Positions 1-43,842 of a stretch of DNA of 43,842 nucleotides are shown piece after piece (within the stretch, counting starts at the first letter, position 1; the number at the start of each line of letters is the position of its first letter). Source of the DNA: a virus. A program made the position numbers and the translations under genes. The notes under the pieces are model-generated. The model did no database searches, was not told where the DNA came from, and saw nothing but the letters and a program-made list of their open reading frames with translations. The stretch lies in the IMG/VR virus record IMGVR_UViG_3300025652_000142, positions 1 to 43,842 of that record; one strand, given 5' to 3'.

Positions 1-2107
1 TACCTGTGATTGTGATAGGTCCAGCCATAACTGACCCTGTGTTTGCTGGTACTGTGTATGTAGCAGCTTGTACTTGATTGTGTTGGAAGATACCACCAGC
101 TGTAGATAAAACTACACCTGCTTGATTCCAGTCAGCCATATCTGTATTGTCTAGTTCGTAGTGTATTCCATTAGCAATACCATCTGTCAGTGTAAAGTCT
201 GAATCTCCATCTGATAATGCAGATGCTGAACCTGATGCTATTTGATTAGGATTTATTTTATATACAGTTCCATCTGTAACATCTTCCATAATTAAGAAGT
301 CATTTGCTGTATCTGCTGTTATACCTGTACCATCAGCTAAGTTAGATGGGTCTACAGTTAATGATACTGCACCAGATGTTGCTCCTCCAGCTAAACCAGA
401 GTTAGCTGCTGTATTTACTTCTGTTATATCTCCCGCAGAAACTATATCTGATATTAAAGCTTTTTTTGTACTATTATCCGTAACATCTTCAATAAGAATA
501 TAATCTGTTGTTGTAGCTGTAACTACACTAGCTGCATTTACATCAACATTTAATGTTACTGTACCACTGACACCTCCGCCATCTAAGGCTGTACCAGCAG
601 TTACACCTGTTATATCTCCAGTTGTAGCTGTTGCCCACTCTACAATACCACCAGATGATACTTGTAAAGTCTGACCTGATGAACCTATACCTAATTTAGC
701 AAGTGTATTGCTACCAGAAGCATAAAGAATATCTCCAGTAGTATAACTTGTAAGTCCAGTACCACCATCTGTTTCATCTAATGTTCCTGTTATTGAACTA
801 GCTCCTAAATCTACTGCTACTTCTGTTGATTCTATTACAAGTCCACCATTTGATTTAAGGTCAGTACTAAATGTTGTACCAGTTAAATCTAAACCATCAC
901 CAGCTGTGTATTCTGTGTTGGTATCTGTAGCTGCAATTGTAATAGCACCCGAACCATTAGTTATAGTTACATTAGTTCCTGCAGTTAATGTAGCTTTAGA
1001 TAGTGTATTACCTGTAGTTTTACCTATAAGTAACTGACCATCTGTGTAAGATGTTTGTCCTGTACCACCTGTAGCAACTGATAATGTTGCTGATAATCCC
1101 GATGCTGTACCAGATGTATTTTGTGTGCCAGCAGTATTAACACCAGGCAAATCTATGTTAGTTGTACCATCAAACGATACGCCACCTATTGTTCTTGCAG
1201 TTTCTAAAGCTGTTGCCGTTGCAGCATTTCCTGTTGTTGAACCAGAACTACCAGATACATTGCCTGTTACGTTTCCAGTTAAGTTTCCAGTTACATCTCC
1301 AGTAACATCTCCAGTGACATTACCAGTTAAGTTTCCAGTTACGTTTCCTGTAACTGCACCTGTAACATTACCAGTAACGTTACCAGTTACATTACCTGTT
1401 AAATCACCTGTAACGTCTCCTGTAACATCTCCAGTTAAGTTACCTGTAACGTTCCCTGTTACATTACCTGTTAAGTTACCTGTTACATTAACTGTAATAG
1501 AACTCGGTAGTCCAACTGTAAATGTTTGTCCTGTTAATCCTACAGTTGCTTCATTAGCTGTACCTTGTATAGTTAATGATTGACTATCTAAATCAACAGA
1601 ACTTGTTGTAGAACCATCAGTTATATCTAAATCTTGTGCTGTTACATTGTTATCTACATAAGCTTTAACTGATTGCTGTGTAACACCTTTAGTAGCAGAG
1701 TTAGATGCCATATTATCTTCATCTAAAAACAATGTTGTATTAATTGCTGTACCAGCTTCGTTAATTATTGTGTTAACTCTGTCATGTACATCATTAAACA
1801 TTTCTGCCATAGCAACAAATCTAACTTTAGCTCCAATAGAATGAGCATTTAATCCACCACCATAAGTATCTATGTTTCTAGTAGCTGTTAAGTTAACACC
1901 AGTCTTTGCGGATACGTAAATATACTCTCTAGTAGAGTCGCTATCTGGGTCAATTACTAAATAAAATCCTGATGTTCCTGATGAAAAATCACCAATACTT
2001 GCTGGAGAAGCTGCAACTGAGACTGTTTGGTCTGACGAGCTTGCAGACAATGCAGATATTAATGTTGTTTCGTATGCGTTTTGTAACTGTGTTTCTCTTG
2101 CTACCAT
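1..2107 (-). CDS. Large repeat-rich tail fibre protein (3' end cut by the window edge)
   Basis: The minus-strand frame is open from an ATG at 2107 to base 1 (702 codons, no stop), so only a short C-terminus is missing; the paralogue at the other window end finishes about a dozen residues after the matching point. The start lies one base after the stop of the upstream propeller gene. Residues 1-110 form a conserved-looking N-terminal head, probably for attachment. Residues 207-286 are about twenty N-[VL]-T-G tetrapeptides. After these come several beta-rich fibre modules with the GGTG.TSY..GDILYA and SSGQTLQ pattern common in phage fibres. Role inferred: distal receptor-binding fibre, trimeric and beta-structured. 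Its last 140 residues are nearly identical in DNA to the gene at 42923..43842. Confidence 0.85.
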   Translation of the reverse strand, partial: MVARETQLQNAYETTLISALSASSSDQTVSVAASPASIGDFSSGTSGFYLVIDPDSDSTREYIYVSAKTGVNLTATRNIDTYGGGLNAHSIGAKVRFVAMAEMFNDVHDRVNTIINEAGTAINTTLFLDEDNMASNSATKGVTQQSVKAYVDNNVTAQDLDITDGSTTSSVDLDSQSLTIQGTANEATVGLTGQTFTVGLPSSITVNVTGNLTGNVTGNVTGNLTGDVTGDVTGDLTGNVTGNVTGNVTGAVTGNVTGNLTGNVTGDVTGDVTGNLTGNVTGNVSGSSGSTTGNAATATALETARTIGGVSFDGTTNIDLPGVNTAGTQNTSGTASGLSATLSVATGGTGQTSYTDGQLLIGKTTGNTLSKATLTAGTNVTITNGSGAITIAATDTNTEYTAGDGLDLTGTTFSTDLKSNGGLVIESTEVAVDLGASSITGTLDETDGGTGLTSYTTGDILYASGSNTLAKLGIGSSGQTLQVSSGGIVEWATATTGDITGVTAGTALDGGGVSGTVTLNVDVNAASVVTATTTDYILIEDVTDNSTKKALISDIVSAGDITEVNTAANSGLAGGATSGAVSLTVDPSNLADGTGITADTANDFLIMEDVTDGTVYKINPNQIASGSASALSDGDSDFTLTDGIANGIHYELDNTDMADWNQAGVVLSTAGGIFQHNQVQAATYTVPANTGSVMAGPITITG
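118..434 (-). repeat. Near-identical repeat shared with 43075..43391 (fibre paralogue)
   Basis: Bases 118-434 match 43075-43391 almost base for base with no net indel, and 3-43 match 42960-43000 exactly. Both copies code the C-terminal part of paralogous fibres. Identity at synonymous positions means a recent duplication or gene conversion. Confidence 0.9.
639..765. repeat. 127-bp exact repeat identical to the right window end (43716..43842)
   Basis: Bases 639-765 and 43716-43842 are identical over 127 bp; the base before them (638 versus 43715) differs. The copies lie in the same module of the two fibre paralogues. A perfect match ending exactly at the last base of the window is what a de Bruijn assembly break in a repeat looks like. 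Confidence 0.9.
1250..1489 (-). repeat. Twenty 12-bp tandem units coding for N-[VL]-T-G repeats
   Basis: About twenty degenerate 12-bp units occur in frame inside the large fibre gene, each coding N/D/A-V/L-T/S-G. Third-position differences between units show that the repeat has drifted at DNA level while the protein pattern stayed fixed. Such short glycine-turn repeats probably build a thin beta-solenoid or triple beta-fibre shaft. Length changes by slippage would alter shaft length in steps of four residues. Confidence 0.9.
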
Positions 2108-2108
2108 A

Positions 2109-4097
2109 TTATCCTAAATTAGTTACAGCCAATGTACCAACACCTAATAATCTAGATATAGATGTAGTAGTACTTTCAGCTCTAACACCTCTTACACGTA
2201 TCATGCAATACTGAGTAACAGAACCTAATTTTCCATCTTCAATAATTGGATACTCAACAGATTCTACCACACCTCTTATGGTTTCACTAGGTTCATACAA
2301 AATTAATGTAACAGCATCTCCTTCTTTATTTTTTAAAGTTTGATAAATAGTTTCACCTAAACCTGTTACACGTAATCTTTTTCTATTTGGTCTTTCTATT
2401 TGGTCAGATAAGTTTATTGGTATTGTTACAACTACAAGTTCTGGTCTAGGCAAAGCTCTAATAGCTACAGACCTAAACTCAGGAGAAGATGTAAATGTTG
2501 TATTAGGTTTTATTACTATCTTTGAGTTAACGTATCTAGCTGTTCTGTTTAATTCATACTCTACACCACCAGTACCAGCAACTGATTGCCCAACTAACTC
2601 CCAGTTAGCACTATCTGGATTATCTACAGTGTCATATGTAGTAGATATATAAACATCTACTTGTCTACCTTCAGATAATTCGTTATGTTCTACTTCTATT
2701 CCTACCCATTGTTTAGATTCTGATGTAAAAAAGTCTGCATTTGGTAATATTAAATAACCTTCTTGCACAAATATTGTCTCACTTTCTTTATAGATGTCTT
2801 TTCCAGCACCAACAATAATAAATTTACCATCACTTTGAGTAATACCTGTAATAAAAGAACCTGTAGATATTTCTAAATCTCTTGCTAATCCAGCAGTTGG
2901 TAAGTAATATCTCCACAAATATGCTTCAGTAGTGGATTCTTTTATACCCATGTAAATGCTATCTCTTGTTGCAAACATATGTTTTGGCGAAGCATCTATA
3001 TTAGATACAATCCATTCTTTTATTAATTGTCTATCAGCTAATACATACAAATCATCAGCAACTGTTAACTGTGAACGATACAATCTACCAGTCTTTGTTG
3101 AAACTTCTCTTGTACCAAAAAATACAATTCCTTCTGCAGCAGAAATACTATGTACTTCTTCAAAAGGTACATTTGTTTGACCTTTAAGCGTCATTGTTCC
3201 AGCTACATCTTTGATAGAATATATATTTCCATCTGTACTAGAAACAAGTACGACTGCACCTGCATCTACTACACCTGTAATATCGTGTGTATTTTCTGAA
3301 ACTATAATTGCATCAGCAACTTGTAAGTCTGAACTAGACCAAGTTTTATCAAAAGGACTTACAGCCCACAAATATTCTGCTGTACTTTTTTTACCACTAA
3401 TAAATAACTGTCCCTTAGAAAACCATATACCTGTTAGTCCACCATTAGAACTCATATGAGTAGTTTCTTCAGTCCATGTAGATGTACCATCAAATTTTAT
3501 TAACTCTGAATTACTTGTACCATCTGCAGTAGTAGCAAACAATCCATTACCAAAAGCAACAATACCTGTAAAATTGTAATTTATTGTTAAACCAGTTGTT
3601 ACTGCTGCCCATGTAGCACCATTATCTGTTGACACATAGATACTAGTATTATCAGTAAGATATAAATTACCATTAGTTGTTTGTGCTAAATAGTTATTAC
3701 TACCTTGTAAATCATTACTACCACCACGAACGTTTATTTCATCAGTAGCTTTTAATAAATGTATCTTATAACTTCCTTCTTCATCTCCATGAAAAACATC
3801 TATACCTTTAGAATCAAAAAACTTACTTACATCATCTTCTTCACCATTTCTTTGATGTGCTGTATCTAATCCTTCACCACCACTAAAGTTACTTCTAGAA
3901 AAAATCTGTCCTACGTTAGTAGTAATATCTTCAGGGTTAACTGCAAGATTTATACTTTGTTGCGGAAACTCTGCTGATTGTACAGTTAAAACTCTATTAG
4001 GCCCTGTAGCTGTACGCATAAGTAAATCGTCTAATTGTAAACTATACCCGTGTCTTTTAGGATTTGTTATCTCAGATGCAAGAGGTACTCTTACCAT
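2109..4097 (-). CDS. Tail hub/nozzle-like beta-propeller protein
   Basis: 662 aa, rich in short beta strands with aromatic/glycine turns. It contains a clear Asp-box (S-T-D-N-G-A-T-W near residue 150) and several weaker W/D-G repeats, typical of a beta-propeller. It lies between the connector-like gene (start overlaps that stop in TAATG) and the fibre gene, the place where podoviruses encode the tail nozzle/tubular protein B-like component. The C-terminal 200 residues are a separate beta-sandwich-like region. Role inferred from fold and position: tail tube tip that holds the fibres. No enzymatic sialidase residues could be shown; Asp-boxes alone do not imply one. Confidence 0.6.
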   Translation of the reverse strand: MVRVPLASEITNPKRHGYSLQLDDLLMRTATGPNRVLTVQSAEFPQQSINLAVNPEDITTNVGQIFSRSNFSGGEGLDTAHQRNGEEDDVSKFFDSKGIDVFHGDEEGSYKIHLLKATDEINVRGGSNDLQGSNNYLAQTTNGNLYLTDNTSIYVSTDNGATWAAVTTGLTINYNFTGIVAFGNGLFATTADGTSNSELIKFDGTSTWTEETTHMSSNGGLTGIWFSKGQLFISGKKSTAEYLWAVSPFDKTWSSSDLQVADAIIVSENTHDITGVVDAGAVVLVSSTDGNIYSIKDVAGTMTLKGQTNVPFEEVHSISAAEGIVFFGTREVSTKTGRLYRSQLTVADDLYVLADRQLIKEWIVSNIDASPKHMFATRDSIYMGIKESTTEAYLWRYYLPTAGLARDLEISTGSFITGITQSDGKFIIVGAGKDIYKESETIFVQEGYLILPNADFFTSESKQWVGIEVEHNELSEGRQVDVYISTTYDTVDNPDSANWELVGQSVAGTGGVEYELNRTARYVNSKIVIKPNTTFTSSPEFRSVAIRALPRPELVVVTIPINLSDQIERPNRKRLRVTGLGETIYQTLKNKEGDAVTLILYEPSETIRGVVESVEYPIIEDGKLGSVTQYCMIRVRGVRAESTTTSISRLLGVGTLAVTNLG

Positions 4098-5113
4098 TAT
4101 ATACCTGGATTATGTGTGCCGTTTATTGATACGGATTCAGGATACCTTGCTCTTAAGTTTTTTCTAGCTTGTTGTATAAGTATTTGTTGATACTGTAATA
4201 ATGAATTTCTAATACTTGTTGATGAACCTACAGGATATACAGCAGCTTGTAAAGATTCAGTTATATAATTTTGTGTTGCCATTGGTATATCTCTACCTGA
4301 CATTATCTGTGCTGCTACTCCTGCCATAACTATTGGCTCATATTCTGACTCTAAACCTATAGAAGCTAGCGTTGTTGATTCATTTGCAGGTGCAATAAAT
4401 TTCTTTTTAAAAGTAATGTACGCTGAGTGACCAGAAGCAATACTGTAAAACTGTAATGCATTAACAACAGACGGTCCATCAGTATATGTTTTAGTTCTTT
4501 CAGTACCTGAATCATCTGTATAAACAAATGGATTAGGTAGTTGTATTAATTGTACAGATACAGGTGCAAACATGCTACCTGTTGAATCTGAATTAGTTGC
4601 AAAATCTGTGTATTGTGATATAGCTTTTATAGGGTTTACTAAATAATTATAAGTATCTGCATCTGAACCATGTGTACCTAATAAAACGTAACCTGTACTT
4701 GCAGTAGCAGTTATTGTTTCAACTGCGAATAGAGTAGGGTAGAGGTTTTCTACTTGGTCTGATATAGCATCAAATACTACTTTACGAGTAAATGGAGGAT
4801 TAATTTTTAATAAATCACCTGTAGTATGTGCAGCAATTGTTGTACCACGTGCAGCTCTAACAACAGTTATTTGTTGTGATGAAGTATTTAATGAAGCAAC
4901 TAACATTAGTTCTTCTCCTACTTCAATAAAAGCACCAGTTCCTAATGCATCTTCTTCTTCAGATGTTAGATACGTATTATCATAATCAATTATTGTATCT
5001 GTAGAGGAATCAGTCATACCATCTTTTAAAACTGTAAAAGATGATACGTCATCGTTAGGTTCTAGATACTCTCTAAAAACCCTGTCTATGAGGTGTCCTA
5101 TGTTTAAACTCAT
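4097..5113 (-). CDS. Putative head-tail connector / tail adaptor protein
   Basis: 338 aa, no strong motif. The N-terminal half has a segment resembling a small beta-barrel (V-G-E-E-L-M-L-V-A followed by V-V-R-A-A-R-G-T), a pattern often seen in phage structural proteins that mark short beta domains. The C-terminus is helical and basic. It follows the decoration protein with a short gap and precedes the propeller gene, so it most likely closes the head or joins portal to tail. Could instead be a tail tubular A-like gatekeeper; family not recognised. Confidence 0.45.
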   Translation of the reverse strand: MSLNIGHLIDRVFREYLEPNDDVSSFTVLKDGMTDSSTDTIIDYDNTYLTSEEEDALGTGAFIEVGEELMLVASLNTSSQQITVVRAARGTTIAAHTTGDLLKINPPFTRKVVFDAISDQVENLYPTLFAVETITATASTGYVLLGTHGSDADTYNYLVNPIKAISQYTDFATNSDSTGSMFAPVSVQLIQLPNPFVYTDDSGTERTKTYTDGPSVVNALQFYSIASGHSAYITFKKKFIAPANESTTLASIGLESEYEPIVMAGVAAQIMSGRDIPMATQNYITESLQAAVYPVGSSTSIRNSLLQYQQILIQQARKNLRARYPESVSINGTHNPGI

Positions 5114-5121
5114 AGTAACTC

Positions 5122-5457
5122 CTAGACGCTAACGAATACTAAATCTATTTGTCTTTCAGCAGCTTCAGAACTGGCAGAAATTACTTTAATGTATCCACCT
5201 TTTACTAATGCAAATGTATAAGGGTCAACTGCACACCAACCATTTAAGGCTTTTGTAAATGTTATTGCTGCACCTGCAGCATTATTTACTGTATTCATGT
5301 TAGCTGTTCCATCTAAACTATATTGTATTGTTACAGTAGCTCCTGTAAAAGCTGCGGGAAATCTTACTCCTGCTAAAGCCATACCTTTAGTATCTATAAC
5401 GTCACTTGCAGTTTCACCAGATGCTATTGTTGCTGTTTTTGCGTATGTATTACTCAT
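5122..5457 (-). CDS. Small capsid-associated (decoration-type) protein
   Basis: 111 aa, beta-rich, with a layout common in phages just downstream of the major capsid gene: an N-terminal A-x-I-x-x-G-E-T-A-S stretch, a central G-x-x-F-P-A-A-F-T-G-A-T motif and a C-terminal Y-I-K-V-I-S-A-S-S-E-A-A-E-R segment. Likely a capsid decoration or head-fibre protein. Separated from the capsid gene by a hairpin-containing 73-bp gap, which could set its expression level relative to capsid. Confidence 0.6.
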   Translation of the reverse strand: MSNTYAKTATIASGETASDVIDTKGMALAGVRFPAAFTGATVTIQYSLDGTANMNTVNNAAGAAITFTKALNGWCAVDPYTFALVKGGYIKVISASSEAAERQIDLVFVSV

Positions 5458-5469
5458 ATTTTCCTAACT

Positions 5470-5530
5470 ATAGCAGAACTTTCGAGAGGTATTGCTACAA
5501 CCCGAAAGTTTCTACTAAATATTTTGCTAT
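5470..5530 (-). other. Two-tier hairpin between capsid and decoration genes
   Basis: AACTTTCG (5477-5484) pairs perfectly with CGAAAGTT (5503-5510), and ATAGCA (5470-5475) with TGCTAT (5525-5530) around it. It lies directly after the capsid stop codon in transcript order. No T-run follows in either direction, so it is better read as an mRNA stabiliser or processing site than as a terminator. Confidence 0.6.
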
Positions 5531-6658
5531 CTAAGCAACATCATTAATCATACAGTGGTATGAAGGAGGACCGAAGTCGTATCCCATTTCCATGTAGATT
5601 GCTTTTGCTACTCTTGCGTAATCATCTTGGTCAATGTCACGTACGAATACTGTACCAAATCCTGGGATGTTGGTAAATACTGGTTGTACGAATGCAAAGT
5701 CCACAATAAATGCTTTGTTTGCAGTAATGATATTAGGGTCAATGACCATCATACCAATTGAACCAAATGGTGTTACAACTGTATCAATGTCGATACCAGC
5801 GATATTTCTATCTCTTGGTAAAACAGCAGCTGTTAATGCACCAGATATAGCACCATCAACTGTTAGCTCTTTGTTAAGGTCTAACAATTGTTGTGGGCTT
5901 ACACACAAAACAGGATTAAGCATTGGTGCAGAAGCATCATAGAGCCTCTTTAATGCACCAGCGATTGTATCCCAGTGTAGTTTTTGGTCTGTTCCAGAGC
6001 CATCTCCAGCTGTATCGTTATAGTAAATGTTACCATTGATACCACCAGCGGCTACTGAGTTATTAGCATTAGCGTTAAGAGCTAAGTATTCTGCAAGTCC
6101 ACGCATTTCTCTTGTACCAGCACCTGGTGTTGTATTAGCACCATCTGCAAATGTACCGTTGAATGCAAACCATTCTACTTCTCTTGCTACTTTTTCCATT
6201 GCTAGAGACATTTGCTCTGCAAATTCGTCAACAATTGGATTTCCACCAGCAAGCGCTAGCTTATCTCCAGCTGTAAGTGTTCCATCACCATCAGAACTGT
6301 TTGCAATATTTGCAGACAAGTCAAATGGATTTTGGTTTCCGTATGATGCCATTGCTGTGTAAGTCATCTTTACACCTTTATGAAATACCTGCGTTACACC
6401 TGTGAATGCTACTCTATCGCGACCTAAATATTCTGTAGGTTGCGCACCTTCTTGACCTTTAGTAGGTTCAGAAGATACAGTTGCATTGTCAGCTGCTTGG
6501 ATTTGCCAGAAAGTAGATTGTAAAACCTTACCCCCGTTTAATCCTCCAGTTGCAGATAAGAAAGGTGTTCTTTGACCACCGACACGGAATAGCTCGCCAG
6601 AAAAGTTATTAATTTTCTGTGCGTAAATTGAATTATTGGTAAGCGAAATAGCTCCCAT
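5531..6658 (-). CDS. Major capsid protein (HK97 fold, SU10-like)
   Basis: 375 aa, preceded by a strong GGAGGT ribosome site. Features of SU10-type capsid proteins are visible: an N-terminal segment ending in T-P-F-L-S, V-F-H-K-G-V-K-M-T-Y-T-A (residues ~93-104) followed by a helix (spine-like), V-A-R-E-V-E-W-F-A-F-N-G-T (~156-168), and a C-terminal beta region with D-I-D-Q-D-D-Y-A-R-V. It sits directly downstream of the scaffold gene, the standard order. Forms the icosahedral shell. Family assignment is by memory of motif pattern, not by search. Confidence 0.85.
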   Translation of the reverse strand: MGAISLTNNSIYAQKINNFSGELFRVGGQRTPFLSATGGLNGGKVLQSTFWQIQAADNATVSSEPTKGQEGAQPTEYLGRDRVAFTGVTQVFHKGVKMTYTAMASYGNQNPFDLSANIANSSDGDGTLTAGDKLALAGGNPIVDEFAEQMSLAMEKVAREVEWFAFNGTFADGANTTPGAGTREMRGLAEYLALNANANNSVAAGGINGNIYYNDTAGDGSGTDQKLHWDTIAGALKRLYDASAPMLNPVLCVSPQQLLDLNKELTVDGAISGALTAAVLPRDRNIAGIDIDTVVTPFGSIGMMVIDPNIITANKAFIVDFAFVQPVFTNIPGFGTVFVRDIDQDDYARVAKAIYMEMGYDFGPPSYHCMINDVA

Positions 6659-6691
6659 AATTTACCTCCGTTATTATCTTGTATTAAACTG

Positions 6692-7156
6692 TTACTTTTT
6701 TTCTTCTTGGTCGAGTAATGCCAATCTAGCTCTAATACTTGCCTTAGTATCACCTGTAGCAACTATTTTGTCTAGTTGACTCATTACGTCTAACGGTACA
6801 TCTGAACGTGAATTTGCGTCAAGTGCAGCTACTCTAGCACGAGCATCATCTTGGGCTACTGGTACGTCTTCAGTTTGTGGTTGTTCTGTGACAGTTCCAC
6901 TAGCTTCAAAACCATATTCGTCTTTAGCAAACTGTGCAATAGATTCTGTATCAACAGGTCCATTGTACACTTGTTTTAATGCCTTACCGAAACCTTTGTC
7001 TGTTTGTAATCCCAACTTACCAAAAACATTATCTAGCTCTTTGTCTTTAAAAGATGCCAGTTCAGCTTCTAGTTTCTTAAGTTGTTCATCTTTACGTTCA
7101 ACTGTTTCACGTAATTGTTTTACACCATGTTCTTGCGGTGCATCAAATTCTTCCAT
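6692..7156 (-). CDS. Capsid scaffolding protein
   Basis: 154 aa, highly charged. Residues 10-45 are a K/E-rich coiled coil (V-E-R-K-D-E-Q-L-K-K-L-E-A-E-L), the middle is acidic and disordered, and the C-terminus is a basic helical tail ending L-L-D-Q-E-E-K-K. Length, composition and position just ahead of the major capsid gene fit a scaffold. It has a GGAGGT ribosome site close to the start and is the first gene after the structured leader at 7157-7364. Confidence 0.8.
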   Translation of the reverse strand: MEEFDAPQEHGVKQLRETVERKDEQLKKLEAELASFKDKELDNVFGKLGLQTDKGFGKALKQVYNGPVDTESIAQFAKDEYGFEASGTVTEQPQTEDVPVAQDDARARVAALDANSRSDVPLDVMSQLDKIVATGDTKASIRARLALLDQEEKK

Positions 7157-7364
7157 CTTGTACCTCCACTATGTGTTAACCTATCAGACAAGACCATAGG
7201 CATCTTGCCGTGGTGCTACCTTACCACTTGACTTGCACCTCTGGTAGCTATAAGCTACAAGTCCATTACTCTACGTATTTAATACAAGCTTTCAACGTAG
7301 GCCTGAAAGCCGATTTGATGGTCTATTGTACTGCGGACCTCTCAACGCATAAAACTATTATACA
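7157..7364 (-). promoter_or_regulatory. Non-coding structured leader of the scaffold/capsid genes
   Basis: No open frame with a ribosome site is found here. In transcript sense the segment starts with a promoter-like site (7357-7383), then the pseudoknot (7271-7310), then a small hairpin GTAGC/GCTAC, and GTGGT/ACCAC or GGTGC/GCACC alternatives, and ends with the scaffold ribosome site. A 5' leader of about 190 nt is unusual in a genome whose late genes otherwise overlap, which suggests a dedicated control or stability function for the most abundant virion proteins. Confidence 0.55.
7271..7310 (-). ncRNA. H-type RNA pseudoknot in the capsid leader
   Basis: In minus-strand RNA order: GCUUUCA, GGC, CUACGU, UGAAAGC, an 11-nt A/U-rich loop, ACGUAG. 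Stem 1 is 7 bp (7304-7310 with 7288-7294) and stem 2 is 6 bp (7295-7300 with 7271-7276). Loop lengths 3, 0 and 11 fit a classical coaxial H-type pseudoknot. Both stems are perfect Watson-Crick. Confidence 0.6.
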
Positions 7365-7383
7365 CTAACTTGTTGTAAGTCCA
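7357..7383 (-). promoter_or_regulatory. Putative promoter for scaffold-capsid genes
   Basis: On the minus strand a perfect TATAAT (7357-7362) lies 15 bp downstream of TGGACT (7378-7383; four of six to TTGACA). It overlaps the end of the upstream 362-aa gene and would start transcription near 7350, giving a ~190-nt leader. Confidence 0.45.
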
Positions 7384-8453
7384 GTAATTTTGTCACCTTT
7401 TTTCCTAGAACCAGCAACAAAAGAACTTTCAGCTAATGCTTCATTAGTTGCTTTTGCTACAGCTGACATAGCTTCTGTATTACCTATAGCTGATTCCTCT
7501 AAATCAGATATATCTAATCCTCTATCTATACTTTGTTCTTGTGTTAAGAATGTTTTTGCTCCACCATATAAACCTTTAGCAGTTTGTCTATCAAAACCAG
7601 CTTTTCTTAATCTGTTTGTTCTATCAAAATTAAAATCAAATCCTGCAGCTTTAGCTTCAGCACCTATTTGTAATGTACTTATTTCATTATTAAGTATTGC
7701 ATCTTGTATATCTGGATTAATTAATCCTGCTAATATAATTTCATTTGTAACATTTTCAATACCATATTGATTTGCATATAATTCAGCAACTTGTGGTATA
7801 TCATCTATAACTGAATCGTATACTGTTGCAACTCTTATATCAAATTCTTCTGGTGCAACACCATTAGTAATCATTTGTTCAAACTGTTTATTAAAACTCT
7901 CAGAGTAAGCAATACCATATTCTGATAATGTATTACGATATGAAGCTTTATTAGACATTGCTTCTAATTCGCTCATTACTAAAGCACCACTAACAGGGTC
8001 AGTCAAGTATCCAAAGTTATCTTTCCATACTTGTGTTTGCCTAGTCATTGCTAATGCTGTTGCTGTAACTCCTGTTGTTGCCCAATTTTTTGCAAACTCA
8101 TCAATTAATGCTTCTGGAAAAAAAGAAAATGTACCTCTTGCAACAGCTAATCCTGTACCATAACCATAATCAATAGATAAACTTGAATCTCCATCACTTC
8201 CATTAGAACTTGTATCAACTGTTCCTGTTGGACCTGATGGTTCTGTATAATAATTAACTGCTTTATATGCTTCTTCAGAACTACCATCAGACATAGTAAC
8301 AGTTTTATCTGGGTTATATTTAACAACATTTGTTCCTTGAAATTCAGGTAAATCTGTAGTTAATACCCAACCATCTGCTTGATAATCACCAACTAATTCT
8401 TCATCTACATCAGAATATGAACCACCTGGAGTTCTCATTTGTACTAATGCCAT
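7365..8453 (-). CDS. Large unknown virion-module protein (362 aa)
   Basis: No family recognised. The N-terminus has D-E-E-L-V-G-D-Y-Q-A-D-G-W-x-L, a short motif often found at the start of phage structural proteins (an SPOR-like/edge motif), followed by a Ser/Gly/Asp linker (~70-95) and a long helical region to the end. No signal peptide or transmembrane segment. Its start overlaps the stop of the 403-aa gene. Position between portal and scaffold and helical content suggest an ejection (internal virion) protein. Confidence 0.55.
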   Translation of the reverse strand: MALVQMRTPGGSYSDVDEELVGDYQADGWVLTTDLPEFQGTNVVKYNPDKTVTMSDGSSEEAYKAVNYYTEPSGPTGTVDTSSNGSDGDSSLSIDYGYGTGLAVARGTFSFFPEALIDEFAKNWATTGVTATALAMTRQTQVWKDNFGYLTDPVSGALVMSELEAMSNKASYRNTLSEYGIAYSESFNKQFEQMITNGVAPEEFDIRVATVYDSVIDDIPQVAELYANQYGIENVTNEIILAGLINPDIQDAILNNEISTLQIGAEAKAAGFDFNFDRTNRLRKAGFDRQTAKGLYGGAKTFLTQEQSIDRGLDISDLEESAIGNTEAMSAVAKATNEALAESSFVAGSRKKGDKITGLTTS

Positions 8454-9664
8454 TATTTACCAACTCCTATTCTTGTTTGATAATCTTGAACAGGAACTAT
8501 TCCTTGTCCAAATGCTTGCATCATTGCCATAGTTGCATCGTTCTGTGTTTTTTGATAACCACGTTGTAAACCTGTTTCTCTGAGTATTGCGTCTACTTTA
8601 CTTGCATCATTAATTTGTATTAAATCCTGTACAACATCATCTGTTTCATCAATGACTACTCCCCAAATACTTTCAGCTTTATTTAATATAGGTTGTACTA
8701 TATTTTTCCAACTAAAATCTCTGTCATACATTGAATATCCACCTTGAAATCTCATATCTTTAAACTTTTCTATTAACTCATTTTGATAAAAAGAACTTTG
8801 TCTTACTTTACTAGCCTCATATAAAACATCTACATTAGCGTGCATTGCTTTAGGTAACCATATGTCCATAAGATTTTGTATATTAGCTTGTCCACCAGTA
8901 GCTGCTGTAACTGTTCCACCATCTACTACAGCTTTAAAACCCATATCCCATTCAACATCAAAATTATTATCAACAGCTTTAGTTACTTGTTCAATTGCAG
9001 TAGTTCTGCTCCATTCTCCTAATGCCCATTTACTTGCAGCATAGTTAATAGAGTTATCATCTAATTTACCAAGTATATTTGTAACTGAGTTTTTTAATTG
9101 TTTAGCATATTCTTCTTTTAATTTACTAAAACCTAATTCATCTAATAAAGAAATCTTTTTATTATCATACATTTCTTTTGTATAACCTAATTCATTAATA
9201 ATGTCATAAAATCTTGTATCAGTTTCTATATTAGTTTTCCAATTTGTAGAATCTTCTGAACGTAATTCAACTACTAAATCTAAAAAATCTTGATTGTTTG
9301 CCCATGGAAGACGTTCATCTAAGTTTGCTAAAGTTGAAACAGTAGCTTCTATAATGTTTGTACTATCATCAACAATTTCTAAAATATTACCAGCTTTAAC
9401 TAATCTATCACCTTCTACTATTTGTAAATCCCAATCATCTTGATTTATATACATATATCCTTCAATGTTTTTACCAGCTATTAACTTTCCTTGACTATCA
9501 AATTGATTTACAAAACTAGGATTAATGTTAGTTATTGTACTTAAATCAACACCTTTAGATAACTCCCAATAAAGTATTGAAGCTCCATTATCATAAGCTA
9601 AATAAAATGTATTACCGACTTGTATAAGTGTTGTACCTTTAGGTCCAAATGTAACTTCAGCCAT
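8453..9664 (-). CDS. Large unknown virion-module protein (403 aa)
   Basis: No family recognised. The first ~45 residues contain aromatic-rich beta strands (Y-L-A-Y-D-N-G, L-Y-W-E-L), the rest is mainly helical; the C-terminus is Gln/Met rich. Overlaps the next upstream gene by 8 bp, implying translational coupling in the late operon. Likely a virion or ejection component by position only. Confidence 0.5.
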   Translation of the reverse strand: MAEVTFGPKGTTLIQVGNTFYLAYDNGASILYWELSKGVDLSTITNINPSFVNQFDSQGKLIAGKNIEGYMYINQDDWDLQIVEGDRLVKAGNILEIVDDSTNIIEATVSTLANLDERLPWANNQDFLDLVVELRSEDSTNWKTNIETDTRFYDIINELGYTKEMYDNKKISLLDELGFSKLKEEYAKQLKNSVTNILGKLDDNSINYAASKWALGEWSRTTAIEQVTKAVDNNFDVEWDMGFKAVVDGGTVTAATGGQANIQNLMDIWLPKAMHANVDVLYEASKVRQSSFYQNELIEKFKDMRFQGGYSMYDRDFSWKNIVQPILNKAESIWGVVIDETDDVVQDLIQINDASKVDAILRETGLQRGYQKTQNDATMAMMQAFGQGIVPVQDYQTRIGVGK

Positions 9665-11276
9665 TTATTAATCCTTCTATCCAATTGTAATCTTTATTAT
9701 AACGAGACTTTTTAATTTTACGTGGAACTCTACCTATATTGGGTGTTAATTGTGTCATTACAATACTATCCATTCCTAATTTAGAGCTATTTTTTTCATT
9801 ATATTTATCTAATGCTATATCAGTAGGAGAAATTTTAGCCGTCATTTGTAAATTTCCAATGACTTGTTCTTTATAAGATTTGTTATCTTTAATTTTTTCT
9901 TTATCAATACCAGGAAAAAGTATAGGCATTATAGGATTTAATGCTTTTTCTACACCAGGTTCTATTAATGCTCCTAAAATTAAACCAATTTCATAAACAT
10001 CTAATGCATTTATACCATCTATTGCTAATAATTTAGCTTTGTTTTTTAACAATTTAGAAATTTTTACATCTGGAACAATCATAGCTGCATCTGTAAATAC
10101 ATTTGGGTCATTTAACTTAGCTGCTCCGAGAGAACCACCAGGTGTGTCTGTTGTAACTAAATAATTATACTGTGCAGATAATTCTTGTTTCCATTTTGAC
10201 ATACCTTCTGGTTTTTTTCGTGGGTCAATAGGTTTACCATCAGCATCTAAATCCCAACCTTCTATGTCTGCTAATCTTGCATCTTCTATTGGAGATGGTT
10301 CTTTATAGTCAAAAAATATTGTTTCTAAATCTTCGCTTAAAGGCCAGTTATAAGGAGGTTGTTTATTAAATTCATTTTTAAATAAATCAAGATTAGATGT
10401 AACTTCTTTATTGGTATAATCTAATAATTGTTCTGCTCTATCAGCAGGAAGTCCTTTAACATATTCATCAAAATCTAAATATCTTGTAAGTAAACCTTCT
10501 TGTAATCTTGGATTTTCTATATTATTTTTAATAATTCTTTCTAGTCTAAGTCTTTCATTTACTACATTTGTAGGTGGTCTTGTATATTCTCTAACAAAAC
10601 TTCCTGCTTCTTCTATATCATTAGGGTTAAATTCATTTGCTAAAAATGGTGAATCTGCAATTTCATCCATATATTTATTTATAACATTATCTACATCTTT
10701 TTCTTTAAATCCTTGAAGTTCTAATTTATTTTTAATTTCCATAAAAAATTCTGTATGTGATTCTATTCCATCAATAAAAGATGGATTATTTATAATTTTA
10801 TTTATATCAATATTTGTAGGAATTTTAATATTTGTATTTTTAATTACATTAGTTAAAGCTTCAGCTTGATTAACAGTTCTATCAGGATTACCTGCAAAAG
10901 AATCAGTCAATTTTGTACCTTGGTCTACAATTTTTTTTAATTCTAATATTTTATCTGGATTTTCATTAGCCCATTTTTGCCATAATTGTTGATAAATTCT
11001 TTTACTTTCTTCAATAGGTTTACCAAATAAAATACTATCTTGTGTTGGAGGTCTTCCTTTACCTGATTTTTTAATATCATTTTGCCATACTTCTTCAATT
11101 GTTTTGCCAGCAAAAATACCTTCTTTAAACGTAGCATTTAAAGCAGAAAATTCTTTACCTAATTGATTACCTTTAGTAGAAACTTCAAAAGTAGATTGAG
11201 CTACTTTAGATTCACCAGCTGCTATACGTTCTCTAGCTATTCTTCTAGCTTTTTCAGCTCTAGTTTCTTCAGCCAT
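9657..11276 (-). CDS. Large unknown virion-module protein (539 aa)
   Basis: No family recognised. Strongly basic N-terminus (residues 1-25 K/R/E-rich helix), Asn/Lys-rich middle, and a hydrophobic helical stretch around residues 420-460 (I-G-L-I-L-G-A-L-I-E-P-G) that could touch or enter a membrane. Overlaps its upstream neighbour by 8 bp. Low-complexity, lysine-rich composition matches neighbours. Candidate internal or ejection protein. Confidence 0.5.
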   Translation of the reverse strand: MAEETRAEKARRIARERIAAGESKVAQSTFEVSTKGNQLGKEFSALNATFKEGIFAGKTIEEVWQNDIKKSGKGRPPTQDSILFGKPIEESKRIYQQLWQKWANENPDKILELKKIVDQGTKLTDSFAGNPDRTVNQAEALTNVIKNTNIKIPTNIDINKIINNPSFIDGIESHTEFFMEIKNKLELQGFKEKDVDNVINKYMDEIADSPFLANEFNPNDIEEAGSFVREYTRPPTNVVNERLRLERIIKNNIENPRLQEGLLTRYLDFDEYVKGLPADRAEQLLDYTNKEVTSNLDLFKNEFNKQPPYNWPLSEDLETIFFDYKEPSPIEDARLADIEGWDLDADGKPIDPRKKPEGMSKWKQELSAQYNYLVTTDTPGGSLGAAKLNDPNVFTDAAMIVPDVKISKLLKNKAKLLAIDGINALDVYEIGLILGALIEPGVEKALNPIMPILFPGIDKEKIKDNKSYKEQVIGNLQMTAKISPTDIALDKYNEKNSSKLGMDSIVMTQLTPNIGRVPRKIKKSRYNKDYNWIEGLING

Positions 11277-12501
11277 TACCAGTTAAAAAACTCATAATAT
11301 CTTCTTGTGCTTCGGTTTTAGCATTAGAAGCTTCTCTTAAACTATTAACATTAGTAGCACGTTCTTGTATTTTATCAGTAGCTATATCTGTTGGTGAATC
11401 AACATCTAATGTTGCTGCATAATCTGGATTAATTTTTTCCATTGTTACATAATTTTCTATTGGACGTTCAGTAACTGGACTAACACTACTAGATATTCTT
11501 TCAGCAACTGTATTCATAGTTTCATTCATACGTTCAAATTTATCTTTAGCAACTAATGATTGTAGATATGGATTATATTGTTCTGCCATTTGAATAGCAG
11601 TTTCAGATTTTTCTTCATCTGATGGATAATAACCAAACGTTGCATAGTAAGATTCGTCATAAAATTCTTCATATTGTAATTTTGTCTTTGGTCCAAATTG
11701 TTGTCTAATCATATCTTCTGATTTTTTGTCAGTTAACAATTCAGATTGTTTTTTAGCTTCACTTGCATTATCTAACATACGTGTAAAAGCATTGCCAAAT
11801 ATTTCTTTTTGTAAAATAATTGCAGGTGGTGTCGTGTTGTTTGCTCTATCTCTATAATCTAAACCACCAAAATAAGTATTAACGTTATAATTAAACGTTC
11901 TATTATTAATAGTGTCTGTTATATTAGTTAATGCATTTGAAACATTTGTAGAATTTTCATGCCAATCATTCATTTGACTATCTGCATATAAAAATATTTC
12001 ATTAATAAAATTAGTTGTTTGTATTCCTTTTTCGCCACCAAGTTCTTCACCAAAATATTCTTCTGTTTTTAATCCAGAAGCTATTGCATCTCTTTGCATT
12101 CTATCTACTGTTGATGTATTTAATGAAAAAATTAAAGAAGCAACAAAATCATTTTGAAAATGTCCGTTAAAACTAACAGTATTGTAAACTCCTTCTTCAT
12201 TGTATATAGGTTCATTATTATCATCTAATATAGGCATAAGTCTAGGATTATCTAATACAGTTCTATTACCTATACTTGTAAGTGATTGATTGTTAGGTAC
12301 ATTGTCTATTATTGGAAAAACATTAGGACCAATTTGTTCAATTGCATTTACTATATCTAAAGTTATTCCAGAAGTTATAGCTTTACTTAATATCTGTTGT
12401 TGTTCAGGTGTTAAAGTGTAATCATCATATATAGAATCAAAATTAAAATCATTAGGTAAACCTACTGTATCTATAATCTCTTGTTTTTGTTCAGGTGTCA
12501 T
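11269..12501 (-). CDS. Large unknown virion-module protein (410 aa)
   Basis: No family recognised. Acidic, Asn/Thr rich and soluble, with the start overlapping the stop of the giant gene in TAATG. The N-terminus has tandem T-P-E-Q-K-Q and T-P-E-Q-Q-Q segments at residues 2-7 and ~32-37, a small internal repeat. Probably a virion protein by context. Confidence 0.5.
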   Translation of the reverse strand: MTPEQKQEIIDTVGLPNDFNFDSIYDDYTLTPEQQQILSKAITSGITLDIVNAIEQIGPNVFPIIDNVPNNQSLTSIGNRTVLDNPRLMPILDDNNEPIYNEEGVYNTVSFNGHFQNDFVASLIFSLNTSTVDRMQRDAIASGLKTEEYFGEELGGEKGIQTTNFINEIFLYADSQMNDWHENSTNVSNALTNITDTINNRTFNYNVNTYFGGLDYRDRANNTTPPAIILQKEIFGNAFTRMLDNASEAKKQSELLTDKKSEDMIRQQFGPKTKLQYEEFYDESYYATFGYYPSDEEKSETAIQMAEQYNPYLQSLVAKDKFERMNETMNTVAERISSSVSPVTERPIENYVTMEKINPDYAATLDVDSPTDIATDKIQERATNVNSLREASNAKTEAQEDIMSFLTGNG

Positions 12502-15500
12502 TAATTATCTCTCATATCTGTAATAAATTCTAGCTTATCTCCATCATTATTATATAGTTTAATAAAGACGCCATTCCAAATATACCAGAAATCAGGGTTT
12601 TTTTCTATAATCTTGTATGCTTGTTGAGCAACAGAAACTCTGACTGCATATGCTTCTTCAGTAGTACTTTCTAACCACCAAGTTTTACTATCAGTTCTAC
12701 TGTATTCTTTTGATATTTCTTCAGCATCTTCAACTACTTTAATAAAATCAAGTAATCCTTTTGCTGATGGTTGTTGCATAGCTTTTGTATTTGTAGGCCA
12801 TAAATATCTAATTTCATTCCAAATTTCTCCTGCAGGTATAAAAGTTTGTATACCATAATTACTTAAAAATCCAGGATTAGAATATGCTAAAGCATTTCTT
12901 GCATCTCTTTTTTTAACTACTTTTTCTGCATAATTTAATGTAGTATCTTCATCAATTTGTTTTGCTAATCTTTCATATCTAAACCAAGCAACAGAATCGT
13001 TTTGTTGTAATGCAAATTTATCAGGTCTTTTAGTAACACTAAACCATAAATTAGAATAAGTACGTTCTGCTTCAGGATTATCAGGAACTAAATACGCTGC
13101 ACTTTTTGGAAAAAGAGTAAGTAACTCATTATTTTTTCTTAGAAAATCAATATTTCTTTTTTCAAAAACTGCTTTTGTACCATCAGTAGATTCTTTACTA
13201 CCAGTAGTTATATATGGATGGTCTATACCATATTTAACATAAAATTCTTCTGCAGCAATAGTTGAATCAGAATTGTTTTTTATTAGTATTTTATTGTATT
13301 CATTAGCTAACATTTGTGTTGCCCACCATTTACCATTTTTATCTTTAACTGTAAATATAGGTTTAAATCCAGTAGGAAGTATTTCCTGTGCTATAGCTCT
13401 AATTAAAAATAATGATTTAGCTTTATGAGCTGAGTATTGTAACAAAGCATCTGTTAATGTTTGTTCTGTTAGCTCGCCTTTTGCTGGACCTTGTTCACTA
13501 TATAATGCTACTTTACGTCTACCATTCCAATCTTCATTTATATATCTAATATATTTATCTAATACACCAGACTTTAATAGTCTTTCTTCATCGTAACCTG
13601 CACGTATATTACTATAAATATCAATAGTTGTTTCTGCTCTCATACTGTCATATTCATCAGTAGAAGTTAACCATTCTTTAACATTATTATCAGAATCAAT
13701 TCTTCTTTCAGAACCTGGTCCTGAAGATAACCCCTCTGCAAGTAATTCAAATGGGTTTCCAGCTGCTATTAATTTTTTAGCAAAAGGAGGTGGAGATAGT
13801 ATTGCTTCAGTTATTTCATCTGGTGGAGCAAACGGCCCAAAAAACTGTTCTCTTAGTTCCATTTTTGCATCCATTTTATCAAATACTTTATTTAAAGCAA
13901 AAGCTACTATTGAGTTAGGACCTGGAGTTAAACTTGTACTTAATAAGTTTACACCTGCTATATTGCCAGCTGCAGTCATTCCTGCTTGTGCTTGTTCTAA
14001 TCCTAAATCTTTTGGAAATACTAAATTACTTATTTTTGAATTAAAAGGATATAAAAATAAATCGTCACCACTACCATTAGGGTCTGGTGAAAACCATCCT
14101 TGTCCTTGAAAATTATACGCACCAGCAGATGATTTTAGTCCTTTGTATAATAAATTACCCTCACGTATTTTATAAGGATTTTTAGCAGCTAATCTTCCCC
14201 AAGTTTTTCCCATTTCAAACCAAACTTCAGGGAAAGGAAATATATTTCTAGTTATTTCAGAAAGTTGATGTCTTTCAGAAGCATCATATAATAACTGTTG
14301 AGTACCTTTTAAACCAAACTGACTAGCTAATTCGCTTGTTGCTCTATAACTTCCTGTTTTACCAGATTGACCTAGTAGTTGCATACCAACAAGTTCATCA
14401 ATAGCTTTTTTTGGTATCTTTGCATCTTTAAATTCTTTAATATATTTAGTTTGTAATTTTTTAGTATACGTAGGAAACTGTGCAGCAACATACATATATC
14501 TGTATTGTTTAAAAGCAGGTGACCTATTAAGTCTTGATAGTGGTTCTGTTAACAAAAAGTTAAAAGATGTATTCCAAAATTCTGACATTAAATCAGCTCC
14601 TCTACCTAAACTTGTAGAAGCTAATCTACTTTTTTTAGGCATCATTACTTTACCAAAATCAACTGATACAATTTCATCACTACCAGCAATATAATTTTGT
14701 ATTTCTCTATAAATAGCTTGTTGTTGTTTTCTACCCCAATTTTTTACAAAAGGTGCTTTTTCCATATCAGGCATCATAGAAATGTAATCATCTGGATTAG
14801 TAACATCTCCTCCATGTTTTAATAATTTATCTGTCCATAAAGCTTCTCTTATTTGTAAGTTTCCATTATTTTCTATTGCATTATGATTAAAAATAAATGT
14901 TCCGTCAATTTGTTTAAATCTGTCTACACCTTCTTGCATTACATGACCTGTTCGCATTCTTATATCAGCTTCTAAAACAGATAAATATTCCATCATTTTG
15001 TCATGTTTAGAAACAATTTGTCTATATCTATCTCCTGTTTCTTGTATTAAATCTAATGCCATATCTTTTGCTTCTCTAGTTCTAGCCCAAGCTTCTAATT
15101 CAGGTCCCCAACCTAATCTTGCTACAACTCTTGACATTGGATTATTTCTTATATGTTGCAATTGTGTATTTATTGCTGATGCTCCTGCAATACTTTTTGC
15201 ATCTACAGCTACCCAATTGTATCCTTTAACACTCTGACTTCTATAATCTATACCTTGATAAGACCAGTTTGCATTTACAGCTTCACTAAAATATTGTGAA
15301 CTTAATATTTCATTAGTATCGTTACCAGAATCCATAAATTTTTCTACTAATTTTCTAGTACGACTACGTTTAGGAAGTTGTCCATAAGAATATACCCATG
15401 ATAAATAATCTCCAGGATTTGTAAATATACCGTCTAATCCTTCAAATATAAATCTAGCTTGTTCTTCTAAACCTACTCTAAATGATAAAGCTTGTTTAAT

Positions 15501-18356
15501 AATTTTTGTTGGTTTAAATATTAATGAGTTCCAACCATCAAACAAACTACTTATTAAATCGTTTTCTATTTTGTTAGTTGGTATAAAACCATATTTAAAA
15601 GGATTTTTACCTTCAGCTATTAAATTATTCATATATCGTAAAGGAGCTTTAAAATGGTCAGGGTCATCAACAGCATCTGCAACTTCAAAAAAGAATCCTT
15701 TTTGTATTCTATTAAGTCTTCTTACTGGGTATAAAGCTGCTCCATTATTTGCAGCTTCAGACAATTTAACTAAAGAAGGAACATAAATTTTTGTACCATC
15801 TTCTCTTTTAACAAATTTAGTAAAAGAAGTAAAAACTTCATCGCCCATTTCATCAGCTAAAAATGATTTTAATTGCTGTTGACTATTTTTTATATCTTCT
15901 AAACCTTTTTTAAATAATTTTTCACCATAATCACCTTTAGTACCAGCAATTAATTTTCTATCATATTCCATTAATCTTGTAGAAAATGCATCTAAATCAT
16001 CTACAACGCTTCCACCAGATTTAGTTTTTCTAACATTTGTTATAAAATCATTTAAAACTTTATCTGCCATTCTGCTTGTGTAACCTACATTTTCTACATG
16101 ACGAACTATATCAACAAATGCTTGATTTCTATTTTTATAACTTAAATTACTACCAGGTAATGTACTAAATTTCTTTGTCCAATATGGACTCATACCTTGT
16201 GTAAATGCTGAACTAAAACCTAAATTACTTGAGTAATCTAAAACACCTAATTCTTCCCAATCAGTTAAAGCTTTTTTATTTAAAGTTACTGTACCATCTA
16301 CAACTCTATTAAAAGCATTATCACCTTTTAATAATTTAACTCCTTTAGATGTAAATTTACCAATATTATCAACACTTCTAATAACTTTATTTCCTAAACC
16401 ACCAGCTATTGAACCTATAGACCTAAGTCCTGGGTCTGTACCTGTTAAACCTTTTAATGCAGCATTAGTTAAAGCAGAACTACCTTTAGGAATACTATTT
16501 AATATAAACGGTGTTACTGTTTTTTCTGCTACATAACCTTCACTTAATGCTCTACGTATAATATTTTCTGTTTTGGCAAAAGTTTTACTTTTAGCAACTT
16601 CTACTAAAACTTCTTCTGGTGCATCAACTAACCAAGGATTTTTTGCAAGTTTAGCAACGTTTGATTCTTCAGTCATACCTTGTATTGATTTTCTAACAAA
16701 AGTTTTTTGCATTAAATCATTAACTGTATTTGATAAAAACTTAGGTGTTTTACCTAAAAGTAATCCATATTTTTTTCTAGCTGCACCGTCTGCTTTCATA
16801 GCAGGTTTAATATAACCTTTATAAATATCACTTTGTAATGCTCTATATCTAAAAGGAGCGTCTGTAGTATAGTCAAATACTTCAGCATTAATATTTGGAC
16901 CAACTTTGCTTTGACCTGTAAAAGGATTTACATATTTTTCAATAGGTTCTAATATTTCTTTTGCTTTGTCGTGAGTAAACAATTTTTTATTTTTAAGCAT
17001 GTCAGGTAATCTATCTACTTGACCAGCAAGAATAGAACCTTTTTTAATTGTTTTAGTAATTGCACCTAGACCTAAACTAGATATTATTCTATTTTCTGCA
17101 TCAATAGCACCAGAAACAACATTGTAAGCTTTAGAACCTACTGGTTCAAACTTAGATGCTTCGTATCTACCAATTGAATAAGGTATTCTTACTCCAGCAT
17201 TTTCATTACGTGCTTGTATTTCTTCATAATCTTGAGCTAAATCAGGACTATATACAAATCTAGTTCCAGCAAATGCATTAATCATGTTAGGTTTTTGTAT
17301 TGATGTCCAATTAATTTCTGAACCTTCATCAGGTTTTTTTATTGGTTCTCCAATATTTGCATAAATTATTTCTTCAGCTTGTTTAGGTGTATAACCAAAA
17401 ACATTTACCAAAGAATTATATTCAGGCATATCTTCAGCAATTAAACTTTCAAATGACAAAACATTATTTCTGTTGTAGTTAACTGGTAAGTTTTGTACTA
17501 CTCTAGTTAAAGCTTCTTTAGCATATGCTTCTCCAGCTAAGTTTTTAGCTTCTCCAATCCAACGTAACAACTGTTTAGTTTCTCCTATAAATCCTAGTTT
17601 TTCTCCTACTTCTTCTTGTGTCAAACTTAAATTAATTGGAATATTTGATTGTGCATACTCTTTTGTATAACCAGATTCTAAATATCTATCATAAGCATTC
17701 ATTTGTTGTACGTAAGCCCACACACGTCCTCTTGGTTTATAAAAACCCATTGGGTCTTTCCAAGATACTGTTCTACCTTCTTCAGGTGTTTCATTTTGTG
17801 GAAAAGGACTCCATATAACAGCATTTTCATCAAACCAATCTGCAGCTGCTACAGCCCATAAACTTGTTTGAGTATCTGCAAATTTGCTTATATTAGGTTG
17901 AAAATCAATTTTGCCAATAACAGGAAATTCTCTGACACCATCTTCTGAATATATTATTTTTTCTAAAGAATCAGGAACTAATTTATTACCATAAAAAAAT
18001 GCAGTAGAGGCTAATCCTCCAGCAATATCAAAAAGATTCATTGTCATGTCGTCATTGTATTTATTTGTTTGAAATCTATTTTTAACTGTTTCCCAATCAT
18101 TAGCTGCTTGGACACAATATTGTAATGAATACTCGTCACATAAATCTTGCATAGCTTGAGATGATGGAGGTACTTCTAACTGTGCCATAGGTATTAATAC
18201 TTCAGCAGGAAGTATTGCATACTTACTTGTATATTCTTCTAATCTTTCAGTAAAACCTGGATTACTTTTTATGTAATCTTTTGCAGATTTTAATTTATTA
18301 TTTAAAGCATTTGTGTTGTTTCCAACATTTTCTAAGTCAAAATAACTTAATACCAT
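12501..18356 (-). CDS. Giant 1951-aa virion protein (probable internal/ejection protein)
   Basis: A single uninterrupted frame of 5.9 kb, about 13% of the window. No catalytic motif was recognised: I looked for lysozyme/transglycosylase, protease and polymerase signatures. The protein is lysine/asparagine rich, largely helical, without signal peptide, and with repeated aromatic-rich segments. Giant proteins next to the portal in short-tailed phages are often packaged inside the head and injected with DNA (T7 gp16, N4 vRNAP), so that is the best guess. Its order (portal, two small genes, this gene) is preserved with coupled starts. Other possibility: a polyprotein-like scaffold of the inner core. 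Confidence 0.65.
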   Translation of the reverse strand: MVLSYFDLENVGNNTNALNNKLKSAKDYIKSNPGFTERLEEYTSKYAILPAEVLIPMAQLEVPPSSQAMQDLCDEYSLQYCVQAANDWETVKNRFQTNKYNDDMTMNLFDIAGGLASTAFFYGNKLVPDSLEKIIYSEDGVREFPVIGKIDFQPNISKFADTQTSLWAVAAADWFDENAVIWSPFPQNETPEEGRTVSWKDPMGFYKPRGRVWAYVQQMNAYDRYLESGYTKEYAQSNIPINLSLTQEEVGEKLGFIGETKQLLRWIGEAKNLAGEAYAKEALTRVVQNLPVNYNRNNVLSFESLIAEDMPEYNSLVNVFGYTPKQAEEIIYANIGEPIKKPDEGSEINWTSIQKPNMINAFAGTRFVYSPDLAQDYEEIQARNENAGVRIPYSIGRYEASKFEPVGSKAYNVVSGAIDAENRIISSLGLGAITKTIKKGSILAGQVDRLPDMLKNKKLFTHDKAKEILEPIEKYVNPFTGQSKVGPNINAEVFDYTTDAPFRYRALQSDIYKGYIKPAMKADGAARKKYGLLLGKTPKFLSNTVNDLMQKTFVRKSIQGMTEESNVAKLAKNPWLVDAPEEVLVEVAKSKTFAKTENIIRRALSEGYVAEKTVTPFILNSIPKGSSALTNAALKGLTGTDPGLRSIGSIAGGLGNKVIRSVDNIGKFTSKGVKLLKGDNAFNRVVDGTVTLNKKALTDWEELGVLDYSSNLGFSSAFTQGMSPYWTKKFSTLPGSNLSYKNRNQAFVDIVRHVENVGYTSRMADKVLNDFITNVRKTKSGGSVVDDLDAFSTRLMEYDRKLIAGTKGDYGEKLFKKGLEDIKNSQQQLKSFLADEMGDEVFTSFTKFVKREDGTKIYVPSLVKLSEAANNGAALYPVRRLNRIQKGFFFEVADAVDDPDHFKAPLRYMNNLIAEGKNPFKYGFIPTNKIENDLISSLFDGWNSLIFKPTKIIKQALSFRVGLEEQARFIFEGLDGIFTNPGDYLSWVYSYGQLPKRSRTRKLVEKFMDSGNDTNEILSSQYFSEAVNANWSYQGIDYRSQSVKGYNWVAVDAKSIAGASAINTQLQHIRNNPMSRVVARLGWGPELEAWARTREAKDMALDLIQETGDRYRQIVSKHDKMMEYLSVLEADIRMRTGHVMQEGVDRFKQIDGTFIFNHNAIENNGNLQIREALWTDKLLKHGGDVTNPDDYISMMPDMEKAPFVKNWGRKQQQAIYREIQNYIAGSDEIVSVDFGKVMMPKKSRLASTSLGRGADLMSEFWNTSFNFLLTEPLSRLNRSPAFKQYRYMYVAAQFPTYTKKLQTKYIKEFKDAKIPKKAIDELVGMQLLGQSGKTGSYRATSELASQFGLKGTQQLLYDASERHQLSEITRNIFPFPEVWFEMGKTWGRLAAKNPYKIREGNLLYKGLKSSAGAYNFQGQGWFSPDPNGSGDDLFLYPFNSKISNLVFPKDLGLEQAQAGMTAAGNIAGVNLLSTSLTPGPNSIVAFALNKVFDKMDAKMELREQFFGPFAPPDEITEAILSPPPFAKKLIAAGNPFELLAEGLSSGPGSERRIDSDNNVKEWLTSTDEYDSMRAETTIDIYSNIRAGYDEERLLKSGVLDKYIRYINEDWNGRRKVALYSEQGPAKGELTEQTLTDALLQYSAHKAKSLFLIRAIAQEILPTGFKPIFTVKDKNGKWWATQMLANEYNKILIKNNSDSTIAAEEFYVKYGIDHPYITTGSKESTDGTKAVFEKRNIDFLRKNNELLTLFPKSAAYLVPDNPEAERTYSNLWFSVTKRPDKFALQQNDSVAWFRYERLAKQIDEDTTLNYAEKVVKKRDARNALAYSNPGFLSNYGIQTFIPAGEIWNEIRYLWPTNTKAMQQPSAKGLLDFIKVVEDAEEISKEYSRTDSKTWWLESTTEEAYAVRVSVAQQAYKIIEKNPDFWYIWNGVFIKLYNNDGDKLEFITDMRDN

Positions 18357-18358
18357 AA

Positions 18359-18745
18359 CTACCTTTGTGCAGCTCTAGTATTTATCATTTCATAAAATAT
18401 TGGATTTTTTGTTAATTCAGCAGCTGCATACAAAAGCACGTCTACATCATTATAAAGATTTTCTTTAGGAGGATTTCCTGGACCAATAGCTCCACCTGAT
18501 GTAGGTGGTTGTTGAGGAAAATTAGTAGGTGCTGCTATATCAAAAGAAGGCATTTTTTTAGCTTTAGGCAATCCACCACTAGCAGACACTTGTGTTTCTA
18601 TAGCTTTTCTTTGACCATAATCTCCACCAGATGCAGCTGCAGGTGCAGAAGCATTACCGTCTGTTCTTTGACTTAATGCACCAGGACCAGAAACAGCATT
18701 ACTTGTATTAGCAGTAGGTTTTCTATATCCTCCACGACCTGGCAT
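18359..18745 (-). CDS. Small Gly/Pro/Ala-rich protein downstream of portal
   Basis: 128 aa. Residues 1-95 are low-complexity Gly/Pro/Ser/Ala with a basic start (M-P-G-R-G-G-Y-R-K-P) and look disordered; the last 35 residues form a conserved-looking helix (Y-N-D-V-D-V-L-L-Y-A-A-A-E-L). A disordered tail plus C-terminal helix would suit a portal- or core-binding adaptor. Its ATG overlaps the stop of the 53-aa gene upstream. Confidence 0.6.
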   Translation of the reverse strand: MPGRGGYRKPTANTSNAVSGPGALSQRTDGNASAPAAASGGDYGQRKAIETQVSASGGLPKAKKMPSFDIAAPTNFPQQPPTSGGAIGPGNPPKENLYNDVDVLLYAAAELTKNPIFYEMINTRAAQR

Positions 18746-18906
18746 TATTTATCCTTCCTATAAAAATCCTTAGTTATAAAAATAATAATACCTTCTGCTG
18801 GATATATAATGTTTTGTACATCTTCAGATAGTACATCAAATTCATCTTGTACACCGTATTCGTTATACACCATATCCCAAAATTCGTTTTCTACGTATTC
18901 TTCCAT
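18745..18906 (-). CDS. 53-aa acidic protein between portal and Gly-rich gene
   Basis: A short frame running from an ATG that overlaps the portal stop (TAATG at 18904-18908) to a stop that overlaps the next ATG (TAATG at 18743-18747). Being coupled on both sides and filling the gap exactly is strong evidence that it is translated. The product is acidic at the N-terminus (M-E-E-Y-V-E-N-E-F-W) and hydrophobic then basic at the C-terminus (G-I-I-I-F-I-T-K-D-F-Y-R-K-D-K). Function unknown. Confidence 0.65.
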   Translation of the reverse strand: MEEYVENEFWDMVYNEYGVQDEFDVLSEDVQNIIYPAEGIIIFITKDFYRKDK

Positions 18907-20693
18907 TACCCACCAAGAGCTTCTGCAATGGATGGTGGGGCTTGTGGTGGCAAGCCCTGTCCACCCAACATTTGTTGTTGAATCATTGCTTCCTGCTCTG
19001 GTGTCATACCAGGTTCTTCAGGAGTATAAAATTGTTTCATAATATCAGTTATAGCATTCGGTTGCTCGTAGATTGCTATAGCTGCCATTGTTGCAGATGG
19101 GTCGCCTTGTGCTGACCTAGCTAATATAGAATCAAATAAAACACCTTCTGCTTTATTTTTTCTAATACGCTCTTGTACTTTTTGTATATTTTCTAAACCA
19201 TCTATGTTATCTTGTAAAGTTTCTGTGTCTATAACACCAGCTTGTAATAATTGCAAACCAGTAACTATTTTCTGTGGTTCATCAAATCCTGCCATAACTC
19301 CATAGATACGTCTTGTTCTTAAGTCTCCACCTATATCTTTTAAAGGTTGATAGTTTTCAGAAAAAGCAGAACCGTTAATATAACCTATCATAGGTTTTTT
19401 TGTCACACCTGTTGTGTATGCTAGAACAACATCCATTTCTAATCTTTTAGCATCCATTTCAACAATTGCGTTTTTAATAATTTCTCTGTACTCGTTTATC
19501 ATTAATGACATTGCGCCATTAAGTTCTTGTAAACCAGCTCCTGTTACAAACGAATTAGGTGACTGCGCATCATCAGTAACAGGATAACCACCAACAAGCC
19601 TCAATTGTCTTTCTAATCTATCCACTTGTTGGAACAATTGATATGGCATGTTATTTTGTGGTTTGCTGACCTGTGTACCTGGTGACAAATAGTTAACGGC
19701 AAATCTACCTTTTCTATATTGTCCAGACTCTAGTTCACCAGAAATGTTTGTTTCAGTAAATACTGCATCTTCCATAGCGATAGCAGACATAATGTTTATC
19801 TTTGCCATCATACCCATAAGACCTATGACATGGTCATACTGTCCTTTAAGTTGGTCAAAAGAAATACGTTTCATAAACACAAACGGTGGAGTAGAAAGAA
19901 CGTTTGGTATAAAATCTAAAATTAATTTACGTTCAGGAAATACTATGTATGTACCACCTTGGTCATAGTATTCTATTATTCTTAATCCAGCTCGTGTGTT
20001 ATCTTCCCAATCCTGTGCGTTGTTTGTATCATAACTTAAAAATTCTGTAGGAACAGGTGTATAATCTTCTCCTGTTTCATCATCATCTTTTCTCATGATT
20101 TCATCTTTAAACTCAGGATAAATTTGTGCAAGTTTATATCTTGGCACTCGTCTAAGAACTGCTAGTTCTCTAGGTTGTTGGTCAGGACCAAAGTTTCCAG
20201 GAAAAGTATCATACGGGTCTCTTAGTTCTGCACTAGGATACACGTAACCATTACTGTCAACTTTAGTTGATATTACCCAAGCACAATAACCATAACCTGG
20301 TAACCATCTAGATGCTTGTGCTAACTGTCCTGTTAGATTTTGTGTTGCATCATAAGATGTTACTATTCGTTCTAGTTTTTCTGCTTGAAATTTAGCTCTC
20401 TCTGATTCATTACCATTAAGAATATCTACACGTACTTGTGGTACACCAGATATTTTTTGAGCTAACCTATCAATACCTGATTGTAATAAGTTTGGTGCAG
20501 GTAACAAGTCTGCATCTTCTGCATCCATTGAGTTACCAAGTAAAGACTTCATGCCTTCACTACCACCATTTAAAATAGCTTTAATACGAGCTTTACTTAC
20601 TTGTCGTTCTTGTACTGCTTGTCCACCGACTAACTCAGAGGCGCTTTCAATAATTTCATTGTATGTTTTAAGGTCTAAGTTTTCTATCCCCAT
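18906..20693 (-). CDS. Portal protein
   Basis: 595 aa, typical portal length. Visible features: N-terminal helical wing, the clip/stem region with P-A-P-N-L-L-Q-S-G-I-D-R-L-A, W-L-P-G-Y-G-Y-C-A-W-V, D-P-Y-D-T-F-P-G (residues ~155-162), and a Gln/Met-rich C-terminal barrel-like tail ending P-P-Q-A-P-P-S-I-A-E-A-L. It is directly downstream of and overlaps the terminase gene by 10 bp, as expected. Forms the dodecameric DNA channel at one capsid vertex and docks the terminase. Confidence 0.85.
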   Translation of the reverse strand: MGIENLDLKTYNEIIESASELVGGQAVQERQVSKARIKAILNGGSEGMKSLLGNSMDAEDADLLPAPNLLQSGIDRLAQKISGVPQVRVDILNGNESERAKFQAEKLERIVTSYDATQNLTGQLAQASRWLPGYGYCAWVISTKVDSNGYVYPSAELRDPYDTFPGNFGPDQQPRELAVLRRVPRYKLAQIYPEFKDEIMRKDDDETGEDYTPVPTEFLSYDTNNAQDWEDNTRAGLRIIEYYDQGGTYIVFPERKLILDFIPNVLSTPPFVFMKRISFDQLKGQYDHVIGLMGMMAKINIMSAIAMEDAVFTETNISGELESGQYRKGRFAVNYLSPGTQVSKPQNNMPYQLFQQVDRLERQLRLVGGYPVTDDAQSPNSFVTGAGLQELNGAMSLMINEYREIIKNAIVEMDAKRLEMDVVLAYTTGVTKKPMIGYINGSAFSENYQPLKDIGGDLRTRRIYGVMAGFDEPQKIVTGLQLLQAGVIDTETLQDNIDGLENIQKVQERIRKNKAEGVLFDSILARSAQGDPSATMAAIAIYEQPNAITDIMKQFYTPEEPGMTPEQEAMIQQQMLGGQGLPPQAPPSIAEALGG

Positions 20694-22594
20694 GGTGCAT
20701 CATTCATATTAGTTAATTTAAAATCTCCATAACTTGGTTCGTAATCTGTTCCAACGTCAGCTAGACGTTCTTTTTGCATACGTCTAAATACTTTCATCGG
20801 AAACCAACTAGCCATAACTATATCAGTTTTTTCCTTGTTTCGCTTTGAAACAGGTTTACCATCAAAGTATAACAACTGTTGTCTGTATTTTTGTATTTTA
20901 GCACTACTTTCTGAATCACCTGTAGGTAAATGTATTTTTCTATTTTCAAACAAATCTGCCATTGCACCTACACCATATAGTGGGTCATGTTTGTTTTTAC
21001 CTGTTAGATGTCCTTGTAGCTGAATACCACTACGTAATGTAAATTCTTTTATCTTATCATCTTGACGTATAGCAGTTTGAAAACCGTTTTCTTCTACTAT
21101 CCATTGACGACAATCATATTTGTGTAACCAATCTGACATTTGGTCAAGTGCAGCCCTTACTCCGCCCCCTTGCCTATTTTCTAAATCTACTAAAAACAAT
21201 TCGCCTCTATATGCATCTATACCCCAAAGTACTGATGCTTGGAATCCTGATGATGCAGGGTCAAGTCCAGCTACTAAATGTAAATTTCTATAATGTTGTC
21301 CCATAACTAAATCTGGTCGCATACATTGGTCAACCATGTTCATAGTAAAGATTTGTGTACCTTCTATGTATGTTTGGTTATAATACACCATCTCAAATAT
21401 CTGCCTACCACCAGTAGATTCAGCAGAACGTAACCTAGACATTAACCATTTGTGTGAACGTTTAGTAGGCCATAACATACAATCTGTATGTACTTCATCA
21501 GTATGTTCTGGTAGTTCACATTCTAGTTTGTGTGCAGATTCAACTATTGATGTAAAGTTATCTGATTCTAAAAGATGGTTATATAAATCATCAGGGTGTT
21601 GTCTTGAACCTATAACAACAACAGCTGTGTGTTCTTCTTTACGTGAAGATAATGTTGTTGTCCACCATTGTCTTGTAGATTCTCTTGCACCAGCTTGCAT
21701 AGTCGTTTGGTGGTCTTCAATGTCATCTGCAATTATTAAGTCACAGTCACGTGATAATATTTTTCCACCTTTACCTACAGCAACCATAGTAGGCGATTTA
21801 ATACCAGCTACAGTTCTTGTACCTACAGTAAATTGATTTTGTGACCAGTTCTTACCAGAACGGTTATCTGGTTTAAAAGATGTACCTGGGGGACAGTATG
21901 CCTCTCTAAGTTCTTCGTTCGTGTCAAGCACGTCTAGGACTGCGCTAAGGGCATTTTTAGCTATATCTTCGTTTCCACCTACCCACATGATACGTAGGTT
22001 TGGATTCTTGCATATCTGGTACACAGCAAAATGTATTAACAGTTCTGTCTTTCCATGTCTTGGGGGGCTTAATATTAATAATTCTTTACCGTTATTAATA
22101 GAATCTATAATGTTATTTATCCAATTAGTATGGAAGGGGGCTGTTTCATACTTCTTACCTAGTTCCGTACGAAAATATTTTTCGCGGAAGCTAGAAAAAT
22201 TCTTTAAACTCTTTTGTGCATCTTCTGATATTTCCCATCCGTCAGCAGCGATGGAGTTCCTGGTGTCAATTTTGTAGGCAGCTGCCATTCGAGAGACGGT
22301 AGCCGAGCTAGTCTCAAGGAGTAAAGATACCTCAGCTACACTAATGTCTCCATTAGCTAGTAACTCGGCGTATCCTTCACTTACGAAAGCTCGGTAATAC
22401 GTACCTCGTCTAACACTAGCGTAGTCGCCATCATCAGATTTTAGTTCACGGTTAATTGGTTTTTCAACCTTGTCATTATGTCGCTTGTCGGCTGCGAACT
22501 GTCTCTTTTGACAGGTAGGTGAACAAAATTTTCTTTGTTTCCCACTTAATCGCTTCCTACAGCCTTGAGCTATACATACAACATTTTGACCCAT
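20684..22594 (-). CDS. terL: Large terminase with extra N-terminal zinc finger and HTH
   Basis: 636 aa. The ATPase has Walker A S-P-P-R-H-G-K-T (176-183) and Walker B L-I-I-A-D-D-I-E-D (286-294). The RNase H-like nuclease has G-L-D-P-A-S (443-448), V-E-E-N-G (500-504) and a late acidic residue in K-T-D-I-V-M-A. Ahead of this are a C7/C12/C24/C28 zinc-binding knot and a helix-turn-helix (about 82-108, S-V-A-E-V-S-L-L-L-E-T-S-S-A-T-V-S-R) that looks like the DNA-binding part of a small terminase. No separate small terminase gene was found, so the two functions may be fused. First gene of the late arc. Confidence 0.9.
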   Translation of the reverse strand: MGQNVVCIAQGCRKRLSGKQRKFCSPTCQKRQFAADKRHNDKVEKPINRELKSDDGDYASVRRGTYYRAFVSEGYAELLANGDISVAEVSLLLETSSATVSRMAAAYKIDTRNSIAADGWEISEDAQKSLKNFSSFREKYFRTELGKKYETAPFHTNWINNIIDSINNGKELLILSPPRHGKTELLIHFAVYQICKNPNLRIMWVGGNEDIAKNALSAVLDVLDTNEELREAYCPPGTSFKPDNRSGKNWSQNQFTVGTRTVAGIKSPTMVAVGKGGKILSRDCDLIIADDIEDHQTTMQAGARESTRQWWTTTLSSRKEEHTAVVVIGSRQHPDDLYNHLLESDNFTSIVESAHKLECELPEHTDEVHTDCMLWPTKRSHKWLMSRLRSAESTGGRQIFEMVYYNQTYIEGTQIFTMNMVDQCMRPDLVMGQHYRNLHLVAGLDPASSGFQASVLWGIDAYRGELFLVDLENRQGGGVRAALDQMSDWLHKYDCRQWIVEENGFQTAIRQDDKIKEFTLRSGIQLQGHLTGKNKHDPLYGVGAMADLFENRKIHLPTGDSESSAKIQKYRQQLLYFDGKPVSKRNKEKTDIVMASWFPMKVFRRMQKERLADVGTDYEPSYGDFKLTNMNDAPWG

Positions 22595-22629
22595 TTAACT
22601 AACTTTCTGTAGATGTTTGCGTAGTGCTA

Positions 22630-22658
22630 ATTATATGGTACTATACTCTCAAATACAA
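22630..22658 (-). promoter_or_regulatory. Putative late promoter ahead of the terminase gene
   Basis: Minus-strand TTGTAT (22653-22658), 17 bp, TATAAT (22630-22635). The predicted start leaves a ~30-nt leader to the ATG at 22594. The same TTGTAT -35 with TATAAT/TATACT occurs at two other gene starts here. Confidence 0.5.
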
Positions 22659-22780
22659 ACATCAAACACAAGTAATTTGTTACAGGTGAAGGTGCAATCG
22701 GGATGTAGAAAGCTGCTGACTGGCAAGACAGTACACTAGAAAGACAAAGGCAGTACCCAAGGACATTAGAAAGCGTTTGA

Positions 22781-22816
22781 TTAGGCACACAATTACTAAT
22801 GCCCGCTAGTGCCTAA
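22781..22816 (+). other. Perfect 8-bp hairpin in the control region
   Basis: TTAGGCAC (22781-22788) pairs with GTGCCTAA (22809-22816) around a 20-nt loop. It is followed at 22821-22838 by a second perfect hairpin, ACTGTAG-ccac-CTACAGT (7 bp, 4-nt loop). The weak A-rich run after the first does not make a convincing terminator. Confidence 0.6.
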
Positions 22817-22906
22817 AAAGACTGTAGCCACCTACAGTATTACAGAAGTTACCAGCATATATTTCTAGCCTTACATACTATATATAGAACATCAAGGTTA
22901 ACACTG

Positions 22907-23004
22907 GTAGGTCAAACAACACTCAGTAATAAACAGTATTGACAGAATGTCAATTCTTTTATGTACTGTACTGAGTGTCTTTACCTTACGGTAAAGTGAC
23001 CTAC
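22907..23004. other. Branched (cruciform-like) palindromic element
   Basis: Four nested or side-by-side perfect stems: GTAGGTCA/TGACCTAC (22907-22914 with 22997-23004), ACACTCAGTA/TACTGAGTGT (22919-22928 with 22969-22978), ATTGACA-gaa-TGTCAAT (22938-22954) and TTTACC-ttac-GGTAAA (22980-22995). Together they fold 98 nt into a closed multi-branched shape on either strand. It could be a small RNA, an attenuator or an extruded DNA structure at an origin. Confidence 0.65.
22926..22967. promoter_or_regulatory. Back-to-back promoter pair in a palindrome
   Basis: The palindrome ATTGACAgaaTGTCAAT carries one perfect TTGACA per strand. Plus: TTGACA (22939-22944), 17 bp, TGTACT (22962-22967). Minus: TTGACA (22948-22953), 16 bp, TATTAC (22926-22931). 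The -10 boxes are only 4/6, so activity is uncertain and may need an activator. Confidence 0.4.
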
Positions 23005-23125
23005 TATATATAGTATCCCTTATTGATTTAATACCATATGTAGTGTATTGATATGACTATGCATACATATGGATACTATATATAACTACAGTGTTATCCG
23101 TCCAATGTATTACATTCCAACTGTT

Positions 23126-23183
23126 CATTAAGTTACTTGCCTCTACTGTATTGTGCTAACAGTACAGTGAGGATAACTTAATG
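23126..23183. repeat. 10-bp inverted repeat with inner 6-bp repeat
   Basis: CATTAAGTTA (23126-23135) is complementary to TAACTTAATG (23174-23183); inside, ACTGTA pairs with TACAGT. GTTATCC near 23093 can alternatively pair with GGATAAC (23171-23177), giving two competing folds. CCATATG/CATATGG (23034-23040, 23066-23072) lies just upstream. Confidence 0.5.
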
Positions 23184-23233
23184 TTACAGACCTTTGTCGC
23201 CGAGGCTTGCGAGTGCGTCTTGGTCTGTCATAC

Positions 23234-23261
23234 TTGTATGTCAATGCCAATCTAGTATTAC
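23234..23261 (+). promoter_or_regulatory. Putative early promoter
   Basis: TTGTAT (23234-23239), 16 bp, TATTAC (23256-23261). The -35 matches those of the other promoters proposed here; the -10 is weak. Transcription from it would put the 23292-23358 hairpin in the leader of the first early gene. Confidence 0.3.
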
Positions 23262-23291
23262 CCATAGATATTCTCGTATCCTATTTTCTAA

Positions 23292-23358
23292 GTCCTTTCG
23301 TATTTAAGGATTTTCCGTCTTGGCAGGTATGTAAGACAGAAAATTCATACGAAAGGAC
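23292..23358 (+). promoter_or_regulatory. Long leader hairpin sequestering the first early ribosome site
   Basis: GTCCTTTCGTAT (23292-23303) pairs perfectly over 12 bp with ATACGAAAGGAC (23347-23358). After a 4-nt bulge the stem goes on: GGATTTTC/GAAAATTC with one G-T pair, one C-A mismatch, then GTCTT/AAGAC, closing an 11-nt loop. About 25 bp in all. The 3' arm contains the GAAAGGA ribosome site for the ATG at 23367, so folding should block translation. Confidence 0.7.
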
Positions 23359-23366
23359 AAGAAAAT

Positions 23367-23672
23367 ATGGATACTGAATATACTAAGTGGGTAAATACTA
23401 TCGATTGTGGCATATGTCATACTGAAGTATTTCCAGACGAAAGACACCCTATAAAAAGCTACTTCGGACCACAGAAGGGCTGGGTAACATGGAAGTCGTA
23501 CCTACACGGCGACTGTGTTGCACAACCGACAGTTGGAGGCAAGCCGAACTTAATTGAAAAGCATAAGGAATCTAAAACCTATATTGCACGTAAATTAAAA
23601 GAGTTGCCTAAATTACAAAAACAAGTTGATAATATCAAGCAATTATCATTATTTGAAGGTAGTGAGGCTTAG
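23367..23672 (+). CDS. Small Cys/His protein, first gene of the early operon
   Basis: 101 aa, not recognised. C19-x2-C22 and H47-x2-C50 could bind one zinc, with W39/W42 between them; the C-terminal 35 residues are a basic-then-acidic helix (L-K-E-L-P-K-L-Q-K-Q-V). Being the first early gene behind a control hairpin, it may be a host-takeover or DNA-binding protein, but nothing in the sequence proves this. Its stop codon lies inside a hairpin (23655-23687). Confidence 0.65.
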   Translation: MDTEYTKWVNTIDCGICHTEVFPDERHPIKSYFGPQKGWVTWKSYLHGDCVAQPTVGGKPNLIEKHKESKTYIARKLKELPKLQKQVDNIKQLSLFEGSEA

Positions 23673-23687
23673 GCCTTACTATCCTTC
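23655..23687 (+). other. Stop-codon hairpin
   Basis: GAAGG pairs with CCTTC and, after one bulged base, TAGTGAGGC pairs with GCCTTACTA around a 4-nt TTAG loop that holds the stop codon. Fourteen pairs (one G-T). No T-tract follows, so a role in mRNA stability or processing is likelier than termination. Confidence 0.55.
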
Positions 23688-23695
23688 TTGTATAA

Positions 23696-23765
23696 CTATG
23701 TCTTTAGCTAAATATTTTCTTTCAGAGCGTGGTGTGAAAGAAAAATTTATCTATGAAAGACATAG
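23696..23765 (+). promoter_or_regulatory. Intergenic two-part hairpin ahead of the 119-aa gene
   Basis: CTATGTCTTT (23696-23705) with AAAGACATAG (23756-23765), 10 bp; inside it TTTTCTTTC (23715-23723) with GAAAGAAAA (23736-23744), 9 bp, both perfect. It ends 12 bases before the GAAAGGA ribosome site of the next gene, so here the site itself is free. Confidence 0.6.
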
Positions 23766-23793
23766 ATGATACATAATAGAAAGGATATATATT

Positions 23794-24153
23794 ATGGCAA
23801 GTAACGTACCTTACGAGGTAATCTGTGCGCAAACAGGCGCACAACTCACGGAGTGGAGTCAAATGGCTGTCACTCATGGCTATTCAGCAACTCAAGGTAA
23901 AAGTAGACCTTACTTTTTACATCTTGATAAAACTGATACAGAAGTTGCAGAGCAACTACGTATCATTGCTGACGCACAATCAAAACTGTGGGAATTGCAT
24001 GACGCAAGTCCTACATCTCTTAAAGGTAAAGAGAATGCAGAAAAACAATTAGCTATGGCTAATGTTTCTGCATCATATGATAATAGTGAAATACTTGATG
24101 AACTAGACGCTATCGAAAACGATGGCGATTATGACGGTAACGTTGTAGAATAG
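23794..24153 (+). CDS. Unknown early protein with acidic tail (119 aa)
   Basis: Starts after GAAAGGA. The N-terminal 45 residues look beta-rich (P-Y-E-V-I-C-A-Q-T-G; Y-F-L-H-L), the middle is helical, and the last 25 residues are strongly acidic (D-E-L-D-A-I-E-N-D-G-D-Y-D). Acidic tails are found in single-strand DNA-binding and DNA-mimic proteins, but the body matches no family I know. Well conserved reading frame and ribosome site support it as real. Confidence 0.6.
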   Translation: MASNVPYEVICAQTGAQLTEWSQMAVTHGYSATQGKSRPYFLHLDKTDTEVAEQLRIIADAQSKLWELHDASPTSLKGKENAEKQLAMANVSASYDNSEILDELDAIENDGDYDGNVVE

Positions 24154-24162
24154 TTTAATACT

Positions 24163-24200
24163 TATATATTACGTTCTTCTATGGGAGAACGTAATATATA
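24163..24200 (+). promoter_or_regulatory. Perfect 15-bp hairpin between early genes
   Basis: TATATATTACGTTCT (24163-24177) pairs with AGAACGTAATATATA (24186-24200) around an 8-nt loop. It sits between the stop at 24153 and the GAAAGGA ribosome site of the gene at 24218. Fifteen perfect pairs make it a good RNase III substrate or stability element. Confidence 0.7.
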
Positions 24201-24217
24201 TAAAGTGAAAGGAAACT

Positions 24218-24415
24218 ATGAATATTACATTAGATAATAAACTCAATACGCTTAATGTAGATGAGTTAAGACAAGTTATTCAGTGGACACTTAATGACTT
24301 ACAAACTTGGAGTAACAATGACCGTGTCAAAAATGACATAGGCAATCATTGTGCAATGCTTCATGAGGCAGTAAGTTATCAAATAAGCAAAGCTGTTGAT
24401 AAGAAAAATAATTAA
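24218..24415 (+). CDS. Small unknown early protein (65 aa)
   Basis: Preceded by GAAAGGA. Predominantly helical (V-D-E-L-R-Q-V-I-Q-W-T-L-N-D-L), no Cys pattern, no membrane segment. Its stop overlaps the next ATG (TAATG). Confidence 0.55.
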   Translation: MNITLDNKLNTLNVDELRQVIQWTLNDLQTWSNNDRVKNDIGNHCAMLHEAVSYQISKAVDKKNN

Positions 24416-24534
24416 TGGGTGGTTGGTTACTATGCGAAGGTTGTGGACGTTATGCACATACACATAATGGTGGTGGCGAAATTAATAACAAACACTATTG
24501 CGAACCATGCTATCCAGAATATATAGAAAGGTAA
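24415..24534 (+). CDS. 39-aa zinc-ribbon miniprotein
   Basis: ATG overlaps the preceding stop. Contains C7-x2-C10 and C29-x2-C32 with His15/17/27 between: a complete two-knuckle zinc ribbon and little else. Coupled to genes on both sides, so likely translated. Nucleic-acid or protein binding is inferred from the fold only. Confidence 0.6.
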   Translation: MGGWLLCEGCGRYAHTHNGGGEINNKHYCEPCYPEYIER

Positions 24535-24536
24535 TA

Positions 24537-24707
24537 ATGACAAGTAAATTAGATGATATAGAAATAAAATTAAATGATATAGTTTTAATACTTGAAGGTA
24601 TTAAAAACACCATGCAAAACATGGGTGAGCTTGATAAAGCTATTGTAGGCAAGCTTATGGATTTAGATTCAGTTATCAGTAACGTATACGATACAGATAC
24701 ATTATGA
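24537..24707 (+). CDS. 56-aa helical early protein
   Basis: The chosen start is the ATG at 24537, six bases after an AGAAAGG ribosome site; an upstream in-frame ATG would overlap the zinc-ribbon gene and lacks a site. The product is one amphipathic coiled-coil (L-D-D-I-E-I-K-L-N-D-I-V-L-I-L-E-G-I), probably an oligomeriser. Overlaps the next gene by 4 bp (ATGA). Confidence 0.55.
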   Translation: MTSKLDDIEIKLNDIVLILEGIKNTMQNMGELDKAIVGKLMDLDSVISNVYDTDTL

Positions 24708-24937
24708 AAGAACATGATGTATATGTATTTGAAAATCAAGATTATAGACAAAAAGATAATATCTTAACTGTTGATTTTCATTTCGGATATGATACTGACG
24801 TAGATGACGCTGTTGCACAAATAGACGCAATGGTTCGTCTTATAGACAATGACGGTGACATAGAGTTTACCGTACATAGACCAAGCATATATTGTAAGTC
24901 TATGTTAGATGTAATTGGACCAGATGATTATGCCTGA
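24704..24937 (+). CDS. Small acidic early protein (77 aa)
   Basis: Starts at an ATGA overlap. Very acidic with two beta-like stretches (I-L-T-V-D-F-H-F-G-Y and D-I-E-F-T-V-H-R-P) around a helix (D-D-A-V-A-Q-I-D-A-M-V-R-L-I), a possible beta-alpha-beta fold. No family recognised. Acidic small early proteins sometimes mimic DNA to block host enzymes; speculative. Confidence 0.55.
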   Translation: MKEHDVYVFENQDYRQKDNILTVDFHFGYDTDVDDAVAQIDAMVRLIDNDGDIEFTVHRPSIYCKSMLDVIGPDDYA

Positions 24938-25082
24938 TTCATTTACATGTTGGTTATGTAACAAAGTCATACACAATGAATATACCAATAATGCAGAACC
25001 TGTATCTATTGGTGTTTGTTGTGCAAAATGCAATATTAAAGTTGTCATTCCTGCCCGAATGCGACAACTTTATAAAACCTAG
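24930..25082 (+). CDS. 50-aa zinc-finger miniprotein
   Basis: ATG lies within the end of the preceding gene (8-bp overlap). C7-x2-C10 and C30/C31-x2-C34 form a zinc ribbon; the C-terminus is basic (P-A-R-M-R-Q-L-Y-K-T). The stop codon falls inside the first stem of the structured region downstream. Confidence 0.55.
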   Translation: MPDSFTCWLCNKVIHNEYTNNAEPVSIGVCCAKCNIKVVIPARMRQLYKT

Positions 25083-25135
25083 ACCATGTGTCCAAGCTGG
25101 CTGTTTAGTTCCCCTTTACAGCCAGCGTCTAGGTT
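25076..25135 (+). ncRNA. Two-stem hairpin (9 + 9 bp), start of a folded gap
   Basis: AACCTAGAC (25076-25084) with GTCTAGGTT (25127-25135), and GCTGGCTGT (25096-25104) with ACAGCCAGC (25118-25126). Both are perfect and stack directly on the 3' side, leaving an 11-nt bulge on the 5' side and a 13-nt C/U-rich apical loop. Not a tRNA: the arms and T-loop are missing. Confidence 0.55.
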
Positions 25136-25146
25136 GTTACACGTAC

Positions 25147-25246
25147 GTAGCTTGTAGCACATAAAAGGTGAGCTAAGTAAAAAACACCACCCTGTATTGG
25201 GAGTTAGCACACATTGGACAACACCTTCGTGTGTGTTACAAGCTAT
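25147..25246 (+). ncRNA. 100-nt rod-like structured RNA candidate
   Basis: Bases 25147-25163 pair with 25230-25246 over about 17 positions (three G-U pairs; core TAGCTTGTA/TACAAGCTA). Inside, AAGGTG/CACCTT (25165-25170, 25222-25227), GCTAA/TTAGC (25172-25176, 25204-25208) and CCC/GGG continue the rod. There is no open frame with a ribosome site. GATAGC near 25275 could compete for the 3' arm, giving a switch. Confidence 0.5.
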
Positions 25247-25302
25247 CTATAAAATACATAATGCCCTGTGTAAGATAGCATTGAGTATGGAAGGAGTGTT
25301 AT

Positions 25303-25815
25303 ATGCATTCCTTCCGTTACTCTTTGTCGCAGAGCAACGAAAGGAATATTATGCATGGACATTTAATTGAGATTAAAAATAAACCATTAAAAAAGTATCA
25401 AGTACAAATATCATATTTCAGACAACAAGTGTTTGATAAAATAGATGATAATAAAAAACTAGATATAGAAAATGGTATAGCTAATCGATATGAAGTAGAG
25501 GCTAGTTCATTAGAACAAGCTATTGCTAGAGCTATTAAAATTGACACTGTTGTTAAAGCAGAAACAATGGCACGTTATCCAGGTATTTTACCTGATGAAG
25601 ACGAATTTGATAAAGATACAGTACTTAAATTTGCTGAATTTCTTGATGATAAGGGTTTGTTTCAGGACTGGATATTGTTAGAGCCAACAGCTATACAAGC
25701 TAGTTTAATCGATGACGAAGATGAACTTAATACGCTTACAGAAAATGCTGTTATGGAACATAGCAGTAACATGAGTGACGAAATAGAAGATTTTCTTAGA
25801 GATACTAAGGAATAA
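25303..25815 (+). CDS. Unknown acidic early protein with two possible starts (170 or 154 aa)
   Basis: Two in-frame ATGs each have a ribosome site: 25303 behind GGAAGGAG and 25351 behind CGAAAGGA. The first 16 residues add only a Ser/Arg-rich tag, so the 154-aa form may be the main product. GGAAGGA (at ~25290) can pair with TCCTTCC just inside the frame, hiding the first site. The protein has a K-x-K-x-Y-x-V-x-I-S-Y beta start, a helix (L-E-Q-A-I-A-R-A-I) and a long acidic C-terminus ending E-I-E-D-F-L-R-D-T-K-E. It directly precedes the AAA+ gene and may belong to that system. Not recognised. Confidence 0.55.
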   Translation: MHSFRYSLSQSNERNIMHGHLIEIKNKPLKKYQVQISYFRQQVFDKIDDNKKLDIENGIANRYEVEASSLEQAIARAIKIDTVVKAETMARYPGILPDEDEFDKDTVLKFAEFLDDKGLFQDWILLEPTAIQASLIDDEDELNTLTENAVMEHSSNMSDEIEDFLRDTKE

Positions 25816-25839
25816 ATACAGATACGAAAGGAGCTAATC

Positions 25840-26565
25840 ATGGCAAACGATTGCTGGGAATTAGTAGAATCTGTATTGGGCAATAGCCGTAGAGTATTAC
25901 TTTATGGCCCACCTGGTACAGGTAAGACATACAGTGCTGTTAAAACTAATACGCCTAAAGCGTATAGTAAATCAGCAGGAAAAGAAATAGATAATATCTA
26001 TCAAATAACTATGACAGAAGATACTGCTAGTGCAAACTTAGAAGGTTTTTACAAACCATCTAGCACAGGTACTTTTGAATGGCATGACGGTATTGCAATA
26101 CAATCATGGAAAAATGGTGGTCGCCTTGTAATTAATGAGATAGACCATGCGTCACCAGACGCAATGACGTTTCTACATGCTATTTTAGACGACCAAGAAA
26201 TAGCAATGTTGACATTAAATAACGATACAAAAGAAACAGTTAGACCAGCTGATGGCTTTCAAGTTATAGCTACAACTAACAGTCCACCAGAGTCATTACC
26301 TTTGGCTTTGAAAGACAGATTTCCTGTAAAAATATATGTTGACAGTATACACCCTAAAGCAATGGAACAGTTTCCAGATGAGTGGCACGGTGTAATTAAT
26401 GATACAACATTAGTAGAAGATGATGAAGAACGTATTTCAGTACGTGCATGGACAGAGTTCTTTAACTTACAAGCTAATGGCTTTAGTCCAGAACAAGCAG
26501 CTAAATTAGTCTTTGCAGACAAAGCAGAAGAATTAATAGATGCTGTTACGTTAGCACGTGCTTAA
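25840..26565 (+). CDS. MoxR/CobS-like AAA+ ATPase
   Basis: 241 aa with GAAAGGAG ribosome site. Walker A G-P-P-G-T-G-K-T (23-30), Walker B R-L-V-I-N-E-I-D (95-102), sensor 1 A-T-T-N-S-P (144-149) and a conserved arginine in L-K-D-R-F (160, arginine-finger region). This is the dynein-related/AAA_5 type that forms hexameric rings and works with a VWA partner, as in MoxR-VWA and CobS-CobT. Its stop overlaps the start of exactly such a VWA gene. Role inferred: ATP-driven remodelling of a target selected by the partner. In phages similar genes are often called cobS, but no cobalamin genes are present here. Confidence 0.85.
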   Translation: MANDCWELVESVLGNSRRVLLYGPPGTGKTYSAVKTNTPKAYSKSAGKEIDNIYQITMTEDTASANLEGFYKPSSTGTFEWHDGIAIQSWKNGGRLVINEIDHASPDAMTFLHAILDDQEIAMLTLNNDTKETVRPADGFQVIATTNSPPESLPLALKDRFPVKIYVDSIHPKAMEQFPDEWHGVINDTTLVEDDEERISVRAWTEFFNLQANGFSPEQAAKLVFADKAEELIDAVTLARA

Positions 26566-27985
26566 TAGTAAAGCTTATCCATATCCAGAAATTGTTACTG
26601 GTGAGAAGTGGGAAGTAGTAGGTACTATTAACAACAGTCCCGATGGTTCTACAGATAATCTCAACAGACAAATGACAGTACCTCTCGATAGAGAGTGTAC
26701 AGAATGTGGTATCAATCATAGTCGTATGATACGTAGACACGAACTTGGTCATGCCAAGTGGAGTCCAAAGACTATGGGTAAGCTAAAACCAGGTGTACGT
26801 GCAGAGGCTGTTCATGTACTAGAAGAAGTTAGAGTTAATCATCTTCTATATGAAAACAAGCTTGCATTATCTGAACCATCAAAGTGTTTAGATGTAATAC
26901 AACAAGAAACTATGAAATTAGTTTACGAATCAGGTATTGCAGAGATAATACTTATGGGTTTAGCTAGTAAATGGAAAGTACCAGATATTGATACTAACCG
27001 TAGATATGCTAGTTATAAATACAATGATGAGTGGGTTGTAATGTCAGCTTGTTTCAACATGATAAGAAATGATGATACAGTTACTGATTATCGTAAACAA
27101 CAGATTATATATGCAGAAAGAATTATTGCTAGATTTTTTCAAAGTATTACTAATCATGGTTATGGTCAAACTATTAGTTATCGTAAAGTACAAAAGTATG
27201 CAGAACCATTGAGTGCAATACTTGACATGTTCAGAGATGCACCTACACAAGATGAAGTATACAAACCTAAACCAAAATCACATACCGCACCTGGTATTGA
27301 TGAGAGTGAAGGGAATGCTGAAGAATCTAATGAGTTAGGTGGTGGTTCTTTAGAACAACGTACAAGAGACGACCTAGCAGAGTTATTGTATAGAAGTACT
27401 CAAGGTACAGGTAGATGGGGTGAAATGTTTACGCATCAACCACCATTATCTGTTAATTTACAAAGTAGACTTAAAAACGGTAGGTCGTATAGACCAGCTG
27501 ACTTTGGTTACAATCCAAAATACATTAACAGATACTGTATAGATAAGAAAATATTCAAACAAAAAATGACTGCACTTGGTGGCACAATACTTATTGATGC
27601 ATCAGGTTCTATGTCATTTAATGGTGAAGATATTTTAGAAGTTATGCAGCAATTACCTGCTGTTACTATTGCTATGTACAATGGTACAGGTGACACAGGT
27701 GATTTACGTATCATTGCTAAAAATGGTAAACGTGTAACTGAAAAGTATTTAGATAACCATTCAGGTTACGGTAATGTTGTAGATGGTCCTGCTTTAGAAT
27801 GGCTAGGAACACAACCAGCTAGAAGAATATGGGTATCAGACATGCATGTGTTTGGTGCGCATGGTGATACTGCTGGTTTTAATCTAATGGCTGATGTAAA
27901 TAAAATCGTTAGAAAATACAATATTATTAACCTTAAGAACATAGAAGAAGTAAAGGAACATGCATTAAAACTGAATGTAGTATAG
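26558..27985 (+). CDS. VWA protein with N-terminal HExxH metallopeptidase-like domain
   Basis: 475 aa from a GTG start overlapping the AAA+ gene by 8 bp (translational coupling; ATG at residue 39 is the alternative start). C47/C50 and then H61-E-L-G-H65 with Glu89/Glu90 following at the spacing of a zincin third ligand. The middle is helical, then an acidic linker (~245-270). The C-terminal VWA domain has a full MIDAS: D347-A-S-G-S351, with D409 and D428. Resembles CobT-like and DUF2201-type proteins in which a metallopeptidase-like domain is joined to VWA. Predicted partner of the AAA+ ring, possibly a regulated protease or chaperone. Confidence 0.8.
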   Translation: MLNSKAYPYPEIVTGEKWEVVGTINNSPDGSTDNLNRQMTVPLDRECTECGINHSRMIRRHELGHAKWSPKTMGKLKPGVRAEAVHVLEEVRVNHLLYENKLALSEPSKCLDVIQQETMKLVYESGIAEIILMGLASKWKVPDIDTNRRYASYKYNDEWVVMSACFNMIRNDDTVTDYRKQQIIYAERIIARFFQSITNHGYGQTISYRKVQKYAEPLSAILDMFRDAPTQDEVYKPKPKSHTAPGIDESEGNAEESNELGGGSLEQRTRDDLAELLYRSTQGTGRWGEMFTHQPPLSVNLQSRLKNGRSYRPADFGYNPKYINRYCIDKKIFKQKMTALGGTILIDASGSMSFNGEDILEVMQQLPAVTIAMYNGTGDTGDLRIIAKNGKRVTEKYLDNHSGYGNVVDGPALEWLGTQPARRIWVSDMHVFGAHGDTAGFNLMADVNKIVRKYNIINLKNIEEVKEHALKLNVV

Positions 27986-28263
27986 TTAAGGAGTAATGTA
28001 ACACGCAAGTGTGGCAGAGTTCCTTTCCTTTGCTTAAGCATTACACCGATAATTAGAGTGGAATAGAGTGCAAAGAGAACTTGCAACAAGGTATTTTATT
28101 CATCATGTCAACAGTGACCTATAGTGAACACCACTCTGATTATTTACGCCCGCGTGCTTCACCTCAACACTTCGCGTACACTAGGGTGTCCGACTCGTGT
28201 TTCCGTTTAGCTCGCTAAGCCTAAATAAATTAAATCCTTGTATTTAAAATAAATGAATATATA
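27986..28263 (+). other. 278-bp non-coding structured gap
   Basis: No supportable gene. It begins with GTAATG/CATTAC (27993-27998, 28039-28044) crossed by TTAAG/CTTAA (27986-27990, 28033-28037), i.e. a pseudoknot or two alternative pairings. Then comes the 13-bp stem 28049-28143, and a small hairpin GTTTAG-ctcg-CTAAGC near 28205. The gap ends with a promoter-like site just before the next gene. Confidence 0.5.
28049..28143 (+). ncRNA. 13-bp stem-loop in the gap after the VWA gene
   Basis: ATAATTAGAGTGG (28049-28061) pairs with CCACTCTGATTAT (28131-28143) with a single T-G pair. The 69-nt interior holds the small hairpin GCAA/TTGC. Possibly part of a small RNA located between the AAA+/VWA pair and the next transcription unit. 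Confidence 0.5.
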
Positions 28264-28265
28264 AT
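28238..28265 (+). promoter_or_regulatory. Putative promoter for a leaderless transcript
   Basis: TTGTAT (28238-28243), 16 bp, perfect TATAAT (28260-28265). The -10 box overlaps the first possible ATG (28264) and lies 7 bases before the second ATG (28273), so transcription would begin at or next to that second ATG with no leader. Confidence 0.5.
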
Positions 28266-28506
28266 GACAAGTATGAAAGATATAGATAAACTTCTGAAAG
28301 AAGCTGAACATGGTAAGACAAGTTCAGTAGCTGACAGAATAACAGATGAAGCAATGCCATTCTGGCAAGGATGTATAGAACGATTAACTTCTGGACATAA
28401 CATAAAACCATATGTTGTACACAGATTGTTAAGAGAAGAATATGGTATTAAAATATCAGAATCAGCTATACGTAATCACTTTATGAAAGTAGTAAACAAT
28501 GAGTAA
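28264..28506 (+). CDS. Small HTH-like protein (80 aa; start may be 28273)
   Basis: No ribosome site precedes either ATG; the promoter spacing favours the ATG at 28273 (77 aa, leaderless). The C-terminal half, V-H-R-L-L-R-E-E-Y-G-I-K-I-S-E-S-A-I-R-N, is a good helix-turn-helix, so a DNA-binding regulator is likely. The N-terminal K-D-I-D-K-L-L-K-E-A-E tag is nearly the same as in the next gene, suggesting duplication or a common docking helix. Overlaps that gene by 8 bp. Confidence 0.65.
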   Translation: MTSMKDIDKLLKEAEHGKTSSVADRITDEAMPFWQGCIERLTSGHNIKPYVVHRLLREEYGIKISESAIRNHFMKVVNNE

Positions 28507-29554
28507 AGACGTTGATAAACTAATAGCAGAAGCTGAATCACTGAAAATTCAGGAACTAAAATCTGATAATCTTAAGTTACTTAAGCAATTAGATAAAGCT
28601 AAAAATAAAAAAGCTGATTTAATTGAGGCTATGTATGATGCTGTGCGAATGAATGTATCTACATGGGCTAAACCTAATGTTCCTAAACCAACATTAAGTA
28701 AAGCTAATAAGAATGAAGAAATTGCAGTAGCTATATTATCAGATATACAGTTAGCTAAAATAACACCAGATTATGACACAGCAATAGCAGAGAAAAGAGT
28801 TGTTGCATATGCACATAAGATAGTAGAACTAGCTAATCTTCAAAGAAATGCACACCCTGTTAACAAATGCGCAGTATTAGTTGCAGGTGACATTGTAGAA
28901 GGAGAGCTTATATTCCCAGGACAATCACACTTGATAGACGCAAGTCTGTATAGTCAAGTTACAATTGATGGCCCTAGAATATTGACACAGTTTTTTGATG
29001 TACTGTTAGCTAACTTTAAAGAAGTAGAAGTTACATGGGTTATAGGTAATCACGGAAGCCTTGGTGGTCGTGCAAGAAAAGACTATCACCCAGACAGCAA
29101 CAGTGACCGTATGCTAGGAAAGATAATGTCAATGATATATGATAAAGATAAAAGAATTTCTTTTCATGTACCAGACAGTACAACAGAAGACCATTGGTTT
29201 GGTATAGCAGACCTTGGTAAAGACTGTAAATTCTTTGTATGGCATGGAGATAATGTACGAGGACATAGCGGTTTTCCTTGGTATGGTTTCGGTAAAAAAC
29301 TATTAGGTTGGAAAGCATTGGCATCAAGAAATCTTATGCCTGACTTTGACTATGCAATAGCTGGACACTTCCATACACCTACAACAATGTATGTTAATGA
29401 TGTACGTTTATGGGTTAATGGAAGCACAGAAAGCTACAATAGTTACGCTATGGAGCAGCTAGCAAGCATGGGTAGACCATGTCAATGGCTATTATTCTGT
29501 AAACCAGGACACGGAGTAACTGCTGAATACCTTGTAAAACTGGATAAAGTATAG
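28499..29554 (+). CDS. Calcineurin-like metallophosphoesterase
   Basis: 351 aa. Metal-binding motifs are in order: D82-I-Q84 (usual D-x-H has Gln), G-D131, G-N-H185, H249-G-D and G-H-F-H (289-292). Residues 1-45 are a coiled-coil tag with K-D-V-D-K-L-I-A-E-A-E. The fold is that of SbcD/Mre11-type nucleases and related phosphodiesterases, and phages often carry such a gene beside recombination genes. Substrate not evident: DNA end processing or nucleotide/cyclic-nucleotide cleavage are both possible. Confidence 0.85.
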   Translation: MSKDVDKLIAEAESLKIQELKSDNLKLLKQLDKAKNKKADLIEAMYDAVRMNVSTWAKPNVPKPTLSKANKNEEIAVAILSDIQLAKITPDYDTAIAEKRVVAYAHKIVELANLQRNAHPVNKCAVLVAGDIVEGELIFPGQSHLIDASLYSQVTIDGPRILTQFFDVLLANFKEVEVTWVIGNHGSLGGRARKDYHPDSNSDRMLGKIMSMIYDKDKRISFHVPDSTTEDHWFGIADLGKDCKFFVWHGDNVRGHSGFPWYGFGKKLLGWKALASRNLMPDFDYAIAGHFHTPTTMYVNDVRLWVNGSTESYNSYAMEQLASMGRPCQWLLFCKPGHGVTAEYLVKLDKV

Positions 29555-29561
29555 GTATACT
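29532..29561 (+). promoter_or_regulatory. Putative promoter inside the end of the phosphoesterase gene
   Basis: TTGTAA (29532-29537), 18 bp, TATACT (29556-29561), nine bases before the ATG at 29571, which has no ribosome site. The palindrome ATACTACATATAGTAT (29557-29572 region) overlaps it and resembles the ACTATATATAG repeats of the control region. Confidence 0.4.
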
Positions 29562-29570
29562 ACATATAGT

Positions 29571-29726
29571 ATGTCAAATACAATAAATGAGTCTGTTAAG
29601 AGAGTCTCTATTGAGTACGCAGGGTATGGTTCACAGCCATATTTTGTAGTTAATACTGATAATGGTATTAAATTTATTCCAATAGAACATGGAGTGACTA
29701 GACTTACAGACATAGTAAATAAATAA
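29571..29726 (+). CDS. 51-aa unknown protein, probably leaderless
   Basis: ATG nine bases after a -10-like TATACT and without a Shine-Dalgarno sequence. The product is beta-rich (V-S-I-E-Y-A-G-Y-G; Y-F-V-V-N-T-D-N-G-I-K-F-I-P-I), probably a small beta-hairpin or barrel protein. Not recognised. It is followed by a 17-bp hairpin. Confidence 0.55.
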   Translation: MSNTINESVKRVSIEYAGYGSQPYFVVNTDNGIKFIPIEHGVTRLTDIVNK

Positions 29727-29727
29727 C

Positions 29728-29769
29728 TTTATTTATTAGCCGTTTTTTCGGAACGGCATAATAAATAAA
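29728..29769 (+). promoter_or_regulatory. 17-bp hairpin ahead of the Rad52-like gene
   Basis: TTTATTTATTA (29728-29738) with TAATAAATAAA (29759-29769), and GCCGTT (29739-29744) with AACGGC (29752-29757); one bulged A, 7-nt loop. The GAAAGGA ribosome site begins a few bases after. No T-run follows, so not a classical terminator. Confidence 0.7.
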
Positions 29770-29785
29770 CAAAGAAAGGAATGTT

Positions 29786-30337
29786 ATGACTAATAACAAC
29801 AAACTGTTGTCCCCATTTCCACAGGAGCTAGTTAAAAAAGCACCTGCTGGTAAGTTCGGGGATTACGTACCACACGCTAACTATGTAGAAAGACTACGTG
29901 ATAGTGGTGTTACATACTCTTGGTCATGTGAACCTGTATATGGTACACATAACGGAGAGAAAAGAATTGTCGGAGCTAAAGGTACTATAACCATAGAAGG
30001 TATGGGTAGTTACGATGGCTTTGGTGATGTTGATACCTTCAAGCTTGGCAATGCTAAGTTTAATGACGGTAACAACCTTAAAGACGCAGAATCAGACGCG
30101 TTCAAGCGTGCATGTATGAGGTTCGGTCTAGGTGTAGAGCTATGGTCTGGTAGTAAACAGACTGAAGAAGAAGCTACATCTATTGCACCTGATGGTTATA
30201 CGCAGGAACAAGCAGACAAAGATGCTATGGTAGAAGTTACCAAAGTAGATATGCGTTTGAAAGAAAACAAGATGTCTAAAGAAGACAAAGCTGCAGCAGC
30301 AGCAATTATGGACAGTATCTTAGGTACTGAATCATGA
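29786..30337 (+). CDS. Rad52-family single-strand annealing protein
   Basis: 183 aa with AAAGGA ribosome site. Features of the Rad52/Sak family: an early V-P-H-A-N-Y-V-E-R-L-R segment (~residues 28-38), a beta-sheet core (Y-S-W-S-C-E-P; G-A-K-G-T-I-T-I), then the signature A-E-S-D-A-F-K-R-A-C-M-R-F-G-L-G (~101-116). The C-terminus is an acidic/Ala-rich tail likely used for protein contacts. It would anneal complementary ssDNA for phage recombination and replication restart. Overlaps the zinc-ribbon gene that follows (ATGA), a likely partner. Confidence 0.85.
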   Translation: MTNNNKLLSPFPQELVKKAPAGKFGDYVPHANYVERLRDSGVTYSWSCEPVYGTHNGEKRIVGAKGTITIEGMGSYDGFGDVDTFKLGNAKFNDGNNLKDAESDAFKRACMRFGLGVELWSGSKQTEEEATSIAPDGYTQEQADKDAMVEVTKVDMRLKENKMSKEDKAAAAAIMDSILGTES

Positions 30338-30930
30338 GTCAGGATGTACAATTTATAGCTGAAACAGTACAAAATATTTGTACGAACGTAGAATCACAAG
30401 AAACATTACACAAAATTTTAGGTTCTGCAAATCAATATGTACAGTTAAAGAAGTTTGATACAGATAAAACAAGATGGACAGATGAACAGCTTGATATGTA
30501 TTTTGCTTATGTAGAAAAATTAGTAAGTATGCCAACAGTAGTTACGCAAGAATCTTTTGATACAATGTCAATAGAAGAAAAGTTAAACGCTGTAGGTTTA
30601 GAAGTACAAGAAGTTACTAATAATGTGCAACCTGCTGGAGATATGTTGGGAGGCATAGTAAATAAAATGGAACAACAAAATAAATACAGAGATGACCTTA
30701 AGTGTCCTTTCTGTCAACAAATGGTATATGACAATAGAAATAATAAAAAGTCAGACAAAAGTCCAGACTTTGTTTGCAGTACTAATGACCCTGTTACCTG
30801 TGGTGGTCACAGTGGTAAGTGGCGTAAGTCCTGGTGGGTAGACAACAGTGATATACCTGTAGAGTGGAACTTAGATGGTGAAGTCAAGACAGCACCCAAC
30901 GATGCTGGCGAAGACTTAGCACCATTCTAA
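30334..30930 (+). CDS. Zinc-ribbon protein coupled to the annealing protein (198 aa)
   Basis: ATG overlaps the Rad52-like stop. Residues 1-110 are helical; C124-P-F-C127, C148 and C156 form a zinc ribbon; the tail is W-rich then acidic, ending in D-L-A-P-F. An acidic tail with terminal Phe resembles SSB-type C-termini that recruit partners. Candidates: ssDNA-binding protein or annealase loader. No family recognised. Confidence 0.6.
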   Translation: MSQDVQFIAETVQNICTNVESQETLHKILGSANQYVQLKKFDTDKTRWTDEQLDMYFAYVEKLVSMPTVVTQESFDTMSIEEKLNAVGLEVQEVTNNVQPAGDMLGGIVNKMEQQNKYRDDLKCPFCQQMVYDNRNNKKSDKSPDFVCSTNDPVTCGGHSGKWRKSWWVDNSDIPVEWNLDGEVKTAPNDAGEDLAPF

Positions 30931-31031
30931 TGAATAGATTAGAGCGCAGGGCTGCTAAATCAAAAAAGAAAAGAAGATATCAAGGACTTAGTAAGAAACA
31001 AATCTTACGTCCTGATGTTATTGATAGATAG
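30930..31031 (+). CDS. 33-aa highly basic peptide
   Basis: ATG overlaps the preceding stop (TAATG). Twelve of 33 residues are Arg/Lys (E-R-R-A-A-K-S-K-K-K-R-R). Tightly coupled, so probably translated; may bind nucleic acid. Could still be a chance frame. Confidence 0.4.
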   Translation: MNRLERRAAKSKKKRRYQGLSKKQILRPDVIDR

Positions 31032-31042
31032 AAAGGAAAGCT

Positions 31043-31309
31043 ATGATACCAAGTGCATTTAGAGGGGTAAACGTACCCGTATATGTAAAAAGTAAAACAC
31101 AGTTAGTAGCATGGGCGTTAGAAGAATTTCAAACTTCTGACCCTATAACTAACTGGGAGTTTGTAAGAGAATTATATTGCCATAGATTTGGTGGGATAAT
31201 CTTTAACCTACGTCAAGAAGGTTATGAAATTACAACAATTAAAACAAACACAAAAGGTTTAGTCAGTTATCGCTGCACTAAAGTACCTTCAAGAACTACC
31301 ATTAGCTAA
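31043..31309 (+). CDS. Helix-turn-helix protein (88 aa)
   Basis: GAAAGGAAAG ribosome site. Pattern of phage winged-HTH proteins: L-V-A-W-A-L-E, a helix, I-T-N-W-E-F-V-R-E, then F-G-G-I-I-F-N-L-R-Q-E-G-Y-E-I as recognition helix and wing start, with Y-R-C at the end of a beta strand. Probable DNA-binding regulator. Overlaps the lysozyme gene by one base. Confidence 0.7.
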   Translation: MIPSAFRGVNVPVYVKSKTQLVAWALEEFQTSDPITNWEFVRELYCHRFGGIIFNLRQEGYEITTIKTNTKGLVSYRCTKVPSRTTIS

Positions 31310-31743
31310 TGTTAGAGATAATAGTCGGGTGTTTGTTTCCAATGTTTCTAACACCTGACTTATTATCAGAGTACATAGAATGCAGAGAAGTAAAAGAACA
31401 AGTAGTTTATGTAGCACAATGGCACAGTTTAATTTCTACATACTTTGAACCAGAAGATGTAATACAAGCAATGACTATTGTTTATTGCGAAAGCAGAGGA
31501 AAAGAAACAGCAGTAGGTCGTAATACAAATGGGACAGATGACGTAGGCCTTTGGCAATTTAATGACAAAACTTGGGCTTGGTTAAAACCTAAGCTTGATA
31601 TAATAAGTAATAGAAAGAACCCTATAATATCGACAAAAGTAGCAGCTTGGTTAGTGTACAACGATGGTTGGCATCATTGGAATAGTAGCAAGCACTGTTG
31701 GAAAGGACACGATAATGTATTATTATCAATCAACACACAATGA
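31309..31743 (+). CDS. Lysozyme/transglycosylase-type muralytic enzyme
   Basis: 144 aa. A hydrophobic start (residues 3-18) could be a signal or signal-arrest segment. The catalytic pattern of lysozyme-like transglycosylases is clear: Y-C-E61-S-R-G, then D-V-G-L-W-Q-F-N-D (78-86) and a late W-L-V-Y-N-D-G-W...W (114-124), with Cys60/Cys130 as a possible disulphide. Cleaves cell-wall glycan; unusual in being placed in the early arc, away from the holin. It may be a virion- or export-linked enzyme, or the main endolysin. Confidence 0.75.
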   Translation: MLEIIVGCLFPMFLTPDLLSEYIECREVKEQVVYVAQWHSLISTYFEPEDVIQAMTIVYCESRGKETAVGRNTNGTDDVGLWQFNDKTWAWLKPKLDIISNRKNPIISTKVAAWLVYNDGWHHWNSSKHCWKGHDNVLLSINTQ

Positions 31744-31895
31744 AAACACAAATTGAAGATATATACAATATGGTATGTATTGTATGTAACATTACATGTT
31801 ATCTAACAATCTATCCAGACAATAAAGTTTGTGATTCTTGTGCAGAGTTTATCTTAAATGATATAGAGGAGCAGAAAAAATATGAACAAAAATAA
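31740..31895 (+). CDS. 51-aa zinc-finger miniprotein
   Basis: ATG overlaps the lysozyme stop (ATGA). C13-x2-C16 (C20) and C31-x2-C34 form a zinc ribbon, followed by an E/K-rich helix. Overlaps the next gene by 14 bp. Confidence 0.55.
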   Translation: MKTQIEDIYNMVCIVCNITCYLTIYPDNKVCDSCAEFILNDIEEQKKYEQK

Positions 31896-32088
31896 AACAT
31901 TAAGCATTGTTAATACAAATATATTTACAAACCCACAATACATGAAGACATGGGGTAAACAATTTGTAGAAGCATGCGGTAGTACAGAAATGAACATTCC
32001 ACCTGATATGGGTAAGTTACGTTGGCTTATGGAAAAGTTTGTTAAAGATTACAACGTACAATTAGGAGAGTTAGGAGAGGAAGAATGA
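31882..32088 (+). CDS. Unknown 68-aa early protein
   Basis: GAGGAG ribosome site eight bases upstream of the ATG. Helical C-terminus (L-R-W-L-M-E-K-F-V-K-D-Y) with acidic end. No family recognised. Stop overlaps the next ATG (ATGA). Confidence 0.5.
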   Translation: MNKNKTLSIVNTNIFTNPQYMKTWGKQFVEACGSTEMNIPPDMGKLRWLMEKFVKDYNVQLGELGEEE

Positions 32089-32255
32089 GTGATATATCAG
32101 TATCAGAAGCAGATGGTGTAGTTCTTATTAACGAATTAGAAAAACGTTTTGGATTTATGCCAATAATAGTTAAGAATGAACAAGGCAAAGAAGAAGTCAA
32201 GTGTTTAGTACCTAAGTTTACTGTAACAATTGACCCTATAGATGAGGAGGAATAA
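32085..32255 (+). CDS. 56-aa unknown acidic protein
   Basis: ATGA overlap at the start (with GGAGAGG upstream) and TAATG overlap at the end. A helix (V-V-L-I-N-E-L-E-K-R-F) followed by beta strands (F-M-P-I-I-V-K; F-T-V-T-I-D) and an acidic end. Double coupling supports translation. Confidence 0.55.
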   Translation: MSDISVSEADGVVLINELEKRFGFMPIIVKNEQGKEEVKCLVPKFTVTIDPIDEEE

Positions 32256-32821
32256 TGACTATGAATACTCGTTTTGCTAAATCAAAAGAAATAAACGTTA
32301 GTACGCCATTAGAAGACAAACAAAATTGGCATGCTAAGTTAGACACCTGGAAAAATAATGCTAATAATAAAAATGTTTTTGGTGGTAGAAGATTCTTAGG
32401 TGTTAATAAAAATGGTAATGAAGTATGGATTTCTTATGAACTTAGAAAAGATACTAAGGAATTAACTATATCAAGTACGCATAACTTAAGTTCATTAGAA
32501 AACAAAGGAGCTAAGCTTGCACCTAGACGTGTAACTGTTGGTCTTCATAAAGATGCACCTAAAGATTTAATGCGACCTGTTACACAAAAAGATATGGGTG
32601 AAATTACACCTAATACGTTGCGCTATATAAATAAATTGAGAGATATGGCAGACATGGGAATAGGTAAAGTAAATGGTAAATGTTCATCTCAATTGTTTAT
32701 GTTAGTATCTAATACTATTTATGAAGGTGATACTGATATAGATAAAGGTGACTGTAGATGGAACGACATAATAGAAACATGGGACTTGCCACCTGGAAAG
32801 TACCTAACAGTATATGGATAA
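32255..32821 (+). CDS. Unknown 188-aa early protein
   Basis: GAGGAGG ribosome site; a second ATG two codons on. Mixed alpha/beta with W residues and basic patches (P-R-R-V-T-V-G-L-H-K-D); no motif recognised. It lies immediately upstream of the SET-domain gene and overlaps it by 8 bp, so the two are co-translated and may be functionally linked (for example substrate and modifier). Confidence 0.55.
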   Translation: MTMNTRFAKSKEINVSTPLEDKQNWHAKLDTWKNNANNKNVFGGRRFLGVNKNGNEVWISYELRKDTKELTISSTHNLSSLENKGAKLAPRRVTVGLHKDAPKDLMRPVTQKDMGEITPNTLRYINKLRDMADMGIGKVNGKCSSQLFMLVSNTIYEGDTDIDKGDCRWNDIIETWDLPPGKYLTVYG

Positions 32822-33131
32822 AGAAGATAAATATAGACCTTTACCATCACACATGACAATACAACCTAGCAAAATAGAAGGTCTAGGTTTGTTTACACTT
32901 AAAGCAATAAAAGATTTAGAGACTTCTTTAGGTGTAACACATGTATGGTACGAAGAAGTAGGCAGTGTGTTTCGTACACCTTTAGGAGGTTTTATTAATC
33001 ATAGTGAAACACCTAACTGTGAAATTAAAAGATTCGATGGCACAATAGTTAGTCATTTGTTTCCTATTAAACCTATAAAAGCAGGGGAAGAAATCACATT
33101 AAAATATACTATGTACTCTGTTGATGAGTGA
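32814..33131 (+). CDS. Minimal SET-domain protein (putative lysine methyltransferase)
   Basis: 105 aa, essentially only a SET domain. S-K-I-E-G-L-G-L-F (19-27) is the N-terminal GxG SAM-binding motif; F-I-N-H-S-E-T-P-N-C (60-69) is the SET pseudoknot motif (usual R-F-I-N-H-S-C-x-P-N-C); I-K-A-G-E-E-I-T-L-K-Y (88-98) is the G-E-E-L-x-x-x-Y end motif with the catalytic tyrosine (Tyr98). No post-SET Cys cluster. Size is like the ~119-aa viral SET of chlorella viruses. Predicted to methylate lysine on a phage or host protein; substrate unknown. The C-terminus overlaps the HNH gene. Confidence 0.85.
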   Translation: MDKEDKYRPLPSHMTIQPSKIEGLGLFTLKAIKDLETSLGVTHVWYEEVGSVFRTPLGGFINHSETPNCEIKRFDGTIVSHLFPIKPIKAGEEITLKYTMYSVDE

Positions 33132-33399
33132 TATTGCACAGATAAGAGAACAGGCCTTTATACGGGCTGGAAACGTCTGTGAGTGGGCAAATTGTGACAG
33201 TGGTAAATGGTTAGAGCTAGCACACCTTAAAGATATAGGTATGGGTGGCAACAAAGCACGCAAATACAATGTAGATAATACAGCTGTACTATGTAAATGG
33301 CATCATGATATATACGATGGTCGTCAGTCTATGGGTACAAAAGTAGCGTATAGAGAACTGTTAGAAGCTTATTTAGATAGACACTCAGGTGTTAGCTAG
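33124..33399 (+). CDS. HNH endonuclease
   Basis: 91 aa from the ATG at 33124, overlapping the SET gene by 8 bp; a TTG one codon earlier is the less likely start. Zinc pair C19/C24 with C57 and H60/H61; core L-E-L-A-H34-L and Y-N-V-D-N52-T-A-V-L-C-K-W-H-H61-D match the beta-beta-alpha-metal HNH fold. Last gene of the early arc. In many phages an HNH protein assists terminase cleavage, or it may be a homing-type nuclease; here it is far from terL. Confidence 0.85.
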   Translation: MSDIAQIREQAFIRAGNVCEWANCDSGKWLELAHLKDIGMGGNKARKYNVDNTAVLCKWHHDIYDGRQSMGTKVAYRELLEAYLDRHSGVS

Positions 33400-33637
33400 A
33401 GTATTTGTGCGCTCTATATCCTTGTTGAAAAGATTTTTTTTCTGCAGCTTTAGATTTAAAACTGTAATGATTAGCTAATGATGTATTACCTAATTGAAAT
33501 TGTGTAGAAGCTTTTGCTTTGTACATTGTAGCTCTTGCAGCTGATACATTAGATTTACTTTGTTCTTGATTAGCACGCATAAGTTTTTCACGTTCACCCA
33601 TGCCTTTCATATTAGGATTAGTTACAGTAAGTTTCAT
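33392..33637 (-). CDS. Basic unknown protein, end of the late arc (81 aa)
   Basis: Lys/Arg/Ser/Gln-rich, apparently disordered then helical (T-S-L-A-N-H-Y-S-F-K-S-K-A-A-E-K-K). Stop overlaps the convergent HNH gene by 8 bp. Start overlaps the stop of the 162-aa gene. Could be a DNA-condensing virion protein; not recognised. Confidence 0.5.
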   Translation of the reverse strand: MKLTVTNPNMKGMGEREKLMRANQEQSKSNVSAARATMYKAKASTQFQLGNTSLANHYSFKSKAAEKKSFQQGYRAHKYSS

Positions 33638-34125
33638 TAGTAATCGACACCGTACTTACCAGGTTTTTTAACAGATAAATCTATATAACTTTTACCTGCT
33701 TTTCCTTTATGAAATGAAGGATTATCTAATGCACGTTTAGTACCTTTATAAACACCTTCAGCTACAGTTAATGCAACACCAGCTATATTTATACCTTTAG
33801 ATATTTTTGCAGCTTTAGCTAAGTTTTGTTGATGCATTAGCATTCTTGCTCCAGTAGAAGTTTCCATATGATTAGATAGTATTTTGTAAGTTGTTCTACC
33901 TATTGAACCACCAACTCTGTTTTGTTGTGTACCAGTAGGTTTTCCATAGACTGGAAAATGACGAGGTCGCATACCTTGACCTATTCTAGCAGTACTTTTT
34001 ATAATAGGTTTATTTAATCCTTTTGTATTACCTACAGGTTTACCTTTCGGGTTACTTGTAGGTGTACTTGGTTTAGAAGACCATCTACTTCTATTTTTAG
34101 TATTGTAAACATCTGACTTAGCCAT
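33637..34125 (-). CDS. Basic unknown protein (162 aa)
   Basis: First 75 residues are basic, Gly/Pro/Ser-rich and disordered; residues ~100-130 have an amphipathic Ala/Gly helix (K-G-I-N-I-A-G-V-A-L-T-V-A-E-G-V-Y-K-G-T) that resembles the helix in the 237-aa gene next to it. Overlaps the holin gene by one base. Possibly an injected or membrane-active protein. Confidence 0.5.
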   Translation of the reverse strand: MAKSDVYNTKNRSRWSSKPSTPTSNPKGKPVGNTKGLNKPIIKSTARIGQGMRPRHFPVYGKPTGTQQNRVGGSIGRTTYKILSNHMETSTGARMLMHQQNLAKAAKISKGINIAGVALTVAEGVYKGTKRALDNPSFHKGKAGKSYIDLSVKKPGKYGVDY

Positions 34126-34313
34126 TATTTACCTAATTTTTTTTTGGCAAATTCTTTTACAACAACTAGAGCAGCTGATGCACCAGATAGTGCAGCTAAC
34201 TGTAATGCGTTAGCATCTACGCCTACTAGAGGAGCAACTGCTAAAGCACCTATAAATGCTTCTACAAAAGTCCAGCCAGTTTTTTCTAATATTGATTTGT
34301 ATTCTTCACTCAT
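34125..34313 (-). CDS. Holin (r1t-like)
   Basis: 62 aa: short charged N-terminus, W14-T-F-V-E-A-F-I-G-A-L-A-V-A-P-L (TM1, ~13-31), a turn with V-D-A-N-A, L-A-A-L-S-G-A-S-A-A-L-V-V-V (TM2, ~37-53) and a basic tail K-E-F-A-K-K-K-L-G-K. Layout of class II / r1t-type holins common in phages of Gram-positive bacteria. It would permeabilise the membrane to release the muralytic enzyme. Confidence 0.75.
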   Translation of the reverse strand: MSEEYKSILEKTGWTFVEAFIGALAVAPLVGVDANALQLAALSGASAALVVVKEFAKKKLGK

Positions 34314-35027
34314 TTAATATCCCTTGTATATATTATTACTTGATACTGTACCGTATATGTTAGCATCTTTTTTCTTTTTTTTCGGTTGTGACATAGCCCA
34401 TTTGCCTACATCATAAACATCTTTAGCTATCATTGCAGTACCTATACCAGGTATTAATCTTGATGCACCTTTAGCTGCAACTTTAACTATAGTTTTAGCA
34501 GTTTTTTGTGCAGTTTTATTTTTTAATTTATATTCTGAATATTCTTTAACACTCATATTTACACTATCTGCTGTAAAAGATGCAATAGATTTTTTTTCAA
34601 CTGCTTTTATAGCTTTAGTGTTTAAACCGTATTTAGTTGTATATTTAGAAGGGTCTGTTTTAAATTTAACTTTATTAGGTTTTACTTCTCCAGCTATAGT
34701 ATTTATAGATTTATTATTTTCAAATTTTCTTAAATTAGGTCCAGTAGCTTTACTTAAAAAAGTACCTTGACTACCAGGTTTTGGAGTATGCATTCCTTTA
34801 AAAGCACCATCTGATTTTTTTAATAACTTTCTTGGAGTAGGTGGCCCACTTAATTGTGTTGTAATTACATTGCTTGCTTTACGTCTTGCATATTCTGCAC
34901 CATATTTTTTAGCCCATGCTTTTTGACCAGCTTCTTGTCTAGCTTTTTTAGCAACTGCACGTCTTTTAGCTTCAGGACTATCTATGTAATCTTCTACTAA
35001 CCTGTAATCAGGTAATCTGTTAACCAT
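34314..35027 (-). CDS. Basic unknown protein (237 aa)
   Basis: Very Lys/Arg rich. Residues 15-55 form a basic helix (A-K-R-R-A-V-A-K-K-A-R-Q-E-A-G), the centre is disordered, and ~175-210 is a Gly/Ala/Ile hydrophobic helix (A-S-R-L-I-P-G-I-G-T-A-M-I-A-K) flanked by charged residues, as in membrane-penetrating peptides. Between holin and the DUF5675 gene. May be a DNA-binding virion or lysis accessory protein. Confidence 0.5.
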   Translation of the reverse strand: MVNRLPDYRLVEDYIDSPEAKRRAVAKKARQEAGQKAWAKKYGAEYARRKASNVITTQLSGPPTPRKLLKKSDGAFKGMHTPKPGSQGTFLSKATGPNLRKFENNKSINTIAGEVKPNKVKFKTDPSKYTTKYGLNTKAIKAVEKKSIASFTADSVNMSVKEYSEYKLKNKTAQKTAKTIVKVAAKGASRLIPGIGTAMIAKDVYDVGKWAMSQPKKKKKDANIYGTVSSNNIYKGY

Positions 35028-35626
35028 TAATCAATCTTTCTGCCATCAAGTTTAGCAGAAACAACCTGCAGTTCGCCACTTATCTCTTGTAATTTATCCA
35101 TTATACCTTGTGGTTGTATCATGTTAGGAGCTGTTTCGTTACTTAGTTCTATATCTCCATCATAATTTATGTATGTAACTTCTACATCTTGTCCTGATAC
35201 TATAGCTTCAGCTACACGAGGGTATACAAGTTTATATGCATCTCTACTTGACCCAATAAACCCATCTTTTTTTACTAAATTACTTTCTTGTGAATTTCCT
35301 AATAGCAAACAACCAGCTGTATTCTCATCTGTATTACCTGAATGCCATAAAATCCACTTAAAATTAGGTACATCTTGTACCCATATCATACCGTGATGCC
35401 AATCTGCACCGTATCTAGCTAGGTATTTGTTATGAAATCCACCTTCTTCACGTAGTTTAAGCTTGTATGTACCTGCAGGAATACGTGTTTCACCATATAC
35501 TTTAACGTCACGTTGTTCATCTTCTAAGGTATAACAAAGAAATGTTTTTTTTCCATTACTCGCATCAAGTAATATGCCTGATGTCGAATCTTTTCCTGAA
35601 CTAAATCTTAATACTTCTAATTTCAT
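35027..35626 (-). CDS. DUF5675-type protein (lysis/tail-associated)
   Basis: 199 aa. The core E-D-E-Q-R, G-E-T-R-I-P-A-G-T-Y, G-M-I-W-V-Q-D-V-P, I-L-W-H-S-G-N, T-A-G-C-L-L-L-G has the conserved His and Cys order (H...H-x-G-N...G-C-L) of DUF5675, a family related in pattern to L,D-transpeptidase-like cell-wall enzymes. The last 40 residues are a separate helix (M-D-K-L-Q-E-I-S-G-E-L-Q). It lies next to the holin, so a wall-directed role is plausible but unproved. Confidence 0.7.
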   Translation of the reverse strand: MKLEVLRFSSGKDSTSGILLDASNGKKTFLCYTLEDEQRDVKVYGETRIPAGTYKLKLREEGGFHNKYLARYGADWHHGMIWVQDVPNFKWILWHSGNTDENTAGCLLLGNSQESNLVKKDGFIGSSRDAYKLVYPRVAEAIVSGQDVEVTYINYDGDIELSNETAPNMIQPQGIMDKLQEISGELQVVSAKLDGRKID

Positions 35627-35748
35627 TATTTTTTAATCTTTTTAATCTTACCATTTTCTGTACGGGCAAACTTATGTGTTTTAGTTTCTCTAATAAGAGT
35701 ACCGTAATAACGTTTACCACCCCACATCCAACTAACTTTTTTAGACAT
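35626..35748 (-). CDS. 40-aa basic protein
   Basis: ATG overlaps the preceding gene's end by 8 bp and the stop overlaps the DUF5675 ATG. S-W-M-W-G-G-K-R-Y-Y-G-T-L-I-R-E-T-K-T is a compact beta-type pattern; the end is lysine-rich. Double coupling makes it a likely gene. Function unknown. Confidence 0.55.
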   Translation of the reverse strand: MSKKVSWMWGGKRYYGTLIRETKTHKFARTENGKIKKIKK

Positions 35749-35923
35749 TAACTATTCCTTTGTATTTTTTACACCAAGCAAACTCTTGTACTACTGCATT
35801 CCATACTGTGCAGTTACCTGAAGGTTGATAAGCATAGCAGTTACTACATTGTTGTTTACCTTTAGGATATAACTGATATGCAGCAGGTAAGTTGTTTATA
35901 TCTTCGTTTTTATTAATTACCAT
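35741..35923 (-). CDS. HiPIP-like four-cysteine miniprotein (60 aa)
   Basis: C26-x2-C29-x8-C38-x12-C51, with A-W-C-K-K-Y at the end and an aromatic Y-A-Y after the first pair. This order (C-x2-C, C, then [G/A]-W-C-x-x-[W/Y]) is that of high-potential iron-sulfur proteins, which bind a 4Fe-4S cluster. It lacks the usual signal peptide and is shorter. It could be a zinc protein instead. In the late, lysis-side block, possibly virion-associated. Confidence 0.5.
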   Translation of the reverse strand: MVINKNEDINNLPAAYQLYPKGKQQCSNCYAYQPSGNCTVWNAVVQEFAWCKKYKGIVNV

Positions 35924-36207
35924 TTAACTTTATCTGCCCAATAAGCAGCTGACATTTTACCTTTCTTAATGTTTTTAGCATGACGAGCTTTAAAAGATTT
36001 TTTTCTAGCTTTATCTTTAGCTGACTTAGGATTTTTACCTGCACCAGACACACCTTGTTGACCAAATCTTATTAATTTAAGATTATGTCCTTCTTGTGCC
36101 AGAACCATATGAGATTTTGTTGCATGTCCTGGAGTACGTTTAGGTTTATTAACACCTTTAAGATTGTGTTTTTTTATTAACGAAGCTTTACGAGATGCAT
36201 GTGACAT
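35917..36207 (-). CDS. DUF6321-like basic protein (96 aa)
   Basis: Strongly basic with the pattern K-R-T-P-G-H-A-T-K-S-H, then I-R-F-G-Q-Q-G-V, then A-K-D-K-A-R-K-K-S-F-K-A-R-H-A-K-N-I and Y-W-A-D-K-V-K-W. I recall this combination from a family widespread in marine phages (DUF6321). Basic composition suggests nucleic-acid contact, perhaps packaged with the genome. Confidence 0.65.
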   Translation of the reverse strand: MSHASRKASLIKKHNLKGVNKPKRTPGHATKSHMVLAQEGHNLKLIRFGQQGVSGAGKNPKSAKDKARKKSFKARHAKNIKKGKMSAAYWADKVKW

Positions 36208-36210
36208 ATA

Positions 36211-36270
36211 CTAATATTTATAGGTTTTCTTAGGTTTATTCTTCTTCGCAGGTTTCTTCTTTTTTTGCAT
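36211..36270 (-). CDS. 19-aa lysine-rich peptide (doubtful)
   Basis: ATG preceded by a good GGAGA ribosome site; eleven of 19 residues are Lys. It overlaps the C-terminal end of the zinc-finger frame on the same strand in another phase. Real genes this small are rare, so low confidence. Confidence 0.25.
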   Translation of the reverse strand: MQKKKKPAKKNKPKKTYKY

Positions 36271-36379
36271 AACTTCTCCTAACAATTTTATTGTAATCTA
36301 TACATCCTATATTACCACAATACTTAACTTTATTGCGAATAATAGTTTCTTGATTACATCGATTACATTCAGTTACCAA
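36236..36379 (-). CDS. 47-aa zinc-finger frame (TTG start)
   Basis: A frame starting at TTG, just inside the gap after the coiled-coil gene. C5-x2-C8 with C21 and C26 forms a zinc ribbon; C-terminus basic then acidic. No ATG or strong ribosome site. The Cys spacing is the main support. Confidence 0.4.
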   Translation of the reverse strand: MVTECNRCNQETIIRNKVKYCGNIGCIDYNKIVRRSYAKKEETCEEE

Positions 36380-36381
36380 AT

Positions 36382-36864
36382 TTAATGTCCGTGGTTGTTT
36401 GCTTCCAAATATGCTAGTCTAGTTTTTAAGTCGTTAAGTTCCCACATACTATTGTTAACACTTTGTATTTGTGTTTCTACTCTAGTTAACGAATCATTAA
36501 GGTCTTGATACTCCCATTTTTCTAGTAAATAATATCTATCTAAATCAAAACCACCATCTCTAACCTGTTGCTCTAAGTTAAACAAGTTAGCTTGTAAGGT
36601 AGCCATTTCTTCATTAAACCTACCGACATTCTGTGCGGCCATCTCTAATGATTGTATCTTTTCATATAGTACAGCTATATCATTCTGTACATATGTAGAT
36701 TCTTTAAGAGTTATAAATTCATACTCAATGTTATTCATTCTGTCATCAATTCCTGTAAGAGTAATAAGTACAGCATTAAGAGATTGTATACCAGCACCAA
36801 CAGAACTCATCAGAGCTATACCAGTTACTATTAAACCTAAGTTATCTTTTATTTTTTTTAACAC
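36382..36864 (-). CDS. Membrane-anchored coiled-coil protein (spanin-like)
   Basis: 160 aa. Basic start, one N-terminal transmembrane segment (about 8-36: L-G-L-I-V-T-G-I-A-L-M-S-S-V-G-A-G), then a long heptad coiled coil (45-150: M-N-N-I-E-Y-E-F; L-E-Q-Q-V; L-T-R-V-E-T-Q-I). This N-in, C-out plan matches inner-membrane spanins or membrane-anchored lysis regulators. No outer-membrane lipoprotein partner was found, which would be expected only for a diderm host. Confidence 0.5.
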   Translation of the reverse strand: MLKKIKDNLGLIVTGIALMSSVGAGIQSLNAVLITLTGIDDRMNNIEYEFITLKESTYVQNDIAVLYEKIQSLEMAAQNVGRFNEEMATLQANLFNLEQQVRDGGFDLDRYYLLEKWEYQDLNDSLTRVETQIQSVNNSMWELNDLKTRLAYLEANNHGH

Positions 36865-36894
36865 TAAGCCACATTACTATTAGAAATTCAATCA

Positions 36895-37107
36895 TTATCC
36901 ACCAATTTTCCAGATAATTTCTGTTATTTCCGAATCAATACCTTGTATAATGTTTAATACATCACTAACTTTTTGGTTTGCATTTATTATTTCTACTTGC
37001 AACGCTGTAACTTGTTGTTGCAAATCGTTAACTGTTTTAAATAACCAACCTACAAGTGCAGCTAAACCACCTTGTAATACCTGGTTAAGATTTATTTTTG
37101 CTTCCAT
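36895..37107 (-). CDS. Small membrane/coiled-coil protein (70 aa)
   Basis: One short hydrophobic segment (about 8-23, V-L-Q-G-G-L-A-A-L-V-G-W-L-F) followed by a heptad coiled coil (L-Q-Q-Q-V-T-A-L-Q-V-E-I-I). ATG overlaps the preceding stop. One of three adjacent membrane-plus-coil genes; likely lysis module. Confidence 0.55.
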   Translation of the reverse strand: MEAKINLNQVLQGGLAALVGWLFKTVNDLQQQVTALQVEIINANQKVSDVLNIIQGIDSEITEIIWKIGG

Positions 37108-37280
37108 TACATTGTTAAGCTACCAACAATTAATATAACTGTGGCAACTAATCCTAATACTTTATAAAATTCTGCTTTGTCCAATTTGTTATCTAGTTTT
37201 TCTTCTAGTCTATCTAATCTTTCTATGACCAATTTTAATAATTCCTTTTGTGTGAAACCGTTACCATTTGAATTTGTCAT
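37107..37280 (-). CDS. 57-aa holin-like coiled-coil membrane protein
   Basis: A charged coiled coil first (L-V-I-E-R-L-D-R-L-E-E-K-L-D-N-K-L), then a C-terminal transmembrane helix (V-L-G-L-V-A-T-V-I-L-I-V-G-S-L). Both ends are coupled by TAATG overlaps. The XhlA-type haemolysin/holin partner has this plan. Good candidate for a second holin or antiholin. Confidence 0.6.
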   Translation of the reverse strand: MTNSNGNGFTQKELLKLVIERLDRLEEKLDNKLDKAEFYKVLGLVATVILIVGSLTM

Positions 37281-37423
37281 TATGGTAGGTCATCTCTAGA
37301 CAAAAAATCCCATTCTTTATCATAAGATATACGATTGTCCCAATCATATTTACTTATTCTTTTAATAAATCCAAGAGCTTCTTTTAAAAAATAACCTAAA
37401 AGAAAACCTATTAAATAATCCAT
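37280..37423 (-). CDS. 47-aa small membrane protein, first gene of the lysis block
   Basis: N-terminal hydrophobic helix (Y-L-I-G-F-L-L-G-Y-F-L) followed by a charged tail (Y-D-W-D-N-R; S-R-D-D-L-P). ATG lies 7 bases after an extended -10 box and has no ribosome site, so a leaderless transcript is likely. Stop overlaps the next ATG. Confidence 0.5.
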   Translation of the reverse strand: MDYLIGFLLGYFLKEALGFIKRISKYDWDNRISYDKEWDFLSRDDLP

Positions 37424-37430
37424 AAATTGG

Positions 37431-37439
37431 ATTATAACA
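37431..37439 (-). promoter_or_regulatory. Extended -10 promoter for the lysis block
   Basis: Minus strand TGTTATAAT: a perfect TATAAT with the TGn extension, so a -35 box is not needed (the -35 position is poor). Transcription would start around 37424, next to the ATG at 37423. Confidence 0.5.
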
Positions 37440-37476
37440 TATTATTTATGCAGGTTTAGGATTATCTGATTTAACT

Positions 37477-38046
37477 TTATATATCAGCCATTTTAATAAA
37501 AGAAAAGACTGTTCTTGCTTCTGTTGTTGAACCAAATAACTGTGCTCCAGTTGTAAAATCTGCTTTGAATTTTATTTTATCATTTGATGTATCAGATACT
37601 TTAATCATTAAATCTTGACTGTGTGTTTTAGTTTCAGCAGTTCCAGATTGGTCGTTATACATTCTTATTAATCCTACTGTATCTTCTGATGAGAAGTTGT
37701 CATTTGTAGTTACTAAATCAAAATCAAATCTACCACCACTACCACCAACATTAAATAAAACACACATTTTGATTTGCCAATAACCTGTAGAAGGAAATGT
37801 CCATAAACCAGAAGATAGTGTCATACCTGTTCCTAATTTAGTTTGCAATGTTCCAGTCGGTCTAGATAAATTATTTTGTACTGGGTCTGCATCAGTATTT
37901 AAAGTGTTTGTTAAAGTCCATTCATCATATTCAGTAACTCCACTTGCAATAGAAGGTATTGCACCATCTTTAATTAGTAAGCCATCTACAGTTACACCAG
38001 AACCAGAGGTTCTTTCGCCTATAACATTAACATTTAATGTACTCAT
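37477..38046 (-). CDS. Tail fibre-cassette protein with C1q/TNF-like end (189 aa)
   Basis: N-terminal tag L-N-V-N-V-I, then G-V-T-V-D-G-L-L-I-K-D-G-A-I-P-S-I-A (shared with the gene at 38345), followed by a beta-sandwich with aromatic edges (G-L-W-T-F-P-S-T-G-Y-W-Q-I) like the C1q-type heads of phage fibres. Likely a receptor-binding tip. Paired with the small gene before it. Confidence 0.65.
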   Translation of the reverse strand: MSTLNVNVIGERTSGSGVTVDGLLIKDGAIPSIASGVTEYDEWTLTNTLNTDADPVQNNLSRPTGTLQTKLGTGMTLSSGLWTFPSTGYWQIKMCVLFNVGGSGGRFDFDLVTTNDNFSSEDTVGLIRMYNDQSGTAETKTHSQDLMIKVSDTSNDKIKFKADFTTGAQLFGSTTEARTVFSFIKMADI

Positions 38047-38345
38047 TTTGGATTATTGTCCTTTACTTCTTTTAATGCTGTAAAAAATTCACCTGTGTTA
38101 TCTAGTGTACCATTGTTTATATCGTGCCATAGCTTATCAAATTGTTCTCCAAGCTGTGGGTAAACTCTATCTCTTTGATATTGGTTAGCATCATATTCTG
38201 CTTGAAGTTCTAATTTTTTTGCTGCTATTTCCTCATCAGTAGGTTGTGTTCTTTCATCTACCCATTGAGTAACAACTCCTTGTGAGTACACCATTTCAGC
38301 ATCTGGTACTAAAGCTCTTATTGCATCAATATTTTCAATACTCAT
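38043..38345 (-). CDS. Small acidic fibre-cassette protein (100 aa)
   Basis: Pattern D-E-E-I-A-A-K-K-L-E-L-Q-A-E-Y then Y-Q-R-D-R-V-Y-P-Q-L-G-E-Q-F-D-K-L-W-H-D: the R-x-x-x-Y-P-x-[LI]-x-x-Q-[LF]-D motif found in small proteins next to phage fibres, which may act as fibre chaperones. A paralogue occurs at 38873. Overlaps its neighbours. Confidence 0.65.
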   Translation of the reverse strand: MSIENIDAIRALVPDAEMVYSQGVVTQWVDERTQPTDEEIAAKKLELQAEYDANQYQRDRVYPQLGEQFDKLWHDINNGTLDNTGEFFTALKEVKDNNPK

Positions 38346-38872
38346 TATCCTGCTATCTCCATTAAAACCATTGTTTCTAAATTACTATCATCAGCTGTTT
38401 TTACTTGTCCAGAGTTAGCAGAGTTGCCTACTAGTGCTTGTGTTTTATAAGTAATTGCTGATGTTGTGCTAGGAGTATCTAAAACTTTCATAGATATTGT
38501 TTGTGTATTAAAGACATAACCAGCATTACCTGCACCAATGTTTGCAGTTATATCTGAAATAACTGTGGTATCTCGTAATAATTGTATCTTTCCTGTTTGG
38601 TCCACACTACCTCTATAAATTTCAAAATTGTGTTGAATTAAAATTAAAATTTTACTTGATGTTGCACTAGGTGTAATACTTGCAGACAATCCACTATCAA
38701 CAAATGATGTGCTTGTAATTATTTGTTCTGTGGTATCAGTACCTGTAACAACTTGTAATACTTTACCACCTGCAATAGAAGGAATAGCTCCATCTTTTAT
38801 TAAAAGACCATCAATGGTTACACCAGCAGCAGAGTTGTATTCGTTTATTGTATCTACATTAACTTGGCTCAT
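38345..38872 (-). CDS. Tail fibre-cassette protein (175 aa)
   Basis: N-terminus V-N-V-D-T-I then G-V-T-V-D-G-L-L-I-K-D-G-A-I-P-S-I-A, as in the gene at 37477; the C-terminal part is a different beta domain (K-I-L-I-L-I-Q-H-N-F-E-I-Y). Same anchor with a different tip, consistent with module shuffling. Confidence 0.65.
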   Translation of the reverse strand: MSQVNVDTINEYNSAAGVTIDGLLIKDGAIPSIAGGKVLQVVTGTDTTEQIITSTSFVDSGLSASITPSATSSKILILIQHNFEIYRGSVDQTGKIQLLRDTTVISDITANIGAGNAGYVFNTQTISMKVLDTPSTTSAITYKTQALVGNSANSGQVKTADDSNLETMVLMEIAG

Positions 38873-39166
38873 TTACTCTCCTGGCTTTGGGTATTTATCT
38901 TTTGTTGTTTGTATTGTAGCTTTCCAAGCATCAAGTCCATTATGAAAAATGTTATCAAGCTGGTCTGGAATACTAGGGTATTCATTAGCTCTATCAGTTT
39001 TATAACCATTAGCTTCTTCATCAAGCTGTTTAGCTCTTTCATTTTCTGCCCAAGTATTAAGAGTTGCTTCTACTTCTTCAGCAGTTAAATCTACTTGTTT
39101 TCCATTAACAACTTTATGTGTTGGTAATTCAAAACTTGCTTTAATATCTTTTAATGATTGTGCCAT
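38873..39166 (-). CDS. Small acidic fibre-cassette protein (97 aa)
   Basis: Paralogue of the 38043 gene: T-D-R-A-N-E-Y-P-S-I-P-D-Q-L-D-N-I-F-H keeps the R-x-x-x-Y-P-x-[LI]-x-x-Q-[LF]-D motif, preceded by a charged helix with W and E-rich residues. Alternates with the fibre genes, one small gene per fibre, as fibre-chaperone pairs do. Confidence 0.65.
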   Translation of the reverse strand: MAQSLKDIKASFELPTHKVVNGKQVDLTAEEVEATLNTWAENERAKQLDEEANGYKTDRANEYPSIPDQLDNIFHNGLDAWKATIQTTKDKYPKPGE

Positions 39167-39801
39167 TATTTCTTAACTCCAAAAATATGTATGCTTCCAC
39201 TTGTGATATTACCAGAACTTAAATAAAATCTTGCACCTGTAGCTGCTGTTGTATCATTTAAATATTGTCCTCTATGCCTATCTCTTATTTGACCATTACC
39301 TCCAAAATGTACAAAATTAGACATTGTATAAGAGCCATTGTTAGTTCCATCACTAGGGAAATACTCTGTAAGTCCATTAAATGCTCTCCCTGCTGAATTG
39401 TATATTTGGTCGCCTATTTGTGCAAAGTTAGTATTACTTGCATTACTATCAAATCCAGAAAAAGCTGAATTGCCAAAAGCTGTCCAAGACATTAGATAAT
39501 AAGTTCCATTTAAATCACTACCACTTGCACCACCTTGTCTAAAGGTCATATAAAAGCTTGTTGAATTTGTTACAGATATTATATTTTCTGCAACTATGTG
39601 ATAATAAGCATAAGTAGAAGTATCAACAAAGTTATCAAATAATAATTCAGAACTGTTACTTGCAGTAGCACTTGCTAACTTAACTAAGCCACTACTTGTA
39701 ATAAAAGCATTACCAGAAGCATCTTTAAGTGTATTACCACTAGCAATAGCAATAGTATTTCCTGTTTGTCCTCCAATTGTATCTACATTTAATTGACTCA
39801 T
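39166..39801 (-). CDS. Tail fibre-cassette protein (211 aa)
   Basis: Anchor L-N-V-D-T-I-G-G-Q-T-G-N-T-I, then S-G-N-T-L-K-D-A-S-G-N and a beta-rich domain with many aromatic residues (Y-Y-H-I-V-A; Y-L-M-S-W-T). The tip differs from the neighbouring paralogues. Confidence 0.65.
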   Translation of the reverse strand: MSQLNVDTIGGQTGNTIAIASGNTLKDASGNAFITSSGLVKLASATASNSSELLFDNFVDTSTYAYYHIVAENIISVTNSTSFYMTFRQGGASGSDLNGTYYLMSWTAFGNSAFSGFDSNASNTNFAQIGDQIYNSAGRAFNGLTEYFPSDGTNNGSYTMSNFVHFGGNGQIRDRHRGQYLNDTTAATGARFYLSSGNITSGSIHIFGVKK

Positions 39802-40004
39802 ACTATTAATAAGTTCCCATCTACATTGACTGTTCCTGTTATGTTAGCAGGTCCAACAATCAAACCATTTTCACTTGCTGCGATTGTTGCACTTCCTATT
39901 TCATTACTGTGTGTTTTAACACCATCAAGATGTCGCATACCATCTACTGTTACACCAGTATTAGATGTTTTTTCTAGCAAAGAATTTGTCAAAAATGTAC
40001 TCAT
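39798..40004 (-). CDS. Short fibre-cassette protein (68 aa)
   Basis: Consists only of an anchor (G-V-T-V-D-G-M-R-H-L-D-G-V) and the terminal motif G-P-A-N-I-T-G-T-V-N-V-D-G-N-L. It is a paralogue of the 70-aa gene at 40001 and looks like a fibre gene without a tip. Overlaps both neighbours by 4 bp. Confidence 0.65.
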   Translation of the reverse strand: MSTFLTNSLLEKTSNTGVTVDGMRHLDGVKTHSNEIGSATIAASENGLIVGPANITGTVNVDGNLLIV

Positions 40005-40213
40005 AAAATTATTAAGTTTCCTACTACATTAATTGTTCCAGTTACATTAGCTGGTCCAATAATTACTCCATTATCTCCTGTAGCTATTGTCTGTGTACCT
40101 GCAATAGTTGCAGAGTTTATTGTAATACCATCTTTTAATTTAAAAGTATCTACAGTCAAACCATTGTTTGTTGTGTACTCTGTTACAGTATTAACTTTAA
40201 GTTCACTAGCCAT
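40001..40213 (-). CDS. Short fibre-cassette protein (70 aa)
   Basis: Anchor L-K-V-N-T-V-T-E-Y-T and G-L-T-V-D-T-F-K-L-K-D-G, then the terminal motif G-P-A-N-V-T-G-T-I-N-V-V-G-N-L. Close paralogue of the 68-aa neighbour; the pair may be a recent tandem duplication. Confidence 0.65.
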   Translation of the reverse strand: MASELKVNTVTEYTTNNGLTVDTFKLKDGITINSATIAGTQTIATGDNGVIIGPANVTGTINVVGNLIIL

Positions 40214-40602
40214 TATTCAGCTACTTCTTCCCAAGCTCCTGTGTTGTCATTCCAAATATATTGGTTACCATCATCTGGCATAGCAACTGGTGCTTCCCAA
40301 GTCCAAGTACTTTCATTGAGTACCCACTTGCTATAAGGTTTAGGTGCTATAAATACATCATTAGTTGCATCATAAGTATATCCTATACCTGCATAGTTAC
40401 CTCTAAAAGGAGTTCCATCTCCACTGTGTGCATTAGCACTGGTGTTATAGGAAGTTCTTTTACAAGTCTGTCCTCTAAAATCTCCATACCAGGCTTCCCA
40501 GTCAGCAAAGCCTTCTGGTAAAGTTTCTGTATTGTCCTCATTAATACCAACAATGACTTCTGTCACTATGTTGTTATCGTTTATAAATGCGTAATGTGCC
40601 AT
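40213..40602 (-). CDS. Phage tail-associated protein of the cyano/marine phage type (129 aa)
   Basis: Starts M-A-H-Y-A-F-I-N-D-N-N-I-V-T-E-V-I-V-G and contains G-T-P-F-R-G-N-Y-A-G-I-G-Y-T-Y-D-A and W-E-A-P-V-A-M-P-D-D-G. I recognise this pattern from a small tail protein widespread in marine phages, function unknown. It has a ribosome site AGGAGA and its own extended -10 upstream, which may start a sub-operon within the cassette. Confidence 0.75.
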   Translation of the reverse strand: MAHYAFINDNNIVTEVIVGINEDNTETLPEGFADWEAWYGDFRGQTCKRTSYNTSANAHSGDGTPFRGNYAGIGYTYDATNDVFIAPKPYSKWVLNESTWTWEAPVAMPDDGNQYIWNDNTGAWEEVAE

Positions 40603-40613
40603 ATCTATCTCCT

Positions 40614-40622
40614 ATTATATCA
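40614..40622 (-). promoter_or_regulatory. Extended -10 promoter inside the fibre cassette
   Basis: Minus strand TGATATAAT, overlapping the small inverted repeat ATCAG/CTGAT, in the 55-bp gap between the Gly-rich fibre and the 129-aa gene. No good -35. AGGAGA follows immediately. Confidence 0.35.
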
Positions 40623-40657
40623 GCTAAAACTGATTGTACCTATGTTAATTCTTTTCA

Positions 40658-41692
40658 TTATGCAAAGCTCACTGTTCCACTTGTTTGTATTTCTACATAT
40701 TTTCTTGAACCAACTGTTTGTTCTCCAGCACTTGATGATGCTCCTCCAGCAAAAGATATTGTGTAATCACTTGGATAACTTAAAATAACTACTCCAGAAC
40801 CAGCATTTCCACCAGTACCATAGTAGTAACTTCCACCACCACCACCACCACCAGTGTTAGCTGTTCCTGGTTTACCTGCTTTGCCTTGTCCTGCATCTGA
40901 ACCATTACCACCACCACCAGTACCTCCTGTAGCACCAGCAGCACCACCAGTGGGTCCACCACCTCCACCACCAGCTCTAGTTACACTAGAACCTGTGATT
41001 GTAGAAGCAACTCCATCACCACCGTGTCCATCACCATCTGTACCACCTGCTTCACCTGCACCACCTCCACCACCTGCAATAGCACTAGGACTATTTTCAC
41101 CAGAAAAACCTTGATTAGCTGTACCAGCACCACCTGTGCCTGATGCCATAGAAGCTCCACCACCAGAACCTCCTGAACCACCATTTGTAGAAGTATATTT
41201 AACACCCTTACCACCACCAGTTGATGTTACAGTTGCGAAAGCAGAGTTAACACCTGCGTTTCCATCTGTAACACTACCACTACTATTTCCTGTACCACCA
41301 GCACCACCTGCACCAACAGTAACTGTATAACTTGTGCTATCAAGTAACAATAAAGCATCTTCAGAAGAACCTCCTCCACCAGATGCTTCAGAGTTATAAG
41401 AAGCACGATAGCCACCTGCTCCACCACCAGAACCTATATCAGAAGCACCACCACCACCACCTGCAATAACTAAATAGTCAACAGATAAAGAAGGAATATC
41501 TTTCATTACTTTCCAAGCAGAACCATTGTAATAAAAAGGAGCTGCTTTATCTGTATCATATACTATGTCACCAGCTACTGATGTCAGTGCATTTTTTTGT
41601 GCAGTAGTGTATGACTTTAATCCTAGTGCATTATCTATAGCTACATTGTTTTGGTCATTTGTTGAAATCTTATTTGTTTTTAATTCACTCAT
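40658..41692 (-). CDS. Glycine-rich tail fibre adhesin (344 aa)
   Basis: Residues 1-70 are an anchor: N-V-A-I-D-N-A-L-G-L-K-S-Y-T, A-L-T-S-V-A-G-D-I-V-Y, Y-N-G-S-A-W. This is followed by L-V-I-A-G-G-G-G-G and a ~230-residue Gly/Ser/Ala region with poly-Gly blocks, like the Gly-rich sandwich of distal phage adhesins (T-even S16 gp38-type), then a C-terminal beta end V-V-I-L-S-Y-P. Gly blocks with variable loops between them are where receptor specificity is set. Paralogue immediately upstream. Confidence 0.8.
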   Translation of the reverse strand: MSELKTNKISTNDQNNVAIDNALGLKSYTTAQKNALTSVAGDIVYDTDKAAPFYYNGSAWKVMKDIPSLSVDYLVIAGGGGGASDIGSGGGAGGYRASYNSEASGGGGSSEDALLLLDSTSYTVTVGAGGAGGTGNSSGSVTDGNAGVNSAFATVTSTGGGKGVKYTSTNGGSGGSGGGASMASGTGGAGTANQGFSGENSPSAIAGGGGGAGEAGGTDGDGHGGDGVASTITGSSVTRAGGGGGGPTGGAAGATGGTGGGGNGSDAGQGKAGKPGTANTGGGGGGGSYYYGTGGNAGSGVVILSYPSDYTISFAGGASSSAGEQTVGSRKYVEIQTSGTVSFA

Positions 41693-42732
41693 TATGCAAA
41701 GCTCACTGTTCCTGTTCCTGCTGTAAAAGTTACTACTGTATCAGAACCATCTGTTGCACTTGATGAAGTTAAACCTGCACCAACTGTAATAGTTGCATCT
41801 GCTGTAGCCCATCTTAAAACTACTAAACCACTACCACCAGCTCCACCAGTTCCAGAAATTGTACTGTGAGTTCCACCACCTGCACTACCTGTGTTTACAG
41901 TTCCTGCACCACCATTAGCTGAAGCAGTTGCTGTTCCATTACCACCACCACCTGCACCACCAGAACCAGGTACACCACCTAAATCTGACCTACCACCACC
42001 ACCTCCACCACCAGCTCTAGTTACACTAGAACCTGTGATTGAAGATGCTAAACCATCTCCTCCATCTCCACTAGGGTCAGTACGAATTGGTGGAGTTCCT
42101 CCAACTGCACCTGCACCACCTCCACCACCAGTTGGATACTCACCTGGGTATAAGTTACTACCCCCAGGAAATCCTTGTTCAAAATTATTGCCACCACCAT
42201 TAGAATTACCACCAGAATATCTACCACCACCACCAGAACCTCCGTGGTTAGGGTCATCAAGTAATCCCCCATAACCACCACCTACTGCTATTCCATAATG
42301 ATATTTAGAATTGTTACCATTAGTTGCTTCTGCACTTGAAGTTCCACCAGCTCCACCACTACCTACAGTTACTGTATAAGTTTGTCCTAAAAAAGTTAAT
42401 ATTTTTGTTGCTGTTGAAGTAGCTCCACCAGATTGTTCAGATGCGTAACTATTTATATAACCTCCTGCACCACCACCACCTCTGCCTCCTCCACCACCAC
42501 CTGCAATAATTAGTGATGAAAGAGTTAATGATACTAAACCACCTAAATCTTCCCAAGCTGAACCTGTATATACTTGAACTTTATTGTCATCAGAGTTGTA
42601 TATAGTATCTCCAGCTACTGATGTAAGTGCATTTCTAGCACTTGTACTGTATGACTTTAAATTTAAAGCATCATCAAAAGATACATTGTTAGTAGAGTAT
42701 TTACCTATAGCGTTAGTTTCTAATGTACTCAT
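41692..42732 (-). CDS. Glycine-rich tail fibre adhesin, paralogue (346 aa)
   Basis: Same design as the 344-aa neighbour: anchor with N-V-S-F-D-D-A-L-N-L-K-S-Y-S and A-L-T-S-V-A-G-D-T-I-Y, then L-I-I-A-G-G-G-G-G, poly-Gly blocks and a C-terminal G-T-V-S-F-A shared with the neighbour. The segment S-S-I-T-G-S-S-V-T-R-A-G-G-G-G-G is identical in both, while the loops between are different. Confidence 0.8.
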   Translation of the reverse strand: MSTLETNAIGKYSTNNVSFDDALNLKSYSTSARNALTSVAGDTIYNSDDNKVQVYTGSAWEDLGGLVSLTLSSLIIAGGGGGGRGGGGAGGYINSYASEQSGGATSTATKILTFLGQTYTVTVGSGGAGGTSSAEATNGNNSKYHYGIAVGGGYGGLLDDPNHGGSGGGGRYSGGNSNGGGNNFEQGFPGGSNLYPGEYPTGGGGGAGAVGGTPPIRTDPSGDGGDGLASSITGSSVTRAGGGGGGGRSDLGGVPGSGGAGGGGNGTATASANGGAGTVNTGSAGGGTHSTISGTGGAGGSGLVVLRWATADATITVGAGLTSSSATDGSDTVVTFTAGTGTVSFA

Positions 42733-42923
42733 TATAAATCATTCCAAGCAGAGCCATTGTAAAACTGTACTTTGCTATCTGTTGTGTTATAGATTATATC
42801 TCCAGCAGCAGATGTCAAAGCATCTCTTGCTGTTGTGTCATAAGACTTTAAATTTAAAGGCACTTGCATAGCAACATTATTGCCAGATGCTTTTGATATT
42901 GTGTTTACTTTGACAGTTACCAT
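42732..42923 (-). CDS. Fibre anchor-only protein (63 aa)
   Basis: Only the anchor of the Gly-rich fibres (N-L-K-S-Y-D-T-T-A-R-D-A-L-T-S-A-A-G-D-I-I-Y; F-Y-N-G-S-A-W) with no adhesin after it. Frame intact, starts and stops coupled to neighbours. It may be a trimmed remnant, a chaperone-like plug or a spare anchor for tip exchange. Confidence 0.6.
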   Translation of the reverse strand: MVTVKVNTISKASGNNVAMQVPLNLKSYDTTARDALTSAAGDIIYNTTDSKVQFYNGSAWNDL

Positions 42924-43842
42924 TAGATAACTACCAGTGTACCATTATTCGTTACTGTGCCTGTGATTGTGATAGGTCCAGCCATAACTGACCCTGTGTT
43001 AGCTGCAACTGTATAAGTAGCTGCTTGTGTTTGGTGATGTGTAAATATTCCACCTGCTGTTGTTAATGCAATACCTGCTTGATTCCAGTCAGCCATATCT
43101 GTATTGTCTAGTTCGTAGTGTATTCCATTAGCAATACCATCTGATAGTGTAAAGTCTGAATCTCCATCTGATAATGCAGATGCTGAACCTGATGCTATTT
43201 GATTAGGATTTATTTTATATACAGTTCCATCTGTAACATCTTCCATAATTAGGAAGTCATTTGCTGTATCTGCTGTTATACCTGTACCATCAGCTAAGTT
43301 AGATGGGTCTACAGTTAACGATACTGCTCCAGATGTTGCACCTCCAGCTAAACCAGAGTTAGTTGCTGTGTTTACTGCAGTAATATCTCCACCAGTAGTT
43401 GCAGCAATAGTTATTGCACCATCTGCATTAGTAACAGTTATTCCTGAACCTGCAGTTAATGTTCCTACTGCTGGACCAGATGTACCACCAATAAGTAGTT
43501 CACCATTAGCATCCATAGCTACAGCAGCTAATGTATCTGTTCCTGTATCTTGTGTAATGATTACTGATTTGTCAGCAAAAGAAGTAGCTCCTGTACCACC
43601 TTGTGCTACTGCTAAGTTAGCTACACTAAGAGTTACTTCGCCAGTATCTCCACCACCAGATAAACCTGTACCTGCAATTACATTTGTTATGTCACCTGTT
43701 GTTGCTGTTGCCCATTCTACAATACCACCAGATGATACTTGTAAAGTCTGACCTGATGAACCTATACCTAATTTAGCAAGTGTATTGCTACCAGAAGCAT
43801 AAAGAATATCTCCAGTAGTATAACTTGTAAGTCCAGTACCAC
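42923..43842 (-). CDS. Tail fibre protein paralogue (5' end beyond the window)
   Basis: An internal ATG exists at 43516, but the frame stays open without a stop to 43842, so the true start is outside. The extra part codes G-L-T-S-Y-T-T-G-D-I-L-Y-A and G-S-S-G-Q-T-L-Q-V, exactly the modules of the 1..2107 fibre. It ends G-P-I-T-I-T-G-T-V-T-N-N-G-T-L, the same terminal motif as the short genes at 39798 and 40001. It therefore is the next gene downstream of the 1..2107 fibre if the genome is circular. Confidence 0.85.
   Translation of the reverse strand, partial: GTGLTSYTTGDILYASGSNTLAKLGIGSSGQTLQVSSGGIVEWATATTGDITNVIAGTGLSGGGDTGEVTLSVANLAVAQGGTGATSFADKSVIITQDTGTDTLAAVAMDANGELLIGGTSGPAVGTLTAGSGITVTNADGAITIAATTGGDITAVNTATNSGLAGGATSGAVSLTVDPSNLADGTGITADTANDFLIMEDVTDGTVYKINPNQIASGSASALSDGDSDFTLSDGIANGIHYELDNTDMADWNQAGIALTTAGGIFTHHQTQAATYTVAANTGSVMAGPITITGTVTNNGTLVVI
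43716..43842. repeat. 127-bp exact repeat at the right window end (copy of 639..765)
   Basis: Identical to 639-765 and ending exactly at the last base. Flanking bases inside the window differ. See the left copy. Confidence 0.9.

Follow-up and report, generated by a model that had tools for sequence, protein, structure and literature searches.

The gap between the divergent late and early gene blocks of an uncultured phage appears to hold a two-part early control region. Its first part (22617-22807) would consist of a promoter and a pseudoknotted RNA, here called R1, and its second (about 22898-23360) of rapidly renewed stem-loops in early mRNA; we place the probability of this reading at roughly 0.5. 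The DNA analysed, referred to as the window, is the 43,842-base virus record IMGVR_UViG_3300025652_000142 from IMG/VR, whose relatives are mostly marine. The late genes extend leftward, beginning with the terminase gene, and the early genes rightward from 23367, and the 772 bases between the terminase gene and the first early ORF include a 98-nt branched palindromic element at 22907-23004. An earlier note had rightly located this element between two divergent gene blocks and had likened it to a regulatory RNA. The direction of that proposal was right; the well-supported structured RNA, however, is the adjoining R1 and not the 98-nt element, and we consider R1 more striking than these fast-evolving hairpins. 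The features are listed in Table 1.

Table 1 Features of the early control region and its flanking genes in the window.
Feature	Position	Strand	Details
Terminase large subunit, first gene of late block	20684-22594	-	phrog_38, E 3e-63
Putative R1 promoter	22617-22644	+	-35-like TTGCGT 22617-22622; extended -10 TG 22636-22637; -10 TACTAT 22639-22644
Conserved structured RNA R1	22651-22807	+	about 155 nt; covariation; model match 186 bits
R1 helix P1	22661-22667/22775-22781	+
R1 helix P2	22679-22681/22762-22764	+
R1 helix P3	22685-22687/22755-22757	+
R1 hairpin H1	22693-22696/22704-22707	+
R1 helix P4	22712-22717/22749-22754	+
R1 hairpin H2	22719-22722/22729-22732	+	a small H3 is also in the model
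R1 pseudoknot	22699-22805	+	H1 loop CGGG 22699-22702 with CCCG 22802-22805 of the conserved GCCCGCT tail
Conserved TTRACA..GTCAA block	22898-22915	+	TTAACACTGGTAGGTCAA
Branched hairpin, four stems	22907-23004	.	fold, inverted repeats, compensatory changes; outer stem GTAGGTCA 22907-22914/22997-23004, 8 bp; second stem ACACTCAGTA 22919-22928/22969-22978, 10 bp; third stem CTTTACC 22979-22985/22990-22996, 7 bp, loop TTAC; fourth stem TTGACA/TGTCAA, 6 bp, nested within the second
Second palindromic hairpin	23005-23084	.	perfect arms 23005-23018/23071-23084, 14 bp; nested 9-bp hairpin 23034-23072
Third hairpin	23126-23183	.	outer arms 23126-23135/23174-23183, 10 bp; nested ACTGTAC-type stem
Hairpin before first early ORF	23292-23358	+	12-bp perfect arms; 3' arm carries GAAAGGA
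First early ORF	23367-23672	+	101 aa; CxxC pair (CGIC)

R1 is a conserved pseudoknotted RNA behind a putative promoter

Over most of its length, the non-coding stretch 22595-22915 shares 71-86% identity with dozens of the more distant relatives; as DNA, it is about as conserved as the adjacent terminase is as protein. Within the putative R1 promoter, the TTG, the TG and positions T1, A2 and T6 of the -10 element are invariant in 39 aligned relatives, with a spacer of 16, and a TTGYAT-16-TATANT-like sequence, read by eye, stands in the same place in a second clade of phages. These features suggest promoter activity, with a transcription start predicted near 22651.

Folding of the R1 alignment with RNAalifold gave 31 pairs, 17 of which had changed on both sides. 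With divergent members included, the structure comprised 33 pairs, counting the pseudoknot, with 99.0% of cells paired and 20 pairs changed on both sides, and the covariation score was 0.423, where shuffles reached 0.126 and slid partners no more than 0.061. The fold is compact, many of its unpaired bases are invariant, and conserved G-U pairs (for example, columns 69-112 and 38-120) assign the RNA to the plus strand. The pseudoknot was first noticed from an invariant CGGG loop and GCCCGCT tail in the first clade, together with a paired change in a few divergent loci, and was then tested on many second-clade sequences that had been retrieved by a model not containing it. CGGG was accompanied by CCCG in 48 sequences and CAGG by CCTG in 27, with zero exceptions, while three further sequences ended before the complete tail. 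On a terminase tree of 95 phages (FastTree), the pseudoknot state changed 10 times, always on both sides, and the exchange between CGGG/CCCG and CAGG/CCUG yielded nine independent pairs on supported branches (sign test, p 0.004). A structured RNA should keep its helices through two-sided changes in diverged sequences; R1 and its pseudoknot do so, and the 98-nt hairpin does so only at short range. At the level of sequence comparison, covariation thus establishes the structure, pseudoknot, strand and position of R1.

R1 occurs in more than 200 uncultured-virus stretches from two phage clades whose terminases are about 52-56% identical. One search pattern matched at least 119 stretches in IMG/VR and another 113, with few loci shared. 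Of 60 second-clade loci, 42 gave a model match to R1 (E 9e-28 to 6e-15), and the remaining loci may have a truncated flank. Wherever the terminase was visible, R1 lay upstream of it on the opposite strand, at a distance of about 94 to 2,540 nt. Because R1 stays recognisable across phages with half-identical terminases, it is probably important in infection. Identity to actinophage proteins is ~27% for both terminase and capsid, and one R1 locus sits inside a gammaproteobacterial metagenome bin that may be misassigned.

No family in Rfam 15 matched R1, relaxed thresholds returning chance-level models only, and a nucleotide search of named and cultured phages with the whole region and a divergent R1 sequence gave only short chance matches. 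Literature searches turned up no published description of such an RNA, in a comparison that leaves out the Ocean-VI motif, which is listed without an Rfam number (PMC2864571). GOLLD, ROOL and OLE are likewise structured RNAs, some of them carried by phages, but they span several hundred nucleotides and belong to Rfam families, whereas R1 is unmatched. The packaging RNA of phi29 resembles R1 in being a phage RNA encoded near packaging genes; R1, in contrast, points away from the terminase gene and has no Rfam match. We give even odds to the wider proposal that R1 represents, in hundreds of uncultured phages, a previously undescribed class of pseudoknotted RNA that would direct early expression via the transcription or translation machinery of the host and that in one clade is coupled to a rapidly renewed stem-loop array. 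R1 can serve directly as a probe for uncultured phages of this kind, and as a candidate on which RNA-based control of early expression in phages can be tested.

R1 would act in early expression

In the mechanism that we propose, host RNA polymerase would start at the sigma-70-type promoter of the first part right after infection, and R1 would fold while emerging and act in early expression, for which its position, promoter and conservation argue. Its action would most likely be in cis, with either the elongating polymerase or the first early genes as the target. We infer transcription, function and cis action for R1 and for the second part alike from sequence patterns.

In many relatives, a second start would probably lie at the TTRACA block. 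This block resembles a -35 element, and about half of the relatives have a fitting -10 element; the window's own copy has none. In the first clade it directly precedes the hairpins, and it also forms a gapped palindrome whose right half doubles as the first arm of the outer stem of the 98-nt element. In 10 of 28 relatives, pairing of the block with a downstream partner surpassed shuffles (p 0.05 or less), which is suggestive only. Between R1 and the TTRACA block, positions 22848-22890 hold a further conserved block, TTACCARCATATWTTT..TAGACYTTACGTACTATAT, which is T-rich and resembles a terminator tail but lacks a consistent stem; it is perhaps a leftward late promoter.

The second clade keeps R1 without the palindrome cluster, and the hairpins therefore fall outside the core function of R1. 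In many members of that clade, a perfect TTGACA promoter box also lies 430-480 nt downstream of R1; R1 may therefore be a small RNA of its own instead of leading the entire early block. From the second clade and the promoter-like boxes after R1, we regard R1 and the hairpins as neighbouring but separate units. A single giant RNA comprising both was considered and dropped, given the second clade without hairpins and the promoter-like block that stands between them in many relatives.

The strongest competitor of cis action, which we rate as a possibility although a distinctly less probable one, is that R1 is a discrete small RNA acting in trans, for example by binding host RNA polymerase or another host factor, with the hairpins on a separate early transcript. 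The conservation of its own promoter in both clades, the additional perfect TTGACA promoter that many second-clade members have downstream and the compact pseudoknotted fold with its many invariant unpaired bases would suit such an RNA. A search for a consistent intrinsic terminator directly 3' of R1, however, found none, and the small Cys-containing ORF that follows within tens of bases in the second clade, as read by eye, gives R1 a leader-like setting. These second-clade ORFs (like MKCKECKNTLKQI..YYC) lie on the strand of the RNA, as at 1804-1984 of locus L187, and in places have only TTG as a start codon. In many relatives, the early block begins with small Cys-containing ORFs, and the window's own first early ORF had no match in Pfam or PHROG.

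It is rather unlikely that R1 is a cis-acting antitermination RNA like put of phage HK022, allowing host polymerase to pass early terminators. Both are phage RNAs directly behind an early promoter, and R1 faces the early block as putL does (PMC9378689); for R1, action on the host polymerase is only proposed, whereas put acts as an antiterminator by way of the zinc-binding domain of RNA polymerase. Early in the block, the plus strand does carry two terminator-like sites. Nevertheless, put has about 70 nt and two stem-loops (PMC9378689), while R1 is larger and pseudoknotted, with nested helices over about 155 nt and a layout other than that of put. Moreover, terminators in the early blocks of relatives were without plus-strand excess (31 vs 31), so antitermination is not specially supported. 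The processive antitermination RNA EAR (epsC, RF01735) is a structured leader element like R1, and R1 had no Rfam match to it at gathering or relaxed thresholds.

A fast-turnover stem-loop cluster follows R1

All four stems that had been described in the 98-nt element (8, 10, 7 and 6 bp) are present. As RNA, it folds at -40.0 kcal/mol on the plus strand (z -6.9) and -38.3 kcal/mol on the minus strand (z -6.2), and 0 of 200 shuffles folded as well. The inverted repeats noted as continuing to 23183 were recovered as the 14-bp and 10-bp arms of the second and third hairpins, and the reported ACTATATATA copies as four matches when both strands are counted (0.42 expected), of which two are the two strands of one palindrome. 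The hairpins of the 98-nt element lack a T run, and a plus-strand scan for intrinsic terminators listed none there.

The element or a variant of it is carried by 12 close IMG/VR relatives that are 91-100% identical over the region. Among seven distinct close versions, two-sided changes affected three outer-stem pairs and one pair in the second stem, two versions had lost two outer pairs, and in some the inner part of the second stem had been exchanged. The earlier note had named conserved pairing in relatives as a check; compensatory changes were indeed found in close relatives, but beyond them the sequence is not alignable. These changes constitute moderate evidence, the sequences being few and closely related, and pairing conserved over so short a range would not tell RNA from DNA.

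Folded as single-stranded DNA, 22890-23190 gave a z of -10.3. Across 43 relatives, the 230 nt after the TTRACA block had mean z values of -5.24 (plus strand) and -5.15 (minus strand) and contained 321 perfect 8-nt inverted-repeat seeds against 36 expected, in a set that includes several near-duplicates. Stem sequences turn over completely among relatives, yet the hairpin-rich position is kept. Pooled over 24 loci, perfect hairpins peaked on the early side at 8.7 per kb, at a distance of 250-500 nt from the start of the terminase gene, and continued at about 1-5 per kb through most of the next ~3 kb; the late side had mostly <1 and at most 2 per kb, a contrast that partly reflects available space, because non-coding DNA is scarce in the late block. 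A real, fast-turnover stem-loop cluster therefore lies within the early control region. On the early side of R1, many first-clade relatives (L021, L043, L074, L185 and others) share the words CTTCCGAC/GTCGGAAG in their hairpins, far above chance.

The hairpins of the window sit directly before the early ORFs 23367, 23794 and 24218, and the cluster is best read as stem-loops of the early-mRNA leader and of intergenic regions. Such hairpins would serve as generic structure, in message ends, processing or stability, or the masking of ribosome sites, which would explain selection for pairing and not for sequence; the structure of the array indeed seems to be selected by position rather than by sequence. 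GAAAGGA, in the 3' arm of the hairpin at 23292-23358, is a likely ribosome-binding site for ORF 23367, and the hairpin may thereby affect translation. Mismatches within stems comprised 24 G-T and 16 A-C, an excess so slight that selection on RNA is not demonstrated for the second part. T7-type intergenic RNase III hairpins are also stem-loops between early genes; judged from sequence alone, the likeness is accompanied here by complete turnover and promoter-proximal clustering.

DNA-level readings of the palindromes

The palindromes could instead be DNA operators, such as TTRAC-N8-GTCAA and the CTATATATAG repeats, for a regulator that controls the divergent promoters of the early and late blocks. 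We think this improbable. The equal fold strength on both strands, the near-symmetric G-T and A-C mismatches, the conserved gapped palindrome at 22898-22915 and the more than chance frequency of ACTATATATA would all accord with protein-binding sites, but an operator motif should repeat both within and between relatives, and the stem sequences turn over completely. Early genes far away from the divergent promoters also have similar hairpins between them, and no regulator was recognised among the proteins searched.

Still less probable is that template-switching mutation in a freely varying region produced the hairpins as by-products without selected function. Perfect pairing, rapid turnover and little strand bias are what such a process would leave; compensatory substitutions within the same hairpins of close relatives, and the persistence of hairpins at one position across nearly all of the first clade, argue against it.

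A replication origin, the other function put forward for the palindromes, was not supported and is the least probable reading: the cluster has strong secondary structure, adjoins the early block and lies near a change in the sign of the GC skew, but it has a G+C content near the genome mean, holds no tandem array of iterons (direct repeats are short, with two copies each) and is absent in the second clade, and the skew, negative to 22 kb, positive from 23 to 33.5 kb and negative from 34 kb, follows the coding strand, since its change at 22-23 kb is matched by another at 33-34 kb where the genes turn.

Other features of the window

Elsewhere in the window, 25840-26565 encodes an AAA-type ATPase (phrog_16448, E 2e-33), adjoined by a 475-aa protein without a relative in named phages. 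Two adjacent ORFs, 40658-41692 and 41692-42732, both match phrog_2295 and are tandem paralogues. The ORF at 1125-1583 holds a degenerate tandem repeat (1250-1497) with a 12-base unit and higher-order periods.

Follow-up and report, generated by a model that had tools for sequence, protein, structure and literature searches.

Hairpins in the gaps of the early operon

The window analyzed here is the whole of a 43,842-nucleotide stretch of viral DNA (positions 1 to 43,842 of IMG/VR record IMGVR_UViG_3300025652_000142). The gaps of its early operon hold a series of structures, all on the + strand: a conserved RNA upstream of terL, hairpins and leaders around the genes at 23367-23672, 23794-24153, 24218-24415 and 25351-25815, a cassette with constant arms, a branched RNA downstream of the gene for a VWA protein, and a hairpin before an Erf-like single-strand annealing gene. 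A preliminary description had listed eight hairpins in this region and all eight are present. Each of them beats shuffled sequence in the comparison which that description had proposed (500 dinucleotide shuffles per hairpin), with MFE z-scores between -3.3 and -8.1: -7.6 at 23292-23358, -5.5 at both 23655-23687 and 23696-23765, -8.1 at 24163-24200, -7.0 at 25076-25135, -4.8 at 25147-25246, -3.3 at 28049-28143 and -6.1 at 29728-29769. Seven were equalled by no shuffle; that at 28049-28143 was equalled by 4 of 500. When 80-nt sliding windows are compared, z < -3 is reached by 25% in gaps and 8% in coding sequence (p = 0.01). Five of the six gaps of at least 50 nt hold an 80-nt segment at z between -5.0 and -6.5. 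The sixth (27986-28263) has a minimum of only -2.2, because the branched RNA that it contains exceeds this length, and the evidence for structure there is covariation rather than z.

Among the simple hairpins, that at 23655-23687 lies over the stop codon of gene 23367-23672 (2 doubly compensated pairs). Those just upstream of a Shine-Dalgarno (SD) site are the two-part hairpin at 23696-23765, before gene 23794-24153 (3 pairs), a 17-bp hairpin at 24163-24200, before gene 24218-24415 (3 pairs, 0 of 85 cells broken), and that at 29728-29769, before the Erf-like gene (2 pairs). Gene 25351-25815 has a long leader that begins with the hairpin at 25076-25135, where 0 of 80 cells are broken and 1 pair is doubly compensated. 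Missed in the preliminary description were a long hairpin at 23126-23183 (-31.8 kcal/mol for the fold of 23110-23200; sliding-window z of -6.3 at 23115) and the alternative pair at 25283-25347. The 1-3 doubly compensated pairs of each simple hairpin come from only 4-6 close relatives, and slid controls gave near zero. Compensatory change, another check that had been proposed, is present at each reported site comparable in relatives. Together with the strong excess of G-U pairs over A-C mismatches, which marks the RNA strand (484 to 20 in the cassette arms, 162 to 2 in the RNA upstream of terL and 86 to 3 in a further count), it upholds the view that structure has been selected. On this comparative evidence, the gap hairpins are genuine RNA structures that evolution has maintained. 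They do not form a single series built to one plan from unrelated stems, as had been proposed: we find at least four kinds of element, including exchanged cassettes and the branched RNA.

Leaders predicted to bury the Shine-Dalgarno site

The first hairpin had been described as ~25 bp at 23292-23358, which is too short: it extends over 23276-23374 with about 42 pairs and, around a core with z of -7.6, encloses both the SD (GAAAGGA) and the AUG of the first gene (23367-23672). Three doubly compensated pairs occur among 5 sequences (0 in slid controls), and in L011 the letters of the stem differ while the enclosure of the start is unchanged.

SD-sequestering leaders, which include translational attenuators and riboswitch-type expression platforms, use alternative hairpins. 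The leader of gene 25351-25815 is predicted to resemble them at 25283-25347, where two hairpins are mutually exclusive and one conceals the SD, although no ligand, leader peptide or known aptamer is identified with it. Its segments are A (25283-25298), B (25306-25322) and C (25332-25347, containing the SD), and the pairings A:B and B:C exclude each other. Compensatory changes are found in both pairings, and the same layout occurs with other sequences in L024, L025, L028, L034 and L036. In thermodynamic folding the SD is free with a probability of 0.53 here and 0.61 in L019; truncation to B reduces these values to 0.19 and 0.00. The site would be open when B pairs with A and closed when B pairs with C, so that the gene would be switched off by anything that occupies or removes segment A. 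The earlier suggestion of translation switches can be retained, on computational grounds, for these two leaders; the folding strongly suggests that genes 23367 and 25351 are controlled in translation by burying of the SD. Between the cassette and the switch, direct inspection of leaders also located a small hairpin (25255-25272) whose loop contains GCCC, and similar GCCC-loop hairpins are visible by eye in other leaders.

Two conserved structured RNAs

Just downstream of the VWA-protein gene lies a new branched RNA of ~160 nt (27986-28143), recognized by CM matches and covariation. It is present in dozens of related viral contigs; 66 sources gave 57 CM matches, the best with an E of 4e-27. A set of 56 distinct copies keeps the pairing at 98.5% of paired positions, and double changes occur in 23 of the 25 pairs; double-change cells number 414, against 114 when shuffled and at most 63 when slid. 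Rfam gave only chance matches over 27960-28280 (E about 1 or worse), and the collection of isolated phages gave none. Pattern-search matches in unrelated contigs were discarded as chance, since the rest of the RNA is absent there. It is probably a separate conserved RNA belonging to the upstream transcript.

The hairpin of this RNA at 28013-28034, with the anti-SD loop UUCCUUUC, combines an invariant loop with a covarying stem. The loop motif CCUUUC, found in 57 of 57 copies, is a copy of the ribosome's anti-Shine-Dalgarno. Its predicted duplexes with the GAAAGGA-led starts of the window have about -9 to -13 kcal/mol, a complementarity expected of any pyrimidine-rich 16S-like loop. The loop could pair with GAAAGGA ribosome sites of the phage's own or host mRNAs, or it may instead bind protein. 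In Gram-positive bacteria, an SD-complementary hairpin loop is also found in the C-rich-loop regulatory RNAs, which repress target mRNAs in trans (RNAIII and the Rsa family; PMC3861533), and the accessible loop and conserved hairpin predicted here agree with that class; the present RNA, however, is phage-encoded, has another structure, carries CCUUUC rather than UCCC in most copies and has putative targets.

Beyond it, comparison of gap sequences by eye delimits a variable 3' module (28145-28237), which to the eye resembles, in reverse orientation, a long hairpin of other clades. A promoter-like TTGTAT-16-TATAAT then overlaps the annotated ATG of gene 28264-28506 (28238-28265). Most relatives have TATAATG at this site and several have TTGACA upstream; their sequences suggest that translation starts, leaderless, at the following in-frame ATG.

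The conserved RNA upstream of terL (22595-22816) lies outside the region first described. Across its 31 distinct sequences, 98.9% of cells are paired, whereas slid controls reach no more than 42.7%, and double changes are seen in 16 of the 34 pairs. The consensus fold is better on the + strand, the strand on which the structure had been chosen. No Rfam family matched it, and a search of 22590-23370 gave weak matches of eukaryotic microRNA type only.

Cassettes with constant arms and exchanged interiors

The stem at 25147-25246 is part of an exchange cassette (25143-25250), in which constant arms (cores 25148-25161 and 25232-25245) surround a phage-specific structured interior. The stems had been called unrelated in sequence; this does not hold here: copies of the arms are found in well over 100 viral contig stretches. 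The 183 strict copies measure 35-229 nt as a whole (median 88 nt), with 14-nt core arms and a long constant stem of 19 bp that has fixed wobbles. Copies are intergenic in 179 of 182 cases and run with the genes in 149 cases against 11. From the G-U excess in the arms it follows that selection acts on the + strand RNA.

At 13 of 17 orthologous sites, matching flanks enclose different interiors; of the 88 interior families, 38 are found at more than one site, and interiors also recur on other arms. As this comparison of metagenome contigs, the source of all loci, shows, interiors have been exchanged between related phages within the constant stem. Covariation is seen within interior families, for instance in 6 of the 14 pairs of fam1 and in 4 of the 10 of fam0, and the interiors fold only a little better than shuffled sequence (mean z -0.73). 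The constant arms could be the sites of recombination for this exchange, and the phage's Erf-like annealing protein might take part.

Some interiors look tRNA-like; ARAGORN found no tRNA within the window, and there is none among the matches listed for the cassettes. Most of the interior matches outside cassettes that were inspected as antisense targets are further hairpins with other arms. A likeness of AACAAGG and GGAGAAC to the 3' region of 16S rRNA was set aside because the stems vary freely. A scan of genome contigs gave a single copy, in a Gammaproteobacteria MAG contig with this phage's gene layout, which is probably a mis-binned phage.

Rfam gave no match at the gathering threshold over the whole window, searches at permissive thresholds gave nothing credible, and a literature search found no published equivalents. 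In T4-type phages, promoter early stem loops (PeSLs) are summarized in PMC4503421 as intergenic mobile regulatory cassettes linked to genome shuffling (Arbiol 2010, Comeau 2014, cited there); they join an early promoter to a terminator stem-loop, and what they shuffle is genes. Our cassettes are likewise intergenic stem-loops tied to shuffling among phages but, set against that summary, have no evident promoter or U-tract, and it is the stem's own interior that is exchanged. The ESAS (extended start-associated sequences) of Cluster K mycobacteriophages are 17-bp inverted repeats with a spacer of 4-13 bp that precede some of the phage genes, mainly in one orientation, and are tied to a 13-bp SAS (PMC3203893). 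The cassettes share with them inverted repeats around a variable spacer and a prevailing orientation, whereas cassette interiors, of tens of bases to over 100, are structured, common to several phages and longer than ESAS spacers. The 13-bp SAS (GGGATAGGAGCCC) has 0 matches in the window with up to 2 mismatches.

What the gap elements may do

We consider it probable, from the conservation described, that the gaps are filled with several kinds of selected + strand RNA elements acting after transcription begins: SD-burying leaders, the separate ~160-nt RNA and cassettes with exchangeable interiors. Hairpins also occupy the early gaps of phage T7. There, RNase III processes the early mRNA at specific sites (Dunn and Studier 1973, as cited in PMC5371410), and the present hairpins might mainly be places where RNase III or another processing activity divides a long early transcript into units, with the cassette stem as recognition helix. 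The intergenic position, the co-orientation with genes and the long constant stem with its wobbles agree with such a role. Processing would nevertheless leave unexplained the exchange of structured interiors, the exclusive pairings at 25283-25347 and the branched RNA, and the gaps here, in contrast to T7 sites, hold several unlike classes of element; we regard it as possible but unlikely. Reassortment of interiors and flanks, and 23 interior pairs that match in reverse complement (in input incompletely filtered for orientation), would also fit cassettes that are DNA-level elements, either MITE-like mobile palindromes or recombination sites with passenger DNA inside. This we think improbable: the arm G-U excess is expected only under selected RNA pairing, the orientation is biased and interiors covary. 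Moreover, both flanks stay while interiors change, and therefore copies are replaced, not newly inserted.

That the hairpins separate transcription units as intrinsic terminators or attenuators is very unlikely, even though a promoter-like motif follows the 28145 module and one weak terminator-like site lies inside the leader switch. No U-tract was found after the reported stems, that of cassette 25143-25250 included, by terminator scan or in the sequence, and the 9 terminator-like sites in the window (4.8 +/- 2.1 in shuffles) are mostly elsewhere. The earlier remark that no T-run follows the stems is broadly right, with only two weak terminator-like sites, at 23658-23683 and 25287-25317. A promoter-like match near 25235 scores 9/12, in a scan that yields 54 sites against 47.8 in shuffles. 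Least probable of all is an assembly artefact at the 19-bp repeat; every locus is a metagenome contig, but whole cassettes are shorter than a typical read, and identical combinations of interior and flank recur across separate contigs.

If the gaps do hold selected RNA elements, our best guess is that the cassettes are fast-changing accessory RNAs directed at the host or at rival phages. A more tentative and somewhat doubtful picture is that a widespread tailed-phage lineage possesses a large set of small structured RNAs open to exchange, in which the arm would be a docking frame and the interiors functional payloads under diversifying pressure, e.g. for counter-defence or rival-exclusion, in the same genomes that carry the conserved anti-Shine-Dalgarno RNA.

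The ~160-nt RNA and the RNA upstream of terL are strongly supported new families of structured RNA, neither of which matches Rfam; the genomes that host these RNAs belong to uncultured phages, largely sampled from seawater. The leader of gene 25351 is, as modelled, a compact translation switch that can be tested. Hypervariability in phages is known mostly from protein genes. Swapping of RNA interiors at constant arms, if true, would amount to a cassette-like diversification of small RNAs and bring into view a new class of accessory functions in phages.

Phage and relatives

The terminase encoded by this 43.8-kb virus record is only ~27% identical to those of isolated phages, with best hits mainly to Streptomyces phages, and the isolated-phage collection contains no match to the VWA protein or to a 160-nt RNA encoded downstream of it. 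With the VWA protein as query, 50 related viral loci were recovered in which gene order is largely conserved, a number sufficient for comparative tests. A MoxR-type ATPase (CobS-like by PHROG) adjoins the VWA-type protein, which carries a HELGH motif, at 25840-27985.

Structure in the intergenic regions

The eight stems listed in the preliminary description are real; all fold far better than dinucleotide-shuffled sequence (z -3.3 to -8.1), and sliding windows show structure to be enriched in gaps relative to coding sequence. Both these z-scores and compensatory changes in relatives bear out its claim of selection for structure, but the single mechanisms it proposed are too simple. Intrinsic terminators were rejected as an account of the stems by a terminator scan.

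Translation switches, one of those proposals, are supported computationally for the leaders of genes 23367 and 25351, both of which look like translation control. For gene 23367, the Shine-Dalgarno site (SD) and the AUG are both enclosed by hairpin 23276-23374; the related locus L011 keeps this enclosure with a different stem sequence. In the leader of gene 25351 (25351-25815), segment B (25306-25322) can pair with either A (25283-25298) or C (25332-25347), which holds the SD; with A removed, the predicted probability that the SD is free drops from 0.53 to 0.19 in the window and from 0.61 to 0.00 in the L019 leader. Leaders of the same layout but largely different sequence occur in L024/L027, L025/L034, L028 and L036, and compensatory changes are seen in both pairings. 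The hairpins preceding genes 23794, 24218 and 29786 lie just upstream of the SDs without covering them. These three and the hairpin at 23655, which spans a stop codon, each show 1-3 doubly compensated pairs in the few relatives compared; slid controls give almost none. Small hairpins with GCCC loops recur in leaders of the phage and its relatives (25255-25272, 25047-25062, 22812 and other sites).

Conserved RNAs

The gap between the VWA gene and gene 28264 (27986-28263) holds a conserved RNA in its first ~160 nt (27986-28143, + strand). An alignment of 34 distinct relatives shows changes on both sides in 21 of 25 predicted pairs, and 57 copies from 66 sources match a covariance model, the best at E = 4e-27. 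When 56 distinct copies are compared, pairing holds in 98.5% of cells. Double changes occupy 414 cells; shuffling gives 114 +/- 12 and sliding the partners no more than 63. The RNA comprises an outer 5' stem bearing a four-base-loop hairpin, a hairpin with CCUUUC in its loop in every copy, and a second domain in which GAGAA or GAGAG, AACA(A/G)G and AUAGUGAACAC are strongly conserved. The hairpin loop's CCUUUC copies the 16S rRNA anti-Shine-Dalgarno tail and may pair with SD sites in trans; predicted pairing with phage GAAAGGA sites is about -9 to -13 kcal/mol. In the loci examined the MoxR/VWA gene pair lies directly upstream of the RNA. The 3' module of the gap (28145-28237) resembles, reversed, a long hairpin that other clades carry in this gap. 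In L024, L027, L035 and L037 a further ~200 nt conserved noncoding stretch, possibly a third RNA, follows the 160-nt RNA within the gap.

A promoter-like TTGTAT-16-TATAATG (28238-28275) overlaps the annotated ATG of gene 28264 (28264-28506); most relatives also have the TATAATG. Judged by sequence, the motif is a putative new promoter and gene 28264 is probably leaderless, starting at the next in-frame ATG, which would place the 160-nt RNA towards the 3' end of the upstream transcript.

A second conserved RNA (22595-22816) lies upstream of terL and of the region first described. It has double changes in 16 of 34 pairs, 98.9% of cells paired versus at most 42.7% when slid, and no matching family in Rfam. 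Conservation of the gap beyond it reaches about 23100 in many relatives.

Hairpins with constant arms

At least 119 stretches of viral contigs share the arms of hairpin 25143-25250 (+ strand), UAGGUAGCUUGUAGCACA and UGUGUUACAAGCUAUCUA. Nearly all, where judgeable, come from one broad phage lineage; relatives of window proteins occur in 90 of 111 additional loci. These cassettes lie between genes (179 of 182 copies), mostly oriented with them (149 same, 11 opposite). Their interiors form about 90 families and are exchanged: of 27 pairs of copies whose two flanks both match, 22 carry unrelated interiors, and of 153 pairs that resemble each other in the interior, 139 differ in both flanks. With copies collapsed to independent sites, two or more interior families are present at 13 of 17 orthologous sites, and 38 of 88 families occupy at least two sites. 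Some interiors are also found on different arms. As a set, interiors fold only modestly better than shuffled sequence (mean z -0.73); families with enough variation keep their helices through compensatory change. Some interiors (L139:3229, L008:6170, L020:8273) look tRNA-like, with a good T-arm and an irregular anticodon loop, and are possible decoys. One cassette occurs on L234 (PAEL01000115.1), a Gammaproteobacteria MAG contig with the window phage's layout that is probably phage DNA binned with that MAG.

Selection on a DNA palindrome would make G-T and A-C mismatches equally common. G-T exceeds A-C in the cassette arms (484 versus 20, structure not chosen on the + strand), the 160-nt RNA (86 versus 3) and the terL-upstream RNA (162 versus 2), the latter two with structures chosen on the + strand; all three ratios point to RNA of the + strand.

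The cassette is the most unusual result among the gap elements. For these elements the comparisons demonstrate structure, conservation and exchange; transcription, switching, SD pairing and any function of the cassettes are inferences. Among published systems, the PeSLs cited in PMC4503421 are mobile cassettes that combine promoter and terminator, and the inverted repeats termed ESAS have short spacers (PMC3203893); as far as the texts consulted go, neither description includes structured interiors being swapped inside constant arms.

Follow-up and report, generated by a model that had tools for sequence, protein, structure and literature searches.

The window (the whole stretch of 43,842 nt analysed here) comprises a 43.8-kb virus sequence whose source record comes without a host genome. 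Its minus strand carries a structural block at ~2–22.6 kb, including the terminase and major head protein genes, and a block of plus-strand genes occupies ~23 to 33 kb. Inside the latter lie a gene for a 241-aa AAA+ ATPase of the CobS/MoxR-like AAA_5 family (25840–26565, +), preceded by a GGAG Shine-Dalgarno sequence, and a gene with a GTG start for a 475-aa VWA protein with an N-terminal zincin-like domain (26558–27985, +; phrog_33218, E = 1e-28), which overlaps the ATPase gene by 8 nt. The coordinates, gene overlap, HELGH motif (residues 61–65) and DASGS MIDAS reported in the first-pass annotation were all correct when re-checked against the sequence, and the AAA-VWA pair is real, well conserved and no artefact. 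Elsewhere in the window, a 1951-aa ORF in the structural block (12501–18356, −) had no PHROG or PDB sequence match, and two neighbouring ORFs, 344 and 346 aa long (40658–42732, −), matched the same region of phrog_2295 and are apparently tandem paralogues.

The first protein of the pair was identified by Pfam, PHROG and PDB profile matches. It matched AAA_5 (E = 2.1e-18), an ATPase family (phrog_16448, E = 2e-33) and a family labelled 'porphyrin biosynthesis' (phrog_249, E = 1e-20), and in the PDB its profile matched Midasin, NorQ/CbbQ and CobS, the likeness to CobS being weak. Judged by its motifs, it is a MoxR/AAA_5-type ATPase with a P-loop domain containing Walker A, sensor 1 and an Arg finger. 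Among 30 relatives, residues G23–K29 of Walker A (GPPGTGKT, residues 23–30; 25906–25929, +) were invariant, as were the sensor 1 residue N147 and the Arg finger R160 within DRF (26278–26319, + for the stretch between them), and a further arginine, R202, was invariant or nearly so. The first-pass annotation had described complete Walker A and B motifs, sensor 1 and a conserved Arg, which holds for all of these except Walker B (RLVINEID, residues 95–102; 26122–26145, +), where N99-E100, both invariant in the 30 relatives, replaces the D-E pair. This N-E form, in which the catalytic Glu is retained, was found throughout the clade of the window and in the aligned cellular relatives, as well as in distant relatives. 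The phage CobS proteins P0005 and P0006 have D-E. The substitution could lower ATPase activity.

A mostly invariant segment of the same protein, NLEGFYKPSSTGTFEWHDGI (residues 66–85; 26035–26094, +; 30 relatives), may form the helix-2 insert hairpin seen in MoxR-type ATPases, judging from its position and pattern; this insert (H2i) is defined in PMC13036017. The structure model of the AAA protein was poor (pLDDT 49). The bpMoxR profile (PF20030) scored 16.7 bits on the AAA protein, below its cut-off of 27, and the Pfam matches of the scanned neighbour genes included no VMAP protein or effector domains.

In the VWA protein, the MIDAS motif DASGS (residues 347–351; 27596–27610, +) is followed by a likely further MIDAS Asp, D428 (27839–27841), and D347, S349, S351 and D428 were intact in 71 of 71 diverged relatives, a set whose members share less than 85% identity with one another. 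The AlphaFold2 model of this protein reached a pLDDT of 79 and a pTM of 0.72, and a structural search with it returned as its top match the VWA domain of NorD in NorQ-NorD complexes, with Z scores of 9.3 (rmsd 3.7 over 148 residues) and 9.0. These scores lie just above the top Z of 7 to 8 that unrelated models often reach, but NorD is also what the AAA partner would lead one to expect. Directly before the first VWA strand, residues 300–338 (27455–27571, +) rank among the most conserved parts of the protein (mean major-residue frequency 0.84; 14 of 39 positions invariant), and the pLDDT of the model falls at 308–317 and 333–338. Since the pore-inserted finger of NorD sits at the corresponding place before its VWA domain (PMC13036017), this conserved, low-pLDDT segment is a candidate finger for the AAA pore and may dock in a NorD-like manner.

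The reading of the two genes as a MoxR-VWA pair is sustained by the AAA_5 match, the NorD structural match, conserved adjacency and the universally intact MIDAS. Among homologues, the MIDAS was kept in all 71 and G23–K29 of Walker A was invariant in all 30. The VWA-type proteins of this branch had no significant match in Pfam, 45 clade members giving scattered weak hits only, and the branch is new to that database; the family profile found nothing in the PDB; and tblastn against isolate phages and plasmids gave no true match. Matches to Burkholderia tape-measure proteins (E of 0.2 or worse) were rejected.

The N-terminal half of the VWA protein carries HELGH, an HExxH motif on a predicted helix spanning residues 55–67 (26738–26752, +), which was intact in 59 of the 71 relatives. 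Twenty-four residues downstream, on a second predicted helix (residues 82–99), the acidic pair E89-E90 of LEEVRVN (26822–26827, +) occupies a candidate third-ligand position, proposed from its co-variation with HExxH: E89 together with Asp or Glu at position 90 was present in 56 of 59 HExxH-intact members and in 0 of 12 HExxH-less members (Fisher p = 4e-11, with kinship ignored). By this pattern, HExxH and the acidic pair behave as one functional site under joint constraint. The domain would be a metal-binding, proteolytic site. Clade members also share C47-x2-C50-x3-H54 (26696–26719, +) and C110 (26885–26887), invariant in 45 of them, which may form a structural metal (zinc) site; this set is clade-specific, being absent from distant relatives except L158. 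Fold searches with the VWA model listed no zincin, the lists being filled by the VWA domain.

The HExxH motif was lost at least five times, the maximum-likelihood tree requiring five losses that are all forced by well-supported branches. Degenerate forms include K-Q-[IL]-[GA]-[HY], [TV]-E-L-A-H, H-Q-L-G-R, L-Q-L-G-H and L-A-[LV]-A-D. A distant HExxH-less lineage (L210:4375-7324 with L221, L230, L241, L242 and L246; VWA ~147 bits) keeps the AAA-VWA order, with the HTH and nuclease genes known from the window coming next. As read from these alignments, the HExxH site is dispensable and the AAA-VWA core is not, and because HExxH was lost repeatedly with AAA, VWA and MIDAS intact, a peptidase is weakened as the core function of the pair. 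The peptidase-like domain originally proposed holds up in the form of a real, jointly varying site with homology to the T4-like cyanophage 'peptidase' (see below).

Direct matches in viral contigs amounted to 50 distinct loci for the VWA protein and at least 80 for the AAA protein. The order AAA, VWA, 80-aa ORF, phosphoesterase nuclease and annealing protein was kept in 45 of 45 distinct testable clade contigs. In the window, the 80-aa ORF, the first conserved gene after the pair and possibly an HTH protein, lies at 28264–28506 (+); the calcineurin-like phosphoesterase of an annotated exonuclease family lies at 28499–29554 (+; phrog_284 exonuclease, E = 4e-40; Pfam Metallophos, E = 7e-5); and the Rad52/Erf-like single-strand annealing protein lies at 29786–30337 (+; phrog_3290, E = 7e-12; Pfam Rad52_Rad22, E = 0.0018). 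An SLT transglycosylase-domain protein is encoded 3' of the annealing protein gene in the same plus-strand block (31309–31743, +).

Just upstream of the pair, a gene at 25303–25815 (+) encodes an acidic, fast-evolving, clade-specific protein of 170 aa, present in 42 of 45 distinct testable clade contigs, and assignment of this companion to WGR or another known domain was rejected, as no convincing match and no convincing Pfam family were found. The suggestion that it is a third component of the machine fails as a universal rule: the protein co-occurs with the pair within the clade, but it evolves fast, and profile searches did not recover it next to distant pairs. Its mean column identity of 29% is what might be expected of a host-facing adaptor, and the first-pass annotation had proposed that the pair attacks or remodels a host target. 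A protease-remodeller directed against a host protein, for host takeover or counter-defence, is nonetheless quite unlikely in our assessment. The AAA protein is among the most conserved of its block (median ~80% identity, like the nuclease and the annealing protein), unlike a typical arms-race gene, and no defence or anti-defence gene was recognised among the neighbours scanned. An attack on the host found no backing; with recombination genes around it, the pair is at least as likely to act in phage DNA metabolism.

Distant relatives, obtained from one cellular-genome scan and one wider viral-contig scan, shared roughly 25–45% identity. Few cellular members turned up, in 1 of 288 genomes of one sampled phylum and 2 of 294 of another, with the AAA gene directly upstream of the VWA gene in those cellular loci that allow the test. 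AAA adjoins VWA in the distant loci too, except in L182, which is truncated, and L247, in which no AAA was found. A Streptomyces sp. NBC_00239 plasmid has a WGR-domain gene directly 5' of an AAA-VWA(HExxH) pair and an RNB ribonuclease gene 3' of it (L181:3516-6716), and a Verrucomicrobiia contig encodes a fusion of WGR and an ATP-dependent DNA ligase, a 132-aa ORF, AAA, VWA/HExxH and a tyrosine integrase, in what looks like a mobile island (L164:5688-10823). WGR was rejected as a general partner, being present in only 1 of 18 records with relatives (the genome of L164).

The phosphoesterase likewise fails as a universal partner, as most other distant viral lineages with the pair had no Metallophos match on the contig; the link of the nuclease to the pair is lineage-specific. 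The nuclease of the window also could not be supported as an orthologue of T4-like gp47, since it belongs to phrog_284 and the gp47 family is phrog_100. On the distant contigs, the positions of DNA polymerase A and terminase genes gave mixed contexts, and in two of them (L189 and L235) a terminase gene lies a few kb from the pair on the same strand. This proximity would suit a chaperone-protease for virion assembly, in which the pair remodels and processes a head or tail structural protein, as does the failure to recognise a head-maturation protease in the scanned genes of the window. Such a role was proposed for the pairs of group 2.2 jumbo phages, with a tail-assembly MoxR-VWA of an archaeal virus cited there as precedent (PMC7824862). 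We regard it as unlikely here. The pair sits in the plus-strand nuclease and annealing block, apart from the minus-strand structural block at 2–22.6 kb; T4-like phages place theirs among replication and recombination genes; and repeated loss of HExxH is unexpected for an essential maturation protease.

We give about an even chance to the reading that the pair is a MoxR/CobS-type remodelling machine that serves phage DNA recombination or replication, remodelling or clipping proteins on phage DNA. In its favour, genes for a phosphoesterase nuclease and a single-strand annealing protein accompany the pair in all 45 contigs; against it stand the lineage-specificity of the nuclease link, the placement of the window nuclease outside the gp47 family, the terminase genes near the pair in L189 and L235 and the N-E Walker B with its possible cost in ATPase activity. 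The shared operon, and the replication/recombination location in T4-like phages, make proteins on phage DNA the likely target. Under this reading, the 241-aa AAA+ protein would assemble into a ring, and the 475-aa partner would dock by its VWA domain, probably with the finger at residues 300–338 in the ring pore. The N-terminal domain and the MIDAS of the VWA protein would hold a protein target, and ATP turnover would twist or pull the VWA partner together with the bound target, by analogy with NorQD (PMC13036017). In most members, the zincin-like N-terminal half, with HELGH and the acidic pair, would cut or grip the target, and in HExxH-less members the same half would serve as a non-catalytic binding arm. 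The machine would presumably act in early DNA metabolism.

A more specific form of this reading, by analogy with Cdc48 and Wss1/SPRTN, is that the phage machine clears or clips proteins on phage DNA ends for the nuclease and the annealing protein. We consider it distinctly doubtful. Touching on it, the same general kind of pair occurs beside WGR on the Streptomyces plasmid and beside the WGR-DNA ligase fusion in the Verrucomicrobiia. If this specific form were true, the 'cobS/peptidase' of T4-like cyanophages would do the same job and would be misnamed as a B12 gene.

These results matter for how such genes are read in viral genomes. Almost every marine cyanomyophage carries cobS, which is generally classed among the B12 genes (PMC9983427, PMC8651126). 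The branch described here is a pair of that kind that shows no similarity to CobT and, in small marine phages, is fixed within a recombination operon. Repeated loss of the peptidase-like site, with the ATPase-VWA core kept, separates the core function (remodelling) from an accessory one. Natural versions with and without HExxH share a genomic setting and constitute a natural experiment in which both functions are testable. The N-E Walker B together with the HExxH-ED signature allows this unannotated branch to be found in viromes.

Among known systems, the T4-like cyanophages offer a close counterpart. The profile of the distant relatives aligned with the T4-like cyanophage 'peptidase' (phrog_459) at an hhalign E of 8e-6, which became 2.4e-7 after two members were added. 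The alignment spans exactly HExGH to ED-x-RI and scored 53, and none of 200 block-shuffles scored above 32. This profile alignment identifies the N-terminal domain as a homologue of the 'peptidase' that T4-like cyanophages encode next to cobS. The phrog_459 protein of cyanophage Syn19 and of Ochrobactrum phage vB_OspM_OC adjoins cobS between gp47/46 (SbcD/SbcC) and gp45/44, and the neighbourhood of the pair in pelagiphage HTVC008M is broadly similar to that in T4-like phages. In all of these, as in the window, an AAA_5 protein is adjacent to a VWA protein with N-terminal HExxH...ED-x-R-I, in a replication/recombination neighbourhood. The systems differ in that the cyanophage phrog_459 protein is 719 aa long and has an extended acidic central part, whereas the VWA protein of the window has 475 aa, and in that the cyanophage pair runs VWA then AAA, with a D-E Walker B and a phrog_100 nuclease nearby, whereas the window has AAA then VWA, N-E and phrog_284. 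The same motif pattern, with weak profile similarity (E = 0.001), was seen in actinophage and Streptomyces plasmid pairs.

CobS-CobT shares the division of labour between AAA and VWA proteins, and 'CobST' pairs with a proposed B12 role have been described in tailed viruses (PMC8651126). A viral CobS-CobT that takes over the CobN of its host to boost B12 synthesis would accord with the phrog_249 label on the AAA protein, with the proposal of that function for related pairs of haloarchaeal tailed viruses and cyanophages (PMC8651126), and with the precedent of NorQD, a pair of this sort that inserts a metal (PMC13036017). We judge it highly improbable for this pair. The window AAA is only weakly CobS-like, and Pfam CobT (PF06213) was not matched, appearing in one of 45 clade members at E = 0.28 and nowhere in the record. 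Neither CobN nor any other cob gene was recognised among the scanned ORFs of the window, itself perhaps an incomplete record, which agrees with the earlier remark that no cobalamin gene supports a chelatase role. Moreover, the N-terminal half of the VWA protein is an HExxH domain, and the genes that accompany the pair encode a nuclease and an annealing protein. A B12 role is without support beyond names, and a cobS/cobT label is unfit here. DUF2201_N/DUF2201 proteins also place HExxH before a VWA-like part in a single protein, as in L172, but show no profile relation to the window protein across the HExxH domain: the DUF2201_N profile (PF13203) gave no match, and an origin of the HExxH domain from DUF2201 was unsupported, with an E of only 0.04 when hhalign compared it with two DUF2201 sequences and no match in Pfam. 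Of the families proposed for profile comparison (CobS/CobT, DUF2201 and MoxR), the AAA_5/CobS-like ATPase was recovered, and CobT and DUF2201 were not.

NorQ-NorD and CbbQ-CbbO likewise combine a MoxR-type AAA with a VWA partner, and the conserved 300–338 segment takes the place of the NorD finger. NorQD, however, inserts iron into a reductase, the window AAA differs in its N-E Walker B, and the portion of PMC13036017 available describes no HExxH domain in NorD, whereas the window VWA protein has one. Group 2.2 jumbo phages encode MoxR-vWA-metallopeptidase pairs (PMC7824862) that have, by their description, the same architecture of an AAA+ protein and a VWA protein with an N-terminal metallopeptidase, although they come from jumbo phages and the window record is ~44 kb. 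As such pairs appear in both PMC7824862 and PMC8651126, the architecture is known, and the pair in the window is a divergent, Pfam-less branch of it.

Follow-up and report, generated by a model that had tools for sequence, protein, structure and literature searches.

A compact SET-domain gene shared by marine phages and bacteria as a candidate protein methyltransferase gene

Why would a tailed phage carry a free-standing SET domain of only 105 residues, and which protein might such a domain modify? The question is raised by an open reading frame in IMG/VR virus record IMGVR_UViG_3300025652_000142, of which we analysed a single stretch of 43,842 nucleotides, here called the window. The gene lies on the plus strand at positions 32814-33131 and consists of an ATG start, 105 codons and a stop. 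A preliminary description, made from the letters alone, presented it as a stand-alone SET domain in a bacteriophage early operon. Profile searches and a structural model assign it to a compact SET family of phages and bacteria that corresponds to PHROG 28741.

SET motifs, conservation and predicted fold

Four SET motifs are distinguished in the literature, of which motif II reads YxG, motif III (R)FINHxxxPN and motif IV ELxxxY (PMC3585878). Motifs I, III and IV are intact in the window protein, and these include the three signatures that the preliminary description had quoted. Motif I, G23-L-G25-L-F27 (32880..32894, plus strand), is by homology the S-adenosylmethionine-binding loop (motif role from PMC3585878). 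Motif III, the pseudoknot strand, has the core F60-I-N-H-S-E-T-P-N-C69 and is preceded by a family signature, the whole stretch from R54 (R54-T-P-L-G-G-F) to C69 occupying 32973..33020 on the plus strand. Motif IV, G91-E-E-I-T-L-K-Y98, together with Y101, spans 33084..33116 on the same strand. Motif II is only half kept in G40-V-T-H43 (32931..32942, plus strand), where the glycine remains and the motif tyrosine is replaced by Ser38. The tyrosine is retained in 12 of 149 relatives, and Gly40 is invariant across the sampled family. As motif II varies within the compact family itself, we treated its degeneration here as sequence divergence and not as grounds for exclusion from the SET superfamily.

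The SET-profile search proposed in the preliminary description was run, and Pfam SET (PF00856) matched the 105-residue protein with E=4.5e-8, over the gathering cut-off. PHROG 28741, which is annotated as 'unknown function', matched with E=6.5e-22 and aligned residues 7-103 of the protein to positions 3-98 of its 100. Both profiles matched every one of 66 diverse family members, with a best value of 5.2e-58 for the PHROG. Chance motif matches are ruled out as an explanation by these Pfam and PHROG matches and by the presence of relatives in at least 580 IMG/VR loci.

In an alignment of 131 relatives, G25, G40, H43, R54, P56, L57, G58, F60, N62, H63, N68 and E93 are invariant, G23 is kept in 129 and Y101 in 126, although conservation of RTPLGGF is inflated, and that of the GxG and ExxxxY stretches less so, because the sample was partly retrieved by pattern (TPLGGFIN and E[LI]xxKYxxY in genomes; RTPLGGFI and SxxxGxGxF in viral contigs). 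G40 and H43 lie outside every retrieval pattern. An N-terminal family signature, Y7-R-P-L-P11 (32832..32846, plus strand), is conserved at Y (130/131), L (131/131) and P11 (130/131). Since dN/dS against the closest homologues (88-97% protein identity) was 0.08-0.16, the comparison indicates that the gene is under purifying selection, which speaks for a working gene.

The AlphaFold2 model of the protein, built with a 66-sequence alignment, had a pLDDT of 89.6 and a pTM of 0.78. In a Foldseek search its best solved match was vSET (3kma_A; E=1.2e-5, TM 0.66, 27% identity), the chlorella-virus protein to which the preliminary description had likened it, followed by MLL, SETD, ASH1L and related SET domains. 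There were 128 PDB matches with E≤0.001, and the best 50 of these 128 were all SET or PR domains. A SET fold is confidently predicted. For the methyl-donor pocket and the pseudoknot the assessment was indirect, through the conserved motifs and the Foldseek matches. The preliminary description had made its identification depend on the SET pseudoknot, the SAM pocket and the catalytic tyrosine of close homologues; the model keeps the SET fold, and Tyr98, at the catalytic position, is kept in 130 of the 131 aligned sequences.

The protein is short for a SET domain. The spacing between the second GxG glycine and the NHS asparagine is 37 residues in the window protein and 34-41 in 141 relatives, compared with 52 in vSET and 64 in KMT2D (vSET and KMT2D by hand count from alignments). 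The stretch absent from the compact family corresponds to most of the SET-I insert, which usually forms one wall of the substrate groove. Some members also stop at Y101 and so carry no post-SET residues at all. Without the tyrosine of motif II and the bulk of SET-I, the protein must bind its substrate differently from characterised SET enzymes. The same two absences would suit a catalytically dead SET domain that serves as a protein- or nucleic-acid-binding module, like some PR domains, and three members weakly matched a PRDM2 PR-domain model. However, the GxG, the NHS motif and the catalytic-position tyrosine are near-invariant despite a mean column identity of only 41% across the family alignment; an inactive or solely binding protein is disfavoured, and we hold the dead-module reading to be improbable. 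Two further invariant residues, H43 and R54, are unusual and family-specific, and could be taken to suggest an enzyme that methylates a residue other than lysine. A precedent within the superfamily is SETD3, which methylates a histidine of actin (PMC8537074). Nearly all characterised SET enzymes, vSET included, use lysine, however, and we consider a non-lysine substrate very unlikely.

Genomic setting and the upstream neighbour

The window encodes an SU10-type major capsid protein and a terminase large subunit, both on the minus strand, which identifies the source as a tailed phage and bears out the placement of a stand-alone SET domain in a bacteriophage. The SET gene is placed towards the end of a run of plus-strand genes, which is convergent with the minus-strand structural genes. 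This run encodes a MoxR-type AAA ATPase, a phage exonuclease-like metallophosphoesterase, a Rad52/SSAP-like annealing protein, a wHTH protein and an SLT-domain protein; the last four, with small open reading frames, make up the remainder of the early-type operon at 28499..32255. Gene content and convergence with the structural genes make the label 'early operon' a reasonable one. No tRNA genes were found in the window, and terminase similarity pointed to no host, the best match being about 27% identity to Streptomyces phages.

Several other genes in the window deserve mention in their own right. The MoxR-type ATPase is followed by a 475-residue protein (together 25840-27985, plus strand) that looks on visual inspection like a VWA-domain partner and has no Pfam match; this pair is conserved in related phages and is unusual for a phage early region. 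The SLT transglycosylase-domain protein (31309-31743, plus strand) of the early-type operon and a DUF5675 protein (35027-35626, minus strand) among the late genes are possibly two cell-wall or entry/lysis functions. One of the structural genes' neighbours encodes a protein of 1951 residues (12501-18356, minus strand) to which neither Pfam nor PHROG gave a match at the thresholds applied.

The SET gene overlaps both of its neighbours. Upstream, a gene for a 188-residue protein (p188; 32255..32821, plus strand) overlaps its start by eight bases, and downstream the ATG of a small HNH endonuclease gene (33124..33399, plus strand; likely start, assigned by eye) overlaps its stop by eight bases. The order p188-SET-HNH is that of the window's own phage group, and p188 is directly upstream of SET in most close relatives of the window. 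Overlap and adjacency raise the possibility that the co-translated p188, which the preliminary description named as a possible substrate, is a dedicated substrate or partner of the SET protein. When the co-occurrence check suggested there was run, the two genes proved not to be obligately paired. SET stands next to HNH in the absence of p188 at L023, L025, L028, L029, L127 and L128, and SET occurs without p188 in more distant phages as well. Conversely, p188 adjoins HNH without SET at, for example, L228, L229 and L278, and 18 of 77 p188 loci show no SET, some of them near contig ends and several with HNH directly after. The 148 confirmed p188 loci are limited to relatives of the window's phage group, and no p188 relative was found among 50,697 phage records. 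Its predicted fold is confident (pLDDT 86.7), and a search of solved structures gave no match with E below 0.07. Obligate pairing of SET and p188 is rejected, being largely refuted by the occurrence of each without the other; the case for p188 as the substrate is correspondingly weakened, and we give a dedicated partnership hardly any weight. Because SET-HNH occurs without p188 and p188-HNH without SET, the three genes are best regarded as separable cargo. The HNH gene stays in place in several loci that lack SET or lack p188, and its site is a variable cargo site at the meeting point of the early and the convergent late genes.

Distribution in phages and bacterial chromosomes

The preliminary description implied that a SET domain in a phage is something exceptional. 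This is not supported, as the family is widespread in marine phages and is present on bacterial chromosomes, and phage SET proteins are already annotated in public databases. By tblastn, relatives were found in Pelagibacter phage Kolga EXVC016S, Prochlorococcus phages P-SSM7 (PSSM7_204) and P-RSM6 and marine virus AG-345-P14, and the copies in these four isolate or single-cell phage genomes carry no functional name. Two scans of IMG/VR confirmed relatives in at least 581 and at least 588 loci. A scan of 84,980 species genomes gave 28 loci, of which several are on plainly phage contigs and others are chromosomal. Across diverse phages the SET gene adjoins genes for an exonuclease, PAPS reductase, primase/helicase, baseplate wedge or terminase small subunit; these neighbours fall in many families, and no common partner gene was found beside SET among them. 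As a separate observation, phrog_34170 is a family of larger phage proteins with a SET-like domain in the C-terminal part.

Among the chromosomal copies, that of Porticoccaceae lies between fabB and a peroxiredoxin-like gene adjoining ssb, and that of Flavobacteriaceae lies between argC and proC, inside the arginine operon. In two flavobacterial genomes argC, SET and proC follow one another with near-zero spacing (L110, 5995-6288; L105, 4659-4952). In a SAR11-type single-cell genome the contig that carries SET also holds ccmF, ffh and rpsP, and a SAR86 genome carries SET on a 213-kb contig. Occurrence is sporadic in both family groups, with any match in 9 of 112 genomes for the Porticoccaceae group and in 12 of 199 for the flavobacterial one, two of the flavobacterial matches being weak and to a different SET type. 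In two Porticoccaceae genomes (L195 and L196) the SET gene is decaying, because only a partial, stop-containing match is left between the same fabB and peroxiredoxin-like neighbours; sister genomes are intact at this locus, which provides natural presence/absence pairs. Independently of these, a separate flavobacterial SET clade (L200-L208) has a C-terminal extension of about 20 residues, often ending in WEFEYEVSQ, and has HH instead of HS in motif III.

We built a quick maximum-likelihood tree of phage and bacterial relatives, without eukaryotic sequences, on 108 columns, and many of its forks are open. Cell and virus labels, which were set by context before the AU test, changed 8 times on this tree, compared with a mean of about 21.5 when shuffled. 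A single clade of all cellular rows was rejected (AU p=0.0036), and the SAR11-type chromosomal copy fell within a clade of cyanophages (99% SH-aLRT). Because the cellular copies do not form one clade, we conclude that the gene moved repeatedly between phages and bacteria; we claim no direction in general, except that a phage is the most likely source of the SAR11-type copy. A recent origin by transfer from a eukaryote was considered as well and is rejected, since the relatives sampled, from collections other than eukaryotic ones, are phage and bacterial.

Possible function and comparison with known systems

Judged from the conserved motifs and the predicted fold, the SET protein is probably an active protein methyltransferase. 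The phage would make a minimal SET-fold, S-adenosylmethionine-dependent enzyme from an early-type operon and would carry its gene as transferable cargo. S-adenosylmethionine would be held by the GxG loop and the NHS motif, and the substrate lysine would be threaded through a channel to Tyr98. As most of SET-I and the post-SET cap are absent, recognition of the target may fall to the family-specific conserved residues YxPLP, GxxH and RTPLGGF.

The weakest step concerns the target, which may be a single host protein, conserved among marine bacteria of very different kinds. A conserved host target is favoured because unrelated phages of different hosts share SET without a common phage neighbour, and also because bacteria keep copies on their chromosomes; likewise, the diverse contexts show no fixed phage partner, which favours a host, or shared, target. 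We put the chances that the target is a host protein at roughly even. A component of translation, transcription or the nucleoid is a doubtful guess from the breadth of host range. The mark would more likely tune or protect its target than poison the cell, and a modulating, non-lethal effect is favoured because bacteria keep the gene on their own chromosomes.

The enzyme might instead modify a phage protein, of the virion or of replication, in which case the copies on chromosomes would be left over from phage capture or repurposed. SET is indeed found mostly in phages, the SAR11-type copy sits within cyanophages, and two Porticoccaceae genomes hold decayed copies, with matches at the shared locus that are truncated or interrupted by stops. 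The phages that carry SET are unrelated and lack a shared neighbouring gene, however, and Porticoccaceae and flavobacterial lineages keep intact SET genes at stable chromosomal positions over considerable divergence. We therefore regard a phage target as unlikely, though less so than the other alternatives considered above. The most far-reaching reading, to which we give a probability of about one in three, is that a gene devoted to protein methylation is common to marine phages and is traded between them and their hosts. Its product, possibly from the smallest family of SET methyltransferases, would recognise its target with neither a post-SET cap nor the greater part of SET-I and, during infection, would mark a single conserved bacterial protein; some ocean bacteria would mark themselves likewise.

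Lysine methylation of proteins has hardly been explored, whether in free-living bacteria or during phage infection. The tiny, widespread and easily expressed enzyme has chromosomal relatives, which makes the question directly testable. Once found, the methylated protein would show what is marked by many marine phages and by some of the bacteria they infect. As a SET domain that is possibly minimal, the protein also offers a test of which structural elements catalysis requires.

Phage SET annotations are already known. Stenotrophomonas phage Ps15 ORF62, annotated as a SET protein (PMC9025141), is a distant example from a tailed phage (E=7e-3 with a SAR86 family member as query). Entries named 'SET domain containing protein [uncultured Caudovirales phage]' (A0A6J5PTS6 and others) are also tailed-phage SET proteins, but their models are longer, at 128-263 residues, and a Manatee Spring Caudoviricetes record holds a tailed-phage SET annotated as vSET-like. 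We found no functional work on database-annotated phage SET proteins and no open papers on SET domains in cyanophages, in pelagiphages or as auxiliary metabolic genes. Nor did we find open papers that treat phage SET proteins as a family (subscription journals lie mostly outside this coverage). In open papers this family of compact SET proteins appears to be undescribed, as do its members on bacterial chromosomes and the exchange of the gene between phages and bacteria. PHROG 28741 matches the protein over the full length of its profile, although its entry describes neither the SET fold nor the bacterial members.

Bacterial SET effectors such as NUE and RomA/LegAS4 belong to the same superfamily, and family members are weakly similar to LegAS4. 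These effectors are larger and histone-directed inside eukaryotic hosts (PMC3980110), whereas the compact family has about 100 residues and occurs in phages and free-living marine bacteria. A Marseillevirus LCMAC101 SET protein of 100 residues (A0A481YSP5) is the best match among viral models (TM 0.76-0.79) and is similarly compact, but identity is only 25% and its source is a virus of eukaryotes. vSET (PBCV-1 A612L; 1n3j, 3kma), likewise a small stand-alone viral SET protein, is the best solved match by structure and by single-sequence search (27% identity) and has a similar G-E-E-I-T end with the catalytic tyrosine. The two differ in that the window protein, with its GxG-to-NHS spacing of 37 and not 52, is without most of SET-I and falls short of the vSET type in size and insert. 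They differ also in host: that of the window phage is a bacterium without histone H3, and H3K27 cannot be the target. PMC7019647 describes vSET as the smallest histone methyltransferase, and the compact family, if active, is smaller still.
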